Below are positions 1-64,000 of a stretch of 64,000 bases of DNA, one piece after another. Position numbers and translations under genes: made by a program. Under the pieces are notes generated by a model. That model ran no database searches and was not told the DNA's origin. It saw only the letters and a list, made by a program, of their open reading frames with translations. This DNA comes from Sinonovacula constricta (lineage: Eukaryota > Mollusca > Bivalvia > Cardiida > Solecurtidae), in NCBI GenBank assembly GCA_007844125.1, contig CM017572.1, positions 39,123,397-39,187,396 on the forward strand, in the 5' to 3' direction. The number at the start of each line of letters is the position of its first letter. Position 1 is the first letter of the stretch.

Positions 1-162
1 GAGAATCGTCCGGAACTTATTATACACGCTAGAGGGATAGAAAAGCTTGTTGTATGGACATTAAGTAAAATTAAATTGGACGACGAACAAGACAGCATCA
101 AACGCGAAGGAGAGTTGTTTGTAACGCCCTTTGGAGAGAATTTTTCTATCTTGGCAATCTAG
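1..162 (+). CDS. 3' terminal coding exon of an unidentified gene (partial)
   Basis: Frame 1 is open from the first base to a TAG at 160-162 and encodes 53 residues rich in charged and aliphatic amino acids, starting ENRPELIIHARGIEKL and ending FGENFSILAI. An AATAAA at 189-194 lies 27 bp after the stop, and the sequence after it is AT-rich with no open frame. This is the pattern expected of the end of a gene whose remaining exons lie upstream of the window. I do not recognise the family. The composition (balanced codons, no low complexity) argues for real coding sequence, but a chance open frame of this size at a window edge is possible. Confidence 0.5.
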   Translation, partial: ENRPELIIHARGIEKLVVWTLSKIKLDDEQDSIKREGELFVTPFGENFSILAI

Positions 163-188
163 GACTATTATCAGCATCTTGAAACCAA

Positions 189-194
189 AATAAA
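189..194 (+). promoter_or_regulatory. Poly(A) signal AATAAA after the partial gene
   Basis: A canonical AATAAA hexamer sits 27 bp after the stop codon of the partial exon at 1-162, followed by T-rich sequence. Confidence 0.45.
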
Positions 195-1019
195 GTGTAA
201 TTAAGTATATTTTCACAACAGTCTATGATAATTATTTTATTTTCTATTACTTTAACCAGGTAAAATGAATATCAACTACTGTATTAGCTGCTGCAGCTGC
301 AACAGTATATTTTTATACAACTCTTCAAACTCCAGATAAGAATTATAGTGAATTGATTAAAAACTCCATAAGACAATAACAATCAAGTAAATGAATTTTA
401 ATGTTTTGTTTAAAATAATTGAATAAAACAAAATTGTGTATTTTTTATCCTTTATTTTTGAAACTGGCTCGAATAGGGTCTACAGCATTTACATAGTGAA
501 GAAAGTGCGTTGGGCTTTTACTCTGGTTAAATACAGCAACCAAGGGTGCAATTTCATTTTACTACTGATTCGGTCATTTAAGATAACCTTCACTAGTCAT
601 TTTTTGTAAGAAAAAAGATTATCCAATAGGTTACACACAATTATAAAAAAAGTTATTTAAATAAGATTTTCTGGGTGTATCTATCTGCTACGTCTAGAAG
701 TGAAGTATTTTTAGTATTTTGTCTTTTAAATGACTCAGATACACAGATACGCCCCTTATCTGGAGTCCTGTTCAAACAACAGTGTATGATAAATACATTA
801 TTAAGTTAACAAACTGTTGACACAACTACAAGTGTTTTTTACTTACAAGTTCCCTCGTATCTATGATTGACTAAAATTAATCGTAATTAACTTTGTTCTT
901 TAATTGTCGTCCCATCAGCGGTCATCTTAAACTGACAATTTGGTCATTAATTGACATGTAATAAGCGGCCACTCAACAAAACCTGAAAGTCACGTGGGTA
1001 GTCTTTGTTTCGATTTGCT
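195..1019. other. AT-rich intergenic stretch, nothing recognised
   Basis: No open frame of useful length, no inverted repeat and no recognisable RNA gene was seen here. It is ordinary AT-rich intergenic sequence between the partial gene and the repeated promoter-like block. Confidence 0.4.
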
Positions 1020-1345
1020 CGCGTAACCCAATCTCCAACGCAGTGATCTACCCCTTTCAGTAAGGAGAATCTCTGCTACCACACAGAAATCCTTCCAGAT
1101 CTGGAAGGATTTGATTTTTTTACTTTAAATTTTTGTTCAGTAAAATGAAATCGGAATGAATGCGTATGTTAGAAAAATGACTAATAATGGAGGAAAAAAC
1201 AAATTCTAACGATAAAGTAAAAAAAAGAATGTATTTATCACTACAATCGTAACAACTCGGCCATTTCCGTCCTTTCGCCGAGGGCGAAATTTCAGTGTTA
1301 CACCGGTTCAATGTAAACAATCAATGGATACTGTTGAAGAAATTC
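1020..1345. repeat. Promoter-like block, copy 1 (second copy at 24474-24780)
   Basis: About 310 bp are shared almost base for base with 24474-24780 in direct orientation. Both copies contain a perfect 26-bp palindrome (here 1087-1112, core CCAGATCTGG) followed by a T-tract, and a CpG-containing stretch (core ttcgccgagggcgaaattt). Because copy 1 leads straight into an ATG-initiated helicase-like exon, this block may be the duplicated 5' flank or promoter of that gene family. That role is inference; the duplication is directly visible. Confidence 0.6.
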
Positions 1346-1464
1346 ACAAAGTAATAACGGAGTTTGACTCCTCCATAAAAGCGAAACCCAAACAGATCGA
1401 GTGTATGCAGTCTCAGTTGGCAGGCAAAGACTTCATAGCGAATCTGCCTGTTGGTTACGGCTGA
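1324..1464 (+). pseudogene. Helicase-like first exon, broken at the Walker A motif
   Basis: An ATG at 1324 opens 46 codons that resemble the start of RecQ/DEAD-type helicase-like proteins. A Q-motif-like segment (KPKQIECMQSQLAGKDFI) is followed by ANLPVGYG, where a Walker A lysine-serine should come next. The codon after GYG is TGA (1462-1464), so the nucleotide-binding loop is cut. The frame resumes with S-D-Y. The same flanking DNA at 24.47-24.8 kb lacks the coding part (about 1328-1475) entirely. I infer a dead or transposed fragment of a multicopy helicase gene. A real exon with a very different reading is less likely. Confidence 0.5.
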
Positions 1465-1475
1465 TCTGACTATCG

Positions 1476-2110
1476 TCACGTGATTTTGTATGATGGCAGT
1501 GGTTTTAAGCCAGCGGAGCGATGTCGTAAACCCTGTGCGGAGTTTGCGCGTAAGCTATTAATCGCAGCCATTGCTTATACCTGAATAATGCATCGATTAT
1601 ATTTTTATCTTTCGACATTGTCATAGAGTATACATTTTCTGTAAACAATTAAATTTTTGAGACGCTTTGGAGTTTTGATTATGCCGTGAATGATGCACAC
1701 ACAATTCCCCACCCACTTTTGAAACTGCTTTCTACGACGAATCGGCACGGTATAGGGTTCTCCTTGGTGTATTTTCCCTCTAGAAAATGCTCTGAACAAA
1801 GTCGATCATTCTTCAGACTGCAAGTGGAAATTTGGCTCATTGTTTTAAGTAGACTTATCTACAGTTTTCTCAGTTTATCGTCAGTTGGAAAACTGTGAAG
1901 GGTGGCGTCCTTCTGTTAACTCTCCCCTGTAATTGCTACACACACATGAATAATATCTTTTTTTTTCAGTCGAGTTTAACACCTTTTCTGCCATCGTTGA
2001 CATTTTTGATTTGCTCTCCACCGGAAATGAAATGCGAACCTCCAAGCTAAAGAGCGTTTAAGGGAGGCAATTATTCAGGGGAGATAACAGGGGTTATTAA
2101 ACAGGACTTT
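1476..2110. other. Intergenic, partly shared with 24.8 kb, otherwise nothing recognised
   Basis: The first 70 bp continue the match to 24780-24850. The remainder holds only short frames on both strands with no motif, and a T-tract at about 1958-1967. Confidence 0.35.
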
Positions 2111-5100
2111 ATGATGACGAGATATTGGTTCTAAATCATAATCTCAGACAAATATCTGAGTAAAACAACAGGCGCACTCAAGTCTGCAAGGGCATCCCCG
2201 GGTAAAAGTTGCATCTAAATGTGTCCACAATCACCAGATGTTTGGTGAGGTAACCTTTACAGGTGGAATCCGACGGTTTGGACCAGGTCATTGTCTCAAA
2301 CAACCATATAAATAATTGTTACCCTAAAAGATGCCGCGAAATGATGTTTATGTCTTTCACTTTTGTGAACATTGAACTTGAAGCTGCACCGTTGGCTATA
2401 ATTAAACTAAGAAAACCACTTGATTGGTTACTTTTGAGATCACTCTACTTACCATCCTAATAATCCGTTTTGCGTCATTATCTGTATTTAGCCAATATCC
2501 TCAACGCCTTTATTTATAAATTGGAAAAGAATGGACATTTCGAGACAGTTTTTACGATGTGTTCTAAAACGTCTTTTTACAGGAAAGCGTCAGCTAAAGA
2601 ATAAATTATGCTCAAATTCCTCCAAAATAAGTGTAAGGTTTGTCACTTGTGCTTAATGTAGGCAAACTATCGGATAAGACCTTTAAGAAGCAAATAAGCA
2701 TCGCTCTGGCATGATTTGTGTAGAGAAAAATAACAACTAAATTATGTGCATGTAAAAGATTCAGTCCACATCCACATAAATCAATATTACCATGTGATGT
2801 GGTTTTGTTTATCTTAAACTAACATTGAGTTTATTGGTTGCCTTGAACAAGTCAAAGCATTCAAAATTAGTTTTATGGTAGTAGATTTTAGTTTCCCACG
2901 ACTGGTTAACTCGGTAAAGTTCAACACTACAAAGTTAGAATATCAAGTATCTTATGTATTTCGGTGCGACAGGTACTTGAGATAAATGACCAGATCGGAT
3001 CACAGGGATGTAATGTTGACGGAATAAATAAATTGGAGTAAATTTTAAACTTAATGTATTATGGCCGCGTCCGGTAGGACTGAGATTTGAGATCTAATTT
3101 TTAAAAGAAATGCAATCATATGGAAAGTATAGTATTTTTAATAAAATAGTTTCTATTATATCGGATGTGAGCGACCGTTTTGTAACGTTTGTCCCAATGT
3201 ATAATCTATTGATTTTGCAGCTGGAGACGTGTCTGCTTTCCAATGCGTTGACACTGGATTTACCACGGATATAATTTTGACCATTTTGCACGCAAGGTTA
3301 AATTTACAACGGCCAAACAGCGCTTTTCGGCACTTTGATTTTTGTTGTAGCTGTCGAACATCAATTCTGTCCTCGTTAAAAATGCTGGCGTAGGGTCAGG
3401 AAAGATGATATCAAAACGACTGCATTAGTAAAAATTCCCGATGCCATTTAAAGAACTAAAGAAGTACTCAATGAAACAAAAAACGCATATCTTAACCAAC
3501 GATCTATACACGGAGTGTGTGCAAAGAATATGCTTATTAAGTCGGCATCACCGCTCTGGCACGATTTCTGTTTAGAGAAGTAACATCAAAAATAGCATGT
3601 TAATTATGTACATGTAAATTTAACTGTCTACATTCTCTTACTGATATTCTAGCTAAAATCCGTATTGGCATAATGTGCTGTTATCGTGCTTTTCGCAAGC
3701 TAATACAAAGTTAATTGGTTGCCTTGAACAAGTCAAAGCATTCAAAATTAGTTTAATGGTAGTAGATTTTAGTTTCCCACGACTGGTTAACTCGGTAAAG
3801 CTCAACACTGCAAAGTTAGAATATCAAGTATCTTATGTATTTCGGTGCGACAGGTAATTGAGATACATGGCCATGTCTAATCACATGGATGTAGTGTTGA
3901 CGGAATAAATAACTAGGAGTCAAGTTAAAACTTAGAGTTATGAGGCCTCGTCCTATAGGACTGGGTTTTTAGATCTAATTTCAAAAAGAAAATGCAATCA
4001 TATAGAAAGTATAGAATGTTGAATAAAATAGTTTTTGTAATCGGATGTTAGTCACGGCCCAAACTATTTGTCCCAATGTATAATCTATCATGTTGTGTTT
4101 GTTGTTGTTGTTGTTGTTGTTGTTGTTTTGAAGCCGGAGACCTGCCTGCTTTTTCAATGCGTTGACATTTAATTTTCCACGGATATAATTGTAAGCATTT
4201 TATGCACACAGGGTTAAAGTTACACCGCCAAAACAGCGCTTTTCAGCGCTTTGATATTCGGTATAGCTGTCGAACCTCTATTCTGACCTGCTTAAAATTG
4301 CTGTCGTAAAATTTTTGATTTATGGAACTTTCGTTAATAGGAATTCCTATGAATTTAACCTTGTTAATTATAACAAGTACTGATTGCAGAAAATTTTACG
4401 TGTTCGTTAAAATGAATAAAAAGATAATTTATTGTGCAGAGATAAGCAAATAACGAATATGTAGATGGACTGAACATGACCAACTACGAATATTTAGAAG
4501 TTTGTTTCACAAATAAATTTTACTTTGCTTTTTAATTATATTTGAAGGCAATAACCTTACCAAGTATCGGCAGAAATTGGCAGGCTTTTTTCTTTCTAAT
4601 TTGCAGGGATTCTTCATAAAATATGATCTTTGGTGGGGTTTTCTATTTTAAACTGTAATCAATGACTCGTCAACTTTAAATAATCTTTATAAAGTTATTT
4701 CTTGTTTTATTTGTACACAGACATAGAAACGACTGATTTCTTTATTTTCTTTATTTCTTTCCGTGTTTAGGGTATCACAATACCTTAACCTCGACAGAAA
4801 AATGTACATGGATTCTCAATACGTCATCACGTGTTCATACTTATATAAGTTATATAGTTAGTTAGGGCTGCTTCACAGTTCGTCCTTCAATATCAAACTA
4901 CGTGTACTTCGCAGTGATCTCCCTTATATTGGAATCTTGAGGAGACCTCTGCCGGATGTGTTTCAAAAGCTCTTCTGCTGCTGTTCATACATTTAAATTA
5001 TTTTTAATTTATCATTTGTACCAGAATTGAACATTTTCTGCAAAGAACCATAGAATCTTGTTATATAGACAGTACGTCAACATGTATTATGTAGACATTA

Positions 5101-5206
5101 AACAATAAATTGATATTTACCCTTTATTTAAAATAACACATCCGTGCACGTACAGAGTCGTTATGACATTCAAAAACATTTATACAATTATGATGCAGTC
5201 ACTATA
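2111..5206. repeat. Tandem 3.1-kb segment, copy A
   Basis: Copy A starts at ATGATGACGAGATATTG and is followed head to tail by copy B. Equivalent points are 3,096 bp apart (for example 2263 and 5359, 3094 and 6190, 3675 and 6771). The first 180 bp differ from copies B and C at several positions; from about 2290 onward A and B look identical except for a GTT tract two units shorter in A. Each copy also contains an older internal repeat about 0.89 kb apart (near 2830 and 3715). The short open frames in it recur unchanged only because the DNA is duplicated; no protein family is recognised and I do not call genes here. Confidence 0.85.
4100..4129. repeat. GTT microsatellite in copy A
   Basis: A run of about nine GTT units. 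The matching tract in copy B (7198-7230) is two units longer and accounts for the different repeat spacings. Confidence 0.85.
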
Positions 5207-7194
5207 ATGATGACGAGATATTGTTTGTGAAGGATAGCCTCAGACAAATATCTGAGTAAAACAACAGGCGCACTCAAGTCAGCAAGGGCAACCCCGGGTA
5301 AAAGTTGCATCTCAATGTGTCCACAATCACCAGATGTTTGGTGAGGTAACCTTTACAGGTGGAATCCGACGGTTTGGACCTGGTCATTGTCTCAAACAAC
5401 CATATAAATAATTGTTACCCTAAAAGATGCCGCGAAATGATGTTTATGTCTTTCACTTTTGTGAACATTGAACTTGAAGCTGCACCGTTGGCTATAATTA
5501 AACTAAGAAAACCACTTGATTGGTTACTTTTGAGATCACTCTACTTACCATCCTAATAATCCGTTTTGCGTCATTATCTGTATTTAGCCAATATCCTCAA
5601 CGCCTTTATTTATAAATTGGAAAAGAATGGACATTTCGAGACAGTTTTTACGATGTGTTCTAAAACGTCTTTTTACAGGAAAGCGTCAGCTAAAGAATAA
5701 ATTATGCTCAAATTCCTCCAAAATAAGTGTAAGGTTTGTCACTTGTGCTTAATGTAGGCAAACTATCGGATAAGACCTTTAAGAAGCAAATAAGCATCGC
5801 TCTGGCATGATTTGTGTAGAGAAAAATAACAACTAAATTATGTGCATGTAAAAGATTCAGTCCACATCCACATAAATCAATATTACCATGTGATGTGGTT
5901 TTGTTTATCTTAAACTAACATTGAGTTTATTGGTTGCCTTGAACAAGTCAAAGCATTCAAAATTAGTTTTATGGTAGTAGATTTTAGTTTCCCACGACTG
6001 GTTAACTCGGTAAAGTTCAACACTACAAAGTTAGAATATCAAGTATCTTATGTATTTCGGTGCGACAGGTACTTGAGATAAATGACCAGATCGGATCACA
6101 GGGATGTAATGTTGACGGAATAAATAAATTGGAGTAAATTTTAAACTTAATGTATTATGGCCGCGTCCGGTAGGACTGAGATTTGAGATCTAATTTTTAA
6201 AAGAAATGCAATCATATGGAAAGTATAGTATTTTTAATAAAATAGTTTCTATTATATCGGATGTGAGCGACCGTTTTGTAACGTTTGTCCCAATGTATAA
6301 TCTATTGATTTTGCAGCTGGAGACGTGTCTGCTTTCCAATGCGTTGACACTGGATTTACCACGGATATAATTTTGACCATTTTGCACGCAAGGTTAAATT
6401 TACAACGGCCAAACAGCGCTTTTCGGCACTTTGATTTTTGTTGTAGCTGTCGAACATCAATTCTGTCCTCGTTAAAAATGCTGGCGTAGGGTCAGGAAAG
6501 ATGATATCAAAACGACTGCATTAGTAAAAATTCCCGATGCCATTTAAAGAACTAAAGAAGTACTCAATGAAACAAAAAACGCATATCTTAACCAACGATC
6601 TATACACGGAGTGTGTGCAAAGAATATGCTTATTAAGTCGGCATCACCGCTCTGGCACGATTTCTGTTTAGAGAAGTAACATCAAAAATAGCATGTTAAT
6701 TATGTACATGTAAATTTAACTGTCTACATTCTCTTACTGATATTCTAGCTAAAATCCGTATTGGCATAATGTGCTGTTATCGTGCTTTTCGCAAGCTAAT
6801 ACAAAGTTAATTGGTTGCCTTGAACAAGTCAAAGCATTCAAAATTAGTTTAATGGTAGTAGATTTTAGTTTCCCACGACTGGTTAACTCGGTAAAGCTCA
6901 ACACTGCAAAGTTAGAATATCAAGTATCTTATGTATTTCGGTGCGACAGGTAATTGAGATACATGGCCATGTCTAATCACATGGATGTAGTGTTGACGGA
7001 ATAAATAACTAGGAGTCAAGTTAAAACTTAGAGTTATGAGGCCTCGTCCTATAGGACTGGGTTTTTAGATCTAATTTCAAAAAGAAAATGCAATCATATA
7101 GAAAGTATAGAATGTTGAATAAAATAGTTTTTGTAATCGGATGTTAGTCACGGCCCAAACTATTTGTCCCAATGTATAATCTATCATGTTGTGT

Positions 7195-7230
<36 letters not shown>

Positions 7231-8308
7231 TGAAGCCGGAGACCTGCCTGCTTTTTCAATGCGTTGACATTTAATTTTCCACGGATATAATTGTAAGCAT
7301 TTTATGCACACAGGGTTAAAGTTACACCGCCAAAACAGCGCTTTTCAGCGCTTTGATATTCGGTATAGCTGTCGAACCTCTATTCTGACCTGCTTAAAAT
7401 TGCTGTCGTAAAATTTTTGATTTATGGAACTTTCGTTAATAGGAATTCCTATGAATTTAACCTTGTTAATTATAACAAGTACTGATTGCAGAAAATTTTA
7501 CGTGTTCGTTAAAATGAATAAAAAGATAATTTATTGTGCAGAGATAAGCAAATAACGAATATGTAGATGGACTGAACATGACCAACTACGAATATTTAGA
7601 AGTTTGTTTCACAAATAAATTTTACTTTGCTTTTTAATTATATTTGAAGGCAATAACCTTACCAAGTATCGGCAGAAATTGGCAGGCTTTTTTCTTTCTA
7701 ATTTGCAGGGATTCTTCATAAAATATGATCTTTGGTGGGGTTTTCTATTTTAAACTGTAATCAATGACTCGTCAACTTTAAATAATCTTTATAAAGTTAT
7801 TTCTTGTTTTATTTGTACACAGACATAGAAACGACTGATTTCTTTATTTTCTTTATTTCTTTCCGTGTTTAGGGTATCACAATACCTTAACCTCGACAGA
7901 AAAATGTACATGGATTCTCAATACGTCATCACGTGTTCATACTTATATAAGTTATATAGTTAGTTAGGGCTGCTTCACAGTTCGTCCTTCAATATCAAAC
8001 TACGTGTACTTCGCAGTGATCTCCCTTATATTGGAATCTTGAGGAGACCTCTGCCGGATGTGTTTCAAAAGCTCTTCTGCTGCTGTTCATACATTTAAAT
8101 TATTTTTAATTTATCATTTGTACCAGAATTGAACATTTTCTGCAAAGAACCATAGAATCTTGTTATATAGACAGTACGTCAACATGTATTATGTAGACAT
8201 TAAACAATAAATTGATATTTACCCTTTATTTAAAATAACACATCCGTGCACGTACAGAGTCGTTATGACATTCAAAAACATTTATACAATTATGATGCAG
8301 TCACTATA
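5207..8308. repeat. Tandem 3.1-kb segment, copy B
   Basis: This is a direct copy of 2111-5206, and also of the start of copy C at 8309, with a 3,102-bp spacing because its GTT tract has two more units. Near-identity to copy A points to very recent duplication or to an assembly duplication of one locus. Confidence 0.85.
7198..7230. repeat. GTT microsatellite in copy B
   Basis: Same locus as 4100-4129, two units longer. It is the clearest length difference between the young copies. Confidence 0.85.
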
Positions 8309-10015
8309 ATGATGACGAGATATTGTTTGTGAAGGATAGCCTCAGACAAATTTCTGAGTAAAACAACAGGCGCACTCAAGTCAGCAAGGGCAACCCCGGG
8401 TAAAAGTTGCATCTCAATGTGTCCACAATCACCAGATGTTTGGTGAGGTAACCTTTACAGGTGGAATCCGACGGTTTGGACCTGGTCATTGTCTCAAACA
8501 ACCATATAAATAATTGTTACCCTAAAAGATGCCGCGAAATGATGTTTATGTCTTTCACTTTTGTGAACATTGAACTTGAAGCTGCACCGTTGGCTATAAT
8601 TAAACTAAGAAATCCACGTTATTGTTTTTTTTACATGGCTTGATCTTACCATCCTAATAATCCGTTTTGCGTCATTATCTGTATTTATCCAATATCCTCA
8701 ACGCCTTTATTTATAAATTGGGAAAGAATGGACATTTCGAAAAAGTTTTCATAATGTGTTCTAAAACGTCTTTTTAGATTAAAACATCAGTTTGAGAATG
8801 AATTATGCTGAACTTCCGCCCAAAACAGGTGTGAGGTTTGTCACTTGTGCTTGATGTAGGAAAACTATCGGATAAGACCTTTAAGAAGCAATACGCACCG
8901 CTCTGGCATGATTTGTGTAGAGAAAAATAACATCTAAATTATGTGCATATAAAAGATTCAGTACACATCCACATAAATCAATATTACCATAATGTGATGT
9001 GGTTCTGTTTATCTTTAAACTATCATTGAGTTTATTGGTTGCCTTGAACAAGTCAAAGCATTCAAAATTAGTTTTATGGTAGTAGATTTTAGTTTCCCAC
9101 GACTGGTTAACTCGGTAAAGCTCAACACTACAAAGTTAGAATATCAAGTATCTTATGTATTTCGGTGCGACAGGTACTTGAGATAAATGACCAGATCGGA
9201 TCACAGGGATGTAATGTTGACGGAATAAATAAATTGGAGTAAATTTTAAACTTACTGTATTATGGCCGCGTCCGGTAGGACTGGGATTTTAGATCTAATT
9301 TTAAAAAAGAAATGCAATCATATAGAAAGTATATTATATTTAATAAAATAGTTTCTATTATCGGATGTTAGCGACCGTTTTGTAACGTTTGTCCCAATGT
9401 ATAATCTATTGCAGCTGGACACTTGCCTGCTTTCCAATGCGTTGACACTTGATTTACCACGGATATAATTTTGACCATTTTTGCACACAAGGTTAAATTT
9501 TCAACGCCCAAAAGCGTTTTATCAGCGCTTTGATTTTTGTTGTAGCTGTCGAACATCAATTCTGACCTCGTTAAAAATGCTGGCGTAGGGTCAGGAAAGA
9601 TGATATCAAAACGACTGCATTGGTTAAAATTCCCGATGTCATTTAAAGAACTAAAGAAGTACTCAATGAAACAAAAAACGCATATCTTAACCAACGATCT
9701 ATACACGGAGTGTGTGCAATGATCTGTTTATTAAGTCGGCATCACCGCTCTGGCACGATTTCTGTAAAGAAAAGTAACTTCAAAAATAGCATGTTTATTA
9801 TGTACATGTTAATTTAAATGTTTGCATCCTATAATGTGCTGTTATCGTGCTTTGCGCAAGTTGATATAGAGTTTATTGGTTGCCTTGAACAAGTCAAAGC
9901 ATTCAAAATTAGTTTAATGGTAGTGGTTTTAATTTTCCACGACTGGTTGACTCGGTGAAGAACAACAGTGCAAAGTGAGCATATGAAGTATGATATGTAT
10001 TTCGGTGCGACAAGT
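8309..10015. repeat. Tandem segment, partial diverged copy C
   Basis: The first 300 bp match copy B almost perfectly. At about 8610 the similarity drops (aagaaatccacg against aagaaaaccact) and the rest, to about 10015, is an older diverged version carrying the same order of blocks with deletions. The array therefore has one old partial member and two young complete ones. Confidence 0.75.
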
Positions 10016-10539
10016 GATTAAGATAAAGGGAGGTAATACATACAAAACTTTAACGTTCTAAAAATAGATAATAATACTGTGCGGACAAGTCGTTCTATAA
10101 ATAGAATTTGGTGCAATTTGGGGTTTATCATACCTGTCAAACGTCAGTGTGTACACAATGTCGTGCACGCTTTAACAGTTAACATGTGGACAGTGTTCAA
10201 ATGGTAAAGCTGACTATATCTATCAGTTTTGAATCCTTAAAAAGGAAAATAAGAAAAGATTTTATCAGAATTACCATGGGCATTAAGATTTCAACTACCT
10301 AGACAAAGACATGCAAATTATATGTAAAAGTGACAAAAACACAGAGATAAGACACTACACACAAAAATGAAATACCAACAGTTACCGACTTGGAACAGTC
10401 AGAACATATGTTTCAGACATATCTTTTTGTTATTGCAACGTCTCCGATATTTCGTGTTGCATCCAGACTTACTTCGCAGTGATCTCCCTTGACGCCATTT
10501 GAAGGTTAAAGCACACTAAATATATTTGATCTTCATTAT

Positions 10540-10871
10540 GCATTCTCTCACCAGTGGGCGTGCTACACAAGTTTCGCTTACACCTCTGTCAACGCCGGGA
10601 AAAGTAGTTCTCATACACGTGATAGTGATCTTATTTTCAATTTTTACCTCCGCAAAATAGTTCCCCGATAATTTGGGTTAAAATATATCTTAAACATTGT
10701 TCTAAAAAAAATAAAAAAACCCATTTTCATTTTAAGTAAAATATACAGAGATCAAAATAATCTCACGAGCATTTTATTCAATATTTATATTTTGTACAAG
10801 ACTCTTGTACACCGGGCGTTGACAGAGGTGTAAGCGAAACTTGTGTAGCACGCCCTCTGGTGAGAGAATGC
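10540..10871. mobile_element. 332-bp MITE with long inverted repeats and 8-bp target duplication
   Basis: Terminal inverted repeats of about 55 bp begin gcattctctcaccag and differ at one base near the tip (t against a before gggcgtgc). The 8-bp TTCATTAT lies directly outside both ends (10532-10539 and 10872-10879). The interior is short, AT-rich and non-coding. An 8-bp duplication fits hAT-, P- or Merlin-type transposases; the terminus is not a textbook hAT end, so the superfamily is left open. Confidence 0.8.
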
Positions 10872-11792
10872 TTCATTATGATGTAACACTCTGAACACTT
10901 CAGCTCTTTCCGCCACTTTGAAAATGGTCAGGTGTTCTCGGTAAAGTAGTTACTTAATCCGATTAATCCGATTAGAATTCTCAGAAAGACTTAAAATAAA
11001 AAGACTAGTTTATAAAAGGACGAAGAGCCTGATATAAGAATCATCCCTCGGATGTATCTGGTGCAATGATACTTGCTCAAATCACGATCGTTTTGTTCGC
11101 CGGAAGATGGAAGAAGATGCTTTAAATGTAGCTCGCACAAAAGATAAACCATGGCGTCGTTTGACAGCTGTGTCTTTGCTGCGCAGGATAAATTAAACTT
11201 GGGTGATTTAAATTTGAAGCAGCCACAAAGTGAATTTTTACAGGCGTCGTACTATAGTGAGCTTTCATCCGAGCTGCCATCTTTGTTTTGACGTCTGTCA
11301 CAAAAGAAGTCCAATTTAGGTAAATGGCCGAGGTAATCCTACTACCTACATACACCCCCATTCGGGACCCCTCGGCGATTTCTTCGGAAATAGACCTCGG
11401 GAATCATATGCAGAGAAAGGAGTCCGTCCCTGATTGTGACCTCGCGTGATCACTATGAACAATGAAATACGAAATTCTAAATACACACTGAAGAATAGGC
11501 AAGCATGAGATTTTCATTGTTTGTTTGAGTGTTTTAATGGATTCAGGTTTTTCTACATGATATCGAAGGTCGCCATATTTAAACAAATGCGCTTAGGTTG
11601 CCGAATTACAACCAACCATATTACTGAATCTATAAATAGATGGTTGTATCACTACTATGATTTACGAGGTTATTTTCAGAAAGTTACGGAAATGGCCGGG
11701 TTGTTAGGATTGATACACCCCACTCGGATCACGCTTTGGTGATTCTACGTAATCACCTCGGAAATAATGCTGTTGACGAACTACATCCAAAA

Positions 11793-12168
11793 TGGCAATC
11801 GTACCTTCTCGGCGATCTCCGGCAAGTTTCGGATATAGACATCACCGAAGTGTGATCCGAGTGCATGCAGGGTAATAACTGGTATATTACACTTTTACCA
11901 AATCCTATTGGTAATTATACATACAGTATCAACTAAGTTAAAAATATTCTTCAACGAAGCAATCTGCTCTTCTTTCAAGGAGTGTTGAATCTCCATCATA
12001 TCTAAAGCGTAGTGCATGCACTTTGAAAAGACAGCCATCTTTGTTTTACATAATGCAATGAGAAGTTATTCGCCGGGGCAAATCACCAACTGGTGTATTC
12101 CTACAATTACATACGAGGTGATATATCCGAAGTTTGCCGGAGATCGCCGAGTAGGTACGATTGCATAC
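11793..12168. repeat. Inverted repeat pair, arms about 50 bp
   Basis: The arm at 11793-11848 (core ctcggcgatctccggcaagt) is the reverse complement of 12117-12168 (core cttgccggagatcgccgag, allowing one change). The CpG-containing words ccgagtg and cggaacac recur at 11.3, 13.3-13.5, 25.0 and 54.7-54.9 kb, which suggests a dispersed family rather than a local structure. Confidence 0.55.
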
Positions 12169-12299
12169 ACCCGAGAGATGATTCGTGAATTATCCGAGGT
12201 GTTCCGATTGCATAAAATGTGTGTCACTGCTCCGAAATGCGTAATAATGATTCCGGTACAAGCGGATAAGTCCCATTCGTAACTACTCGACTATCCCCG

Positions 12300-14280
12300 G
12301 AATCTCCGTTAATTACGGTTTGTTTTCGATTCTACCATCAGATAAACACTAAACATTTTAACTACATCAAAAAATCTGCGCAAAGTTAAATGAGCTAAGG
12401 TCATGTTATATACTTACTATGGTGTTAGTTTAAGAAGCTCATGTTATTGCTTCTTACACTGTTCTTTATTGATACAAGTCGTGATTACTTTAGTGCTTCT
12501 TCTGTGTTTAACATAACTAGTTCAACCAATGGTTTGTGCTTATTCTGTGTTTGACTCGTTACATAACTACTTTAACATACGGTTTATGCAACACATTTGC
12601 ATATGAAACTCAAATTTTGTACTAAAAATAATGGTTTTAACATTATAATTTAATTGTAAGTTCTAAAGCCTATTCAAATCAATTTTGTTTTTATCTTTTT
12701 TATTCTGTTATTTTGTAAAGACCCATTGAATCCTTATAGTCTAATTGATCATATAAATTGTCAAATGTAAAAGCTGCAAATAAAACACTTGCAGATGCGC
12801 GAAATTTCCAACAATACTTTCCTCTAAACTTGCTTGTGTACTTTAAATCCAAAACAGGCATTCGGTGCATGGAATGGATTGAGCTTGATAGATAATATAA
12901 TTTATCCACATTTTACAAGTTCTACTGTATATTTTGTTAAGGAACTAAAAGCCAGTCGCAAAGCCTAAGTTGTTTACTTTTTAACGTAAGCAACCATTGT
13001 TTAGATTGCGCAGTGTAAATTACATATGGTTATGCAGAGTCATTATGTGTTTACTTTTCATGTAAAAAGCAACAACAAACTGGCATAAAAATACAATGTA
13101 TATAAAAATACCTACACGTGATCAATCAGATCGCAGATCGGCTCAACAAGGGTTTAGCTCTCATAGTATCTCACCTCGGAAGGATACGGAATTTCCTAAT
13201 TAACCAACAGAATCTTGTTTTGTGTTAGCGTCGGATTTTCTATTTTTAATATTATCCTAATCTATAATTGTTATGAGAAATTCGAAACCATGTAGTTTTA
13301 GATAAATGAACAAAATCCTGAACTCCTGTATGCGGAGCCAATCGGAACACATCGACACATGCCGCCGCTTTCCTAAATGTGTTCCGAGTGATGCGAAATA
13401 ATAAACCGATCCCATTCGGAACACTTCGGCCATTTTTACGAAATGTCAATGCACCGTTCTTATCCGAAATGCGCAAAGATGAGAACTTAGCACCCGCATT
13501 GGTTATTGTCCCTGACAACGGTTGCATATCCGAGTGTACAAAATGCAAGGTAGCAAAACGTTGCCAGACTCGTAATGTGCAGCAAGTGCATAGGTATAGC
13601 CTAATTTCATTATTGTTTATTGGCAAAGATAAGAGCAAGTAACGGGGAGAATTATCATTAGTGTATGTATTAAGTGAAAAGGTAAAGGGATATTTTTGAC
13701 TGGAAAGGATTTGAAGTTTTGTTTAAATGATTCTCAAATAACGTTTGTACGACATTGTTAAGGCTATATATACTAACTTGAATTATAAATGCATTCAAGA
13801 AAAAAGGCAAGCTGTTTTTTCTATAAGGAATAAAAGTAAGTTTTCAACTAAATATTAAAATCAATCTTTTTGGCTTCAATCGGTACGACAACTATGAGAT
13901 ATTTGACATCCTTTGTTGATCTTTTGCAGGTTCTCTGAAATCGATGTGTTAGATCTATATGACAACATTGTTTTTAACTAAGGACATTTTTTGTGTATCT
14001 CACTTTAAAGGTTAATATGGAATAGATTTCAAGAATAAGACAGGGGTTTATGACAAATTGCGGCCATGAGGCGTTGCCACTTATTGTAAAAAAAAATTGT
14101 TCAAATCAAACACAAATTTTATCAAACCACGGTTTAGTTTGTAAAAACAACTCACAGTCTGAAAGTGGTATAGTAGGCCTACCTTTCGTTAGAATTCGTT
14201 GAGATCTTTTAAACCCTTGAGAAATACGCTTTTCTGTCCAAACAAAACGACTTGCTTCGTGAATTTTGCAGACAAAATAT
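12300..14280. other. Intergenic, with a CpG-rich repeat fragment at 13320-13530
   Basis: Mostly AT-rich DNA without supported genes. Around 13320-13530 the words cggaacac and ttccgagtg repeat in both orientations, like the family at 11.7-12.2 kb. The overlapping open frames on both strands there are shadows of this repeat. Confidence 0.35.
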
Positions 14281-14311
14281 AGAATAATATTATAAAATAC
14301 ACAATCTCGCG

Positions 14312-14623
14312 ATGATGAGTCTCCGACAATTTTCTGGAGACTGTGTTAATTTAATCCTCATTTGTTTTCACATCACGCGGATTTTCTCCTTCGCGATCGA
14401 ACCGTTCCAAGCAGGAGTTTGTTTTCATGGCAAGAGTGATCTCAAACTCTTGAAAATCACTTATTCACAATGCGTTGACGAGTGTCGAGCCCGCGTGATA
14501 TGTGACGCCATTACAATGCACGTGACGTCACACTACTGTCGTCTGCACGTGGGAAGTGACGCTACTAAAGTGGACTGCGATCATGCAGGAAATTTATATT
14601 CAGAGAAGTCGTCATGGCAAAAG
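14312..14623 (+). CDS. Exon 1: signal peptide and PAN/apple-like domain
   Basis: There are two candidate ATGs, at 14312 and 14315. Residues 1-28 form a hydrophobic leader (core VNLILICFHITRIFSFA) and are followed by a Cys-spaced segment with GVCFHG, YSQCVDECRARVICDAI, HYCRLHV and DCDHAGN. The C-x3-C pattern followed by C and H-Y-C-R-L resembles PAN/apple domains, which bind protein or sugar. The exon ends in phase 0 at AAG|GTTATA. A TATAAAA at 14291-14297 is very close to the ATG, so either it is not used or transcription starts elsewhere. Confidence 0.65.
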
Positions 14624-17600
14624 GTTATATAATATTTTTTCTATTTTATTATGTATTTACTGTTTATCAACTCTAAAACTACAACAGTATTTTCATAACT
14701 TATCAAATTTAAATACTTCGTAAACTAACCATTTTAGAATCTTAATATATTTTCCCTAGAACTATTAAGACCTCCTTTTTGTGTACATTGACCTTTGTAG
14801 TAAAGACTAAGCAATGTTTGAATGTTATATCTATTTCTATGTTTCTAAAAATAACCAGTAATGTTTGTTTATTAGGATTATCGTCCCACTAACAGTGTTT
14901 CAGTCATCTTGTTTTCGACCAAGCCACGCCTCTGGCAATCAAACAACAAATACAAAGATTTTATAATATTTATAATAAGTTACTAATTATGGTTCGTCGG
15001 ACTCTAAACACATTAATAATTTAATAATAAAAAGAAGCTTATTTTGCAGCAACAAAAAGATGGCTGTGTTTGTGGCTCCAGCGAGTCATGTGACATACAC
15101 ACGTTAACCTGCGAGACAAAAGGTCGGTTCTGTTCTGTACTATTACGCAATCAGTATTTCAGCAGCACGCTTGAAATTTTTTTTTTTTTACAGATTATTC
15201 AGGGGAGACTATTCATTAATGTCTCTCATTCATGGAGAGTTAACAAGAGATAGATTTATGTCTGACAGTTTCCGGATTAAGCTGACTGAGGAAGCTGACT
15301 GATCAGGACCTGCATCATTTGCCGAAACATGTCTAATTCGACAGGCTAAGAGTGTGAACAAATATGTTATTGCTGTTCATTTTATCTTTCTGTAATTATT
15401 TCAATGCCTAAACCACATCTTCCTTTCTTTTAAAACTTTCTGCCATATTGCATTTCGATACTATTGTGTCCTTACAAGGCAACGATTTAAAAACCACTGA
15501 TCTAGCTTTTGCCTTTCAATTGAATTTTATATTAGGAAATAAGAAACAGACAAAAAAGAAATATTTGAACTACACGATTTATTATTTACATATTTCAAGT
15601 AAGTTGTAACATCAAATTACTACCATAAAACAGAATTTCCAGATAATTATATCTCTTGTACAGAGAAGTGTTACCCCATCATTTATTCGTGTTATTTAAG
15701 TCGATATCGCAATATTATTTACATACAAGTAAAGCCGCTGAAGGCTTTATATTTGATAATGATGGTAATATGTTATTCTAATTCATTGACAAATTGAACG
15801 GTGACATGCCGACATAAACTCAATCGGTACACATAATCAAACTGGCAAAATATGAGACATATATGAATAGTCTCCCCTAAATACTCCTTTGTGATAACTA
15901 TGTCCTTTTATTTGGTTTACTCGGTTTTTATGCTTGTACTCTTTGGAGTATACGTTGACTTTCATGTTAACACTGTGATACTTAGATGAACCTTTATTTA
16001 CAAGAATACACGTTTATCTTTTAAATACCTTATCCCTATAAGTATTTAGATGGATTTAGAGCTCAAATTTATGCACTAGTAAGGACTGACAGTGTTTGTG
16101 AGGCCCCTTCTCCAAAAGAACAGACGATGAAAGTATTTCAACTAAAAGGACCTGCCTACTATTGGTATAGGTATGGAGTAATAACGGAATATTTACCGTG
16201 CAGACGATGAATAATGATATGGTAGATTTAATGATCATGGGACCTTCAAAACCTGGAGTGTTTTTTTTTTTTTTTTTTTTTTTTGGTTTGTATTTATCAC
16301 ACAGACAAAATTATGGTCATGTTTGCGGCGTCTAGCTTAATTATTAGTGTTTACATACACGGCAAATATTGTCACAATGATGTTTACAAGCCTCTTATGT
16401 GTTTTTGTTTGATCTCTCAGTGTAGTTGTAGTGTATGTGTGTGATCCCAGACACGTGTCAGAGTAGAATAACCAGCGCACCAGCGGTCAGATGGAAGACC
16501 CACAGCCCCCGCATGAAACTTCTCACTCGAAACTGGACTCGAACCTACGCAGTATGAGTTTAACAAAATTAATGTAACCTTAAAAGATATTCATCTGGGG
16601 TCATTTTCTTACAGAATCTTAGTGATAGTTTCTTACTTAAACTAAGAAATTTTCTTTAATTTGGAAACAATCCTAAGAAGTATTTTATAGATTGAAATTT
16701 AAGAAGTTTTCATATATCTAAGGAAATATTTCAAGATTTAAGAACATTTCTTTGATCAATTAAGAATAAATATAATTCAGATTCTTTATGATTACGTCCC
16801 TCAAGCATAGAAATGTATCATAGAAATCGCAATGAATGATATATTGTTACCCATTTTTTTTTAAATTAAAGAATGCCAACCTGCACCAGTCGTCACCAAA
16901 GCAGTGATGTTAGGAAATCTTCGACATATTGGAGCTAATGTGATATACCAGTGTAATGACGGCTACAGCATTTCCGGTCCGACCACAGTTACCTGTCTCA
17001 GAAGTGGATTATGGAGTACCCTACCCACGTGTTTACCTGGTAGGTTTATTTGTTTGTTCGTTTGTCAGACTGTTTATTTGTTAGTATGTTTGTTTGTCCA
17101 TTTTTGATCTCATTGAATGTTCGTTTGTAAATCTATTTGATTGTTTGTTAATTTGTCGTAAGTCGCATTCCTAAGCGATTTAAACAATCAATTAACAAAG
17201 ACATCTGAAACAATCAACAAGAAAACTCAAATATATATATATCGTAAAAAAAAAAGATTTGATGTTCCGGCTGTTTGTTTGTCGGCATTTGTTTATCTGT
17301 ATGTTTGTCCGTCTGTACGATTATGTGTCCGCATCTTTGTTAGTGTAGTTTACTTGGCATTTTCTCCGTATGTTTGGCGGCATCTTTATCTGTATATTGC
17401 TTGGCCGTATGTTCGTCCTGGTAAACGGATCTTTTGCCCAATTCTTTTAAAGTTCTTTTAAATACTTTTAGAGATCTGGTATTTAAAAAGGTTAATGGAA
17501 GTGTTTGTCAATGTTAACCTGGGTATCATACGAAAGGCAGAAAGTCAACATACATTCCATAGAGTTCTAAATTTATCTTCAATGGCAAATAGCTTAATAT

Positions 17601-20600
17601 AAATTGGAACATATCCTAAATAAGCGTTTGATTCAGTTAAAACGATAATACATTTAAATGCATGCAAACTATAAATGTGGCATTTCCGGCAAGTCATATG
17701 TTTGCATAGTTAACATTTTATTGAATACAGTCTGACTGTTAATCAATGTTTGTTTTGTTTTTCATTTGTTCCAAAATTTTAATTACAAATGCCACTGAGT
17801 AGCAATTTCCGTTTTCTTCTCTGTTGTTAGAGTATAAATAAATAAAGCACTTCACCGCAAATATAAAAGGATATAACAAACGTCTATAAATAAACATTTA
17901 AGTAGTTCTTTGTTTAAACTTTCATGTGCGCATTAATACCTTTGTTCGTCTCATCTGCAGCCATTTTGGTTTTCCAACTTCAATGTTTACTTTATGCAGA
18001 TGGCAATTCACATAACGACTTGAGGCGTAGTGATAAGATGTGTATAACCTGATCTGACAGCTCCTAGCCCTTAGCCCCTACCCCCAACCCCCTGAGAATT
18101 CAACTGGACACTTGGTCGTTTTATTACACATAAAGGTGCCACAGTTGAAGTAGTCGTAAAACATTTAGTCACACTTGATGCTCATGGGCTTACTGCTCTG
18201 CCATTGGTCAGTTGGGCTCTAATCCTAACCCCTTTCCTGATACCTCTGTAACCTGAGACTATGTCCAGCCTACCAGATCCCCACTACCCCACTACCTTCC
18301 CGCAACCCATTTCCCCTCCATCACTGTGATCACAGTGAGGAGCCATATTCCAGTTTCCATTGCCATAAACAACACATAACGAGATATACAATACAAATGT
18401 GACTTCAACCAAATTAAAAATTAACAATAATTTAAGTTTGTTTCAACACAATCAATTCCAGTGTGCAGTACTGCTGCCCCAGCTGGCATCAATACAGTAG
18501 ACCCGACAGTTACCAATCGTCAGTCCGGTACGGTGATCACGTACTCGTGTCTGCCCAACTATCAGCCTCAGAGTGGCTCAACCATGTCGCTTACCTGTGC
18601 CGCCGGAATATGGGGAACCCCACCCACTTGTGTCCATGGTAGGTAGTTCTGTTAATCTACTTTAGTTAGTGGAAGTAGGCATAATGATACCGGAAGCAGA
18701 AACCATGATATTGGTTTCATCAGCACAAATAATGTGTTTTAAGCTGTAAAAGTGGCATCAGACAGGTTGGACCAATTTTCTTTCTCTCATGGAACCAAAT
18801 AATTTATTGCTACCTGAAAGATCCCGCGAGATGCTATTCATTGGTACCCTATATCCAGGTGAAAAGTACAATATAACACCCTACTTGTCAGTACAAAAAT
18901 GTATTTCCTATACAAATCACGCTGCACAGTTAGCTGCTTTTTTAATCTAAGAAGCACGTGACCATTTACTTTAAAGATCATGTTATTAGACCACCTGGAT
19001 AATCAGCTCTAGCGTCGGAATCTATTTATAGCTGAAATCAACATCGTTGGCGCCGCCAATGGGATGTATTTTTTATGACGACGATGCCGATGGTGTAGCA
19101 GTCAATAGCACGATGTCGGAGGTGTTCCGTGAGACACTTTTCAGAGAAAAGAACCAATAGTTCTGTCTTTTTTAAACAAGGTAGCTTGCAACAATAAAGT
19201 GGAGCTTGCAATTATAAAAAAGAAGCATGAAAAACGTAGCTGTTTGGCGAAGTTTTGTTCAAAAAGAAAAAAAGTATATCGATGTTAGAAATGCAGCTTG
19301 TAAATACAGAGGTAGAAGGGAACCGCGAAAACAAACAAAGTAGAAAAATACTCACTTCCCATCAAAGGTATGGTTCATTACAGTCAAATGTTTATGTTAT
19401 TAATCAACAGAGTAAGAGAGAGTTTTGTTCCCAGGATAGTCATCTTCTTGTTGAAAGCGCATGCTCATTTATAGATTCAGAGGAAACGAGCATTTAAGGT
19501 AGAGCAAATGTAATCGTGCACCTCCAATTGAAGAGTATCAAAATTAGGGTTAACATGCTTCAAAACTGGGGATTGAGGGTTCGAATCCCGGTATGGGCTT
19601 TCTATTTTTTCACTTTTACAATAATCTATCACTCTAACAAAGAAAGAAAATGTATATTTTTTGTATTATATTTTTGTAAAAGAATTTTAATTGTTTGATT
19701 TGTGCTAAATTCGTTACCTGATATATTCAATGTCTAAAAAATCAAAACCATGTGGTGAAATTATTTTATTTTTATTTAGCAGCAGCAACCAGCATACTTT
19801 ATAGAATTTTGGGCAACTTAGAAATAAATCGCGTGGCTATCGAGAGCTCGGTGACTTTTGCAATAAAGTGCAATAAGCAGAAAAGGAAAATCAGTCTTAA
19901 ACAAGTTGGGTTTATAAACAGTAAAATAACGTTTTGGGATAGCTTCAGTCAAACCAATCAAGTAGCATTTTTGGTTGGTTTGTCTAATGCTATATCTTGT
20001 TCCCAAATGATAGTCAATAGCAAAACACCTCCCCTAAAGAGGGTATAACATAATATTTGGAGTTTGCTTAATTCTAACAAGAAGACACATTTAAAACCAA
20101 TTCAAAACTGGATGGAGAATTTTCTTAAAATTTGGCATACAGGTCTACATTTAAGCATACATGTCATCCGTTGTGTTAATTTTTTAAATTCTATATAATT
20201 ATTTTCCAATAGACTTGCTTTACCTTAAAGCGATATATTTCACTATTTGCACTGTCTCACTTTTCAGGTAATGTTATTAACAGCCTTCACTTCACATTAA
20301 ACTATGCAGAAACCATGCTACTATGTCCCCCCCCCCCTCACCCCCACCCCCCCACCCCCCCACCCCATCCCGGCAGATAACACATGGAGTGAGATCAAAG
20401 TTGGACACTAAATACGTTTAGTAGGCACAGTTGAAGAGGTCGTAAAATAATAAGTTATACGTGAAGCACATAAATGCTTAAAACTGCACTGCCAGTGGTC
20501 AGTAATGCTCAAATCCCGCCCCTTTCCGAATACCATTGCAACCTGAGGATGTGTCCAGCCGGCCAGACCCCCACCCCCCTCCCACTCTCCCCTTAATGTG

Positions 20601-23600
20601 ATTACAGTGTAAAGTACTAATAATGAAGAAGTTACCCCCTTGGATACCGCTAATCGGCAAGCTATTTTTTTTCTAAGCGCACATTATCTTTTTAGGCCTA
20701 TGTTATAAACATTTAGGGACGTTTTCTACAGTTTCATAAAAAAATGGTTCTTTCTAGAATGTTTTTTTTTATTTTTTCATATATGATGTAAAAATTTGTT
20801 ATAAGTTTAAAAATGAAAAGAAAAAAGTATGTTATCGTGTTATTTTGTGTGTGTGCAAAATGGCCGTTTCCATGGCAACCGTCAGACCAAAAATGGTAAA
20901 AATATCTTTAATTTTTAAACGATGGTTAGTTCCACCATTCATAATGTCAACATTAACATCTCCACATGTTAAGATAATTCCATCATTACAATTATTATAT
21001 AAGCTTTGAAGTGCATCTATACATTCAATGTAGTCATCAGTTGGGTAATTTATGGATGGCATATATACGCAAAATATGTAGAGTGGAGAATAAGAAAAAG
21101 ATTGGATAAGTTTAAGTCCTGAGATTCTACATGAGGAGGTTGTAATTTGTTCAACTTAGAATTTCAGATCACTTTTGTAGAGGATACTTGCTCCGCCTTT
21201 CCCGCATGAATTTAGCTGGACATTTTCACAGATAGTAACAGTAATTTGAGTGTATGGAGTTTAAAAAGGTTGCACAATTTTGTTTGAGTTTATGTTCTGT
21301 GATATAAACAATATTTATGTCATATTTACCTAGCAGGTGACTCACAGAGCCGGCGGACGACATAATGCCTCTAACGTTTCATGTCATGATTTTGCACTTT
21401 TCATTATTACGTGTATCCATGTTGGTAGAGAGAATCATTGCAGAAAATATAATTAGTATGATTAAGTTTGTATATTTCATGGTGTTATGGGTTGGTGTTT
21501 AATCTAGTGATGTTATATCAGGTCTTGCATCATCATCAATATCAGTGCGCCGGTATTGCCAGTTCGCTTCTGAATACCACCGCCGACAGTATATGCTTCG
21601 TGACCAGAAGTGACGGTCGTCTACTGTGGAGCAGTCTGATTGATACACAGTTAGTTTCGCTGCTAGTTTACCGTGTTTGGTCTCTATTAGTTTCACTGAG
21701 GCTGGTTCTATGTTTTTGCAGAGGAGAAATTCATATATTCCAGCTCGATTTGATTTTGGTGAGATACCACCCACGTAGTAGCGTCTTGTACGGCGAGATT
21801 TTACACTTTTAAAGATTGGTTCTTAATGTGAATCTACATGTTGGTTGGTATGTTGATGATAGCCGCGTTCGTTGCTGTCGATCTTGTTGCCTTCCATTTC
21901 GATGTTTTGGATGTTCATACTCGGATTTGGATAGCCTCCCTTTGGTTCTTGTGGCGTTGCAGATGGCCGGATTCTGTCGGGAATATGGACTGTGATTTTA
22001 TTACCATTGTTGTGCCCCGTGGTATGGCTTCTATCTGGGGATGATGTAGAGTCTGTCTCTCTTACGCAGCTCTTACTTGTGTACGTTAATGTCGTCTTTG
22101 TCACATTGTTGCTTTGTGTTGGTTGATGAGTTTGTGCAGGGGAGAATGGGTTTATATCTTGTCTGTTTTCTGGCATGTGATCGTTCAGCACAGACTTTTC
22201 AGTTGGCTCTTTAACATGGTTTTCTCGGGCTTGAGCTTTTCGCGCTGACTGGGGTGTGACCGTATCATTGCTTTTGCCAGTTTCTTTCGAATTTGTATTT
22301 TGTCTGTCTGGTTCCATAGATTGGCGGTTCCCACTTGCTGTGTTGCCTTGTCTGAACACTGGGTTGACGATATTGGCGTATGACATTTTGATTGAGTCAA
22401 TTGGCTTTTGTAGATTATCAAAGTTTACTGCATCAGCATATCGTAGCTTCTTGTCATCATTTATGAAGTTTGATAGCGATTGCCGAAGGAACTCGTGGCC
22501 ATTGCAAAGAGTCATGATTGTGTGTGTCATGGCCTGTTTTTCTTGTTTCAAGTTGATTATATCCTCGGTAAGAAGTTTCAGTGTTGTTCTTATTTCAGCC
22601 AGCTCTTGTTTGAGGGTTGTGCAAAGTTCAGCTGTATGAATGTTTGTATCTGACCGTGCTTCTGATTTCGTAGTTGTTGTTTTTTGATAATTATGTACGC
22701 GAGGACTTTAGGGTCACCATTGCTGATGAAATCTTGAAGGTCATAACAGTCTTTTACAAATCGCTCTGAGCTTCCTTCGGCTTTTGTAGTTCTTCTCTGT
22801 ATGAGTGACCCTTCTGGGCATCCATCAATATCACGGGCTCGTTTCATCAAAATACTTCGGTAAAGGGATATGTTGTCTTCATTTCTTTCAGTTATCTCTA
22901 GCAGTTTCTCTACATAGACGAGCTTTGGTAGGTTATAGAGTTCGTCATCAAGCATATAGACGAATTGTTGATTTGATATGGGCTGGCTGTCTTGAGCATT
23001 ATCATAGACGATGCTGTCGTCTTTGCTATTACGCGCCGGTGCCATAGATGCTGTTTCGCTGGTTCCATCTGGTTCGTAGGCTTATATGGCCGACAGTTGA
23101 GTAAACTGGCTTAATGGTGAGCATTCTTCGTCAGGGATGGATACTTCGGTTGCTGTCGGGCCTGATGGATAGGAAGGACTTAGGTCTTCATGACCGCGTC
23201 TGAGACTAGCCGCCATTTTGTTGTGTATTGTGAACAGAGGTTACAAGTCATCACCAAGTCAACACATCACCATTCACAGCGCACTAATCATGTGTGATCA
23301 TAGGGTTTGTCTTCCTTTGTATTCGGATTAGAATCAGTACGCTAACACAGGTAAACACAGGAATGCACAGATATGCCTTCAGGCACTGTCGATAACAGAG
23401 TTCATCTTATGTAGAAAAAAAGAAAGTCTATGAAGATTACAGCAAATAGTATTTTCAGCAATAAATAATACTTTTAACTTACTTTCTAGATGAAAATAGC
23501 ACTTGGGATGGTATCCATCCGTCCATAAACACAAAGAATTATCAAAATCCACATTTTGTCTGTCGCAATATCGTATATTCGCAGTCAGTATCCGGAACAC

Positions 23601-25677
23601 AAAAAAACACGTCCGCACTGGTCGACCTCTTGTCCTGCAAATAAATGAAAATTCTGAAAAAACTTCTTGCTACATTTTTTTGCAAGCTTAAATAGAATTC
23701 AATGTTGAATTGAATAACAAAAAGAAAATTATGGGTCATCGTGCTGTTGTTGTTTGTTTTTTTTCAAAAATTGGTCGTTTCCATGGTAACAGTATGAAAC
23801 TAAATAGTCAAAAAGTTTGTTGTTTTCTAAAATTATGATAAAATTGCACCAAGCTCCTATATTTGAACAAAAATAACACAAAAACCATTATGTTTGAAAC
23901 AAAACAGATTAAACAATCATTAAACATTATGTAAATATTTATGTTTTACAGGGTTTTGTGTCACAAATAATGAAATAGTGTCCATGGTTATGCCTTTTTT
24001 AGAAATGTCATATATTTGCAGAAACTATGAATATATGTTGTTGTCATGATTACATATACATGTTTGGAATTAGTTTGGGCATAAAAAATGAATACATTTT
24101 GTACAATTCTGTTTGCAGAAGTGACCCTGACTTTCCCATTTACTTTCTCAGTAAATAAATGGTATAATCCATCTCGACCTCCACGGTCAACGTTGATAAC
24201 ACCGGAAGATTCTGGTTTTCGTGATGAATCGAACCTCTTTAATCCTTCTTGTATTCTTTTAACCTTGTCGGCCTTAGATTTTCGCACGAATATTCCGTTA
24301 AGACGACATTGACGACTCATTTCTAAAATTCGTATACACGTACATGTACATGTAGCATCCGAATACTGTGCAACTGTCTCCTATGCAGAGAGTATTCTCG
24401 TAAGGGAGACAATCCATAGGTAATCAACGATGCGCACGAAGGAAGCGCCGTAAAAACTAGCAAAAACGTCTTTAAGCTCACGCAATCTCCAACGCAATGA
24501 TCTACCCTTTCAGTAAGGAGAATCTCTGCTACCACACAGAAATCCTTCCAGATCTGGAAGGATTTGATTTTTTTTTTACTTTTAATTTTTGTTCAGTAAA
24601 ATGACAATCGGAATGAATGTATGTTAGAAAAACGACTAATAATGGATGAAAAATCAAATCCTAACGACAAAGAAAAAAAAATGTATTTATCACTACAATC
24701 GTAACAACTCGGCCATTTCCGTCCTTTCGCCGAGGGCGAAATTTCAGTGTTACATCGGTTCAATGTAAACAATCAATGGTCACGTGATTTTGTATGATGG
24801 CAGTGGTTTCAAGCCAGCGTAGCGATGTCGTAAACCCTGTGCGGAGTTTGAAGCTCACGTTGACAAAAATCAGACCAGATTTGGAAAAAAGATGCATGCA
24901 TTGGAATTATTACCGGTAGATCCGGGATAATGATTTGCAACTTTTAAAGTTAAAGTGTTGTTGTTGTTTTTTGTTTTGTTTTTTATTACCGTCAGATATC
25001 ACGTTCATCTCAGAACACTGTAACCATTCGTAACGAATCGACTATTTCCGGAGACTCCGTAAATAGGTAGATAAAGCCGAGGTGTTCCGAGTGTGCACAG
25101 TAACCCCTGCCACCTGGCAGATAAGACAGGTTTTGACGAACACATTTTGAAAAACAATTTGTATACAGTTTTTAAAAAATGTTTTTAAACATAGGTACAT
25201 GAACATGCCTGATTAGGCCAGTTATACAAATCAAAGTAAGATTCCGTTTTTTTCTATTTTCCAACTGTTAAAGCTCCGTGCGAGACTGACTGGACAATGC
25301 ACACTGATCGATGCCTGATATTCGTTAGAACTAAACTAACCTGGGCCGAGAGTCAAACCAATTGTCAGAGCATGCAGGCAAACCTGGCCCATGTCTACAG
25401 TGTTACGGACATTGCGAGGATTGAATCTGTGTTGACGTGTAACCTGGGAAGTTCTGGCTGCGAGCCCTGGCTAGGCATTCATGACGTTAACTCCGAAGGA
25501 TCGTTCGTAAGTGTGTCCGGGAAGGCTGTCAGCGCAGAAGTGGCCAGTCATCTGGTGTCCGGATCTTTAGACTACCCGAATACTGATGCCTATGACTGCA
25601 GCTATCTGGATACAAAAAGTCACACACTCGGTATGTGGGACTGTACAGATGGTGACTCGAGTGTCTGTGAAAAATGA
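14312..25677 (+). CDS. Secreted PAN/CCP/C-type lectin-like multidomain protein (five exons)
   Basis: Joining 14312-14623, 15050-15122, 16872-17039, 18462-18638 and 25274-25677 gives 1,134 bp (377 residues plus stop). All junctions have GT/AG ends and the phases agree (0, 1, 1, 1). The order is signal peptide, PAN/apple-like Cys domain, short Cys-rich piece, two CCP (sushi) domains and a terminal C-type lectin-like domain. The product should be exported and act as an extracellular recognition or adhesion protein, as similar mixtures do in invertebrate immunity. Symmetric phase-1 exons for CCP and lectin domains are the classic exon-shuffling pattern. A second recognition gene of the fibrinogen type lies 2.8 kb downstream on the same strand. 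An ATTAAA near 25805 could be the poly(A) signal. A further 5' exon cannot be excluded. The exact ligand cannot be told from the sequence. Confidence 0.8.
14866..14935 (-). mobile_element. Fragment of the tRNA-headed SINE (3' end only)
   Basis: The words tgtttgttta, ttatcgtccca and gtgtttcagt match the tail part of the SINEs at 27416, 48656 and 51685, in the same orientation as the minus-strand copies. The tRNA head is missing. Confidence 0.5.
15050..15122 (+). CDS. Exon 2: short Cys-rich segment
   Basis: The acceptor is TTTTGCAG| and the donor is AAAAG|GTCGGT. The 73 bp encode QQKDGCVCGSSESCD and HTLTCETK, which contain four cysteines and close the PAN-like domain. Entry is phase 0 and exit phase 1, matching its neighbours. 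Confidence 0.65.
15190..16085. repeat. Dispersed intronic repeat (relative at 31900-32280)
   Basis: The segment begins with ttcaggggagactattcatt, and its inverse atgaatagtctcccc occurs at about 15868. The last 220 bp match 32035-32275 in the FReD gene intron. Likely a short non-autonomous element. The outer ends are not certain. Confidence 0.45.
16261..16283. repeat. Poly(T) tract
   Basis: About 23 consecutive T in the intron between exons 2 and 3, directly before a dispersed repeat fragment (16290-16560). It could be the A-tail of a minus-strand insertion. Confidence 0.6.
16290..16560. repeat. Dispersed repeat (relatives at 41610 and 51465)
   Basis: Shared words are attatggtcat, gatcccagac, ccagcgcacc, cttctcactcgaaactgga and cgaacctacgcag. 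Related but diverged copies lie at 41610-41760 and 51465-51660. The family is noncoding and probably an old SINE-like element. Confidence 0.45.
16872..17039 (+). CDS. Exon 3: CCP/sushi domain 1
   Basis: Residues 129-184. The domain runs from ECQPAP through VIYQCNDGYSISGP and VTCLRSGLWS to PTCLP. The four Cys, the Tyr-x-Cys and Gly-Tyr core and the final Trp before the last Cys are those of a complement control module. Acceptor TTAAAG|, donor CTG|GTAGGT, phase 1 on both sides. Confidence 0.85.
18050..18345. repeat. Intronic repeat copy 1 (pair at 20320)
   Basis: A C-rich start is followed by aattcaactggacac, ggtgccacagttgaagtagtcgtaaaa, gccattggtcag and aacctgagactatgtccagcc. The same order appears at 20320-20610 in the next intron. 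No coding potential. Confidence 0.6.
18462..18638 (+). CDS. Exon 4: CCP/sushi domain 2
   Basis: Residues 185-243. The module runs from VCSTAAPAG through VITYSCLPNYQPQSG and LTCAAGIWG to PPTCVH, again with four Cys and the Trp near the end. Acceptor ATTCCAG|, donor CATG|GTAGGT, phase 1 on both sides. It has probably arisen by duplication of exon 3 or a shared ancestor, but the loop residues are diverged. Confidence 0.85.
18770..19040. repeat. Dispersed repeat of the tandem-array family
   Basis: The order tgctacctgaaagatcccgc, ttcctatacaaatcacgctg, a stretch ending gatcatgtta and then atttatagctgaaatc matches copies near 2310-2540, 26310-26570, 49970-50260 and, inverted, 56700-56960. It is therefore a genome-wide element and not special to the array. 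Confidence 0.5.
19555..19600 (+). repeat. tRNA-like T-arm remnant
   Basis: GGTTCGAATCC is an exact internal promoter B-box (T-loop) followed by a short acceptor-like sequence. The upstream half does not fold as a tRNA. Likely the head of a decayed SINE. Confidence 0.4.
20320..20610. repeat. Intronic repeat copy 2 with a poly(C) tract
   Basis: Diverged direct copy of 18050-18345. It starts in a C-rich low-complexity tract (20325-20370) and contains ggcacagttgaagaggtcg, gccagtggtcag and aacctgaggatgtgtccagcc. Confidence 0.6.
20832..23240 (-). mobile_element. LINE fragment: ORF1 plus the start of the endonuclease, 3' part missing
   Basis: Read on the minus strand, ORF1 starts at ATG 23216, meets an in-frame TAA at 23082-23084, continues through 22590 and shifts frame near a T-run at about 22680. 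It then goes through a low-complexity Gln/Asn/Thr-rich region to a C-terminal domain with GGISPKSNRAGIYEF and HFWSRSIYCRRW. After it comes an AP-endonuclease-like piece with TEHKL, CGKGGASILY and ILTCGDVNVDI, ending abruptly at about 20832. No reverse transcriptase follows. LINEs are normally truncated at the 5' end, so loss of the 3' half points to deletion or recombination after insertion. It is broken by stop and frameshift. Confidence 0.65.
21499..23216 (-). pseudogene. LINE ORF1, interrupted
   Basis: Segments 22590-23216, 21823-22590 and 21499-21774 are consecutive parts of one ORF1 in different frames. The N-terminal part is acidic (DDELYNLPKLVYVEKLLEI), a coiled-coil-like stretch ELAEIRTTLKLLTEDIINLK follows, and the C-terminal domain has the Trp/Cys pattern seen in mollusc and cnidarian LINE ORF1 proteins. 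The TAA at 23082 and at least two frameshifts make it non-functional. Coordinates are given 5' to 3' on the minus strand. Confidence 0.5.
23988..24320 (-). CDS. Possible basic N-terminal exon of an unidentified protein
   Basis: From the ATG at 24320 on the minus strand, 110 codons are open. The first 60 residues are rich in Lys and Arg (MSRQCRLNGIFVRKSKADK, VINVDRGGRDGLYHLF) and look more protein-like than the rest. This start resembles first exons of some transposon-type proteins in invertebrates, but I cannot name it. It lies in an intron of the plus-strand lectin gene, next to the repeated promoter-like block at 24474, which would be upstream of it. A chance ORF remains possible. Confidence 0.25.
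   Translation of the reverse strand: MSRQCRLNGIFVRKSKADKVKRIQEGLKRFDSSRKPESSGVINVDRGGRDGLYHLFTEKVNGKVRVTSANRIVQNVFIFYAQTNSKHVYVIMTTTYIHSFCKYMTFLKKA
24474..24780. repeat. Promoter-like block, copy 2
   Basis: Direct copy of 1020-1330, including the perfect 26-bp palindrome (24540-24565) and the CpG stretch near 24720. After atcaatgg it jumps straight to tcacgtgattttg, so the 148 bp holding the helicase-like exon in copy 1 are absent. Similarity then continues for about 70 bp. Confidence 0.65.
25274..25677 (+). CDS. Exon 5: C-type lectin-like domain and stop
   Basis: Residues 244-377. The long-form fold is visible: PCETDWTMHTDRCLIF, TWAESQTNCQSMQANLAHV, the core WLGIHD, YDCSYLDT and a final WDCTDGDSSVCEK. 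The EPN or QPD triplet that sets calcium-dependent mannose or galactose binding is replaced by YPN, and the WND motif reads WDC. Sugar binding of the classical type is therefore doubtful. Acceptor GTTAAAG|, stop TGA at 25675-25677. Confidence 0.88.
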
Positions 25678-25965
25678 AAAAAAAAAAAAGAACAGAACGT
25701 GCGTTGGCGTATTTATAGAAAGTAGATGTACTTTTGGCTGTGACCATTATGCGGTATATATGTATATTTATTGTTTAACAATGGTGTTTGGCGTTCCAGT
25801 AATAATTAAAGTTAGTGTTTGTAGTCCTTAACATTATGAGAGCTTTAATTCTCTACAAACAGAATCCAAAGAATTCGCTGTTTGTTCTACGGTTTGTCTA
25901 AGTAATGTTCGAAGAATTATTGCAGTGATGTTTCCTTAACGGTGGTATTCGATTGAATAGGATTG

Positions 25966-26300
<335 letters not shown>

Positions 26301-26304
26301 GCAA

Positions 26305-26580
26305 CCCAAAACAATTACTGTTACCTTAAAAGATACCACGATGCCCTAGACTTGTGTGGACAAAGAAGCAAAAATCACCACTCTTCACTGCACACAGGTA
26401 TTTTCTATCTGAGCAAGGCTGCAGAGAAAAAACGTGACACCTTACTTTTGAGATCACGTCACATTGTCAAGTGAGTTGTCCGCTCTGACTTCGACGTCTG
26501 TTTTTGGCAGAAATCACAATCCTGCTTATTTATAGTTTTAGAAAGAATGAACATTCAGAGCGAATCATTTCACGATTTCT
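26305..26580. repeat. Dispersed repeat of the tandem-array family
   Basis: The order ttaccttaaaagatacca, a central tctatctgagcaaggctgca, ttttgagatcacgtcacatt and cttatttatagttttagaa fits the same element as at 18770, 49970 and 56700. Confidence 0.5.
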
Positions 26581-26599
26581 ATTGTCTTTCAATCAAGGC

Positions 26600-27400
26600 A
26601 GTGTTAAGGTCGTCTTTTCTTAGACTTTGATGTTTTACAAAAATTATGCACCCAATTCCCCCAATTCGATTAATGCAAATTGTTGGATACCACCTTGAAG
26701 ATTAAGTTTAACATTTGGGGTCTAATATAGATTGAAACTTATAACCCATTAGTCCATTAGTATGTCTTAATCTCGATGCAGCTATTAAAACAATTACATA
26801 CTGATGTCTTACCTGTACCGATAGTATTTATATGTTATTGTATTTCTGATAATGTCTATTGCTGTATACATGTAGTGTAGATTCTCTCCTGCATAAAATT
26901 AATGTTTTGTAACACATTTTTTCTTTTCTTGTAGCAACGTAACAGTCTTCAATCTTGCTATGTGCAGTGCAGCAATAAATACTTTTATGTGCAACTTTGA
27001 CTTTCACGTCCTTTTATATCACTACACCTCTTCCCATGAATCTGGGCGTGGTCAAGTCTTTACACATATTGCAAAAGGCGTACTACATTGAAAAGCAAAC
27101 CCCGTGATCAAAATGGCTTTTGTCACCATTCAAACCGCTTTAGGTCAACTCCCCTTGCCATGAATACCCTGTATGCAAATTTGTTTGGAGTAAAATTACT
27201 GAAATGACTGTAGATTTAGCGTGTGTAGATATGTAAAGCGCATGAGTGGATTGAATCTTTTTCAACGTGGCCCCTGTTAAGCGCGGGTACCGGTATATTC
27301 CCACGTTGCATGTTCATGAATAGGATATCGCTAGCAAATAAAAGATTTAATATTGACACAAGTTTGTTGTTCGTGATATGTGGATTGCAGTGTTGTTCTC
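26600..27400. other. Intergenic between the two lectin-type genes, nothing recognised
   Basis: AT-rich. No supported exon or structure before the SINE border at 27404. Confidence 0.4.
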
Positions 27401-27415
27401 TGCCGATTAAGGTAT

Positions 27416-27723
27416 GTTTGTTGTTAAATGGGTTTATCGTCCCACCACCGGCATTTCAGTTATCTGGAGACGGTGTCCACTTGAAGCTGATATAGTGCTG
27501 CCTTCACTGTGTATGGCATGCCGTGAACACCTGGCATGATACCACACCAAGTCAAATTATCCTGACACCGGGCCAATCAGTCGTGGAACTACCCTTGTAT
27601 TTGCCTGAACGTTAGCAAGGGAGCTATACCACTACCATTTTAACGAATTCGAGGCCCGGGATCGAAACCGAGACCTTCCGCACCTGCAGCCGACGCTCTA
27701 CAGAATGCGCTACCAGGTCCGGT
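27416..27723 (-). mobile_element. tRNA-headed SINE with perfect 12-bp target duplication
   Basis: CGATTAAGGTAT occurs exactly at both borders (27404-27415 and 27724-27735). On the minus strand the head is tRNA-like (A-box ctggtagcgc, B-box ggtttcgatccc), the body carries ggtagtggtatagc and a tail gataaacccatttaac. Related full copies are at 48656 (+) and 51685 (-). Intact borders suggest a fairly recent insertion. Confidence 0.8.
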
Positions 27724-28476
27724 CGATTAAGGTATACAAGTTACTGGATAATGGTAACCACACGTGAATATATGGATATAAAGCAGTCTACAGTGATTTC
27801 GTTTTCAGGGCCTGTTCACCAAACCTTTTTTGTGTTTGTGTGCAAAGAATACAAATATTTCTACGCCATTTTGAACTAATTCATTGTCTAATTGTAATGA
27901 AAACAAATAGGCCCTACATAACTTTCCACGTTTCTTTTAATTTTATTGATGTTATAAATTATCAAACCTTTTGATATTATAGTTCAAACCAAACTGTGTA
28001 AATGTTTTCCTTTGCACAGAGCCTTGTTAAACGATTTTTATATTTGCTTTCTCAAACGTGTACGTTTCTAATGCGGAAGTAAACAATTGGCATTATTTAA
28101 CGTTAATAGGATAAGGTTGTATTTACACGTCTAAATATAACTTAACGCGATTGAGTTAAACTGTACATATCATATATCATACCTTATCACATGAAACGTA
28201 TTTTGATTATGTAAACGTGGTAGATTTAACTCTTTTGATTATTTTTTCAGTGTTTATTTACGTTAAAGTATGTGAGTATAAAAAATCTGTTTGACAATAT
28301 CTTTTGTCAAACTTTAAGTATTACAGTATATTAGAGAATAAGGACATAATTAAACAGCAAACGTGGGCACAGACAAACAATATTGGGCAGATGAATCTAA
28401 ATTTACAATATATGCGGAAAAATACACTTGATTAATTAATTGGTAATAATTACCTTTACAACCTATTTGGTTCAGT

Positions 28477-28648
28477 ATGCCGTCTGACAAAACAAATCAA
28501 TCGCCTGCAAGCCCTTCCGGTGTGATGCCACTGTGGGCGGGGCTTATCACGGTCAGCGTTGCCATAGCAGCATCAGTATGGTACCCGGTCAACGTTCTAA
28601 CGGAAGAGCTACGGTCAAAGCACATTCCAGGACGCGGGGACCCGTTAG
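28477..28648 (+). CDS. FReD gene exon 1: cytoplasmic tail and membrane anchor
   Basis: ATG at 28477. Hydrophilic [15 protein letters not shown] precedes one hydrophobic span, then [12 protein letters not shown]. No collagen-like or coiled-coil segment links it to the fibrinogen domain, unlike vertebrate ficolins. Donor TTAG|GTAAGA, phase 1. Confidence 0.75.
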
Positions 28649-31600
28649 GTAAGACCTTTACGCAGATTTGCCTTTTTAAGCACATACAGAGTACTTTGTG
28701 TTCTTTTTTTTCTCTTTTTTTTTCAGCTTCATAAATCGCACCAAAGCAACTATGGTTAACATAAGGCGATACTTTCTTTGGACAAATGATATCTACATTT
28801 GTTGCATAATAATATACTTTGTATTAAAATTACGTGGGTTATATAGTCATTTATTTTGGTGTCCAATTCTACACTCAGTGACTCACAAGTATCTTAACAA
28901 CGGCCTGCTTACGTCAGTTTACAGGAAATGGAATACAGTAACGAGAAAAGTATTTGTTTGGTATCAAGTCTTTAATGCAAATAAGTATTATTTGGCAACA
29001 TTAAACGTGCACTTCATTTGTATCGGTATCGATTTACGATTAAGTTCGTATACATTCGTCAAGTTTCGCCATTTCAAATGAGCGACACTGTATAATATGA
29101 ATGGTAACTTAATTATGGAGATATATCAAACGGTTTGTAGAGGTAATAACGTACTGACTTGCATAAATGAAAACGCCAACTGCAGTGTGTAATACGGTTC
29201 GCGGCATGTAATATTTGTTAAATCATCGTGGAATTCGTGCCAGTTTTGTACACAAGTAGGCTATCTGTTAAGCATGTAGCCTACCGATTATGTTTAAATT
29301 GCAAAAAAGGTATGTGGGTAATTGAACCAGTTACCTCTCGATTGTTAGGTAGTAGGCCTACGCTTAACCACTACACAAGGCGTTTCTATTGCTATTACTT
29401 GCCAACAAGTAAAGCATTATATTCATCAATTTACGGAGATTTTTACGGAAATTCACGATTATGCGTAGAGTGCCCGTTTAATGTTGCCAACCAATATTTA
29501 ATCTCAAGCCTACTGGATGTATATGCAAATGTCAGACATGTCTGTTGCTCAACGGTTCAAATCACACAAGTCCTGTATGGTTGAATATACAGTGGCGGAT
29601 AAAGTTATTTTTGCTGACTCGTTTATTTGGAACCTCTATCAATATGACTTGTAGTTTTCTTCGTGTGTGAGCGTTTTAAAGCTATTATTCGGGGCTTCTT
29701 CGTACCATACCAATAAATGTTAGACCCGCCGCAAATCGTTCAACCGTGCACAAAAATGTGACACGTTCACAATACAAACAAAAAAAAACAAAAACAAAAA
29801 ACAACGTTACATAAATTCCGGTTTCTGCTTGTTTACCAAAATGACGCACCAGCGTGTTCCTTATAGCCTTGTACAATTTTTATGTGTGAATGCAAATGTT
29901 ATCCACGCGATACTATAGGGAAAATATGGAGAACTTTGGAGGAGTGTATCCCTACGCTTTTTGTTGCATAATATAGCAAAATTATCACAGTCATTTAAAG
30001 TTCTTTCGTTGTAAGTGAAAATGACTGACAGCGAGCAGACAAATCAGATTATATCGTGAAGTATGCACTCTTTACAGTGGAAAACTGGAAATTTGTCAGC
30101 ACTAATTTTGTACTGGAAGCACTCCGGGAAAGTTTTGAACGTTTGTCGTCAATATTTTTTATTTTATTTGGGAAATTATGATTTCTAAGTATTCAGTGCT
30201 ATCGCAATGAATACAACAACACGCACATGAATAACTGAGATACGATGTCTACTACAGCTAAACTACTAGACTTTTTTTTTTACCATGGATTTGATTTTTC
30301 ACTATAAACAAAATTAACAAAAAAACTATTTTTATAAAGAAGAATTGATGCCATTAGGGTGGTAGCAATTCGCTTTTTTTACCTTAAAGGTGATATTTAA
30401 CAGTTTGTCCACATCAAATACATGTAACAATATTTATATATAATTATATTATTATGTTGTATATGATATGCATAGTTATATATTTATAGCGCTATAGTTA
30501 TATAGTCATTTTATAATGTTATATATACTTTAATATACAGTTATATATATTATTTATTTAATGAAATAAGCAGAAAATACTTATTTATACCTCTTGGTCA
30601 GATGTATTCAATGAATTGAGTAATCTCAACGATAACTACGACAGTGGTTCAGCCTTTGTCAGGGGTCTGTATAATCAGAGAACATATATAACATTCTAAC
30701 AACGATCGTGTTGGTGCGAAGTTTTAAACCAATAAATTTAAATAATTAAAATCAATTTTTTCCCATTTTAAGGATTCGGCCAGAAGCCACGTGACTGTTT
30801 TGACATTCTGACCTCTGGTGTGACCGGAAGTGGTCAGTATACGGTGTATCCAGGTGGTTTACGTCGCGGCATCCCAGTGATTTGTGACATGACGACCGAT
30901 GGAGGAGGTTGGCTGGTAAGGTTGTTCTTACACATGTTGTATTCTTCACAAAGAGAACAACCAGGTCACTAAAACACCAACATAAATAAACAACAACAAA
31001 CCCTAGCACCGCCGCCCTTACCAACAACATCAGAACCATATTCATTATCTCTAATAATAGCAAAAACAAGTGTTGACTTATAAATACTACATCATTATTA
31101 GTTACCATTCGGATTGCCAGTTGAAAATTCTACCTATTTTACTGCTTGGATTATTTATGTTAGACTTTCAATTTTCGTGATCTTTAATTTTCATGGATTC
31201 GCTTTAACTTTGTTGGGAAAGTTTTTCGCGGATTCGAAAGAAAATATCACAGTATTTTAAAAATTTACATTTTTTCAATGGAAAAATATTTATTGACATT
31301 TTTCATAGGGTTACACTTTTGAATGCACTTAACAATTTATATATCAGGACTTATTCTTTTCAACAGGTGTTTCAACAACGGAAGGACGGTACGGTGGACT
31401 TCACGCGAGATTGGTCAGCCTACCAGTTTGGGTTCGGGGAGAAAGATGGAGAGTTCTGGCTAGGTACCATAACAAGAATTATCGGGATTTATAATACGAA
31501 TTATTATTTATCAATTAGGAGCACATACATCTTTTAGGTTTATAATTAGGTCACATCTTTGCAGCACAACAAAGACATAGGATGTCAGCCGGACGATCCC

Positions 31601-33643
31601 ATCAAATTTTAGGTTTCACCACAAAAAGAACTCAAAGTCACGTTTTTCAGTAGCCAGTCTGACCTAAAGCTATGGCAACATTTTAAGAGATGTTTTATTA
31701 GTAACCATAATTCAATTGTTCCTTTTCAAGAATGATGGTACTGGTCATTAAAGAAGAGGAAGGTGCATGTAAGAATAAATCCAAAGCACTAAAACGATTT
31801 ACTTGTTGCTGTATTTATTGTAATGAAGGTTCAATTAGTTAATTCAAACTTATTTAAAAGTTATTTTGCTAAACGATGTTTTAGTATTTTGATTTTGATT
31901 TCTGCGCATTTACTGTTTATTTAACTGCTTTACGATCTAAGCGACAGTGTTGCACAGAAATATACTTATATTGTTTGTTAACAAAGAAACCCATCAGTTT
32001 CACAATGAAGCCTATCTATATAAGAAGCACATTCAATGGAGAGACATTAATGAATAGTCTCCCCTGAATAATCCCTAAATGCAAGTAGGTCCTTTTATTT
32101 GTTTAACCTCGGTTTTTGTTCTTTTTTCTTTTTAAGGTGTAATTTATTCAATTTGCCTTACTTGTGATACTCAAAGTTAATCATCATTAACAAACACTTC
32201 CATCTTTTTTAAAAAACAAATCTCAATAAGTATGTAAATGGATTTTAAGCTTATATGCTTATATTTTATGCTTTATGCATAAGAAAGATATTTCAATGTT
32301 TTTAATAGGCGATAAAGTCCAAGAATTTAAACTAAAAGAAACTACTTACTGTTTGGAATACCTCGTGTATGTACCCCATTGTCCTGTTGATATACCATTG
32401 TTTGGATTGGGAGCGAAGCACCTTACCAGTTGGACAATTTTATCTATATATGAAAATAATTAAAATTGTTCTACTGATATACTGTTATTTGCAGGGGAAA
32501 AAGGACTACATCGGTTGGGAAATGTTTTATGTATCTTTTTATGTACGACTATAGTTCATTTCATCATATTTCCACATATACACATATCACTATTTTGTCT
32601 ATTATATTTATAATTTATTGTATATTACTATTATTATTATTATTTACTTATTTAACTTAGGTAACGAGGCATCCAGTCAGGTTGGCATTGCTACTTTTTC
32701 CCTTATGCATATGAAAAATATATAATTTAATTGGTCTGATGTAATTTAAAGGTAACGAAGCACTCCATCTTATTACGTCACAAGCCAGCTATGAGTTGAG
32801 GGTCGAATTAGAAGATTACGAGGACGAGAGACGTCACGCTGTTTATCGTCTGTTTCACGTTGGGAGTCGGGATACTGCATTCCGTCTGTCAGTAGGAGGG
32901 TATAGTGGGGATGCAGGTAAAATGTGCAGTCATACCTTCTCGGTTTTTTTTTGTTTTTTTTTCGGAATGATTTATCATTCAAACATTGTCATTCCCATTG
33001 AAACCCCTCGATCATTTTTATGCAATTGACTTGTCCGGATACCCTCGAGAAGTTACGAATGCTTGTTCATTTTATTCGATTGATTAATAAGACCTTTGAA
33101 CTCAGGTTAATCCTTCTTACACAGCGACTAGATCGATCAAAATTATTAAAAAGTATGTTATAGCACACTCTGGGAACACATTTGTATATTCAGAGGTGGT
33201 GCTGTTCAGAGAGTAAAATTCAGAAATTAATCGGATATAAAAGTGTTGCTGTAAAGAAGCTGTTGTTGCTCAGAGGTGCTTTTGGAGAGGTTTTACTGTA
33301 TATAAATTGATATTAAAGATATATTGTGAGGGCGAATCCTTGACAATAACGCACAATAACATGTCGGCATTAAAGACTAATGTAATTTATTTCAGGTGAC
33401 TCCTTGTCCTCTCATAATGGCGCTATGTTTTCTACTATTGATCGGGACAACGACATGTCTGAGGGATCGTGTGCCACGGCGTACAAATCCGGCTGGTGGT
33501 ACACCAACTGTCTGGATGCATGTCTTAATGGCCGATACCTCGCCGGTCCTCACGAATCCATAGCCGACGGCATTAACTGGGTCACGTGGAAAGGTCTTAA
33601 CTACTCGCTTAAAATCTCGAGAATGATGCTTCGCCCATTGTGA
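28477..33643 (+). CDS. Fibrinogen-related domain protein (ficolin/tachylectin-like), membrane-anchored
   Basis: Joining 28477-28648, 30773-30915, 31367-31463, 32752-32916 and 33396-33643 gives 825 bp (274 residues plus stop) with consistent GT/AG sites and phases 1, 0, 1, 1. Residues 1-15 are polar, 16-38 form a membrane span (core [17 protein letters not shown]) and residues 58-274 are a complete fibrinogen-related domain of normal length. It shows the CFDIL start, [12 protein letters not shown], a calcium loop DRDND, the [14 protein letters not shown] region, LNGRYL and the ending [22 protein letters not shown]. Such proteins recognise acetylated sugars or microbes. The anchor could be an uncleaved signal anchor, giving a type II protein with the lectin head outside. 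AATAAA at 34079-34084 is a possible poly(A) signal. The lectin-like gene lies upstream on the same strand. Confidence 0.87.
29300..29370 (-). repeat. tRNA-like SINE head
   Basis: On the minus strand, tgtgtagtggttaagcgta is a good A-box and D-arm and ggtaactggttcaattacc a B-box-like T-arm. The stems are imperfect and no CCA-ready acceptor stem is formed, so it is a derived element rather than a tRNA gene. Confidence 0.4.
30773..30915 (+). CDS. FReD gene exon 2: start of the fibrinogen domain
   Basis: Residues 58-105. It carries PRDCFDIL, the conserved start of fibrinogen-related domains, then GQYTVYPGG and [13 protein letters not shown], the most recognisable family motif. Acceptor TTTTAAG|, donor GGCTG|GTAAGG, entry phase 1, exit phase 0. 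Confidence 0.9.
31367..31463 (+). CDS. FReD gene exon 3
   Basis: [19 protein letters not shown] followed by [11 protein letters not shown], the central strand region of the fibrinogen fold. Acceptor CAACAG|, donor CTAG|GTACCA, phases 0 and 1. Confidence 0.9.
31900..32285. repeat. Dispersed intronic repeat (relative at 15690-16085)
   Basis: It contains acattaatgaatagtctccc, tccttttatttg, ctcggtttttgt and agtatgtaaatggatttta, in the same order as in the lectin gene intron. Confidence 0.45.
32752..32916 (+). CDS. FReD gene exon 4
   Basis: [20 protein letters not shown] followed by Y-x-D-x-[10 protein letters not shown] and [12 protein letters not shown]. This is the ALHLLT-type helix and the strands before the calcium loop. 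Acceptor TTAAAG|, donor GCAG|GTAAAA, phase 1 on both sides. Confidence 0.9.
33396..33643 (+). CDS. FReD gene exon 5: ligand and calcium region, stop
   Basis: [20 protein letters not shown] supplies the aspartates of the calcium site, followed by the Cys pair around GWWYTNC that shapes the acetyl-group pocket in ficolins and tachylectins, then INWVTWKG and the C-terminal strand. TGA at 33641-33643. All key residues I can check are present. Confidence 0.92.
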
Positions 33644-33649
33644 CGTCAT

Positions 33650-35590
33650 ATAGATAGTTGGTAGAGGCTTTTAACATGAATTTTTGATATTTGTCAAATT
33701 TGCTTATGTTATGATTTTCTAAAAAAGGCACTACATTGTTAAGCCACGTTAAATCAAAAGCATCACGACGCTTTTCTACTTTTTATTTTAGCCATTTAAG
33801 CTTTACAACATTTTAACCTTTGGACTTTGTATATAGCAACAAACGTCAAGTGTATATGTGAGTTATACACATGATACTGATTGGCTCGATAATGACTATA
33901 CTATATATAATTTTAATACATTAGAGGTACGGCTGGCGTACTTCTTGCACCTCCGAAAAACTGTGACTTTAAGCTATAGTCTAGTTTTTTTAAATATCAG
34001 TGTGTGATTGATGGTCTAAGTATCGGTGTTGCGTGTCGCTGAAATGTGTCAAATGAGGAGCACGTGTTAATGCTCAATAATAAATAAGTAATCAGAATAA
34101 GTTAAAATTGACTCTTTCAAAAAGTGTAATTTTGTCATTATTGTTCAATCTGTACTGCACATCAAAAAAATTACCTATATCAACTCAACGGTACAACCAT
34201 GTTCTTACTGGGGGGTTTTTATTTGTACTTTACTCGATTGTGTTATCTTCTTCTTTTGACGATTTTTGCTGTTGTGTTTAGCAGGAACATCTGTATTAGG
34301 GAGATTTCAACTATAAACTGTTCTTATTAAGATCCATTCACTTAATAATTTGTTTCAATTAACTTGTCTATGTAGTTACTAACACGAATATAGAGTCATG
34401 TAAAACTATTAGTTCTCCTTAATCATCATGTACTGCTTGTGTTTCAGTATTTCATATTAAAATTCATGTTTTAATCTTATCCAAATTCTTTTCTCTGTTG
34501 ATCCTCGTGTATACAAATCATACGTTTATCCCATTAACTTATGTTAGTTTAAATAAATATGTTCACACCAAAATATGTTGCAAGTTTAAATACGACTTAA
34601 GGCTTGACTATTTACATATTTTTTAAACTTGAAATTGGACTTACACGTGCATTTTGTTTGTTTAGTAACATAAGCGTACCTATACATAGGCAGGAAATTA
34701 ACCTGTTTTCTGCAATTATTGAACATGCTGGAGAGTTTCATTTGGTAGAATAAAATGATTCACAACCAACAAACACGAAAGTGCAACAGCTAAGTAAGTA
34801 CAAAGCAGTTTTTTAGAACGCGCAAACAAAAGCGACCCAAAGCAAATAGCTTGTGCCATTTTATTAGTTCAATCACCTAAATATAATCTCCCGCATTTAA
34901 CATGATTCAATAATCCGATAAACCTTCTGTTCGAGATCAATTCTCTTGTGTGCGGAAGAACAGCAAATATATTAGTAGCTTTTAATTCAGACGAAAATTT
35001 CGGATGATACAGAGTAAGCTCGTCCTACCTTCTGTACAGCAATTATAATACTCGTCTGTCGCAGTCGCATGGTAAAACAGGTATACAATCAATGCTTAAT
35101 GTAGCTGTGATGAAGTTAGGATCCCTTACTGTGTATATATATCTAGTATTTTCTGCGATAAAGTTGAATGGATCTTGATTCATTCGTAACCCCACCCAAA
35201 TCTTCTGGATCCGCCCCTGATCTGAACTATTCTTTTATGTCCCAAGCCATATGTTTAGGTAACCTGGCTTGCTGCTATATCAAATACTGGTACCCACACA
35301 AAAAATAGGAATGGTCTATTAGCAAAACATAGCACTGTTGTTGTTCAGCTGCACTTTTGCCTGTGAACTTAATATCAATTCTAATTTATAACTCAAAATG
35401 CAATATGCCAGTGTTATAAGCTACCTTTGCCATGAAGTGGTTTCCAAGGCCAAGCGTGGTTTGGAGTCACTAAGTAAAAACGTGCATTTTGGGAGGCTGA
35501 AAGCGAAGCTAGCTGATCTGGAACTGTACTATTTGCCTATGCTTGATCTATTCATGCTAAACAGGCTAGGAGTTTAGAGACACCAGTTTG
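33650..35590. other. 3' flank of the FReD gene, otherwise nothing recognised
   Basis: AT-rich. It includes an AATAAA at 34079-34084 and, at about 35190-35225, the reverse of the word ggggcggatccagaag, a terminus-like sequence also seen near 52438. No open frame is supported. Confidence 0.35.
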
Positions 35591-36499
35591 ATATCTGGGA
35601 CTCTTCCAACATCTGTTCGGTTGTTTAAAGACGGAAATGGGAATGAATAATCAAACACAAATTTCAAACATAAATGGTTATTTTTTGAGGTTATAGGATA
35701 AACAAACATTATTAATAATACATGATACATTTAATGATGACAATACAAGTGTAGCAAATAGTGTATCAAGTCAGGTTAAAAACCAGAGATAAACCTCAAA
35801 AGACTCTGGAAAACTGTTCCTGATACACAGCTTTTGGCTGTTTAGACCTTAGGTTTCTTAGTGCCTTTATTAATTACAGCCAACCTTTTAAGAACTAACA
35901 AAAACATAAGAATGGCCTAACTATTTAAAACATAAAATATATTGTGAGAGCCACACCTCAATTAACACATAACATACTATTGATGTAAAACTAGAACATC
36001 AAGAAACTATATAAATTTAAATAAAAATGATAATGATACAAAGAAAGTAAGACATACCTAGAAACACGCTTATTTTTAGAGAAAACATACATGTACAAGT
36101 AGTCAAAATGGTTATAGTTATATCTCTCCAAACTTTATACAATCAAAATGGAAAAATAAACAATAAAAAAAAAACTTAAACCAATGTCTGCTACTGTGCT
36201 GAAAGTCACTGCAAACCTTTCCTTTTAATACATAATTGCATCAAAATCCCTTTTTAAATCCAATGCACAGATAGGTATTCCTTAACTTTTAATAAATGTT
36301 AAACAAGCCACCATCTTTGTACAAACTATACAGAACCTAATTGAAATTCATCATAAGATTTGGATGTTTGCACATTACTTTTTAAAGCTTCTATTCACCA
36401 CCTTGTTAAACAATTCACAAACTTAATAGATAATTGTGTTTGTAATTTTGTAAAAATAAATGAAAACAAATAAATTTGTTTAAAAAAAATGAAATTTTA

Positions 36500-36560
36500 A
36501 GTTTCAAACTGGGGGCCTCAACTACAAGACCTAAACACATTAACCACTCGACCTTGCAGG
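36500..36560 (-). repeat. tRNA-like SINE head
   Basis: On the minus strand, aaggtcgagtggttaatgtg is a good leucine/serine-type A-box region and cccagtttgaaac a weak B-box. The anticodon stem is degenerate. Confidence 0.4.
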
Positions 36561-37189
36561 CATATGCTCTTCTGCAGCCATAAATATTGCTTGTTTAACT
36601 TAACTCAATAAATACCTCGAACAATTTTGTTGAATGAACTGTCCAAGAAGTTACTGCCAACATGACATAAAAAACTACATAAAAACCAATGTTTGGGAAG
36701 TTGATAAAAAGCACTATTTGTAAAAATATATTTAACTTTATACAGTCTGACCAACTGAGAGATGACCTTTTAGAGCACAAGCAATAATTGTAACTAAAAA
36801 CATTGTCATTGCTTTTTGTATTGGATTTACCAGCAATTAACAAGAAGTGCATTTGTCATTAAAATTGAATCAAAGATGTTCCATCCTTTAAAATGTATTA
36901 CCATAATAGTTAAATGAGCATTAAAGTCACTCATAGACTAAAATTAAACCCAATAAACATGGAAGACAAAACAAAATATGCTTTTCAGAATATAACATAC
37001 TTCATTTGTGTAATTTACTTCTAACATCCAGTACTGTGAAGACTATCCTCAACAATATTACAGTACTTTACATTTGTTAACTAAAAAAGTCCTATTTGGT
37101 AAATATTTAAAGATAACATTGATGCCTCCCAAAGTCTTATTTCAAAACACTATCAAGCAACCCTTTAGATAACAGAGAAAATCTACTTG

Positions 37190-37570
37190 CAGAAGACAGT
37201 TTGGCTGTGTGTGGTATACAAGTACCTCAGACAAATGTCATGTTCTTTAAGACCTCTCTTGCAAATTAACCATTTAACAGCCAAGAACCAAAAATAATTT
37301 TGAATAAGTTTTCTTTTTACAAATTCTTCCTAACTATTTACTAGCCAAAGACATCGAAACAAAAATAAATTTTGAAAAGTGTCACATGCCATGATTTTTT
37401 AACAAGGTCGAACCTTAATCCAGGCTCTGAGACACCGCCAACCATCAAACATCCACAGCTACTTTAACCATCATAGTATGATAAGTATACATCACCATTA
37501 ATTTTGTTCCCTAGACCATTGCTGGCCAGAGGAACTTTATACCCATTTTCACAGCAGTGTCAATGATTGG
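37190..37570. repeat. Diverged direct repeat, copy 1 (copy 2 at 39080-39460)
   Basis: Shared words in the same order are cagacaaatg, atttactagccaa, ccatgattttt, aatccaggctct against aatccaggttct, and cagcagtgtcaatgattgg. Confidence 0.6.
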
Positions 37571-39079
37571 CAAAGGCTAAAGTCATTCAAATACCATTGT
37601 GTGGCATAATGTATGAGTTTAAATGTTTATTATTTATGATATAGGCAATGTACATGTTTGTACTGATCTGAGTTAACAGCAGAAAATATTGACAAAAATA
37701 ACTAAACAATCAAAATGTAATAAAAATAGTTAAACAAATTGAAAATTAATTTGTCTGGTAGATTTCTCTCAAGTCACATGTCCATGGTATGCTACCACAT
37801 TGAAAGCAGCACCATATAAACTTCCAAGTAGATGGTATCCCTGCATCATAAACATTACACAACTGTGTTCTCTACATTAAAGCACTGAAACAAGTTAACA
37901 ATTTCTTCATTCAAATCTCAATTCATGTATCACACAAATCTCCTTTCAATATTATCTATTTCCTGAAATTGTCCATGTCATTTTAAATTTTTTACAATAT
38001 AATTCAATTACTTTGCTTATTACAGAATAACTTTTGACTTGGTTAATTAAATGTATGCAGAAAGTCTCCTCAACACTTAATGCTTTAGGTTAAACAGATG
38101 CTTTCTAGTTGAATTTGTCAATAGAGACATATCATGAAGGCCTATTGTTATGGTTACCATTAAATTGTCTGAAAAAAAACACGTCTTTGGTCTGATGTTA
38201 CATAAAGTTTTCCCCAAAATAAATGAAAAATAAAGGGTTTAAAACTAAAATAAAGCTTCAAGTTTTAGGAGGGAGGTGGGTGGGGTAACGTATCTTGCTA
38301 GGAGACCTTATGTTATTCAAAGGCTATAAAATGATGATATGAGACAAAATGAAAACTAATCTTATGACATCTGTGTTCAAGATTACTTAACTGTCTAATG
38401 AAACACACCACTTCTGGAATAAATTCACTTGTACAATGCTTAAAATAAATTTTGCCTTGTGCATACAAATAACCAAAAGCAAAAAACAGCAATATCTATT
38501 AAGATATACCATGCCTTAATACAGCACTGTGTAAATTACAATGGAAGTCAGACATTCTGGAAGACCATGATACATGTAAAAATAGTTTTTTAAAAAACTC
38601 AACTTTATCAACTAATATTTTAGTGAAATTTATCACAAAGCAAAGAAAAAGCTATTCAAAGAGAAAAATGTTACATTGGCCAATTTATATACTAATTTGG
38701 CAAAAACAAAACAAAAGTGTTCCACTAAATCAAAACATCACAGTAAAGCAATAGATAGACCAGCAGTACTGTAAGAGTGTAAACTACTAGTAAATGCATG
38801 ATTGAGTCATTCAGCAAAAATGTGAAGAAATTAAAGGTTGAAATGTTTTAAGGCTTTAAATGATTAGGTTTTAAAAGGTTTAACAAGGAGGCCTGTGGAA
38901 AGTTTTGAATGCAAAATGTAAGTGAAATAGTTAAATGTTAAGACCCTACTTTATGTTTGCTTAAATTACAAGTACAAACAATGTAACAAAATGATTTTTT
39001 ATATTTTAATAAGTGTCAATTTAAAATTCTTTAAGAACTGGGACAATTCATTTAAAGATGCAAGGACTCTTTTCATTAT

Positions 39080-39460
39080 ATATATTGAATGCAAGTACCC
39101 CAGACAAATGACATGATACTTAGTTGAAAAGTATCAAATAGTTTACTTCTCTATCTGTCCTAGATTATTAACTACTTATAAAAATGTTAAAAAACACATG
39201 TTACATACAAGTCCTGACCATTTACTAGCCAAATGCATCAAAACAAAAATAATTTTGGAAAGTGTCATATGCCATGATTTTTGAACTAGGGTGAACCCTA
39301 ATCCAGGTTCTCAGACACTCAGCCAATCATCAACCATCTACTGCTACTTTCACCATCATAGTACGACAAGTATACATCATTTGTCCAGTGAGCCATTTCT
39401 GGCTATACCTTTTTTCACAGCAGTGTCAATGATTGGACAGAACTGAAGTCATTAAAAAAA
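39080..39460. repeat. Diverged direct repeat, copy 2
   Basis: Partner of 37190-37570, about 1.9 kb downstream. Not a tandem array. Confidence 0.6.
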
Positions 39461-40118
39461 CATTTGACATAAGATAGGATGATATTGCTTAAAAACAAAT
39501 AATGGAAAAATAAATAATAAATGTTACTTTAAATTTAATCTTTTAATGCTGCTGCAAAATGTCCAAACAATAATAATTCTGTGAAAAGAGATTTTAAAAA
39601 CTGTATTTAACTGATAAGCCCAAAACAAAGAGTTCTACTAAAAGCTCATGTCAAAATGTCTGATATGTTTTTCATGCAAGATCTTGCACAATTTAAGTGG
39701 TGGCCCTGTGGGACTACTGATCAGTTGATCATACTGATATTCCTTATATCCAAAATATGTTATTGTCCAGTTTGTCTACTTGACATAGCTGTTTTTACAC
39801 CAAACAAACTACGCTCAGTTTTTTTTAATAAATTTTACATTTTGTCAAAAATGTAGATCAAAGAAAAGCCAAGTTTCTAACTATAACAGAATTAATTTAT
39901 GGAACAAAATAAGGTTTTAACAATGCACTTGTTTGAAAACAATTTTAATCAACACTACTTATTTGGTGTTAAAGTATTAATGTTCCGTTTCGAAAGTAAC
40001 GTACAATACTTTTCATAATTGACAATTCTATTGGGCTTTTGTCGTATTCTTTAACAGAATAAAGATGTCTAAGATGACAATGCACTACTAACATGCTCAA
40101 GACCTCAGGCAAGAGCAA

Positions 40119-40222
40119 TAACAATGTGTGTTTGATAACAATGCACGTTTTATAACAATGGGTTTTTGATAACAATGTGTGTTTGATAACAATGCACATT
40201 TTATAACAATGGGTTTTTGATA
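40119..40222. repeat. Short tandem repeat, 51-bp unit made of 17-bp subunits
   Basis: Two units built from the word ataacaatg plus variable ends (tgtgtttg, cacgtttt, ggtttttg). The Thr/His/Cys frame over it is an artefact. Confidence 0.75.
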
Positions 40223-40636
40223 AATTGTAAGTAAAATTAAGACTGGGGTCATGCTGAGCACCTCTTTTTATCTGCACTTGGCTTAAAACCTCTCAGTTTA
40301 ATGACTCACTGATTGCAAAATTTATCCCTTACACTATTTACACAGGTTAAACCTTTTTTAAATCCTAGTTTAGAAATTATTTTAATGTCCTAAATAATGT
40401 AAAATGTAAACTTTCTACATGATTAACTGAGAATCAGTCCTGGCAGTTTTTGTATTTTAAGTGCACAACAAAACCATACAAGGTTTTAACATGCTTTGAA
40501 TGTTTCATCTTTACATACATTTTACTGTATTTTCAACCTTTTTAAACAGTCACTTAGCACAGAACACTTATAAACAATCCCACTAAGGACACATTAACAT
40601 CTTTAAAGCACATAAAGGAATAATAAACTTCTATTG

Positions 40637-40700
40637 TCAGTCTCTCAAAGATCTTGTCTGATGATCGTCTGCCTCTGGAGGAACTGATGATAATTTGTAT
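40637..40700 (-). CDS. Candidate terminal coding exon of a minus-strand gene
   Basis: On the minus strand a strong pyrimidine tract and acceptor (ttgctctttacttccag) precede one base that completes a codon, then YKLSSVPPEADDHQTRSLRD and TGA (40639-40637). Codon content is balanced and the exon is followed by 5 kb of AT-rich sequence, as for a terminal exon with a long UTR. In phase 0 the same exon would read on for about 50 residues, so phase is uncertain. Family unknown. Confidence 0.35.
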
Positions 40701-41609
40701 CTGGAAGTAAAGAGCAATGAATTTACCATATATATATATATTTTTTTTTTAAATACTGATAATCTATAATTATGATTATTTTTGCAACATCCAGATTTTA
40801 TAAGTGGAAACTACAAACACTGGGTAACCAGGAGGAAAGAAGTAACAATGTACATAAAAGACAAAAGTGTTGAATTTTCTAAAGTTTATAAGAAATGATT
40901 GATTTTGACCCAGTAAATTTATATCTATAAAAACTTTTTTTTACATGTGCATCATAGAAAAACCTAGGTCTGATATGTAATATTTAAGACTGTAAGGTGA
41001 CAGTAAATTGCCCTCGCCAACTTGTAACCCTTCCGACTGCTTAGCCTCCCAACGAATGGGTTTCAGGGCAAAAAACTTAGGTCTTCTAGAGGACCTTTGG
41101 TGTGCCAGAGGTTTTATCTAGACATTTGTCTGGGGTCTTCCTCTGCAGAAATGGCTACATGTGGCTATAATAATCAAAACTTGTCACTGATGTATTTCAA
41201 AAATGGAAATAGTAAAAGTATATTGTTCTACCAGAACAGTTAGGTTGTAACTTTCCTGTAGTAATCACAGGGAGTAGTGAGGTTTTTGGTTTATTAAAAG
41301 AACTGTAGTTCTAAAGAGTTAAAAAAAAAAAAGATTAGAAAGTACACACTATTTATACCATGTGTTGTTTCAACATTCTGCCACAACAAAACTATGAACA
41401 ATTAAAGTTATTATTGAGATCTCCAGCTATCATTGATAGTGACTGTCCAATAAACAAATGTCTTGGTAGAACTATTGTGAATGGTAAACAAGAATCTTCC
41501 CATTTGGAGAAATTGTTTAGCTTGGCTGGACATATTACACACAATGGAGGGGCTTGACAAAAATAATCTATTTGGGAAATTTGTGGGTTTTTTGTTACAT
41601 TGCTTAAAC

Positions 41610-41760
41610 ACAGTTATGATCATACTGGTGACGACCAGCTAACTGCTGGTGGAGGAACCCGGACTTGTGTCTGGGTAAAGCCCCCAGCACTGCAGGATAG
41701 GTGGCAAGCCTACCCACATGAAATTTCTCAACCTGAGACTCGAAACCAAGCAGTTGATAT
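41610..41760. repeat. Dispersed repeat (relatives at 16290 and 51465)
   Basis: acagttatgatcatactggt, gacgaccagctaactgctgg, ggaacccggac and ctcaacctgagactcgaaac define the family shared with 16.3 and 51.5 kb. Confidence 0.55.
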
Positions 41761-41948
41761 TAGTTTCCAAATTATATTTTTTATTTCAACATAAATCAAA
41801 CAATTACAAAAAATAACTATCTTGTCAGTGTAACAAAACAATAAAGATGGCTGGATCTTTAGGATATTGTTTTTGACAGATTGATTTTTAGAAGTAGACT
41901 TCGATTAAGTGTATCTAAGATGAGTACATGTATTGTTAACTTTCTTAC

Positions 41949-41969
41949 CAACTTAGCATCCTTAATCTT
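41949..41969 (-). CDS. Candidate 21-nt micro-exon
   Basis: On the minus strand the last minisatellite unit gives a pyrimidine-rich acceptor (cccttctatccag), then seven codons KIKDAKL in phase 0, then the donor GTAAGA. This phase also matches the exit of the candidate exon at 48169-48319. The evidence is splice-site consensus only, so it could be chance. Confidence 0.25.
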
Positions 41970-44900
41970 CTGGATAGAAGGGCCTGGAGACCGTCTATCT
42001 CTGGATGGAAGAATTTGGTGAACATCTGTCTCTGGATAGAAGGACCTGGAGACCGTCTATCTCTGGATGGAAGAATTTGGTGAACATCTGTCTCTGGATA
42101 GAAGGACCTGGAGACCGTGTACCTCTGGATGGAAGAATTTGGTGAACATCTGTCTCTGGATAGAAGGACCTGGAGACCGTGTACCTCTGGATGGAAGAAT
42201 CTGGTGAACATCTGTCTCTGGATAGAAGGGCCTAGAGACCGTGTACCTCTGGATGGAAGAATCTGGTGAACATCAGTCTGGATAGAAGGGCCTGGAGACT
42301 GTCTACCTCTGGATGGAAGAATCGGGGGAACATCAGTCTGGATAGAAGGGCCTGGAGACTGTCTACCTCTGGATGGAAGAATCTGGTGAACATCTGTCTC
42401 TGGATAGAAGGACCTGGAGACCGTGTACCTCTGGATGGAAGAATTTGGTGAACATCTGTCTCTGGATAGAAGGACCTGGAGACCGTGTACCTCTGGATGG
42501 AAGAATCTGGTGAACATCTGTCTCTGGATAGAAGGACCTGGAGACCGTCTACCTCTGGATGGAAGAATCTGGTGAACATCTGTCTCTGGATAGAAGGACC
42601 TGGAGACCGTGTACCTCTGGATGGAAGAATCTGGTGAACATCTGTCTCTGGATAGAAGGGCCTGGAGACCGTGTACCTCTGGATGGAAGAATCTGGTGAA
42701 CATCTGTCTCTGGATAGAAGGGCCTGGAGACCGTGTACCTCTGGATGGAAGAATTTGGTGAACATCTGTCTCTGGATAGAAGGGCCTGGAGACTGTCTAC
42801 CTCTGGATGGAAGAATCTGGTGAACATCTGTCTCTGGATAGAAGGGCCTGGAGACCGTGTACCTCTGGATGGAAGAATGTGGTGAACATCTGTCTCTGGA
42901 TAGAAGGGCCTGGAGACCGTGTAACACTGGATGGAAGAATCGGGTGAACATCTGTCTCTGGATAGAAGGGCCTGGAGACTGTCTACCTCTGGATGGAAGA
43001 ATCTGGTGAACATCTGTCTCTGGATAGAAGGGCCTGGAGACTGTCTACCTCTGGATGGAAGAATCTGGTGAACATCTGTCTCTGGATAGAAGGGCCTGGA
43101 GACCGTGTACCTCTGGATGGAAGAATCTGGTGAACATCAGTCTGGATAGAAGGACCTGGAGACCGTGTACCTCTGGATGGAAGAATCTGGTGAACATCAG
43201 TCTCTGGATAGAAGGGCCTGGAGACCGTGTACCTCTGGATGGAAGAATGTGGTGAACATCTGTCTCTGGATAGAAGGGCCTGGAGACCGTGTACCTCTGG
43301 ATGGAAGAATCTGGTGAACATCTGTCTCTGGATAGAAGGGCCTGGAGACCGTGTACCTCTGGATGGAAGAATCTGGTGAACATCAGTCTGGATAGAAGGA
43401 CCTGGAGACCGTGTACCTCTGGATGGAAGAATCTGGTGAACATCTGTCTCTGGATAGAAGGGCCTGCAGACCGTGTACCTCTGGATGGAAGAATGTGGTG
43501 AACATCTGTCTCTGGATAGAAGGACCTGGAGACTGTGTACCTCTGGATGGAAGAATCTGGTGAACATCTGTCTCTGGATAGAAGGGCCTGCAGACCGTGT
43601 ACCTCTGGATGGAAGAATCTGGTGAACATCTGTCTCTGGATAGAAGGGCCTGCAGACCGTGTACCTCTGGATGGAAGAATCTGGTGAACATCTGTCTCTG
43701 GATAGAAGGACCTGGAGACTGTGTACCTCTGGATGGAAGAATCTGGTGAACATCTGTCTCTGGATAGAAGGGCCTGCAGACCGTGTACCTCTGGATGGAA
43801 GAATGTGGTGAACATCTGTCTCTGGATAGAAGGGCCTGGAGACTGTCTACCTCTGGATGGAAGAATCTGGTGAACATCTGTCTCTGGATAGAAGGACCTG
43901 GAGACCGTGTACCTCTGGATGGAAGAATCTGGTGAACATCTGTCTCTGGATAGAAGGGCCTGGAGACCATGTACCTCCAGATGGAAGAATCTGGTGAACA
44001 TCTGTCTCTGGATAGAAGGGCCTGGAGACCGTCTATCTCTGGATGGAAGAATCTGGTGAACATCAGTCTGGATAGAAGGGCCTGGAGACCGTCTACCTCT
44101 GGATGGAAGAATCTGGTGAACATCTGTCTCTGGATAGAAGGGCCTGGAGACCGTCTACCTCTGGATGGAAGAATCTGGTAAACATCTGTCTCTGGATAGA
44201 AGGGCCTGGAGACCGTCTACCTCCGGATGGAAGAATCTGGTGAACATCTGTCTCTGGATAGAAGGGCCTGGAGACCGTCTACCTCCGGATGGAAGAATCT
44301 GGTGAACATCTGTCTCTGGATAGAAGGGCCTGGAGACTGTCTACCTCTGGATGGAAGAATTGGGGGATCATCAGTCTCTGGATAGAATGGCCTGGAGACC
44401 GTCTATCTCTGGATGGAAGAATCTGGTGAACATCTGTCACTGGATAGAAGGGCCTGGAGACCGTCTACCTCCGGATGGAAGAATCTGGTGAACATCTGTC
44501 TGGATAGAAGGGCCTGGAGACTGTGTACCTCTGGATGGAAGAATCTGGTGAACATCTGTCTCTGGATAGAAGGGCCTAGAGACCGTGTACCTCTGGATGG
44601 AAGAATCGGGTGAACATCAGTCTGGATAGAAGGGCCTGGAGACTGTCTACCTCTGGATGGAAGAATCGGGTGAACATCAGTCTGGATAGAAGGGCCTGGA
44701 GACTGTCTACCTCTGGATGGAAGAATCTGGTGAACATCTGTCTCTGGATAGAAGGACCTGGAGACCGTGTACCTCTGGATGGAAGAATTTGGTGAACATC
44801 TGTCTCTGGATAGAAGGACCTGGAGACCGTCTACCTCTGGATGGAAGAATCTGGTGAACATCTGTCTCTGGATAGAAGGACCTGGAGACCGTGTACCTCT

Positions 44901-47225
44901 GGATGGAAGAATCTGGTGAACATCTGTCTCTGGATAGAAGGGCCTGGAGACCGTGTACCTCTGGATGGAAGAATCTGGTGAACATCTGTCTCTGGATAGA
45001 AGGGCCTGGAGACCGTGTACCTCTGGATGGAAGAATCTGGTGAACATCAGTCTGGATAGAAGGAGCTGGAGACCGTCTACCTCTGGATGGAAGAATCTGG
45101 TGAACATCTGTCTCTGGATAGAAGGACCTGGAGACCGTGTACCTCTGGATGGAAGAATCTGGTGAACATCAGTCTCTGGATAGAAGGGCCTGGAGACCGT
45201 GTACCTCTGGATGGAAGAATCTGGTGAACATCTGTCTCTGGATAGAAGGACCTGGAGACTGTGTACCTCTGGATGGAAGAATCTGGTGAACATCTGTCTC
45301 TGGATAGAAGGGCCTGCAGACCGTGTACCTCTGGATGGAAGAATGTGGTGAACATCTGTCTCTGGATAGAAGGGCCTGGAGACTGTCTACCTCTGGATGG
45401 AAGAATCTGGTGAACATCTGTCTCTGGATAGAAGGACCTGGAGACCGTGTACCTCTGGATGGAAGAATCTGGTGAACATCTGTCTCTGGATAGAAGGGCC
45501 TGGAGACTGTGTACCTCCGGATGGAAGAATCTGGTGAACATCTGTCTCTGAATAGAAGGGCCTGGAGACCGTCTATCTCTGGATGGAAGAATCTGGTGAA
45601 CATCAGTCTGGATAGAAGGGCCTGGAGACCGTCTACCTCTGGATGGAAGAATCTGGTGAACATCTGTCTCTGGATAGAAGGGCCTGGAGACCGTCTACCT
45701 CCGGATGGAAGAATCTGGTGAACATCTGTCTCTGGATAGAAGGGCCTGGAGACCGTCTACCTCCGGATGGAAGAATCTGGTGAACATCTGTCTCTGGATA
45801 GAAGGGCCTGGAGACCGTCTACCTCTGGATGGAAGAATTGGGGGAACATCAGTCTCTGGATAGAAGGGCCTGGAGACCGTGTACCTCTGGATGGAAGAAT
45901 CTGGTGAACATCTGTCTCTGGATAGAACAGCCTGGAGACCGTGTACCTGTGGATGGAAGAATTGGGGGAACATCAGTCTCTGGATAGAAGGGCCTGGAGA
46001 CCGTGTACCTCTGGATGGAAGAATTTGGTGAACATCAGTCTCTGGATAGAAGGGCCTGGAGACCGTCTACCTCTGGATGGAAGAATCTGGTGAACATCTG
46101 TCTCTGGATAGAAGGGCCTGGAGACCGTGTACCTCTGGATGGAAGAATTTGGTGAACATCAGTCTCTGGATAGAAGGGCCTGCAGACCGTGTACCTGTGG
46201 ATGGAAGAATTTGGTGAACATCTGTCTCTGGATAGAAGGGCCTGCAGACCGTGTACCTCTGGATGGAAGAATTTGGTGAACATCTGTCTCTGGATAGAAG
46301 GGCCTGGAGACCGTCTACCTCTGGATGGAAGAATCTGGTGAACATCTGTCTCTGGATAGAAGGGCCTGGAGACCGTCTATCTCTGGATGGAAGAATTTGG
46401 TAAACATCTGTCTCTGGATAGAAGGGCCTAGAGACCGTGTACCTCTGGATGGAAGAATTTGGTGAACATCTGTCTCTGGATAGAAGGGCCTGGAGACCGT
46501 GTACCTCTGGATGGAAGAATTTGGTGAACATCTGTCTCTGGATAGAAGGGCCTGGAGACCGTCTACCTCTGGATGGAAGAATCTGGAGAACATCTGTCTC
46601 CAGATAGAAGGGCCTGGAGACCGTCTACCTCTGGATGGAAGAATCTGGTGAATATCTGTCTCTGGATAGAAGGGCCTGGAGATTGTGTACCTCTGGATGG
46701 AAGAATGTGGTGAACATCTGTCTCTGGATAGAAGGGCCTGGAGACCGTGTACCTCTGGATGGAAGAATCTGGTGAACATCAGTCTGGATAGAAGGGCCTG
46801 GAGACCGTGTACCTCTGGATGGAAGAATCTGGTGAACATCAGTCTCTGGATAGAAGGGCCTGGAGACCGTGTACCTCTGGATGGAAGAATCTGGTGAATA
46901 TCTGTCTCTGGATAGAAGGGCCTGGAGACCGTGTACCTCTGGATGGAAGAATCTGGTGAACATCAGTCTGGATAGAAGGGCCTGGAGACTGTGTACCTCT
47001 GGATGGAAGAATCGGGTGAACATCAGTCTGGATAGAAGGGCCTGGAGACTGTGTACCTCTGGATGGAAGAATCTGGTGAACATCAGTCTGGATAGAAGGG
47101 CCTGGAGACCGTGTACCTCTGGATGGAAGAATGTGGTGAACATCTGTCTCTTGATAGAAGGGCCTGGAGACCGTGTACCTCTGGATGGAAGAATCTGGTG
47201 AACATCAGTCTGGATAGAAGGACCT
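41965..47225. repeat. 5.3-kb minisatellite, 62-bp unit, about 85 copies
   Basis: The unit contains tctggatagaagggcctgga, gaccgtgtacctctggatgg and aagaatctggtgaacatctg and is repeated head to tail with few changes. A 58-bp variant lacks four bases (catcagtctgg in place of catctgtctctgg). Position variants (ccgtg/ccgtc, ctgg/cggg/gtgg, gggcc/ggacc) recur in blocks: 42266 and 44610 (2,344 bp apart) and 43969 and 45509 (1,540 bp apart), so larger blocks were duplicated. Because 62 is not a multiple of three, all minus-strand frames are used in turn, giving open frames up to 318 codons with a 62-residue period. I regard these as by-products, not genes. Confidence 0.97.
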
Positions 47226-47390
47226 GACAAACATCTGCATCTGGATGGAAGGGCATGGTAAACATCTGCATCTGGATGGAAAAATCTGCTGAACATCTGT
47301 CGTGGGTGGAAACATCTGGTGAACATCTGTCTCTGGATGGAAACATCGGCCTTTGAAAGCATCTGATGAACATCTGCCATGGTTTATTGT
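47226..47390. repeat. Degenerate edge of the minisatellite
   Basis: Shorter, irregular units (aacatctgcatctggatgg, aacatctgtctctggatgg) mark the decayed right-hand border, where variants accumulate because correction by neighbours is weaker. Confidence 0.75.
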
Positions 47391-47399
47391 TGCCTATAC

Positions 47400-48168
47400 T
47401 GGGTAAACAACTATGAGAGTCACTAGGAACTATTGTCATCCATACTGCTGTCCTCCGATTGTCTTGTCTGTAACTCTTATAGACACTGATTGTCCTGGTT
47501 GTAAGCAGTAGGTTGCTGAATAATGATACTTGAGTCCAACTACCAGGATTTTCACCCTACAAACTACATCCTTCACTTCAGTGACCCATTACCTTGCCCT
47601 CCTGTCTTTTCAACATAAGGTTTTAGCCAGTGAGGGGCCTAGCAGCTAATGCCAATAAGTTGATGTATGTGGCTAGGCCACTCAATGGCTTGAGACTAAA
47701 ATTTAGACATTCTCCACCAACTCCAATCCTTGCTGTATTCCTTAAATGCTTCATCCACTCTATACAACACCAACATCAATCAGACTTGGAATGGACAATC
47801 AACATTTCTGAACTTTTCAAACTTTCACCATCTCCAACTCCCCCATGCATGTCCTGTCAAACCCCTATTTCTTTATTTGCCCTTTCTTACACCTTCTTAA
47901 CAAACATGATGGCAGTGATTTCTAATTACCTCAGAGATACTATTGCTTGCACATATTTACTTAATAGCCCTTAAGAGTAAGCAGAGAGGGATATAGCCTT
48001 AGATATAAATCTTAATCTAACAGTCCAAATGTCTATAATGTTTCCCTTCTGCATGAATCTATGATGAATTGGACACAAAATATACACCCCAGTTAGAAAT
48101 AAAATACTCCAAGCTTTTTTCCAACTGTAAATTGTTAACATTACCCTACACCTATACATCTACACTAC
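47400..48168. other. Right flank of the minisatellite, no gene supported
   Basis: Moderate base composition with short open frames on both strands but no splice-framed exon or motif I can support. Confidence 0.3.
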
Positions 48169-48319
48169 CAAGTCAACAGGCCATTCTTCCCTACTTGTGA
48201 TTGCTGTGCGCACAGCCTTTAGTCTTTTAATGATTGCGAATGGCATGCCGTCGCCGTGATCCTGCCAGGTGTACTTAACCTTAAATGGGTGCTTGCAGAA
48301 ACGGTCCTTAAGAAAAACA
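48169..48319 (-). CDS. Candidate internal exon of a minus-strand gene
   Basis: Acceptor aatcttgccag and donor TTG|GTAGTG frame 151 bp that encode one split codon plus 50 residues. These start VFLKDRFCKHPFKVKYTWQD, continue HGDGMPFAIIKRLKAVRTAI and end TSREEWPVDL. It has higher GC and CpG than its surroundings, and a mixed hydrophobic/charged composition typical of globular protein. Exit phase 0 matches the candidate micro-exon at 41949. I cannot name the family. Confidence 0.45.
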
Positions 48320-48655
48320 CTGGCAAGATTTAAGAATGACCTGAGACATAGTAGATGAAGAATTTTTGATGCTTGAGTAGAATGAAAACCCTCAAAGCCC
48401 ATAAAGTGCAAGCAATGGTACTCTTAAGGCAATAAAACTTCTCTGACAACTGTTTATCAAGTGCGAGTAAGAATGGCAAATAAACAAGTAGATGACTGAC
48501 AGTCGGTGCACAACAGAGTGTATGTTGGATCAAAATTCACTAAACAGGCCAGGTAATGAAAACTGGACATTCAAAGAATGATAGAAGTTGATGTGGCAGA
48601 AGAATGAATCAAGTACCAAAGCAAGGAAGCAAGAATAAGGCAACTATATAGTTGG

Positions 48656-48950
48656 AACAGACCTGGTAGCGTAAGCTGTAGAGCATCGGCTCCAGGTAAG
48701 GGAGGCCTCTGGTTCTATCCCAGGCCGCAACATCAGTCGTTAAAAATGGTAGTGGTTATAGTGCTAACACTCAAGCAAATATTAGTTCCACAACTGGTTG
48801 GCCCGTTGTCAGGATAATGTGACTGGGTGTGGCATCATGCCAGGTGTTCACGGCATGCTACACAGTGAAGGTAGCACTATATCTGCTTCAAGTGGAAACC
48901 ATCTCCAGATAACTGAAATACTGTTGCTGGGACGATAACCCCAATAAACA
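48656..48950 (+). mobile_element. tRNA-headed SINE, full copy
   Basis: A 14-bp target duplication with one mismatch flanks it (48642-48655 and 48951-48964, aactatat-a/t-gttgg). The head acctggtagcgtaagctgta and ctctggttctatcccagg are A- and B-box regions; the tail is gataaccccaataaac. Same family as 27416 and 51685. Confidence 0.75.
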
Positions 48951-49204
48951 AACTATATTGTTGGTAAAGAATTACTACCGGTACCGTAGTTAATATTTAA
49001 GAGCAGAAAGCTAAATTACTTAAGATATTCAAACCTTGGTAGGAAATATGAATGGAGACACTAAGTTACAGAAAAGCTTTTGATTGCTTGAGAAGCTTGG
49101 GGCATAGAATTGTTAGAATAAAATATGATAAGTTGATATGTGTTCCCTCTCTTAGCCATTTCCTTTTGTCTTTCCTTCATGAGAAACTTGTTTGTAACTG
49201 TCAA

Positions 49205-49442
49205 TGGTGGGCAACTTTGCCCTGGCCATTGTTAGTGGGTACTCTACTCTGGCTGTCTCTGGTGGTCGAATGGAATCAAACACTCTGCTGGTCTTCTGGT
49301 GGTGGTGGGTCGGGCAACACTCTGCTGGCCACCTGTTGGTGGTGGACGGGGCAACACTCTGTTGGTTGCCTGGTGGTGGTGAGCAGGCAACTTTGTTGGC
49401 TGTGTGCGGGTGGTGGGCAGGGCACACTCAGCTGGTAGCCAG
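49205..49442. repeat. Degenerate GGT-rich minisatellite, about 40-bp unit
   Basis: Five or so units built on the words gggcaacactctgctggcc and tggtggtgg. It gives false Trp/Gly-rich frames on the plus strand and His/Pro-rich frames on the minus strand. Confidence 0.75.
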
Positions 49443-49964
49443 ATGGAGGGCTCAATATTTATCTGCTTCTTACCTGGGCTAAAATAAGAAAAACACAATT
49501 GTTTTTGTTGAATTAACATTACTCATAATTAGAAAATTATATCATGGTATTTTGATCAAACACTGATTATACAATCTAAAATGTGTTTACCATTGGTATA
49601 TGTTACATTGCCTTTTAGCAAATTGATCATAAACCTGCATGAAATATATGAATTCATGATATTGATACATCATACCAATAAAAGTTAAAATACTTAAGAG
49701 TTTGGAGATAGTTTTGCCTTTGGAGATAGTTTTGCCAAGTTAAAATTTCTTGTGTAATTTTGAAATTATCTAGCCATTAGCACAGACAATGATTACCAGC
49801 AGGAATCCAGAAACTATACTGACAAAAGTAAAATTTGCAAAAGTGATTCTAACTAAAAAAATTGATAATTATTCTGGCAGTATCTGGTCATTTTTAAAGT
49901 ATACTCTATCATCATGTAATGGTGTTATTCAACACTTTGGATAAAATTTTGTTACTCAAGCAAC

Positions 49965-50260
49965 CAATTAATGTAACCTGAAAAAGATCTTGTGAAATGC
50001 TGATTTTTTTTTCTTTTATTTTTTTTCTTTGCTTATTGATGCTCTTTACTTATATGAAAGTGGAGCATAACACCCCACTCATATAGTACAAACAAATATT
50101 TCCTATCTGAGCCATGCGCCACAGTAATATATTTTTAAACTGAGACAACCGTGTTAACTTTTGAGGCCACATCATCAGATGATTTACTTTGACTATGAAG
50201 CACATTTATATTAGATGAGGTTAATAGATTTGAAAAGAAAATTTTGAGCGGTTTATTCAC
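49965..50260. repeat. Dispersed repeat of the tandem-array family
   Basis: It carries aacctgaaaaagatcttg, a T-tract, tttcctatctgagccatgcg and gccacatcatcagatgattt in family order. Confidence 0.5.
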
Positions 50261-50269
50261 AATTTGTAC

Positions 50270-51460
50270 CGTCTTACAATTGAGTGTGTCTTCAAAATCA
50301 TCTCAAATTAAATTTTCATGTTATGGAGAAATTATGTCTAAACTCCCTGCAAAAGGGGTAAAATATTGTTACATATATATATATTTTATATTTATAGATC
50401 TACTTCATTTATACCACCATTAATCTCCTATCTTATCTGTGCTATTTACAATGAACTTTTAGTTTGCTTTTTCACACAGTTAGTGAATTTTTATTCAGAA
50501 AGATCAGTAAATAGATCTCTTTATTGTTGTTACTTCAAAGGTTTTTGGTCAGAATTCATGCAATGAACATATGTGGCCTCACACTGAGCTAGTTATGCAT
50601 GATGCAAACAAACTTTTATTAGAATAAGACACTATTCTAAGTTTGATATTGACGTCACTGCTTGCAAATTTGTCTAGACAGCTTGTAAGGGTACCTCAGA
50701 CCTCATTTAACATTGACTTATTTACTACTTAGTGACCCCTAATCTCATAAAATTAACTAAATTAGAAATTGTGGTTCAACCAGTTTATATTGGGAAAAAA
50801 AACAAAAATAAAAAATGGAGCATTATATGCCTGCTGATCAAGTCTCAAATAAGCCAGAAGTTAATATATAATTTATCTGTGATGAAATTCCTTAAAAATA
50901 TTGGGTTTATTGACACAAGTATTTGTTTAAAAAACAACAACAAACAAACAAAAGACAATAACTCAAGACTGAAAAATGCAATCTGAGTTATCTCATTTCA
51001 TGCACATCGATATTAATTACCCATGCAGGCATGAAGCAAAGCTAATAAGCAACAAAAAATGATTCATAAACTAGTCAGTCTGAAAGTCTGTTATCATTTT
51101 AGAAAAGAAAAAATGCTTACATATAAAGCAATAAGACTTGTAAATAATTTAATTATTTCTTTACCTAGCCTTGTTCCTTGCACCTAAAGTGTGTTCTTTT
51201 TCCCTAGATTAGCAATAGGTCCTAATAACCAAATTGATATTCTTTGAATTTTAACCACTGGTTATATGCAGAAGAAACTGCTAACAGACAGGGGATGGAT
51301 GGATGGTAGAGATGTACTATACCATTAAACTACAATTTAGGCTTATAACACTGCTGTTTTGACTGAATGACACCCTACTACCAGCTCCTGTACAATCCTG
51401 AAGTTTTAAATGATATTTAAGATCTTAGGGTTAGTCACTGTTTTTTTGCTGCTTGCGACA
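50270..51460. other. AT-rich, nothing recognised
   Basis: Short TA-rich and A-rich tracts (for example near 50375), no supported exon or structure. Confidence 0.35.
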
Positions 51461-51464
51461 TCAC

Positions 51465-51660
51465 ACTGACACAATTATGGTCATATTGGTGATGTCCAGC
51501 TAATTATTGGTGGAGGAAGATCCCAGACATATCTAGGAAAAACCACTGGCGCACCACACGTTATCTGGAAAAGCTCCACATATTAAAGTTCTTGCCCTGA
51601 CTGGGTCTCAAAACGACACTGTAAGGGGCCATGGGCGACTCGCCATTCACTGTATCATAT
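51465..51660. repeat. Dispersed repeat (relatives at 16290 and 41610)
   Basis: acaattatggtcatattggt, gatgtccagctaattattgg, gatcccagacat and actggcgcaccac. Directly followed by a SINE in reverse orientation. Confidence 0.55.
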
Positions 51661-51684
51661 TAACTCTTAACCTGCTAATTGTTT

Positions 51685-51973
51685 GTTTGTCTATTGGGTT
51701 TATCGTCCCACCAACTGTATTTCAGTTATCTGGAGATGGTGTCCACTTGAAACAGATATAGTGCTGCCTTCACTGTGTATAGCATGCTGTGAACACCTGG
51801 CATGATACCACACCCAGTCACATTATCCTGACACCGGGGCAACCAGTCGTGGAACTGCCCTTATATTTGCTTGAGCGTTAGCAAGAGAGCTATACCACTA
51901 CCATTTTTAGTGACTTTGGTATGTCGCTACCCAGAATCAAACCCGGGGCCTCCCGTACCTGGAGCCGCCTGCA
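51685..51973 (-). mobile_element. tRNA-headed SINE
   Basis: Third full copy of the family. On the minus strand the A-box side (near 51965) reads into ggctccaggtacgggaggcc, and the tail is gataaacccaatagac. Flanks share only aattgt, so the duplication is short or eroded. Confidence 0.65.
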
Positions 51974-52155
51974 AATTGTCAACTGATCATGTTTAGGCAA
52001 AAAGTGTAGATCTAGATCAAGTAATTTCAGTAGGGAGCTGAAGTGTATTAAAATAAGACTACAAGAAGTTGTAAACATAATAGCATTCAAGGAATGTCAA
52101 AAATCCAGGATCATTCTTAAATGGCAAGAAAAATCGTAAACAAAAATTATCTTAC

Positions 52156-52249
52156 CAGCTTGGGAATGTGTAAAAACCTTTTCTATAATGAACATAGATG
52201 CACATAAACCACATCCTTCATCAGGGCAGGAGAGAAAACCTGACAGCCT
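52156..52249 (-). CDS. Candidate internal exon of a minus-strand gene
   Basis: Minus-strand acceptor ttatctgttgttgcag and donor AAGCTG|GTAAGA frame 94 bp encoding RLSGFLSCPDEGCGLCASMF and IIEKVFTHSQA plus one base (phase 1). It is open in one frame only, has four Cys, and shares its strand with the candidate exon at 48169. Whether they belong to one gene is not shown, because the phase between them (1 to 2) needs at least one unseen exon. Confidence 0.4.
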
Positions 52250-52259
52250 CTGCAACAAC

Positions 52260-54170
52260 AGATAAAAGACATAACCGGTAGATACAAGGAATATATTTGA
52301 CTAAAGTTGGTGTGGTTCCAATAACTGCTTGTTTGTGTTGTTTATAGCCATTAGCAAAATTAATTGACTAGCTATCTCTAAAACATGTTCAAAGGTTACA
52401 TATTCCACTCAGGGTTTAATGGCATTCAACATCAAAGGGACGGATCCAGAAAATTTTGGTGGAGGGGTATGGAAATCAAGATCTATTCAACTTTATTACA
52501 GTTAAATATATATATATGTGTGTGTGTGTATGTATGTATATATTATCTATCTACAGTAAGGGACCCTAACATCGACCTAAGCAATCAACAGATACCGGTA
52601 AAATTTACTTTAAAAGCTTAGTATTTTTTAAGGTTATGTGTATATGCTTTCACAACTCCTACTCCCTCCTACACCCCTAATGTTTGTAAATGCAATCGGA
52701 CAGGGTCTTGCAAGTTTTAGACATAAAGAACTTGGGTTCTTAAAGAAAATATTGTGACAGTAGAATGTGTAAGCAACATTTTATTAAAACTTCTACACTA
52801 CTTATGATGCACAAGACCCCAACCAGTCATCAGTTGCCTGCAGACTGTCCACATTACAGTAGTTTAAGCAAAGCATTAACCATAACTGTAGACAAACGTT
52901 TATTTTATCCTGCAACCTGTTAAATTGTTAATGATCCTAAAAATTATTTAGTTTAGTTCATAATTACCATGTTTGGCTAGGTGGCAGTAACAATGAAATT
53001 CAGATTCAGAATGATACAAGCATCATCTTGAATATGATACCCTGCAGTCAGTGTTAAAAAACATGAGGTAAATGAAATGTACAGAAAATGTAGTTAAAAG
53101 AATCTAGCTTTAAATGGACAAATATGCTGAAAGTATATTTGTATCAAATATGCAATTACTGAAGATACTAATTCTGGCCTTAAAGTTTTAAATGGGAATT
53201 TGTGAAAATGCAAAAATTTCTGTGCTAAGTCACTCAATGAAAATTTTATGATTTTCTGGGTGTAGAAAGCCAGACTTAATAAAAACATTCCCAAAAATCT
53301 TTCCAAAGTACCTTTAAATTTTATAAAATAAAATATTTTTATTGCAGGCCCTGGATGTATTTTACTTCATAAAATGAGCAATGCATTGAAAAAAAACAGA
53401 TAGGAGAGATTTGACTTTTGAAAAAGGGCCAGTTGTATCTATAAGGCCATACAGGACTAGGAACATTTTGATCACTTGTCACCTCCTGAGCACTTTTTTC
53501 CTCTATTATAGAATCAATTGCATTGTGATAATTTGTCTATAGGGCCCATTTCATTGCAGAGATTATTTTTAAAGTGTATTTTCTTGGTTTTCGACCTTTT
53601 CAGGAAAAGATATTTCCTTCTACGGTTACAAGATACAAATTTGTCCAAAACCCCACTTTACATTCCCTTCCACTGAGGCTTGCTCAGTCATGTGGTGGCA
53701 TCCACAAGCAAGGCTTTTCATCCTGAACAATGTTTGCAGTGGTGAGAAATAATTAATGGCTTTAAAATGTATTTAATACTGTATTTTTTTTTTAAATTTA
53801 AATGGAGAATAATCACACACCTCAGTTAAAACTTATTACTTGCCATATAGGCATCACATGTGTGGTTAAAAATACAAGGAGCAACAAAAAAATGTGGCAT
53901 GGAGTAAATAGTTTTATGTCATCATATAGCTTCCTTTGATTAGTGAGAAAATATGAGAGATTTTGTCAGTTTCATAGTTGTTATAATGCAATAATGTATT
54001 TTAGGTGTTCGATATGAGAATAAGTATTTTAATACTTGTCTCAGGCATGGTGAAAAGTTCTAAAAAATCATTCCAATTCAGTAACAGTCAAGCTAGCGTC
54101 GCATAATGTGCATGTAAATTTAATAATACTAATAATATTTAATATGTAAATTAAATAATACTAATAATAC
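52260..54170. other. AT-rich, no gene supported
   Basis: It includes a terminus-like word ggacggatccagaaaatttt at 52440 and a short TG/TA tract at 52505-52540. A plus-strand open stretch at 53604-53741 has splice-like borders but no recognisable content. Confidence 0.3.
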
Positions 54171-54173
54171 TTT

Positions 54174-54180
<7 letters not shown>

Positions 54181-54236
<56 letters not shown>
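54181..54236. repeat. TA microsatellite
   Basis: About 28 uninterrupted AT units. Likely polymorphic. Confidence 0.95.
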
Positions 54237-54238
<2 letters not shown>

Positions 54239-54239
54239 T

Positions 54240-56690
54240 GGTGGTATTTCTGTATTTTTGAAAATGAAACAAAGACTAATTTTCTGAAAACATTTTAGGA
54301 ACCTAAAAAAATGCAAATTTGACCGTGTATTAAAGACATTTCTTCATAATCATATTTCCGGTCAATATGTTTTGACTGATATACGCTTCCTTAAAAGCAA
54401 ACATTGCTGTGAAGCCTTATTTCTTGGCCTTGATCCTTCTATGAAGTAAGATTGTCGTTTCTCAAAAAGAAAATGGCGCCAAATAAAAAAGGCAACACAC
54501 ACGTGACAACTGACATTATGAACTTCATATTCCACTAAAAAAATCTACTAGATATCTATTCCCATGTCAAGTAAAATACTGAAAGTAAAACTCACCCAAG
54601 TAACAAAGGCTGCCTGCTATGGCCACGACATCTCTGTAACCCCATGGTAACAGGCTAAAACGCCACTTGGGTTCCTACATGACATCAATACCCGACGAAT
54701 GTCAAGACGGCAATGACTCGCTTTTGAGCACATTAGTTTGAATCTCGTGTATGTTCGGTAATCTCCGACAGTCGATGACGTTTCGAAGCACCTCGGCTAT
54801 GGTGCTACAACTTCAAACATATTTCTGACCAGACGGAAACGTTCGAATCAGGATAAGATTTTCCGAACATCTCCGGATTTTAAACCGGGTTAATCTTGGT
54901 GAACAGGTTTTTATCACGTGACCAGTAACTCGTGCATCATGTGAAACACGCTATATGGTAGGAGCTCCGGGGCAGCATTGAGTGTAGTGCTTTGTGTATT
55001 TTCGACACTTACGAGCTTGCAACGAAGACTTTGCAATTGGAATGCTGCTAAGCTGCGTCTTATAAAATTCGATGTATATAACAAACACGTTCTAATTGTC
55101 TGTTGGTCAGTGTTGTAGCACCCATACTCAGTTAATCACACATATGGCGTTCCCCTTCGAAGCTGGCTAAAATGCTGTCTTCATTGTGCTATAATGTCAA
55201 ATGTTGTGCTATATCTGTTGTATGACGAATGTCAACACATAAAGATTTACAAATATCATTGTTATATTATCAGTATAAGTTGAACTAAAACACTTGTACA
55301 CACATACATACAGATAGACAAGATATTAATCACTCGACCAATCACATGATTTGTAGAACTGAACTAGCATCTAAAGGGATTTTTTTCAAACGAATGGTTT
55401 TAAGTATTTAGAGTCACTGCAGTTTAGATCGTGCTCAGTTTTGGTTTTATTATTTTGCCCAGCTATATCTGAATACACACCTGTGACTGTAACATTAATA
55501 TTTGTTGTTGTTGTTGTTGTTTTGTTGTTGTTGTTTTGTTGCTGTTGTTTTGTACGATATTTTGCTTTTATTTGATTGATCTGCTTACCTTGGAAGTGTC
55601 TGAATTGCACGCAAACAAAAAAAGAACAAAAACCACCAAAACAAACAAAAAAAAACAACAATCTTAACACACACATTAGCATCGCTGGCTATATAAAGGC
55701 CTATACACATCTACACTTATATATTACAGACTAGATGATCACTGTAAAGCTACAAAATGTAATTTTACCATTTATACACAGGGCCGGATTTGGGATTTTA
55801 CCTTTGAGGGTAGCGTGCATTTTCTTTCAAATGCTAGTTATGCAAAAGAAGCTTGTTTTAACGTCTTCACTATATGATTCTTATATAGCTTCCTTCGCGA
55901 ATATGCTTTTTTAGATATAAGAAAGACTTGAAATTGCCCCAAAAGAACCAGAAACTACGGATTGGAAAGCTGATTTTGTATATTTACATTCATTTGCTAC
56001 TGGGAGGTGAGAGGCAGGTGGGGAGTGGGTGTCTCTGAAACCGAAACCGAAACTGATACGGTTTTGCAAGTCTTAAAAATTGAATTTATACAATATATTT
56101 TATTTTTAAGTATGCTCCTGGACTTTTAGGAGAAAGATGTGTGATGGTGTGGCACTGGGTTCGCCCACCAAAATCCTCTGTTTGTTTTGACTGTTTACTT
56201 TTATCCATGGTAAATGGAGGTGATAGTTGTAAATACTGCTGCTGCCGCCGCCGCTGTTGCTGCTGGTGATGATGATTATGATCAGGACGATGGCCATTGC
56301 GATGACATAATTTAGGGGGTTTATTGGTGATATTCGTTCACTTTCCTTCAATATGTCATATTTACGCTTCTATTTCCTTTCTACATATGTATGCATCTCT
56401 TGATTTCCCTCTCACCAAAAACCTTCATTTGAGGAATAGCCTATTTGTATGTTTTTCTTTATATTTACCCTTTTCTTTTGATGTAAATGTCCTTAGTCAT
56501 TATGATTTCTATAATCACAGCTAAGAAACATTTATCGGCATAACACCTCTCGAATTTAAGCTCTTTTGTCTGTTTCCTATCCTATAAATCCATTTCACTT
56601 TATGTTCCAATGCGAAGAAATAACTCTTAAGTGTTCTTTTTTTTTCAAAACTATAAATAGCAGTGATCTCTGCTAAAAACAGATACCTTC
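54240..56690. other. Intergenic; CpG-containing repeat at 54690-54900
   Basis: The 54690-54900 part carries ttcggtaatctccgac and ttccgaacatctccgga, words like those at 11.7-12.3 and 25.0 kb. A GTT/TTG tract lies at 55500-55550. No gene is supported. Confidence 0.35.
55500..55550. repeat. GTT microsatellite, interrupted
   Basis: Runs of GTT broken by TTTT, in an AT-rich background. Confidence 0.85.
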
Positions 56691-56699
56691 GTCAGCACG

Positions 56700-56960
56700 G
56701 ACTACCCAGATGACGATATAACACGATCTCAAAATTGGTATAAGTTGTTACGTGGTTTTTAGTTAAAAAATAGCTATCTCTGCAGCGTGGCTCAAATAGG
56801 AAATACCTGATTGTAATGACGACTGGTGTGAAATGCTTCACCTTTTCCACAGATCGAGGGCATCAATGAATAGCACTTTGCAGGACCTTTTCAGGCAACA
56901 ATGACTTATTTTGGTTCTTTGATAAAAACAATTATTTGGTCCAAACTGTCGGATATCACC
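56700..56960 (-). repeat. Dispersed repeat of the tandem-array family, inverted
   Basis: The reverse complement reads gtatttcctatttgagccac, ttttgagatcgtgttata and gagatcactgctatttatag in family order. Confidence 0.5.
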
Positions 56961-57129
56961 TTTAATGTATGGTGTATGAATTCATGGGTAATACACCACT
57001 AACAAAGGGAAATAAATATAGTACAATGTATATAAACAGAAATAATAAATACAGCAAAGACTTTCGGCAAGCTACCCTAGCCACGTAATTTTATTGCTAT
57101 CTATGCTTTCTGTGTCTTGAATATATTAA

Positions 57130-57746
57130 ACGTTCTGTTTCCGAACATCAAGGCAATTAAACCTTACGCGATGGGCTTATCAGACAGCAAGATTTAAACA
57201 TCTTGGATTACTATAATAAAGAAAATATACTCTTTAAGGGTCCGAAATATCGCCTGCCAGATGAAATAGATTTTGACCTTTGTTGCAAATAAATAGCTTA
57301 TGCAATTAATATGTTTGCTGATCGCTGGTGTAAGAGAGAAAACACGGATACAGTAGCACTCAGTACTTGGAAGAAAGCCATTTTTAAGATAATAAAAAAT
57401 CGCGTTGAATTCTACCGCTCCCATCCTTCTATTTTACCTAAGAAATATTTTTATCTCTTAAAACACCTAAAACAGTCCTTTCAGAATATTCACGAAAAAT
57501 TTGTACTTGTATCTGCAGACAAAGCTTCAAACAACATATTTTTTTGTCTGACGACTATATTACAAAAAAGTACTGAGTGCTGAGTTAATCCACCGCCAGT
57601 TTTTACACTAGCACCAACCTTGACTTTCAGACAGTCATTGACAAACATAAACAGATATTGCATAATTTCAATATAAAAATAGAATCACAGCAAGAAAAAC
57701 TTCCTTCACTATACTGGATTACTAAGCTTCACAAAACATCATACAA
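57130..57746 (+). pseudogene. Reverse transcriptase gene of a retroelement, 5' part (probably Penelope-like)
   Basis: The translation shows LFKGPKYRLPDEIDFDLCCK, a TAA at about 57291, then MFADRWCKRENTD, STWKKAIFKIIKNRV and KFVLVSADKASNN. Frame shifts follow in the T-run near 57540 and again near 57600. Then come LDFQTVIDKHKQILHNFNIK and LPSLYWITKLHKTSYK, where the TIR element interrupts it. The DKASNN and KLHK words belong to an N-terminal RT region common in mollusc retroelements; I think Penelope-like but cannot prove the class. It was already decayed or has decayed since the insertion. Confidence 0.6.
57739..57746. other. Target-site duplication, left copy (TCATACAA)
   Basis: Exact 8-bp duplication paired with 63146-63153. 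It encodes S-Y-K of the interrupted reverse transcriptase. Confidence 0.9.
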
Positions 57747-58269
57747 GTAGTAGCAAATTAGGAGGATTGACGGAGGTTCCGGAGGTTCCTGTCCCAGATC
57801 TGAGTAGGTCACCCTGTAGGTAACCCTGAACCTGAGAGGTTCCAGTCCAAAATCCAGGTGAGTAGGTTACCGCGCTCGCGTATGATTCAAGGTCGAGGTC
57901 GAATTGTGTGCAATATAGGCCAGCGAGTGCGCATGCCCATGACTGAATGTCGAGGTCGAGTTGGGGTCTCCAAAAATGTAGGTCATGTCTACACATGATC
58001 ATAGCTCAAGGTCGATATGGATCAAGTCAAGGTTAAATTCGAGGTCGAATTGAGACACCCTCTTAATCTAGAACAGTGGTGTTCACCCTTTGTCAAAGTC
58101 ACCCGCTTCGGTCGGTCTGCTTCTTTCAGTGTCTGTCAAGGTCACCGTGTAGCGATGTATGTGAACGATCAAGATTTGTAGTGACCCAATCTCGCGCACT
58201 AGCCCAACCCCACAAGGCTGGTGATAGATGGTATTTGATCTCACAGTTAAATTCAGGTTCGTGTATAAA
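57747..58269 (+). repeat. Left terminal inverted repeat, 523 bp
   Basis: Complementary to 62623-63145. It holds four or more copies of a CGAGGTCGAa/g word (near 57890, 57946, 58040) and a ggaggttcc pair near the tip, and closes with TATAAA. The outward open frame of 87 codons has repeated amino-acid words that follow from the DNA repeats; I do not call it a gene. Confidence 0.92.
58264..58269 (+). promoter_or_regulatory. TATA box at the inner edge of the left TIR
   Basis: TATAAA is the last six bases of the inverted repeat, 127 bp before the first left-side ATG (58396). The mirror copy serves the right side. Confidence 0.5.
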
Positions 58270-58395
58270 TACTGCATTTTGTCAGTTAAGTTACATTATA
58301 GCACAGGCTCAGATCAGATTAACTAGAGAGATTATTTGCCACATAACGGCTTTTAGAACGTATAGTGCTGACCTATTTGACAGCATAATCTACCG

Positions 58396-58617
58396 ATGAA
58401 AATCATTGCATTGAAGACAGAACATTCTACTGTCGACACTCTCATTTATCCCAAAGGTGCCAATCATAGCATAGTTTACCACGTGTGTGGGTTCACCAAC
58501 CCCCTACGCCAGAATTCAGTTTCCCTATCCCCAAGCATCATCCAATCACAGCCTAGGATAGAGTTGAGCGTACCAGCTTCACCCACTGGATTGTACAACT
58601 GTTTATTTAGGTCATAG
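58396..58617 (+). CDS. Left cassette ORF 1, 73 aa, unknown
   Basis: MKIIALKTEHSTVDTLIYPK and later LRQNSVSLSPSIIQSQPRIE. No known domain, no signal peptide, rich in Ser, Ile and Pro. The ATG overlaps (ATGA) the stop of a frame that enters from the inverted repeat. It is the first ATG-initiated frame after the TATA box. A chance ORF is possible, but its placement in a compact cassette supports it. Confidence 0.4.
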   Translation: MKIIALKTEHSTVDTLIYPKGANHSIVYHVCGFTNPLRQNSVSLSPSIIQSQPRIELSVPASPTGLYNCLFRS

Positions 58618-58727
58618 CTAGTTGCGCTTAATTCACAAGTTCAACTGGTTGTGTATCATCTCCTCCCTTATCCTACTAGGTCAAGAAGAAAAACGCTGAT
58701 TTTTTGCGTTATATCATATCAAGTATC

Positions 58728-59000
58728 ATGGAAGATTTTACCAACGTATCAATGATGGATTCTACCAATCAACCCACGACAGATCATGTCAGCACTTCTG
58801 AATCTAACGCGATTACAACAACTTTTTTATTTCAAATTATAGCTGTGTATTGTATCATTTTAGCCGCAATTATTAATTTGACCCTGCAACACCCTGATAA
58901 AGATTTGTGGTTAGTTTTGTTAAGTAGCTGCATAGGCTATGTATTACCAAATCCTGGTTTGAAATACAAAACACGTCCTAATGATAAACACTTGATATAA
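58728..59000 (+). CDS. Left cassette ORF 2, small two-span membrane protein, 90 aa
   Basis: The start ATG at 58728 (atcATGG, good context) is preferred over upstream non-ATG codons. Residues 1-30 are Ser/Thr/Asn/Asp-rich. The first hydrophobic span has core FQIIAVYCIILAAIINLTL and the second LWLVLLSSCIGYVLP, separated by HPDKD, and the tail is basic (NPGLKYKTRPNDKHL). It should sit in a membrane with both ends on the same side. Small membrane proteins of this kind occur in DNA viruses and virus-derived elements, but I have no specific match. AATAAA signals follow at 59063 and 59158. Confidence 0.6.
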   Translation: MEDFTNVSMMDSTNQPTTDHVSTSESNAITTTFLFQIIAVYCIILAAIINLTLQHPDKDLWLVLLSSCIGYVLPNPGLKYKTRPNDKHLI

Positions 59001-59188
59001 TGTGTACCAATTTGCATATTTATACAATCATTGTGTACTTTGTCGGAACATTGATCATTTAAAATAAAGCATACACTTAAATATTTTTGGAATAATGTAT
59101 ACCAATTTTAATATTTATGCAGTCATTATGTGCTATGTTAAATCATTTATTATTTTAAATAAAGCCTGTATTTAAATATTTGTCTTAG
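58999..59188 (+). repeat. Tandem 95-bp duplication containing the poly(A) signal
   Basis: Two diverged units share the words gtaccaattt against tataccaatttt, atatttat, aatcatt against gtcatta, and atttaaaataaagc against ttttaaataaagc. Each carries one AATAAA (59063 and 59158). Confidence 0.65.
59063..59068 (+). promoter_or_regulatory. Poly(A) signal of the left cassette
   Basis: AATAAA 62 bp after the stop of the 90-aa ORF. Confidence 0.55.
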
Positions 59189-59292
59189 TTTTTACCACAC
59201 CGTCAGATTTTGTAACCTCATGACCTAACCTCTCAAGGGTTTACCATTGTGACCTGACCTCTTTAGCCGCTGCTATCATGCTTTTTTATGTC

Positions 59293-59487
59293 ATGGATCA
59301 TTATAATTTGAGTAACAGAACTAATTTAGTCTTTGTAGAACTAATGGCGGGAAAAGTACTGGTGGGAAAAATGTGTTCGTTTAAGATAGCACAGTAGCAA
59401 GTTTTAGAGATTGTACAGCTAGGTGTTTTAGTTAATAAGAAACGCAAAAAACGGGTTGGTAAAGAAACGTCAAAATTGGCTTGGTAA
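59293..59487 (+). pseudogene. Possible small basic protein split by an in-frame TAG
   Basis: ATG at 59293 opens 34 codons (including MAGKVLVGKMCSFKIAQ), then TAG at 59395-59397, then 29 more codons in the same frame with a basic run VNKKRKKRVGKETSKLAW and TAA. The continuity of composition around the TAG suggests one inactivated frame or a read-through, but no homology supports it. Confidence 0.25.
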
Positions 59488-59567
59488 AGCAAACAAAATG
59501 GCAAAACATAGGCCATTTAATTTACAAGAGAATTAAAACAATTAGTACCGCAAATGTCACTGCCCAT

Positions 59568-59695
59568 TCCGTTGAGTTACAACGAAGCAATTACTCATTT
59601 TAATGAGTAAAAAATGAGTCACTGCTCATTTAGGTGAGTAACTACTCATTTTAGGGAGTAAAAAATGAGTAACTGCTCATTTTTATGAGCAACCA
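59568..59695. repeat. Palindromic iteron block 1 in the centre of the element
   Basis: It repeats atgagtaa and its complement ttactcat, with ctgctcattt and tttagg/tttta spacers, in the order ttactcattttaatgagtaa, aatgagtcactgctcattt, ggtgagtaactactcatttt and aatgagtaactgctcatttt. One unit is TGAGTCA, a consensus AP-1/bZIP site. Confidence 0.85.
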
Positions 59696-59989
59696 ATGGT
59701 TAATTAAAACGTTATTATTAATGAAGTGTGTTGATAGGAAAAAATGTAATAGAATGAGAAATTTGATGTCTTTTGTCTTTAAAACTTGATACAATGAAAA
59801 AAAAACACCTAAGCAAACGCTTTATATATAAAGTGAGATATGTTTATGTTCTTATGTATAACAAATAACCAAAAAATAACAAGTAAGTGGTAAAACAAAG
59901 CAAAAAGGTTAAAATAGAAAGAGACTTAATGATCAAGTTTATCAAAAAAAGCAAACGTTTACTTCTAGTGAAAAAAACAACAAATGTAA

Positions 59990-60118
59990 TTGCTCATTTC
60001 ATTGAGTTACAATAGATTGCTCATTTTAATGAGTAAAAAAATGAGTAACTGCTCATTTAGGTGAGTAACTACTCATTTTAGGGAGTAAAAAAGGAGTAAC
60101 AGCTCATTTTTATGAGTG
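59990..60118. repeat. Palindromic iteron block 2 in the centre of the element
   Basis: Same order and spacing as block 1, about 425 bp downstream. The shared lead-in gagttacaa extends the match to the left. Retention of the order in both blocks suggests function or recent copying. Confidence 0.85.
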
Positions 60119-60539
60119 GCATACATGTAAGAAAAAGTATATTTCTCATAGAAAAAAACGTAACTACTTCGTATGTTTTAGTTTAAACTTACTTGTTTGT
60201 TTTTGTTTTATTACATTAAAAGGTGTATACATGCGTTGAGAGTTAATATCTTTCAATTAGCCTTTGTACTGTAATATTCCGGATGATAAGTCTGCGATAA
60301 TTTCCCTTGTGATAAGAAAATTTGATTGTCATTTTATAATAGTACTCCTATGACTTGTCATACAGCACTATACATGTAGTTAGAAAGGACCACAATGGAA
60401 ATAAGGATATTTATATACCTTTTTTGTGTCATCCTTACTGTATAATGTTGATTGACATGGCCTAATTAGTACATACATATAATTAATTGCATGTTTTAAT
60501 GTCCATGCCATGTTTGTCAAATCATTTTATAGTGAACCA

Positions 60540-60600
60540 CGGACCTCCTGATCTAGCGTCCGGCGCTCTACCACTACACCACTTTCCTCCGCTTCGTATG
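60540..60600 (-). repeat. tRNA-like sequence inside the element
   Basis: On the minus strand, tggtgtagtggtagagcgcc is a good D-arm and A-box and an anticodon stem CCGGA/TCAGG is present, but the T-arm is broken and there is no acceptor stem. It is a SINE head or tRNA remnant, not a working tRNA. Confidence 0.45.
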
Positions 60601-60736
60601 ATTTTGCAGTTAGGTTGTGTTTGCGTCTTAGTTACCAAGGTGTGTCATCTGTTTTGATAGAATGGCAACATTTCTGTGTACCTGTTGTATAGTTTTACAT
60701 TACAAATATAAAGGAAGACTGTTTTCAATTTTTCAA

Positions 60737-60742
60737 TTTATT
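60737..60742 (-). promoter_or_regulatory. Poly(A) signal of the right cassette
   Basis: AATAAA on the minus strand, about 85 bp after the stop of the zinc-finger ORF. Confidence 0.5.
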
Positions 60743-60825
60743 GGTACAATATACAAAATATATTATTTTAACAAATGCTTTTATATAATACTTCACATGT
60801 CAAAAAAATACCGACATAGTAAACT

Positions 60826-61323
60826 TTACTCTTGCGTTAAGTCTGGTGGGTTATAACCCTCAATAACAGCTTCAAAAAGAAATTTTCTTTTATTAACGGC
60901 ATATTTCCAGGCTTCTTCTGTGTCAAAGTCCTCAGTTTGTATAACACTATCAGCCGTCTTTTTGATCGACTGAAAAACTGGAGAATCTTTGAGAGCGTTG
61001 ATCCAAATCACATTTTCCGTGAATATATTAGTTAGCGCTTTACGATAAGTATTCTTCATGAGGTTAAATGTCCGATCACGCGCCTCTTCTTCTGTAATAT
61101 TTTGTTGATCCATCAAACCTTTGACTTCTTCTTCGTATCTGTCTTGATACTGTTCAAATACTTCTTCCACAAGACGGTCCATTGGATCGCTTTCTTCCTC
61201 TCCATTAAACGTGTCAGACTCAAAATCCACATCGTCTGTTTCCTGCTGATGCTTCCTCTGTTTATGCCTTATCAGGTTATACTTTCTAGCAAATGTTTTG
61301 TTGCACATATTACAGGAAAACAT
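60826..61323 (-). CDS. C2H2 zinc-finger protein with acidic helical domain, 165 aa
   Basis: A single classical finger is at the very N-terminus: Cys4, Cys7, His20, His25 (MFSCNMCNKTFARKYNLIRH). An acidic linker follows (DDVDFESDTFNGEEESDPMD), then a long helical region rich in Glu, Arg and Lys (EEVFEQYQDRYEEEVKGLMD, RKALTNIFTENVIWINAL), ending GYNPPDLTQE. A lone finger plus helical tail suggests nucleic-acid binding and oligomerisation. It is the last ORF of the minus-strand cassette, 15 bp after its neighbour. A link to zinc-finger genes of virus-derived elements is inference. Confidence 0.75.
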   Translation of the reverse strand: MFSCNMCNKTFARKYNLIRHKQRKHQQETDDVDFESDTFNGEEESDPMDRLVEEVFEQYQDRYEEEVKGLMDQQNITEEEARDRTFNLMKNTYRKALTNIFTENVIWINALKDSPVFQSIKKTADSVIQTEDFDTEEAWKYAVNKRKFLFEAVIEGYNPPDLTQE

Positions 61324-61338
61324 GACTAAAACTCTAAA

Positions 61339-61725
61339 TTATCCAAAAACGTCGTCAATTTCTTTAAATTTCTCTGTTTTTCTTGGTGTATTTCTTGATG
61401 AGGTAATAGTTTTCTTTGCCGGTACAGTGTTCTCCTTTTCAACCGAAAGTCTCGGTGTAATTTTTATCTTTTTGCTTGCTTTTTTCGTGTAGAGACGTTT
61501 CAATTTTATCTTCCTCTCACCAGCGCTGCGGTCAGTTATGACAGGTTTTGCAGTACCTCGTTTATTTATGCGCTCTAACTCAGATTTAGCTCTGTCCACC
61601 ACACTTTGAACTGGAGATGTTAATTCCATGCACGTCTGTTTTTGAATTTCGGAAAACGATGATTTTTTTGGTCGAAAAAAATCAGCCCACTTTTTGGGAT
61701 CAGGCATATACGTTGAATAATTCAT
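61339..61725 (-). CDS. Basic Lys/Ser/Thr-rich protein, 128 aa
   Basis: It begins MNYSTYMPDPKKWADFFRPK. After residue 55 it is very basic (KIKLKRLYTKKASKKIKITP, SRNTPRKTEKFK) and ends EIDDVFG. There is no known fold. The charge suggests DNA binding or packaging, or a nuclear protein. It is spaced 22 bp from the ORF upstream and 15 bp from the one downstream, a density not seen in the host genes of this window. Confidence 0.65.
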   Translation of the reverse strand: MNYSTYMPDPKKWADFFRPKKSSFSEIQKQTCMELTSPVQSVVDRAKSELERINKRGTAKPVITDRSAGERKIKLKRLYTKKASKKIKITPRLSVEKENTVPAKKTITSSRNTPRKTEKFKEIDDVFG

Positions 61726-61747
61726 GTTTCTTTAGCAAACAGTAATG

Positions 61748-62038
61748 TCAGCAATACAGGTAGTTGTAAGAATGAAGCTTGCAATCGTTTAAACCCTTTA
61801 TATAATATATTTCAAATTCAAACAGTTTTGTGTGATTTAACGGTAGAAAAATTGATGCTGATGAAAGCACATTGGAATTGATTTTCTGTTCCAAAATATA
61901 ACAGTAAAAGTCGTCCACTTGTTGATGTATAAGGTCAATGCTCTGAAGAAAAAGACCGCGGACATTAAAAGGAGAAATATTTGCACTGGAGCGTTGTGCC
62001 CTTCTATGTAACAGATACCAGCGAAGGAAGAAATCCAT
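61748..62038 (-). CDS. Small ORF, 96 aa, unknown
   Basis: MDFFLRWYLLHRRAQRSSAN is followed by VRGLFLQSIDLIHQQVDDFY and a Leu/Asn-rich tail. No domain is recognised. A decayed second copy of its first 15-20 codons lies at about 62480-62578, which suggests the ORF was once kept or duplicated as a coding unit. First ORF of the minus cassette after the decayed copy. Confidence 0.5.
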   Translation of the reverse strand: MDFFLRWYLLHRRAQRSSANISPFNVRGLFLQSIDLIHQQVDDFYCYILEQKINSNVLSSASIFLPLNHTKLFEFEIYYIKGLNDCKLHSYNYLYC

Positions 62039-62479
62039 AGGTCAATGACCTATTGATAGCGCGCTCATTTATCAAGGTTGTATTGAAATTTTTGTGAGAG
62101 GGGCCCCGCTTAAAAAATCCTAACATGACCTCGAATCATACGCATGACTAATCGATGTCCCTCAAACATAGAATGAAAACAGGAATGGTTCAATATACCT
62201 AGCGCATCAACTGAGAGTTTTCTGTTTTAAAAAGAACAATCTGGTCAATCTATTTTTCTGCTGCACAATTCCCGCTTACCTCACCTAGCTAGCGTCGTAG
62301 TTAACAAGTTACAATAATGGTTCAACGGTACCAACTTCATAAAAAATATCTGTGTTAATGCGGTCACTGTCGTAGAATATATGGAAACTCCTAGGTAAAC
62401 GATTTGATGGTCAATGCATAGATAGTTCACCTCCCGCCATGTGCGACCTCAGAAAAGTGTTAAAGTTCGGCGCTCATCG

Positions 62480-62578
62480 AGTCATGCATTTATCCCATTG
62501 AACATCTGAGGTCAATGCTCTACAGAAGAATTTTGCATTGGAGCGTTGTAACATATATCAGCGAAGGAAGAAATTCAT
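62480..62578 (-). pseudogene. Decayed copy of the start of the 96-aa ORF
   Basis: Reading from ATG at 62578 on the minus strand gives M-N-F-F-L-R, then TGA where the intact copy has Trp (TGG), then Y-M-L-Q-R. The DNA match (gcgaaggaagaaat, ggagcgttgt, aggtcaatgctct) extends about 100 bp. It lies between the right-hand TATA box and the intact ORF. Confidence 0.5.
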
Positions 62579-62622
62579 AAGTTTATGATCCATTGATAAC
62601 TGAATTTAACAAAGCGCACTCT

Positions 62623-62628
62623 TTTATA
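62623..62628 (-). promoter_or_regulatory. TATA box at the inner edge of the right TIR
   Basis: TATAAA on the minus strand, identical in position to the left one, reading into the minus-strand ORF cluster. Confidence 0.5.
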
Positions 62629-63145
62629 CACGAACCTGAATTTAACTGTGAGATCAAATACCATCTATCACCAGCCTTGCGGGGTTGGGCTAGTGCGCGA
62701 GATTGGGTCACTACAAACCTTGATCGTTCACATACATCGCTACACGGTGACCTTGACAGACACTGAAAGAAGCAGACCGACCGAAGCGGGTGACTTTGAC
62801 AAAGGGTGAACACCACTGTTCTAGATTAAGAGGGTGTCTCAATTCGACCTCGAATTTAACCTTGACTTGATCCATATCGACCTTGAGCTATGATCATGTG
62901 TAGACATGACCTACATTTTTGGAGACCCCAACTCGACCTCGACATTCAGTCATGGGCATGCGCACTCGCTGGCCTATATTGCACACAATTCGACCTCGAC
63001 CTTGAATCATACGCGAGCGCGGTAACCTACTCACCTGGATTTTGGACTGGAACCTCTCAGGTTCAGGGTTACCTACAGGGTGACCTACTCAGATCTGGGA
63101 CAGGAACCTCCGGAACCTCCGTCAATCCTCCTAATTTGCTACTAC
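62623..63145 (-). repeat. Right terminal inverted repeat, 523 bp
   Basis: Mirror of 57747-58269. The two visible differences lie in the inner 110 bp (cacaaggc against cgcaaggc, aagatttg against aaggtttg). Confidence 0.92.
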
Positions 63146-63153
63146 TCATACAA
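63146..63153. other. Target-site duplication, right copy (TCATACAA)
   Basis: Exact partner of 57739-57746. Confidence 0.9.
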
Positions 63154-64000
63154 GTCACGATTCATAGCTAATGCCAGCTCTAGCACCACCACTCACATAT
63201 CTAAATTACTTACGTCTTGCCTTACAGACGTTCGTATTTCACGTTTTTAAATGTTGTAAAAAAGGTGTATGAAAATTCAGGAATTAACGTTTGTTGGTCT
63301 ATTACAAATTCTTCAGAAGTCTTAGACAAGTTTCGTACTTTAAACTTTCATTGCTCTGCAGTTAATACTTACGATTTCTCAACGCTGTACACTTCTTTAC
63401 CTCATGATTTAATTAAGACCAAATTGATTGTTCTTATTGAGAAAACATTTGCTCGAGAATATCGTCTTTATATTGCATGTCATGAAAGTAATGCATTTTT
63501 ATCAACACTTAGAAAAGTTTACTACGTAGACTTGCACGGATGTGTGTGAAGCTCTATGTTTCCTATTAGACACTTAATTTAGACAATTAATTGGTATTCC
63601 TATGGGAACCAACTGTGCACCATTAATTGCAGATTTGTTTTTATACTGCTTTCAACGTGATTTCATGTTAACCTTGTCCCCTTCTCTAACAAAGCCACAT
63701 TATAGAGGTTTTCAATATAACGTCACGCTATCTTGGTGATGTTCTAACTATAGATAATCCTTTCTGTTCTTAAATGAACCATCTGATTTACCCTCCAGAA
63801 CTTACCCGTAATAAAGCAAATAACTGCCATTTAAATGCAGCATTTCTAGACATTGAAATCGCTTTTTTCCAATGACAACGTCTCTACTAAAATCTATGAC
63901 AAGAGAGATGATTTCAACGTTAGTATTGTGAATTATCCATACCTTGAATGTGATTCACCTCGTGCTACCTCCTATGGTATTTACATATCGCAACTTACAA
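63146..64000 (+). pseudogene. Reverse transcriptase gene, 3' part (continues past the window)
   Basis: It resumes with KSRFIANASSSTTTHISKLL directly after the insertion, then YDFSTLYTSLPHDLIK (RT motif A region), a frameshift near 63545, and IGIPMGTNCAPLIADLFLYC (motif B). The catalytic box reads YLGD instead of YxDD. Further shifts occur before YDKRDDFNVSIVNYPYL and TSYGIYISQL at the window edge. With frameshifts and a lost catalytic Asp it cannot encode active enzyme. Confidence 0.65.

Follow-up and report, generated by a model that had tools for sequence, protein, structure and literature searches.

A 5.4-kb element of Sinonovacula constricta as a probable non-autonomous, satellite-like Polinton

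To which group of mobile DNA does an element belong that has long inverted repeats and convergent genes but no recognised gene for its own replication or movement? Such a 5.4-kb element lies in a 64,000-nucleotide stretch of contig CM017572.1 of Sinonovacula constricta (assembly GCA_007844125.1, positions 39,123,397 to 39,187,396; hereafter the window). The first-pass annotation, made from the sequence alone, named Polintons and parvovirus-like genomes as the closest conceptual relatives, set both aside and left two options, a new family and a reduced satellite. We conclude, with a probability of about 0.9, that the element inserted recently and is a non-autonomous, satellite-like member of the Polintons (Mavericks).

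Ends, inverted repeats and target duplication

The element is real, and its limits are 57746-63146, one base further out on each side than first annotated. AGTAGT begins at 57746 and ACTACT runs up to 63146. The left terminal inverted repeat (TIR; 57746..58269, plus strand) starts with AGTAGTAGC, and its outer sequence recurs in other copies in the same genome; the right one (62623..63146, minus strand) finishes with GCTACTACT. Each arm is 524 nt long, not 523 as first given, and their near-identity holds, with two mismatches over 524 nt (TIR positions 428 and 466, counting from 57747). Where an 8-bp target duplication had been claimed, comparison with other insertions gave a 6-bp one, CATACA (57740..57745 and 63147..63152), flanking AGTAGT...ACTACT. 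The 8-bp match, TCATACAA, is real in the letters and represents the 6-bp duplication extended by chance; the 8-bp reading holds in the window only and fails in all six other TIR-group insertions with a 6-bp duplication. The element thus lacks the 8- to 9-bp duplication of transposons of the hAT, P or MULE type.

A search of the genome with the TIR as query gave at least 40 matches, several of them in pairs. Seven of the eight TIR-group insertions with both ends read, the window element included, had AGTAGT/ACTACT ends and a 6-bp duplication (L019, L020, L021 and L026 have one end each in the sequence read). The eighth, with five loci with identical flanks (L015, L016, L022, L023 and L024), has the ends, and the duplication is absent. 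The C5 insertion carries two additional AGT units at its ends together with a 6-bp duplication. Three related insertions are whole palindromes, each with a 6-bp duplication; arm divergence is 0.33% in the C9 palindrome and 0.74% in the C7 palindrome. A sister copy on C10 (5.0 kb) has the same gene set and sits at a separate site, with the duplication ATCATC. The TIR had no match in phage records.

According to PMC8097293, vertebrate Mavericks have (AGT)2//(ACT)2 ends, 6-bp duplications and TIRs of 46-1,447 bp. The window element has the same terminal motif and duplication length, a TIR within this range and, like them, a PW gene (see below). It differs from them in size, since the intact vertebrate Polintons described there are 12.7-24.6 kb long and the window element is 5.4 kb without core frames.

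Full-size Polintons in the same genome

The first-pass annotation had suggested looking for longer relatives with the same TIR. One was found, a 21-kb copy on C16 that bears Polinton genes. Its TIR is 99% identical to that of the window element apart from a 47-bp insertion. The two copies have in common the whole left module (57746..59418, plus strand), made up of the TIR, a 73-aa frame, the membrane protein ORF and flanking DNA, with 19 mismatches in 1,673 compared positions (1.1%) and two indels. The C16 copy encodes an integrase with rve and chromodomain matches above the Pfam cut-offs, a BIR protein, an ATPase-like frame with weak AAA_16 and Pox_A32 matches, and interrupted polymerase-like frames. 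An integrase with a C-terminal chromodomain is also described for adintoviruses in PMC11071296, as in the presumed helper of the window element. In a second full-size copy, on C9 (L027/L028, 18.4 kb), DNA_pol_B_2 scored 23.7 bits, below the cut-off of 25.8, and among the PHROGs and NCBIfam profiles the integrase of L027 matched IS481 with 56.7 bits, below its cut-off. The names capsid-like and penton-like follow gene order as given in PMC8097293 and PMC4028283 and general knowledge of the group; these frames had no Pfam or PDB sequence match, and the structure model of the capsid-like frame had a pLDDT of 35. A PDB sequence search with the polymerase-like, capsid-like and flank frames gave no match.

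Both full-size copies have the terminal motif, the 6-bp duplication and the penton-PW order of the window element, and the C16 copy has its left 1.7 kb as well. They differ from it in having core genes and in lacking, in the stretches read, a C2H2 relative of the kind described below.

Gene content of the element

The three larger ORFs first annotated, encoding a two-span membrane protein (90 aa), a basic protein (128 aa) and a C2H2 protein (165 aa) in convergent orientation, were confirmed. Two small ORFs had also been listed. One (58396-58617, 73 aa) occurs in the near-identical left module of L009, L012, L019 and L020, and none is listed in L013. The other (61748-62038, 96 aa) is represented in the C10 sister by a frame of 72 aa with 79% identity.

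The membrane protein (58728-59000, plus strand), whose two spans were judged by eye, is 90 aa long in the window, 95 aa in L013 and 103 aa in L009, L012, L019 and L020. Distant relatives of it occur at other places in the genome, including one that adjoins integrase-like and capsid-like fragments. Behind the gene lie two tandem repeat copies of 95 nt each (58997..59181), and further on two blocks of short self-complementary repeats of the ACTCATTTTAATGAGTAA type (59551..60117). The first 330 nt of the right-side region (61761..62622) are common to the C10 sister, and the region contains an internal duplication (62007-62058 and 62547-62598).

The basic protein (61339..61725, minus strand; pI 10.2) is homologous to the PW frame of Polintons, a name taken from the gene order in PMC8097293. 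Against the PW frame of L027 it scored 71.6 bits, compared with 28.1 for the best of 100 shuffles, with 59% identity over the first 54 residues. The slot before PW holds a stretch (61784..61882, minus strand; 44% over 36 aa, E 0.002) that is probably left over from the C-terminal portion of a penton-like gene and that the 96-aa ORF overlaps; the corresponding remnant in the C10 sister matched at 26% over 84 aa (E 0.001). The order penton then PW is that of the large copies, and the second gene module of vertebrate Mavericks is given in PMC8097293 as integrase, minor capsid, PW, major capsid and protease. The PW frame is open in the window element and the C10 sister, which are 96.9% identical in it. 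A PW-like motif considered at the C-terminal end of C2H2 relatives (P0040, P0026, P0022 and others) scored 7.4 bits at best and was not significant.

The first annotation had found no hallmark protein. This view needs amending for PW and the penton remnant, and it stands for the integrase, capsid-like, ATPase and polymerase-like frames of L027/L028, which had no match in 57000-64000 (tblastn, E 0.01). Of the genes of an autonomous Polinton, the element thus has no match to integrase, PolB, ATPase or capsid, and the 36-aa penton-like remnant is all that is left. It likewise differs from adintoviruses in that no PolB or hexon gene was found in it.

The C2H2 gene (60826..61323, minus strand) starts 15 nt behind the PW homolog, where the larger copies in this genome have the capsid-like frame. 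Its product combines one C2H2 finger with an all-helical domain (structure model pLDDT 82). The frame is open in the window and in the C10 sister (99.4% identical), and the membrane protein frames are open in both too. Between copies, with 0 to 6 changes per pair, pN/pS was 0.23 for C2H2 (2 changes), 1.09 for PW (5) and 0.81-1.37 for the membrane protein where defined. A profile of the C2H2 protein against the PDB matched 141 chains at E <= 1; 60 of the 141 were listed, and these were zinc-finger entries in which mainly the finger was matched. For the fold, no PDB or viral structure was found at E 0.001 or better, and phage records gave no match to the protein. Its relatives include P0001 (98% identical) and P0002 of Mactra antiquata (88% over 72%). 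A 98% identical protein sits on a 1,544-bp metagenome contig, which may be host DNA. According to PMC11071296, some adintoviruses and a clam adomavirus carry zinc-finger genes called 'Ziftr', whose likeness to the C2H2 gene is one of description only.

The genome itself contains ten C2H2 matches: the window element, the C10 sister, four at 40% and four others. Two of the four at 40% were read, and both lie in small elements (L031 and L032). Two of the four others (L033 and L034), taken with 5 kb on each side, matched none of the Polinton core queries. In the loci read, this C2H2 gene did not occur in any full-size Polinton; C11:6259728, C1:981360, C14:34531131 and C7:15749422 lie outside these loci.

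Among other databases, IMG/VR yielded no confirmed relative of the C2H2, membrane or PW proteins (searched as proteins or alignments) or of the L027 capsid-like frame. PHROGs and NCBIfam gave weak matches to the window proteins (best E 0.017 in each), and Rfam gave none over 57500-63400. The flank of the element resembles a decayed Penelope-type reverse transcriptase, to judge from its motifs, a likeness that Pfam did not confirm.

A second small family

L031 (on C1) and L032 (on C7) form a second family of 6.6 kb with arms of about 2 kb, AGTAGT...ACTACT ends and 6-bp duplications (GATGTA and TTGACC). Here too a basic gene is followed by a C2H2 gene, 37% identical to that of the window, and all three frames are open in both copies read. 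The family differs from the window element in its MYND-like gene, its longer arms and the absence of a membrane protein match. The L031 basic protein is weakly like PW: BLASTP scored 23.9 bits once composition correction was switched off, and a profile search scored 3.3 bits, too little to establish it as a PW homolog. For L037 (C17) the right end was found and the left end motif was not. No helper of this family was found; among pairs at Polinton-like spacing, the one at C4:54218154 was read. It had no core-query match and a single ORF of at least 130 aa, overlapping the left end, and we left it out as an element because one flank is the inverted complement of the other.

Alternative explanations

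Because the TIR and the left module are shared with a copy bearing Polinton genes, and because a PW homolog and a penton remnant are present, we regard the element as a non-autonomous Polinton and not as a new superfamily; of the two options first offered, the reduced satellite stands. The first annotation had itself named a TIR of a known Polinton lineage as evidence against its proposal. Both grounds on which Polintons had been dismissed fail, the duplication being of 6 bp and the gene set including a PW homolog and a penton remnant. The parvovirus-like reading found no support. Bidnavirus- and densovirus-like genome segments resemble the element in size, in long terminal repeats (about 0.5 kb) and in convergent genes, but no parvovirus family, NS1 helicase and VP included, was among the Pfam matches of the five window ORFs, and with Polinton-type ends and duplication such an origin is extremely improbable. 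Almost as improbable is a false inverted join in the assembly. Chimeric reads can produce palindromes, but the arms have diverged in the window element as in the C9 and C7 palindromes, and the flanks on the two sides differ while bearing the 6-bp duplication.

Within the preferred reading, the element may be a plain deletion derivative, in which a large Polinton with C2H2 and PW genes was stripped of its core, leaving the other genes as relics with no satellite role. We give this somewhat less than an even chance. The left module nearly identical to that of a 21-kb copy is consistent with it; the penton remnant implies that core genes were lost; four other copies have a longer membrane ORF; and the small pN/pS counts give no proof of selection. 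On the other hand, none of the matches read placed this C2H2 gene in a full-size Polinton, the C2H2 frame has relatives elsewhere, in Mactra antiquata for instance, and a second family bears the basic-plus-C2H2 pair in open frames. A bolder version, which we think unlikely, is an endogenous satellite virus packaged in the capsids of a helper polintovirus and spreading from animal to animal, the C2H2 and PW proteins being early and core proteins of its own. Its own PW homolog, the 'Ziftr' genes and the metagenome contig point this way, while the possible host origin of that contig and the lack of confirmed relatives in IMG/VR argue against it.

Proposed mobilisation and significance

Exact Polinton ends without genes for replication, integration or a shell make borrowing of Polinton machinery most likely, and the shared ends suggest that full Polintons mobilise the non-autonomous element in trans. 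The polymerase of a full Polinton would copy the linear DNA from the AGT-repeat ends by protein priming, and its integrase would insert the copy by cuts staggered by 6 bp. The C2H2 and PW proteins that the element itself encodes may serve to bind or condense its DNA, or to steer expression of the helper. The DNA might also be packaged in helper capsids.

Polintons, which may themselves move as viruses in animals, are candidates for the ancestry of many eukaryotic DNA viruses. According to PMC8097293, Polinton particles have not been observed. Non-autonomous derivation is an older idea, Tlr elements having once been suggested as such derivatives (PMC4028283). Less ordinary are the open PW, C2H2-helical and membrane frames in small copies, the second basic-plus-C2H2 family and the whole palindromes; titles and abstract openings in the literature searched described no animal Polintons that were palindromic, or non-autonomous yet gene-bearing. 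As a tentative generalisation, which we hold doubtful, animal genomes may harbour satellite polintoviruses, small and recurrently evolved gene-bearing parasites of Polintons. These would keep Polinton ends and the basic-plus-C2H2 pair without genes for replication or capsids. Their linear DNA would be copied by protein priming, which would leave scars in the form of whole-element palindromes and slipped AGT repeats, and they would travel with helper particles in the manner of virophages or phage satellites. Small gene-bearing relatives, and palindromes each inserted with a proper 6-bp duplication, would record linear replication and integration in trans, and the palindromes whose arms have diverged by 0.3-0.7% would be young markers for testing activity.

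Ends and target duplication of the element

The inverted arms of the element lie at window positions 57746-58269 and 62623-63146 and measure 524 nt with two mismatches. The first-pass annotation had described near-identical repeats of 523 bp; the near identity stands, and the extent is corrected by one base that the repeat reaches farther outward on each side. The arms disagree at 2 of the 523 positions compared, so that the insertion probably is a young one. The letters TCATACAA are present at both flanks and had been read as an 8-bp target duplication, but with the ends read as AGTAGT...ACTACT the flanks are CATACA. The choice between the two readings was settled by other copies in the same genome. 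A search of this genome (1.22 Gb) gave at least 40 TIR matches, and 20 stretches covering the main TIR pairs were taken for reading. Seven insertions, the window element included, begin and end with AGTAGT...ACTACT and are flanked by an exact 6-bp duplication: CATACA (window element, C18), CACACA (C16 copy), ATCATC (C10 sister), AATAGA (C9 palindrome), CGCGTG (C9 full-size copy), CTCAGT (C7 palindrome) and CATAAA (C5 palindrome). The 8-bp reading fits none of the seven but the window.

Another five loci (L015, L016, L022, L023 and L024) have one flank pair in common and therefore represent a single insertion copied along with its surroundings; a target duplication is absent. These loci sit on C16 and C17, and many TIR copies cluster on C17 at about 47.99-50.22 Mb. 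For L019, L020, L021 and L026 a single end each was covered, the left flank being common to L019 and L020. The insertion site of the window element (57311-57745 and 63290-64000) is an apparent decayed reverse-transcriptase gene with a IPMGTNCAPLIADLFLY motif, presumably Penelope-like; Pfam did not confirm the reverse-transcriptase reading of these flanks. Elsewhere in the window, a 5.4-kb tandem array (41969-47342) consists of 87 copies of a 62-bp repeat with 94% matches.

Full-size relatives

A longer relative with the same TIR, which the first-pass annotation had suggested looking for, was found on C16; it spans 21.2 kb from TIR to TIR and carries an integrase. Its left end is that of the window element: the TIR is 99% identical apart from a 47-bp insertion, and the left modules show 19 mismatches in 1,673 compared positions and 2 indels. 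A 235-bp stretch is repeated in the right arm of the window element and occurs in the 21-kb copy at the left end only. The integrase, whose rve and chromodomain matches exceed the Pfam cut-offs, is encoded in the middle of the C16 copy. So is an ATPase-like frame that matched AAA_16 and Pox_A32 weakly (Pfam); a BIR protein is encoded at the right end. Its polymerase-like frames are interrupted; a frame of the C9 full-size copy scored 23.7 bits against DNA_pol_B_2, below the Pfam cut-off of 25.8. The capsid-like frames gave no match in Pfam and PDB searches. Their putative names draw on gene order, as frames of 138, 137 and 433 aa between the integrase and the ATPase-like frame follow the Maverick/Polinton order of minor capsid, PW and major capsid (PMC8097293). 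Between the two large copies, synonymous and nonsynonymous changes numbered 6 and 3 in the capsid-like frame and 1 and 3 in the integrase.

In L011, a BIR (inhibitor-of-apoptosis) gene (628-996, minus strand) is close to the right end of a Polinton-type element. BIR relatives occur in L014, L015, L016, L021, L023, L024 and L027, and two small uncharacterised genes adjoin.

Genes of the window element

Its ends, duplication and relatives place the window element in an established superfamily, the Polintons, and by gene content it is non-autonomous. The earlier statement that no mobilisation or replication gene is recognisable held, as integrase and polymerase-like queries found no match at E 0.01 in window 57000-64000; nor did capsid-like and ATPase-like queries.

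The 128-aa basic protein aligned end to end with the PW frames (MAFFT), with MNYSTYMPDPKKW versus MNSALYVPDPKKW at the start, a common SPVQSVVDRAKSEL block and VFG/IFG at the end. It scored 71.6 bits against the PW of L027 (at most 28.1 in 100 shuffles). Its conserved portion is the first 54 residues, with 59% identity to PW, and the remainder is lysine-rich. Directly before this gene, a stretch on the same strand (61784-61882) aligned with C-terminal sequence of the penton-like frame at 44% over 36 aa (E 0.002); large copies have the penton-like gene in this slot. The C10 sister has a penton-like match of 26% over 84 aa (E 0.001); the two are related by descent and therefore count as one weak match.

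The C2H2 gene lies 15 nt behind PW, in the place taken in larger copies by the capsid-like frame, which follows PW there at a distance of 2 nt. The 165-aa protein has one finger (Pfam, above cut-off) and, in the predicted model (mean pLDDT 82, pTM 0.54), an all-helical domain without significant match among the known folds searched. Its relatives (4 by single-sequence search, 50 by profile) include a 98%-identical protein on a short metagenome contig and one from Mactra antiquata (88% over 72% of the query). Of ten matches in the own genome, two are the window gene and that of the C10 sister (99%); another four, at 40%, are free of stops, one contains 5 stops, and the last three are weak. For the 90-aa membrane protein, 6 relatives reached E <= 0.001, and the own genome gave 44 matches, its own locus counted. 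The single distant match examined has integrase-like and capsid-like fragments within about 2 kb; therefore, the gene is probably a Polinton accessory gene. Synonymous/nonsynonymous changes between own-genome copies (C2H2 1/1, PW 1/4, membrane 0-1/0-5 per pair) are too few for measuring selection. Short palindromic repeats of the TACTCATTTTAATGAGTA type form two blocks within the element (59551-60117); seen also in L012 and L013, they are possible binding sites.

Satellite or deletion derivative

The C10 sister (5.0 kb, TIRs of 201 bp) has open C2H2 and PW frames. A second small family was read from L031 (940-7553) and L032 (463-7058), two of the four 40% C2H2 copies. Each is 6.6 kb long, has arms of about 2 kb and AGTAGT...ACTACT termini, and is flanked by a 6-bp duplication (GATGTA in one, TTGACC in the other). 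Three frames are open in both: one for a 252-aa protein with a MYND match below threshold, one for a basic protein of 131 aa and one for a C2H2 protein of 203 aa; the latter two proteins are identical between the copies, the MYND-like protein is 99.6% identical, and DNA identity along the element is 98.9%. No helper for this family was identified, with one pair at Polinton-like spacing (C4:54218154) read.

The window element may have arisen by plain deletion from a larger Polinton, to which we give somewhat less than even odds, slightly raised by the penton remnant. A satellite is preferred over an accidental deletion mainly because the basic and C2H2 pairing recurs in small Polinton-ended elements, although these make up just two families of a single genome. 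Plain deletion and a satellite virus are both sub-readings nested in the best explanation, so that their odds need not sum to one.

Palindromic copies

Three insertions (L013 531-7807; L014 424-6596; L017 443 to L018 1251) are palindromes along their entire length, with Polinton ends. Each has its own 6-bp duplication and must therefore have entered its site as a complete palindrome. The arms are 3.6 kb and 0.33% diverged on C9, 3.1 kb and 0.74% diverged on C7, and about 5.2 kb on C5 (99.4-99.5% identical in pieces, about 250 bp between). The C9 palindrome is made from a left half containing sequence that, among the loci compared, occurs otherwise only in the window element and the C10 sister; that part therefore probably derives from a satellite-type molecule. 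Elsewhere it matches the C5 palindrome, making the C9 palindrome a mosaic.

TIR lengths vary widely among related copies (135, 201, 289, 524 and about 760 bp), and the C5 copy has two additional AGT units at one end. Protein-primed linear genomes, those of adenovirus and phi29 among them, are known to form snap-back templates and to undergo terminal duplication and slippage at their terminal repeats. The three palindromes are likely snap-back genomes that were then inserted, and the TIR lengths and extra AGT units may stem from terminal duplication or slippage during such replication. Scars of protein-primed replication are the preferred, though inferred, reading of all three features. The interest of the window element lies in its gene-bearing satellite form, the recurrence of this form and the palindromic copies.
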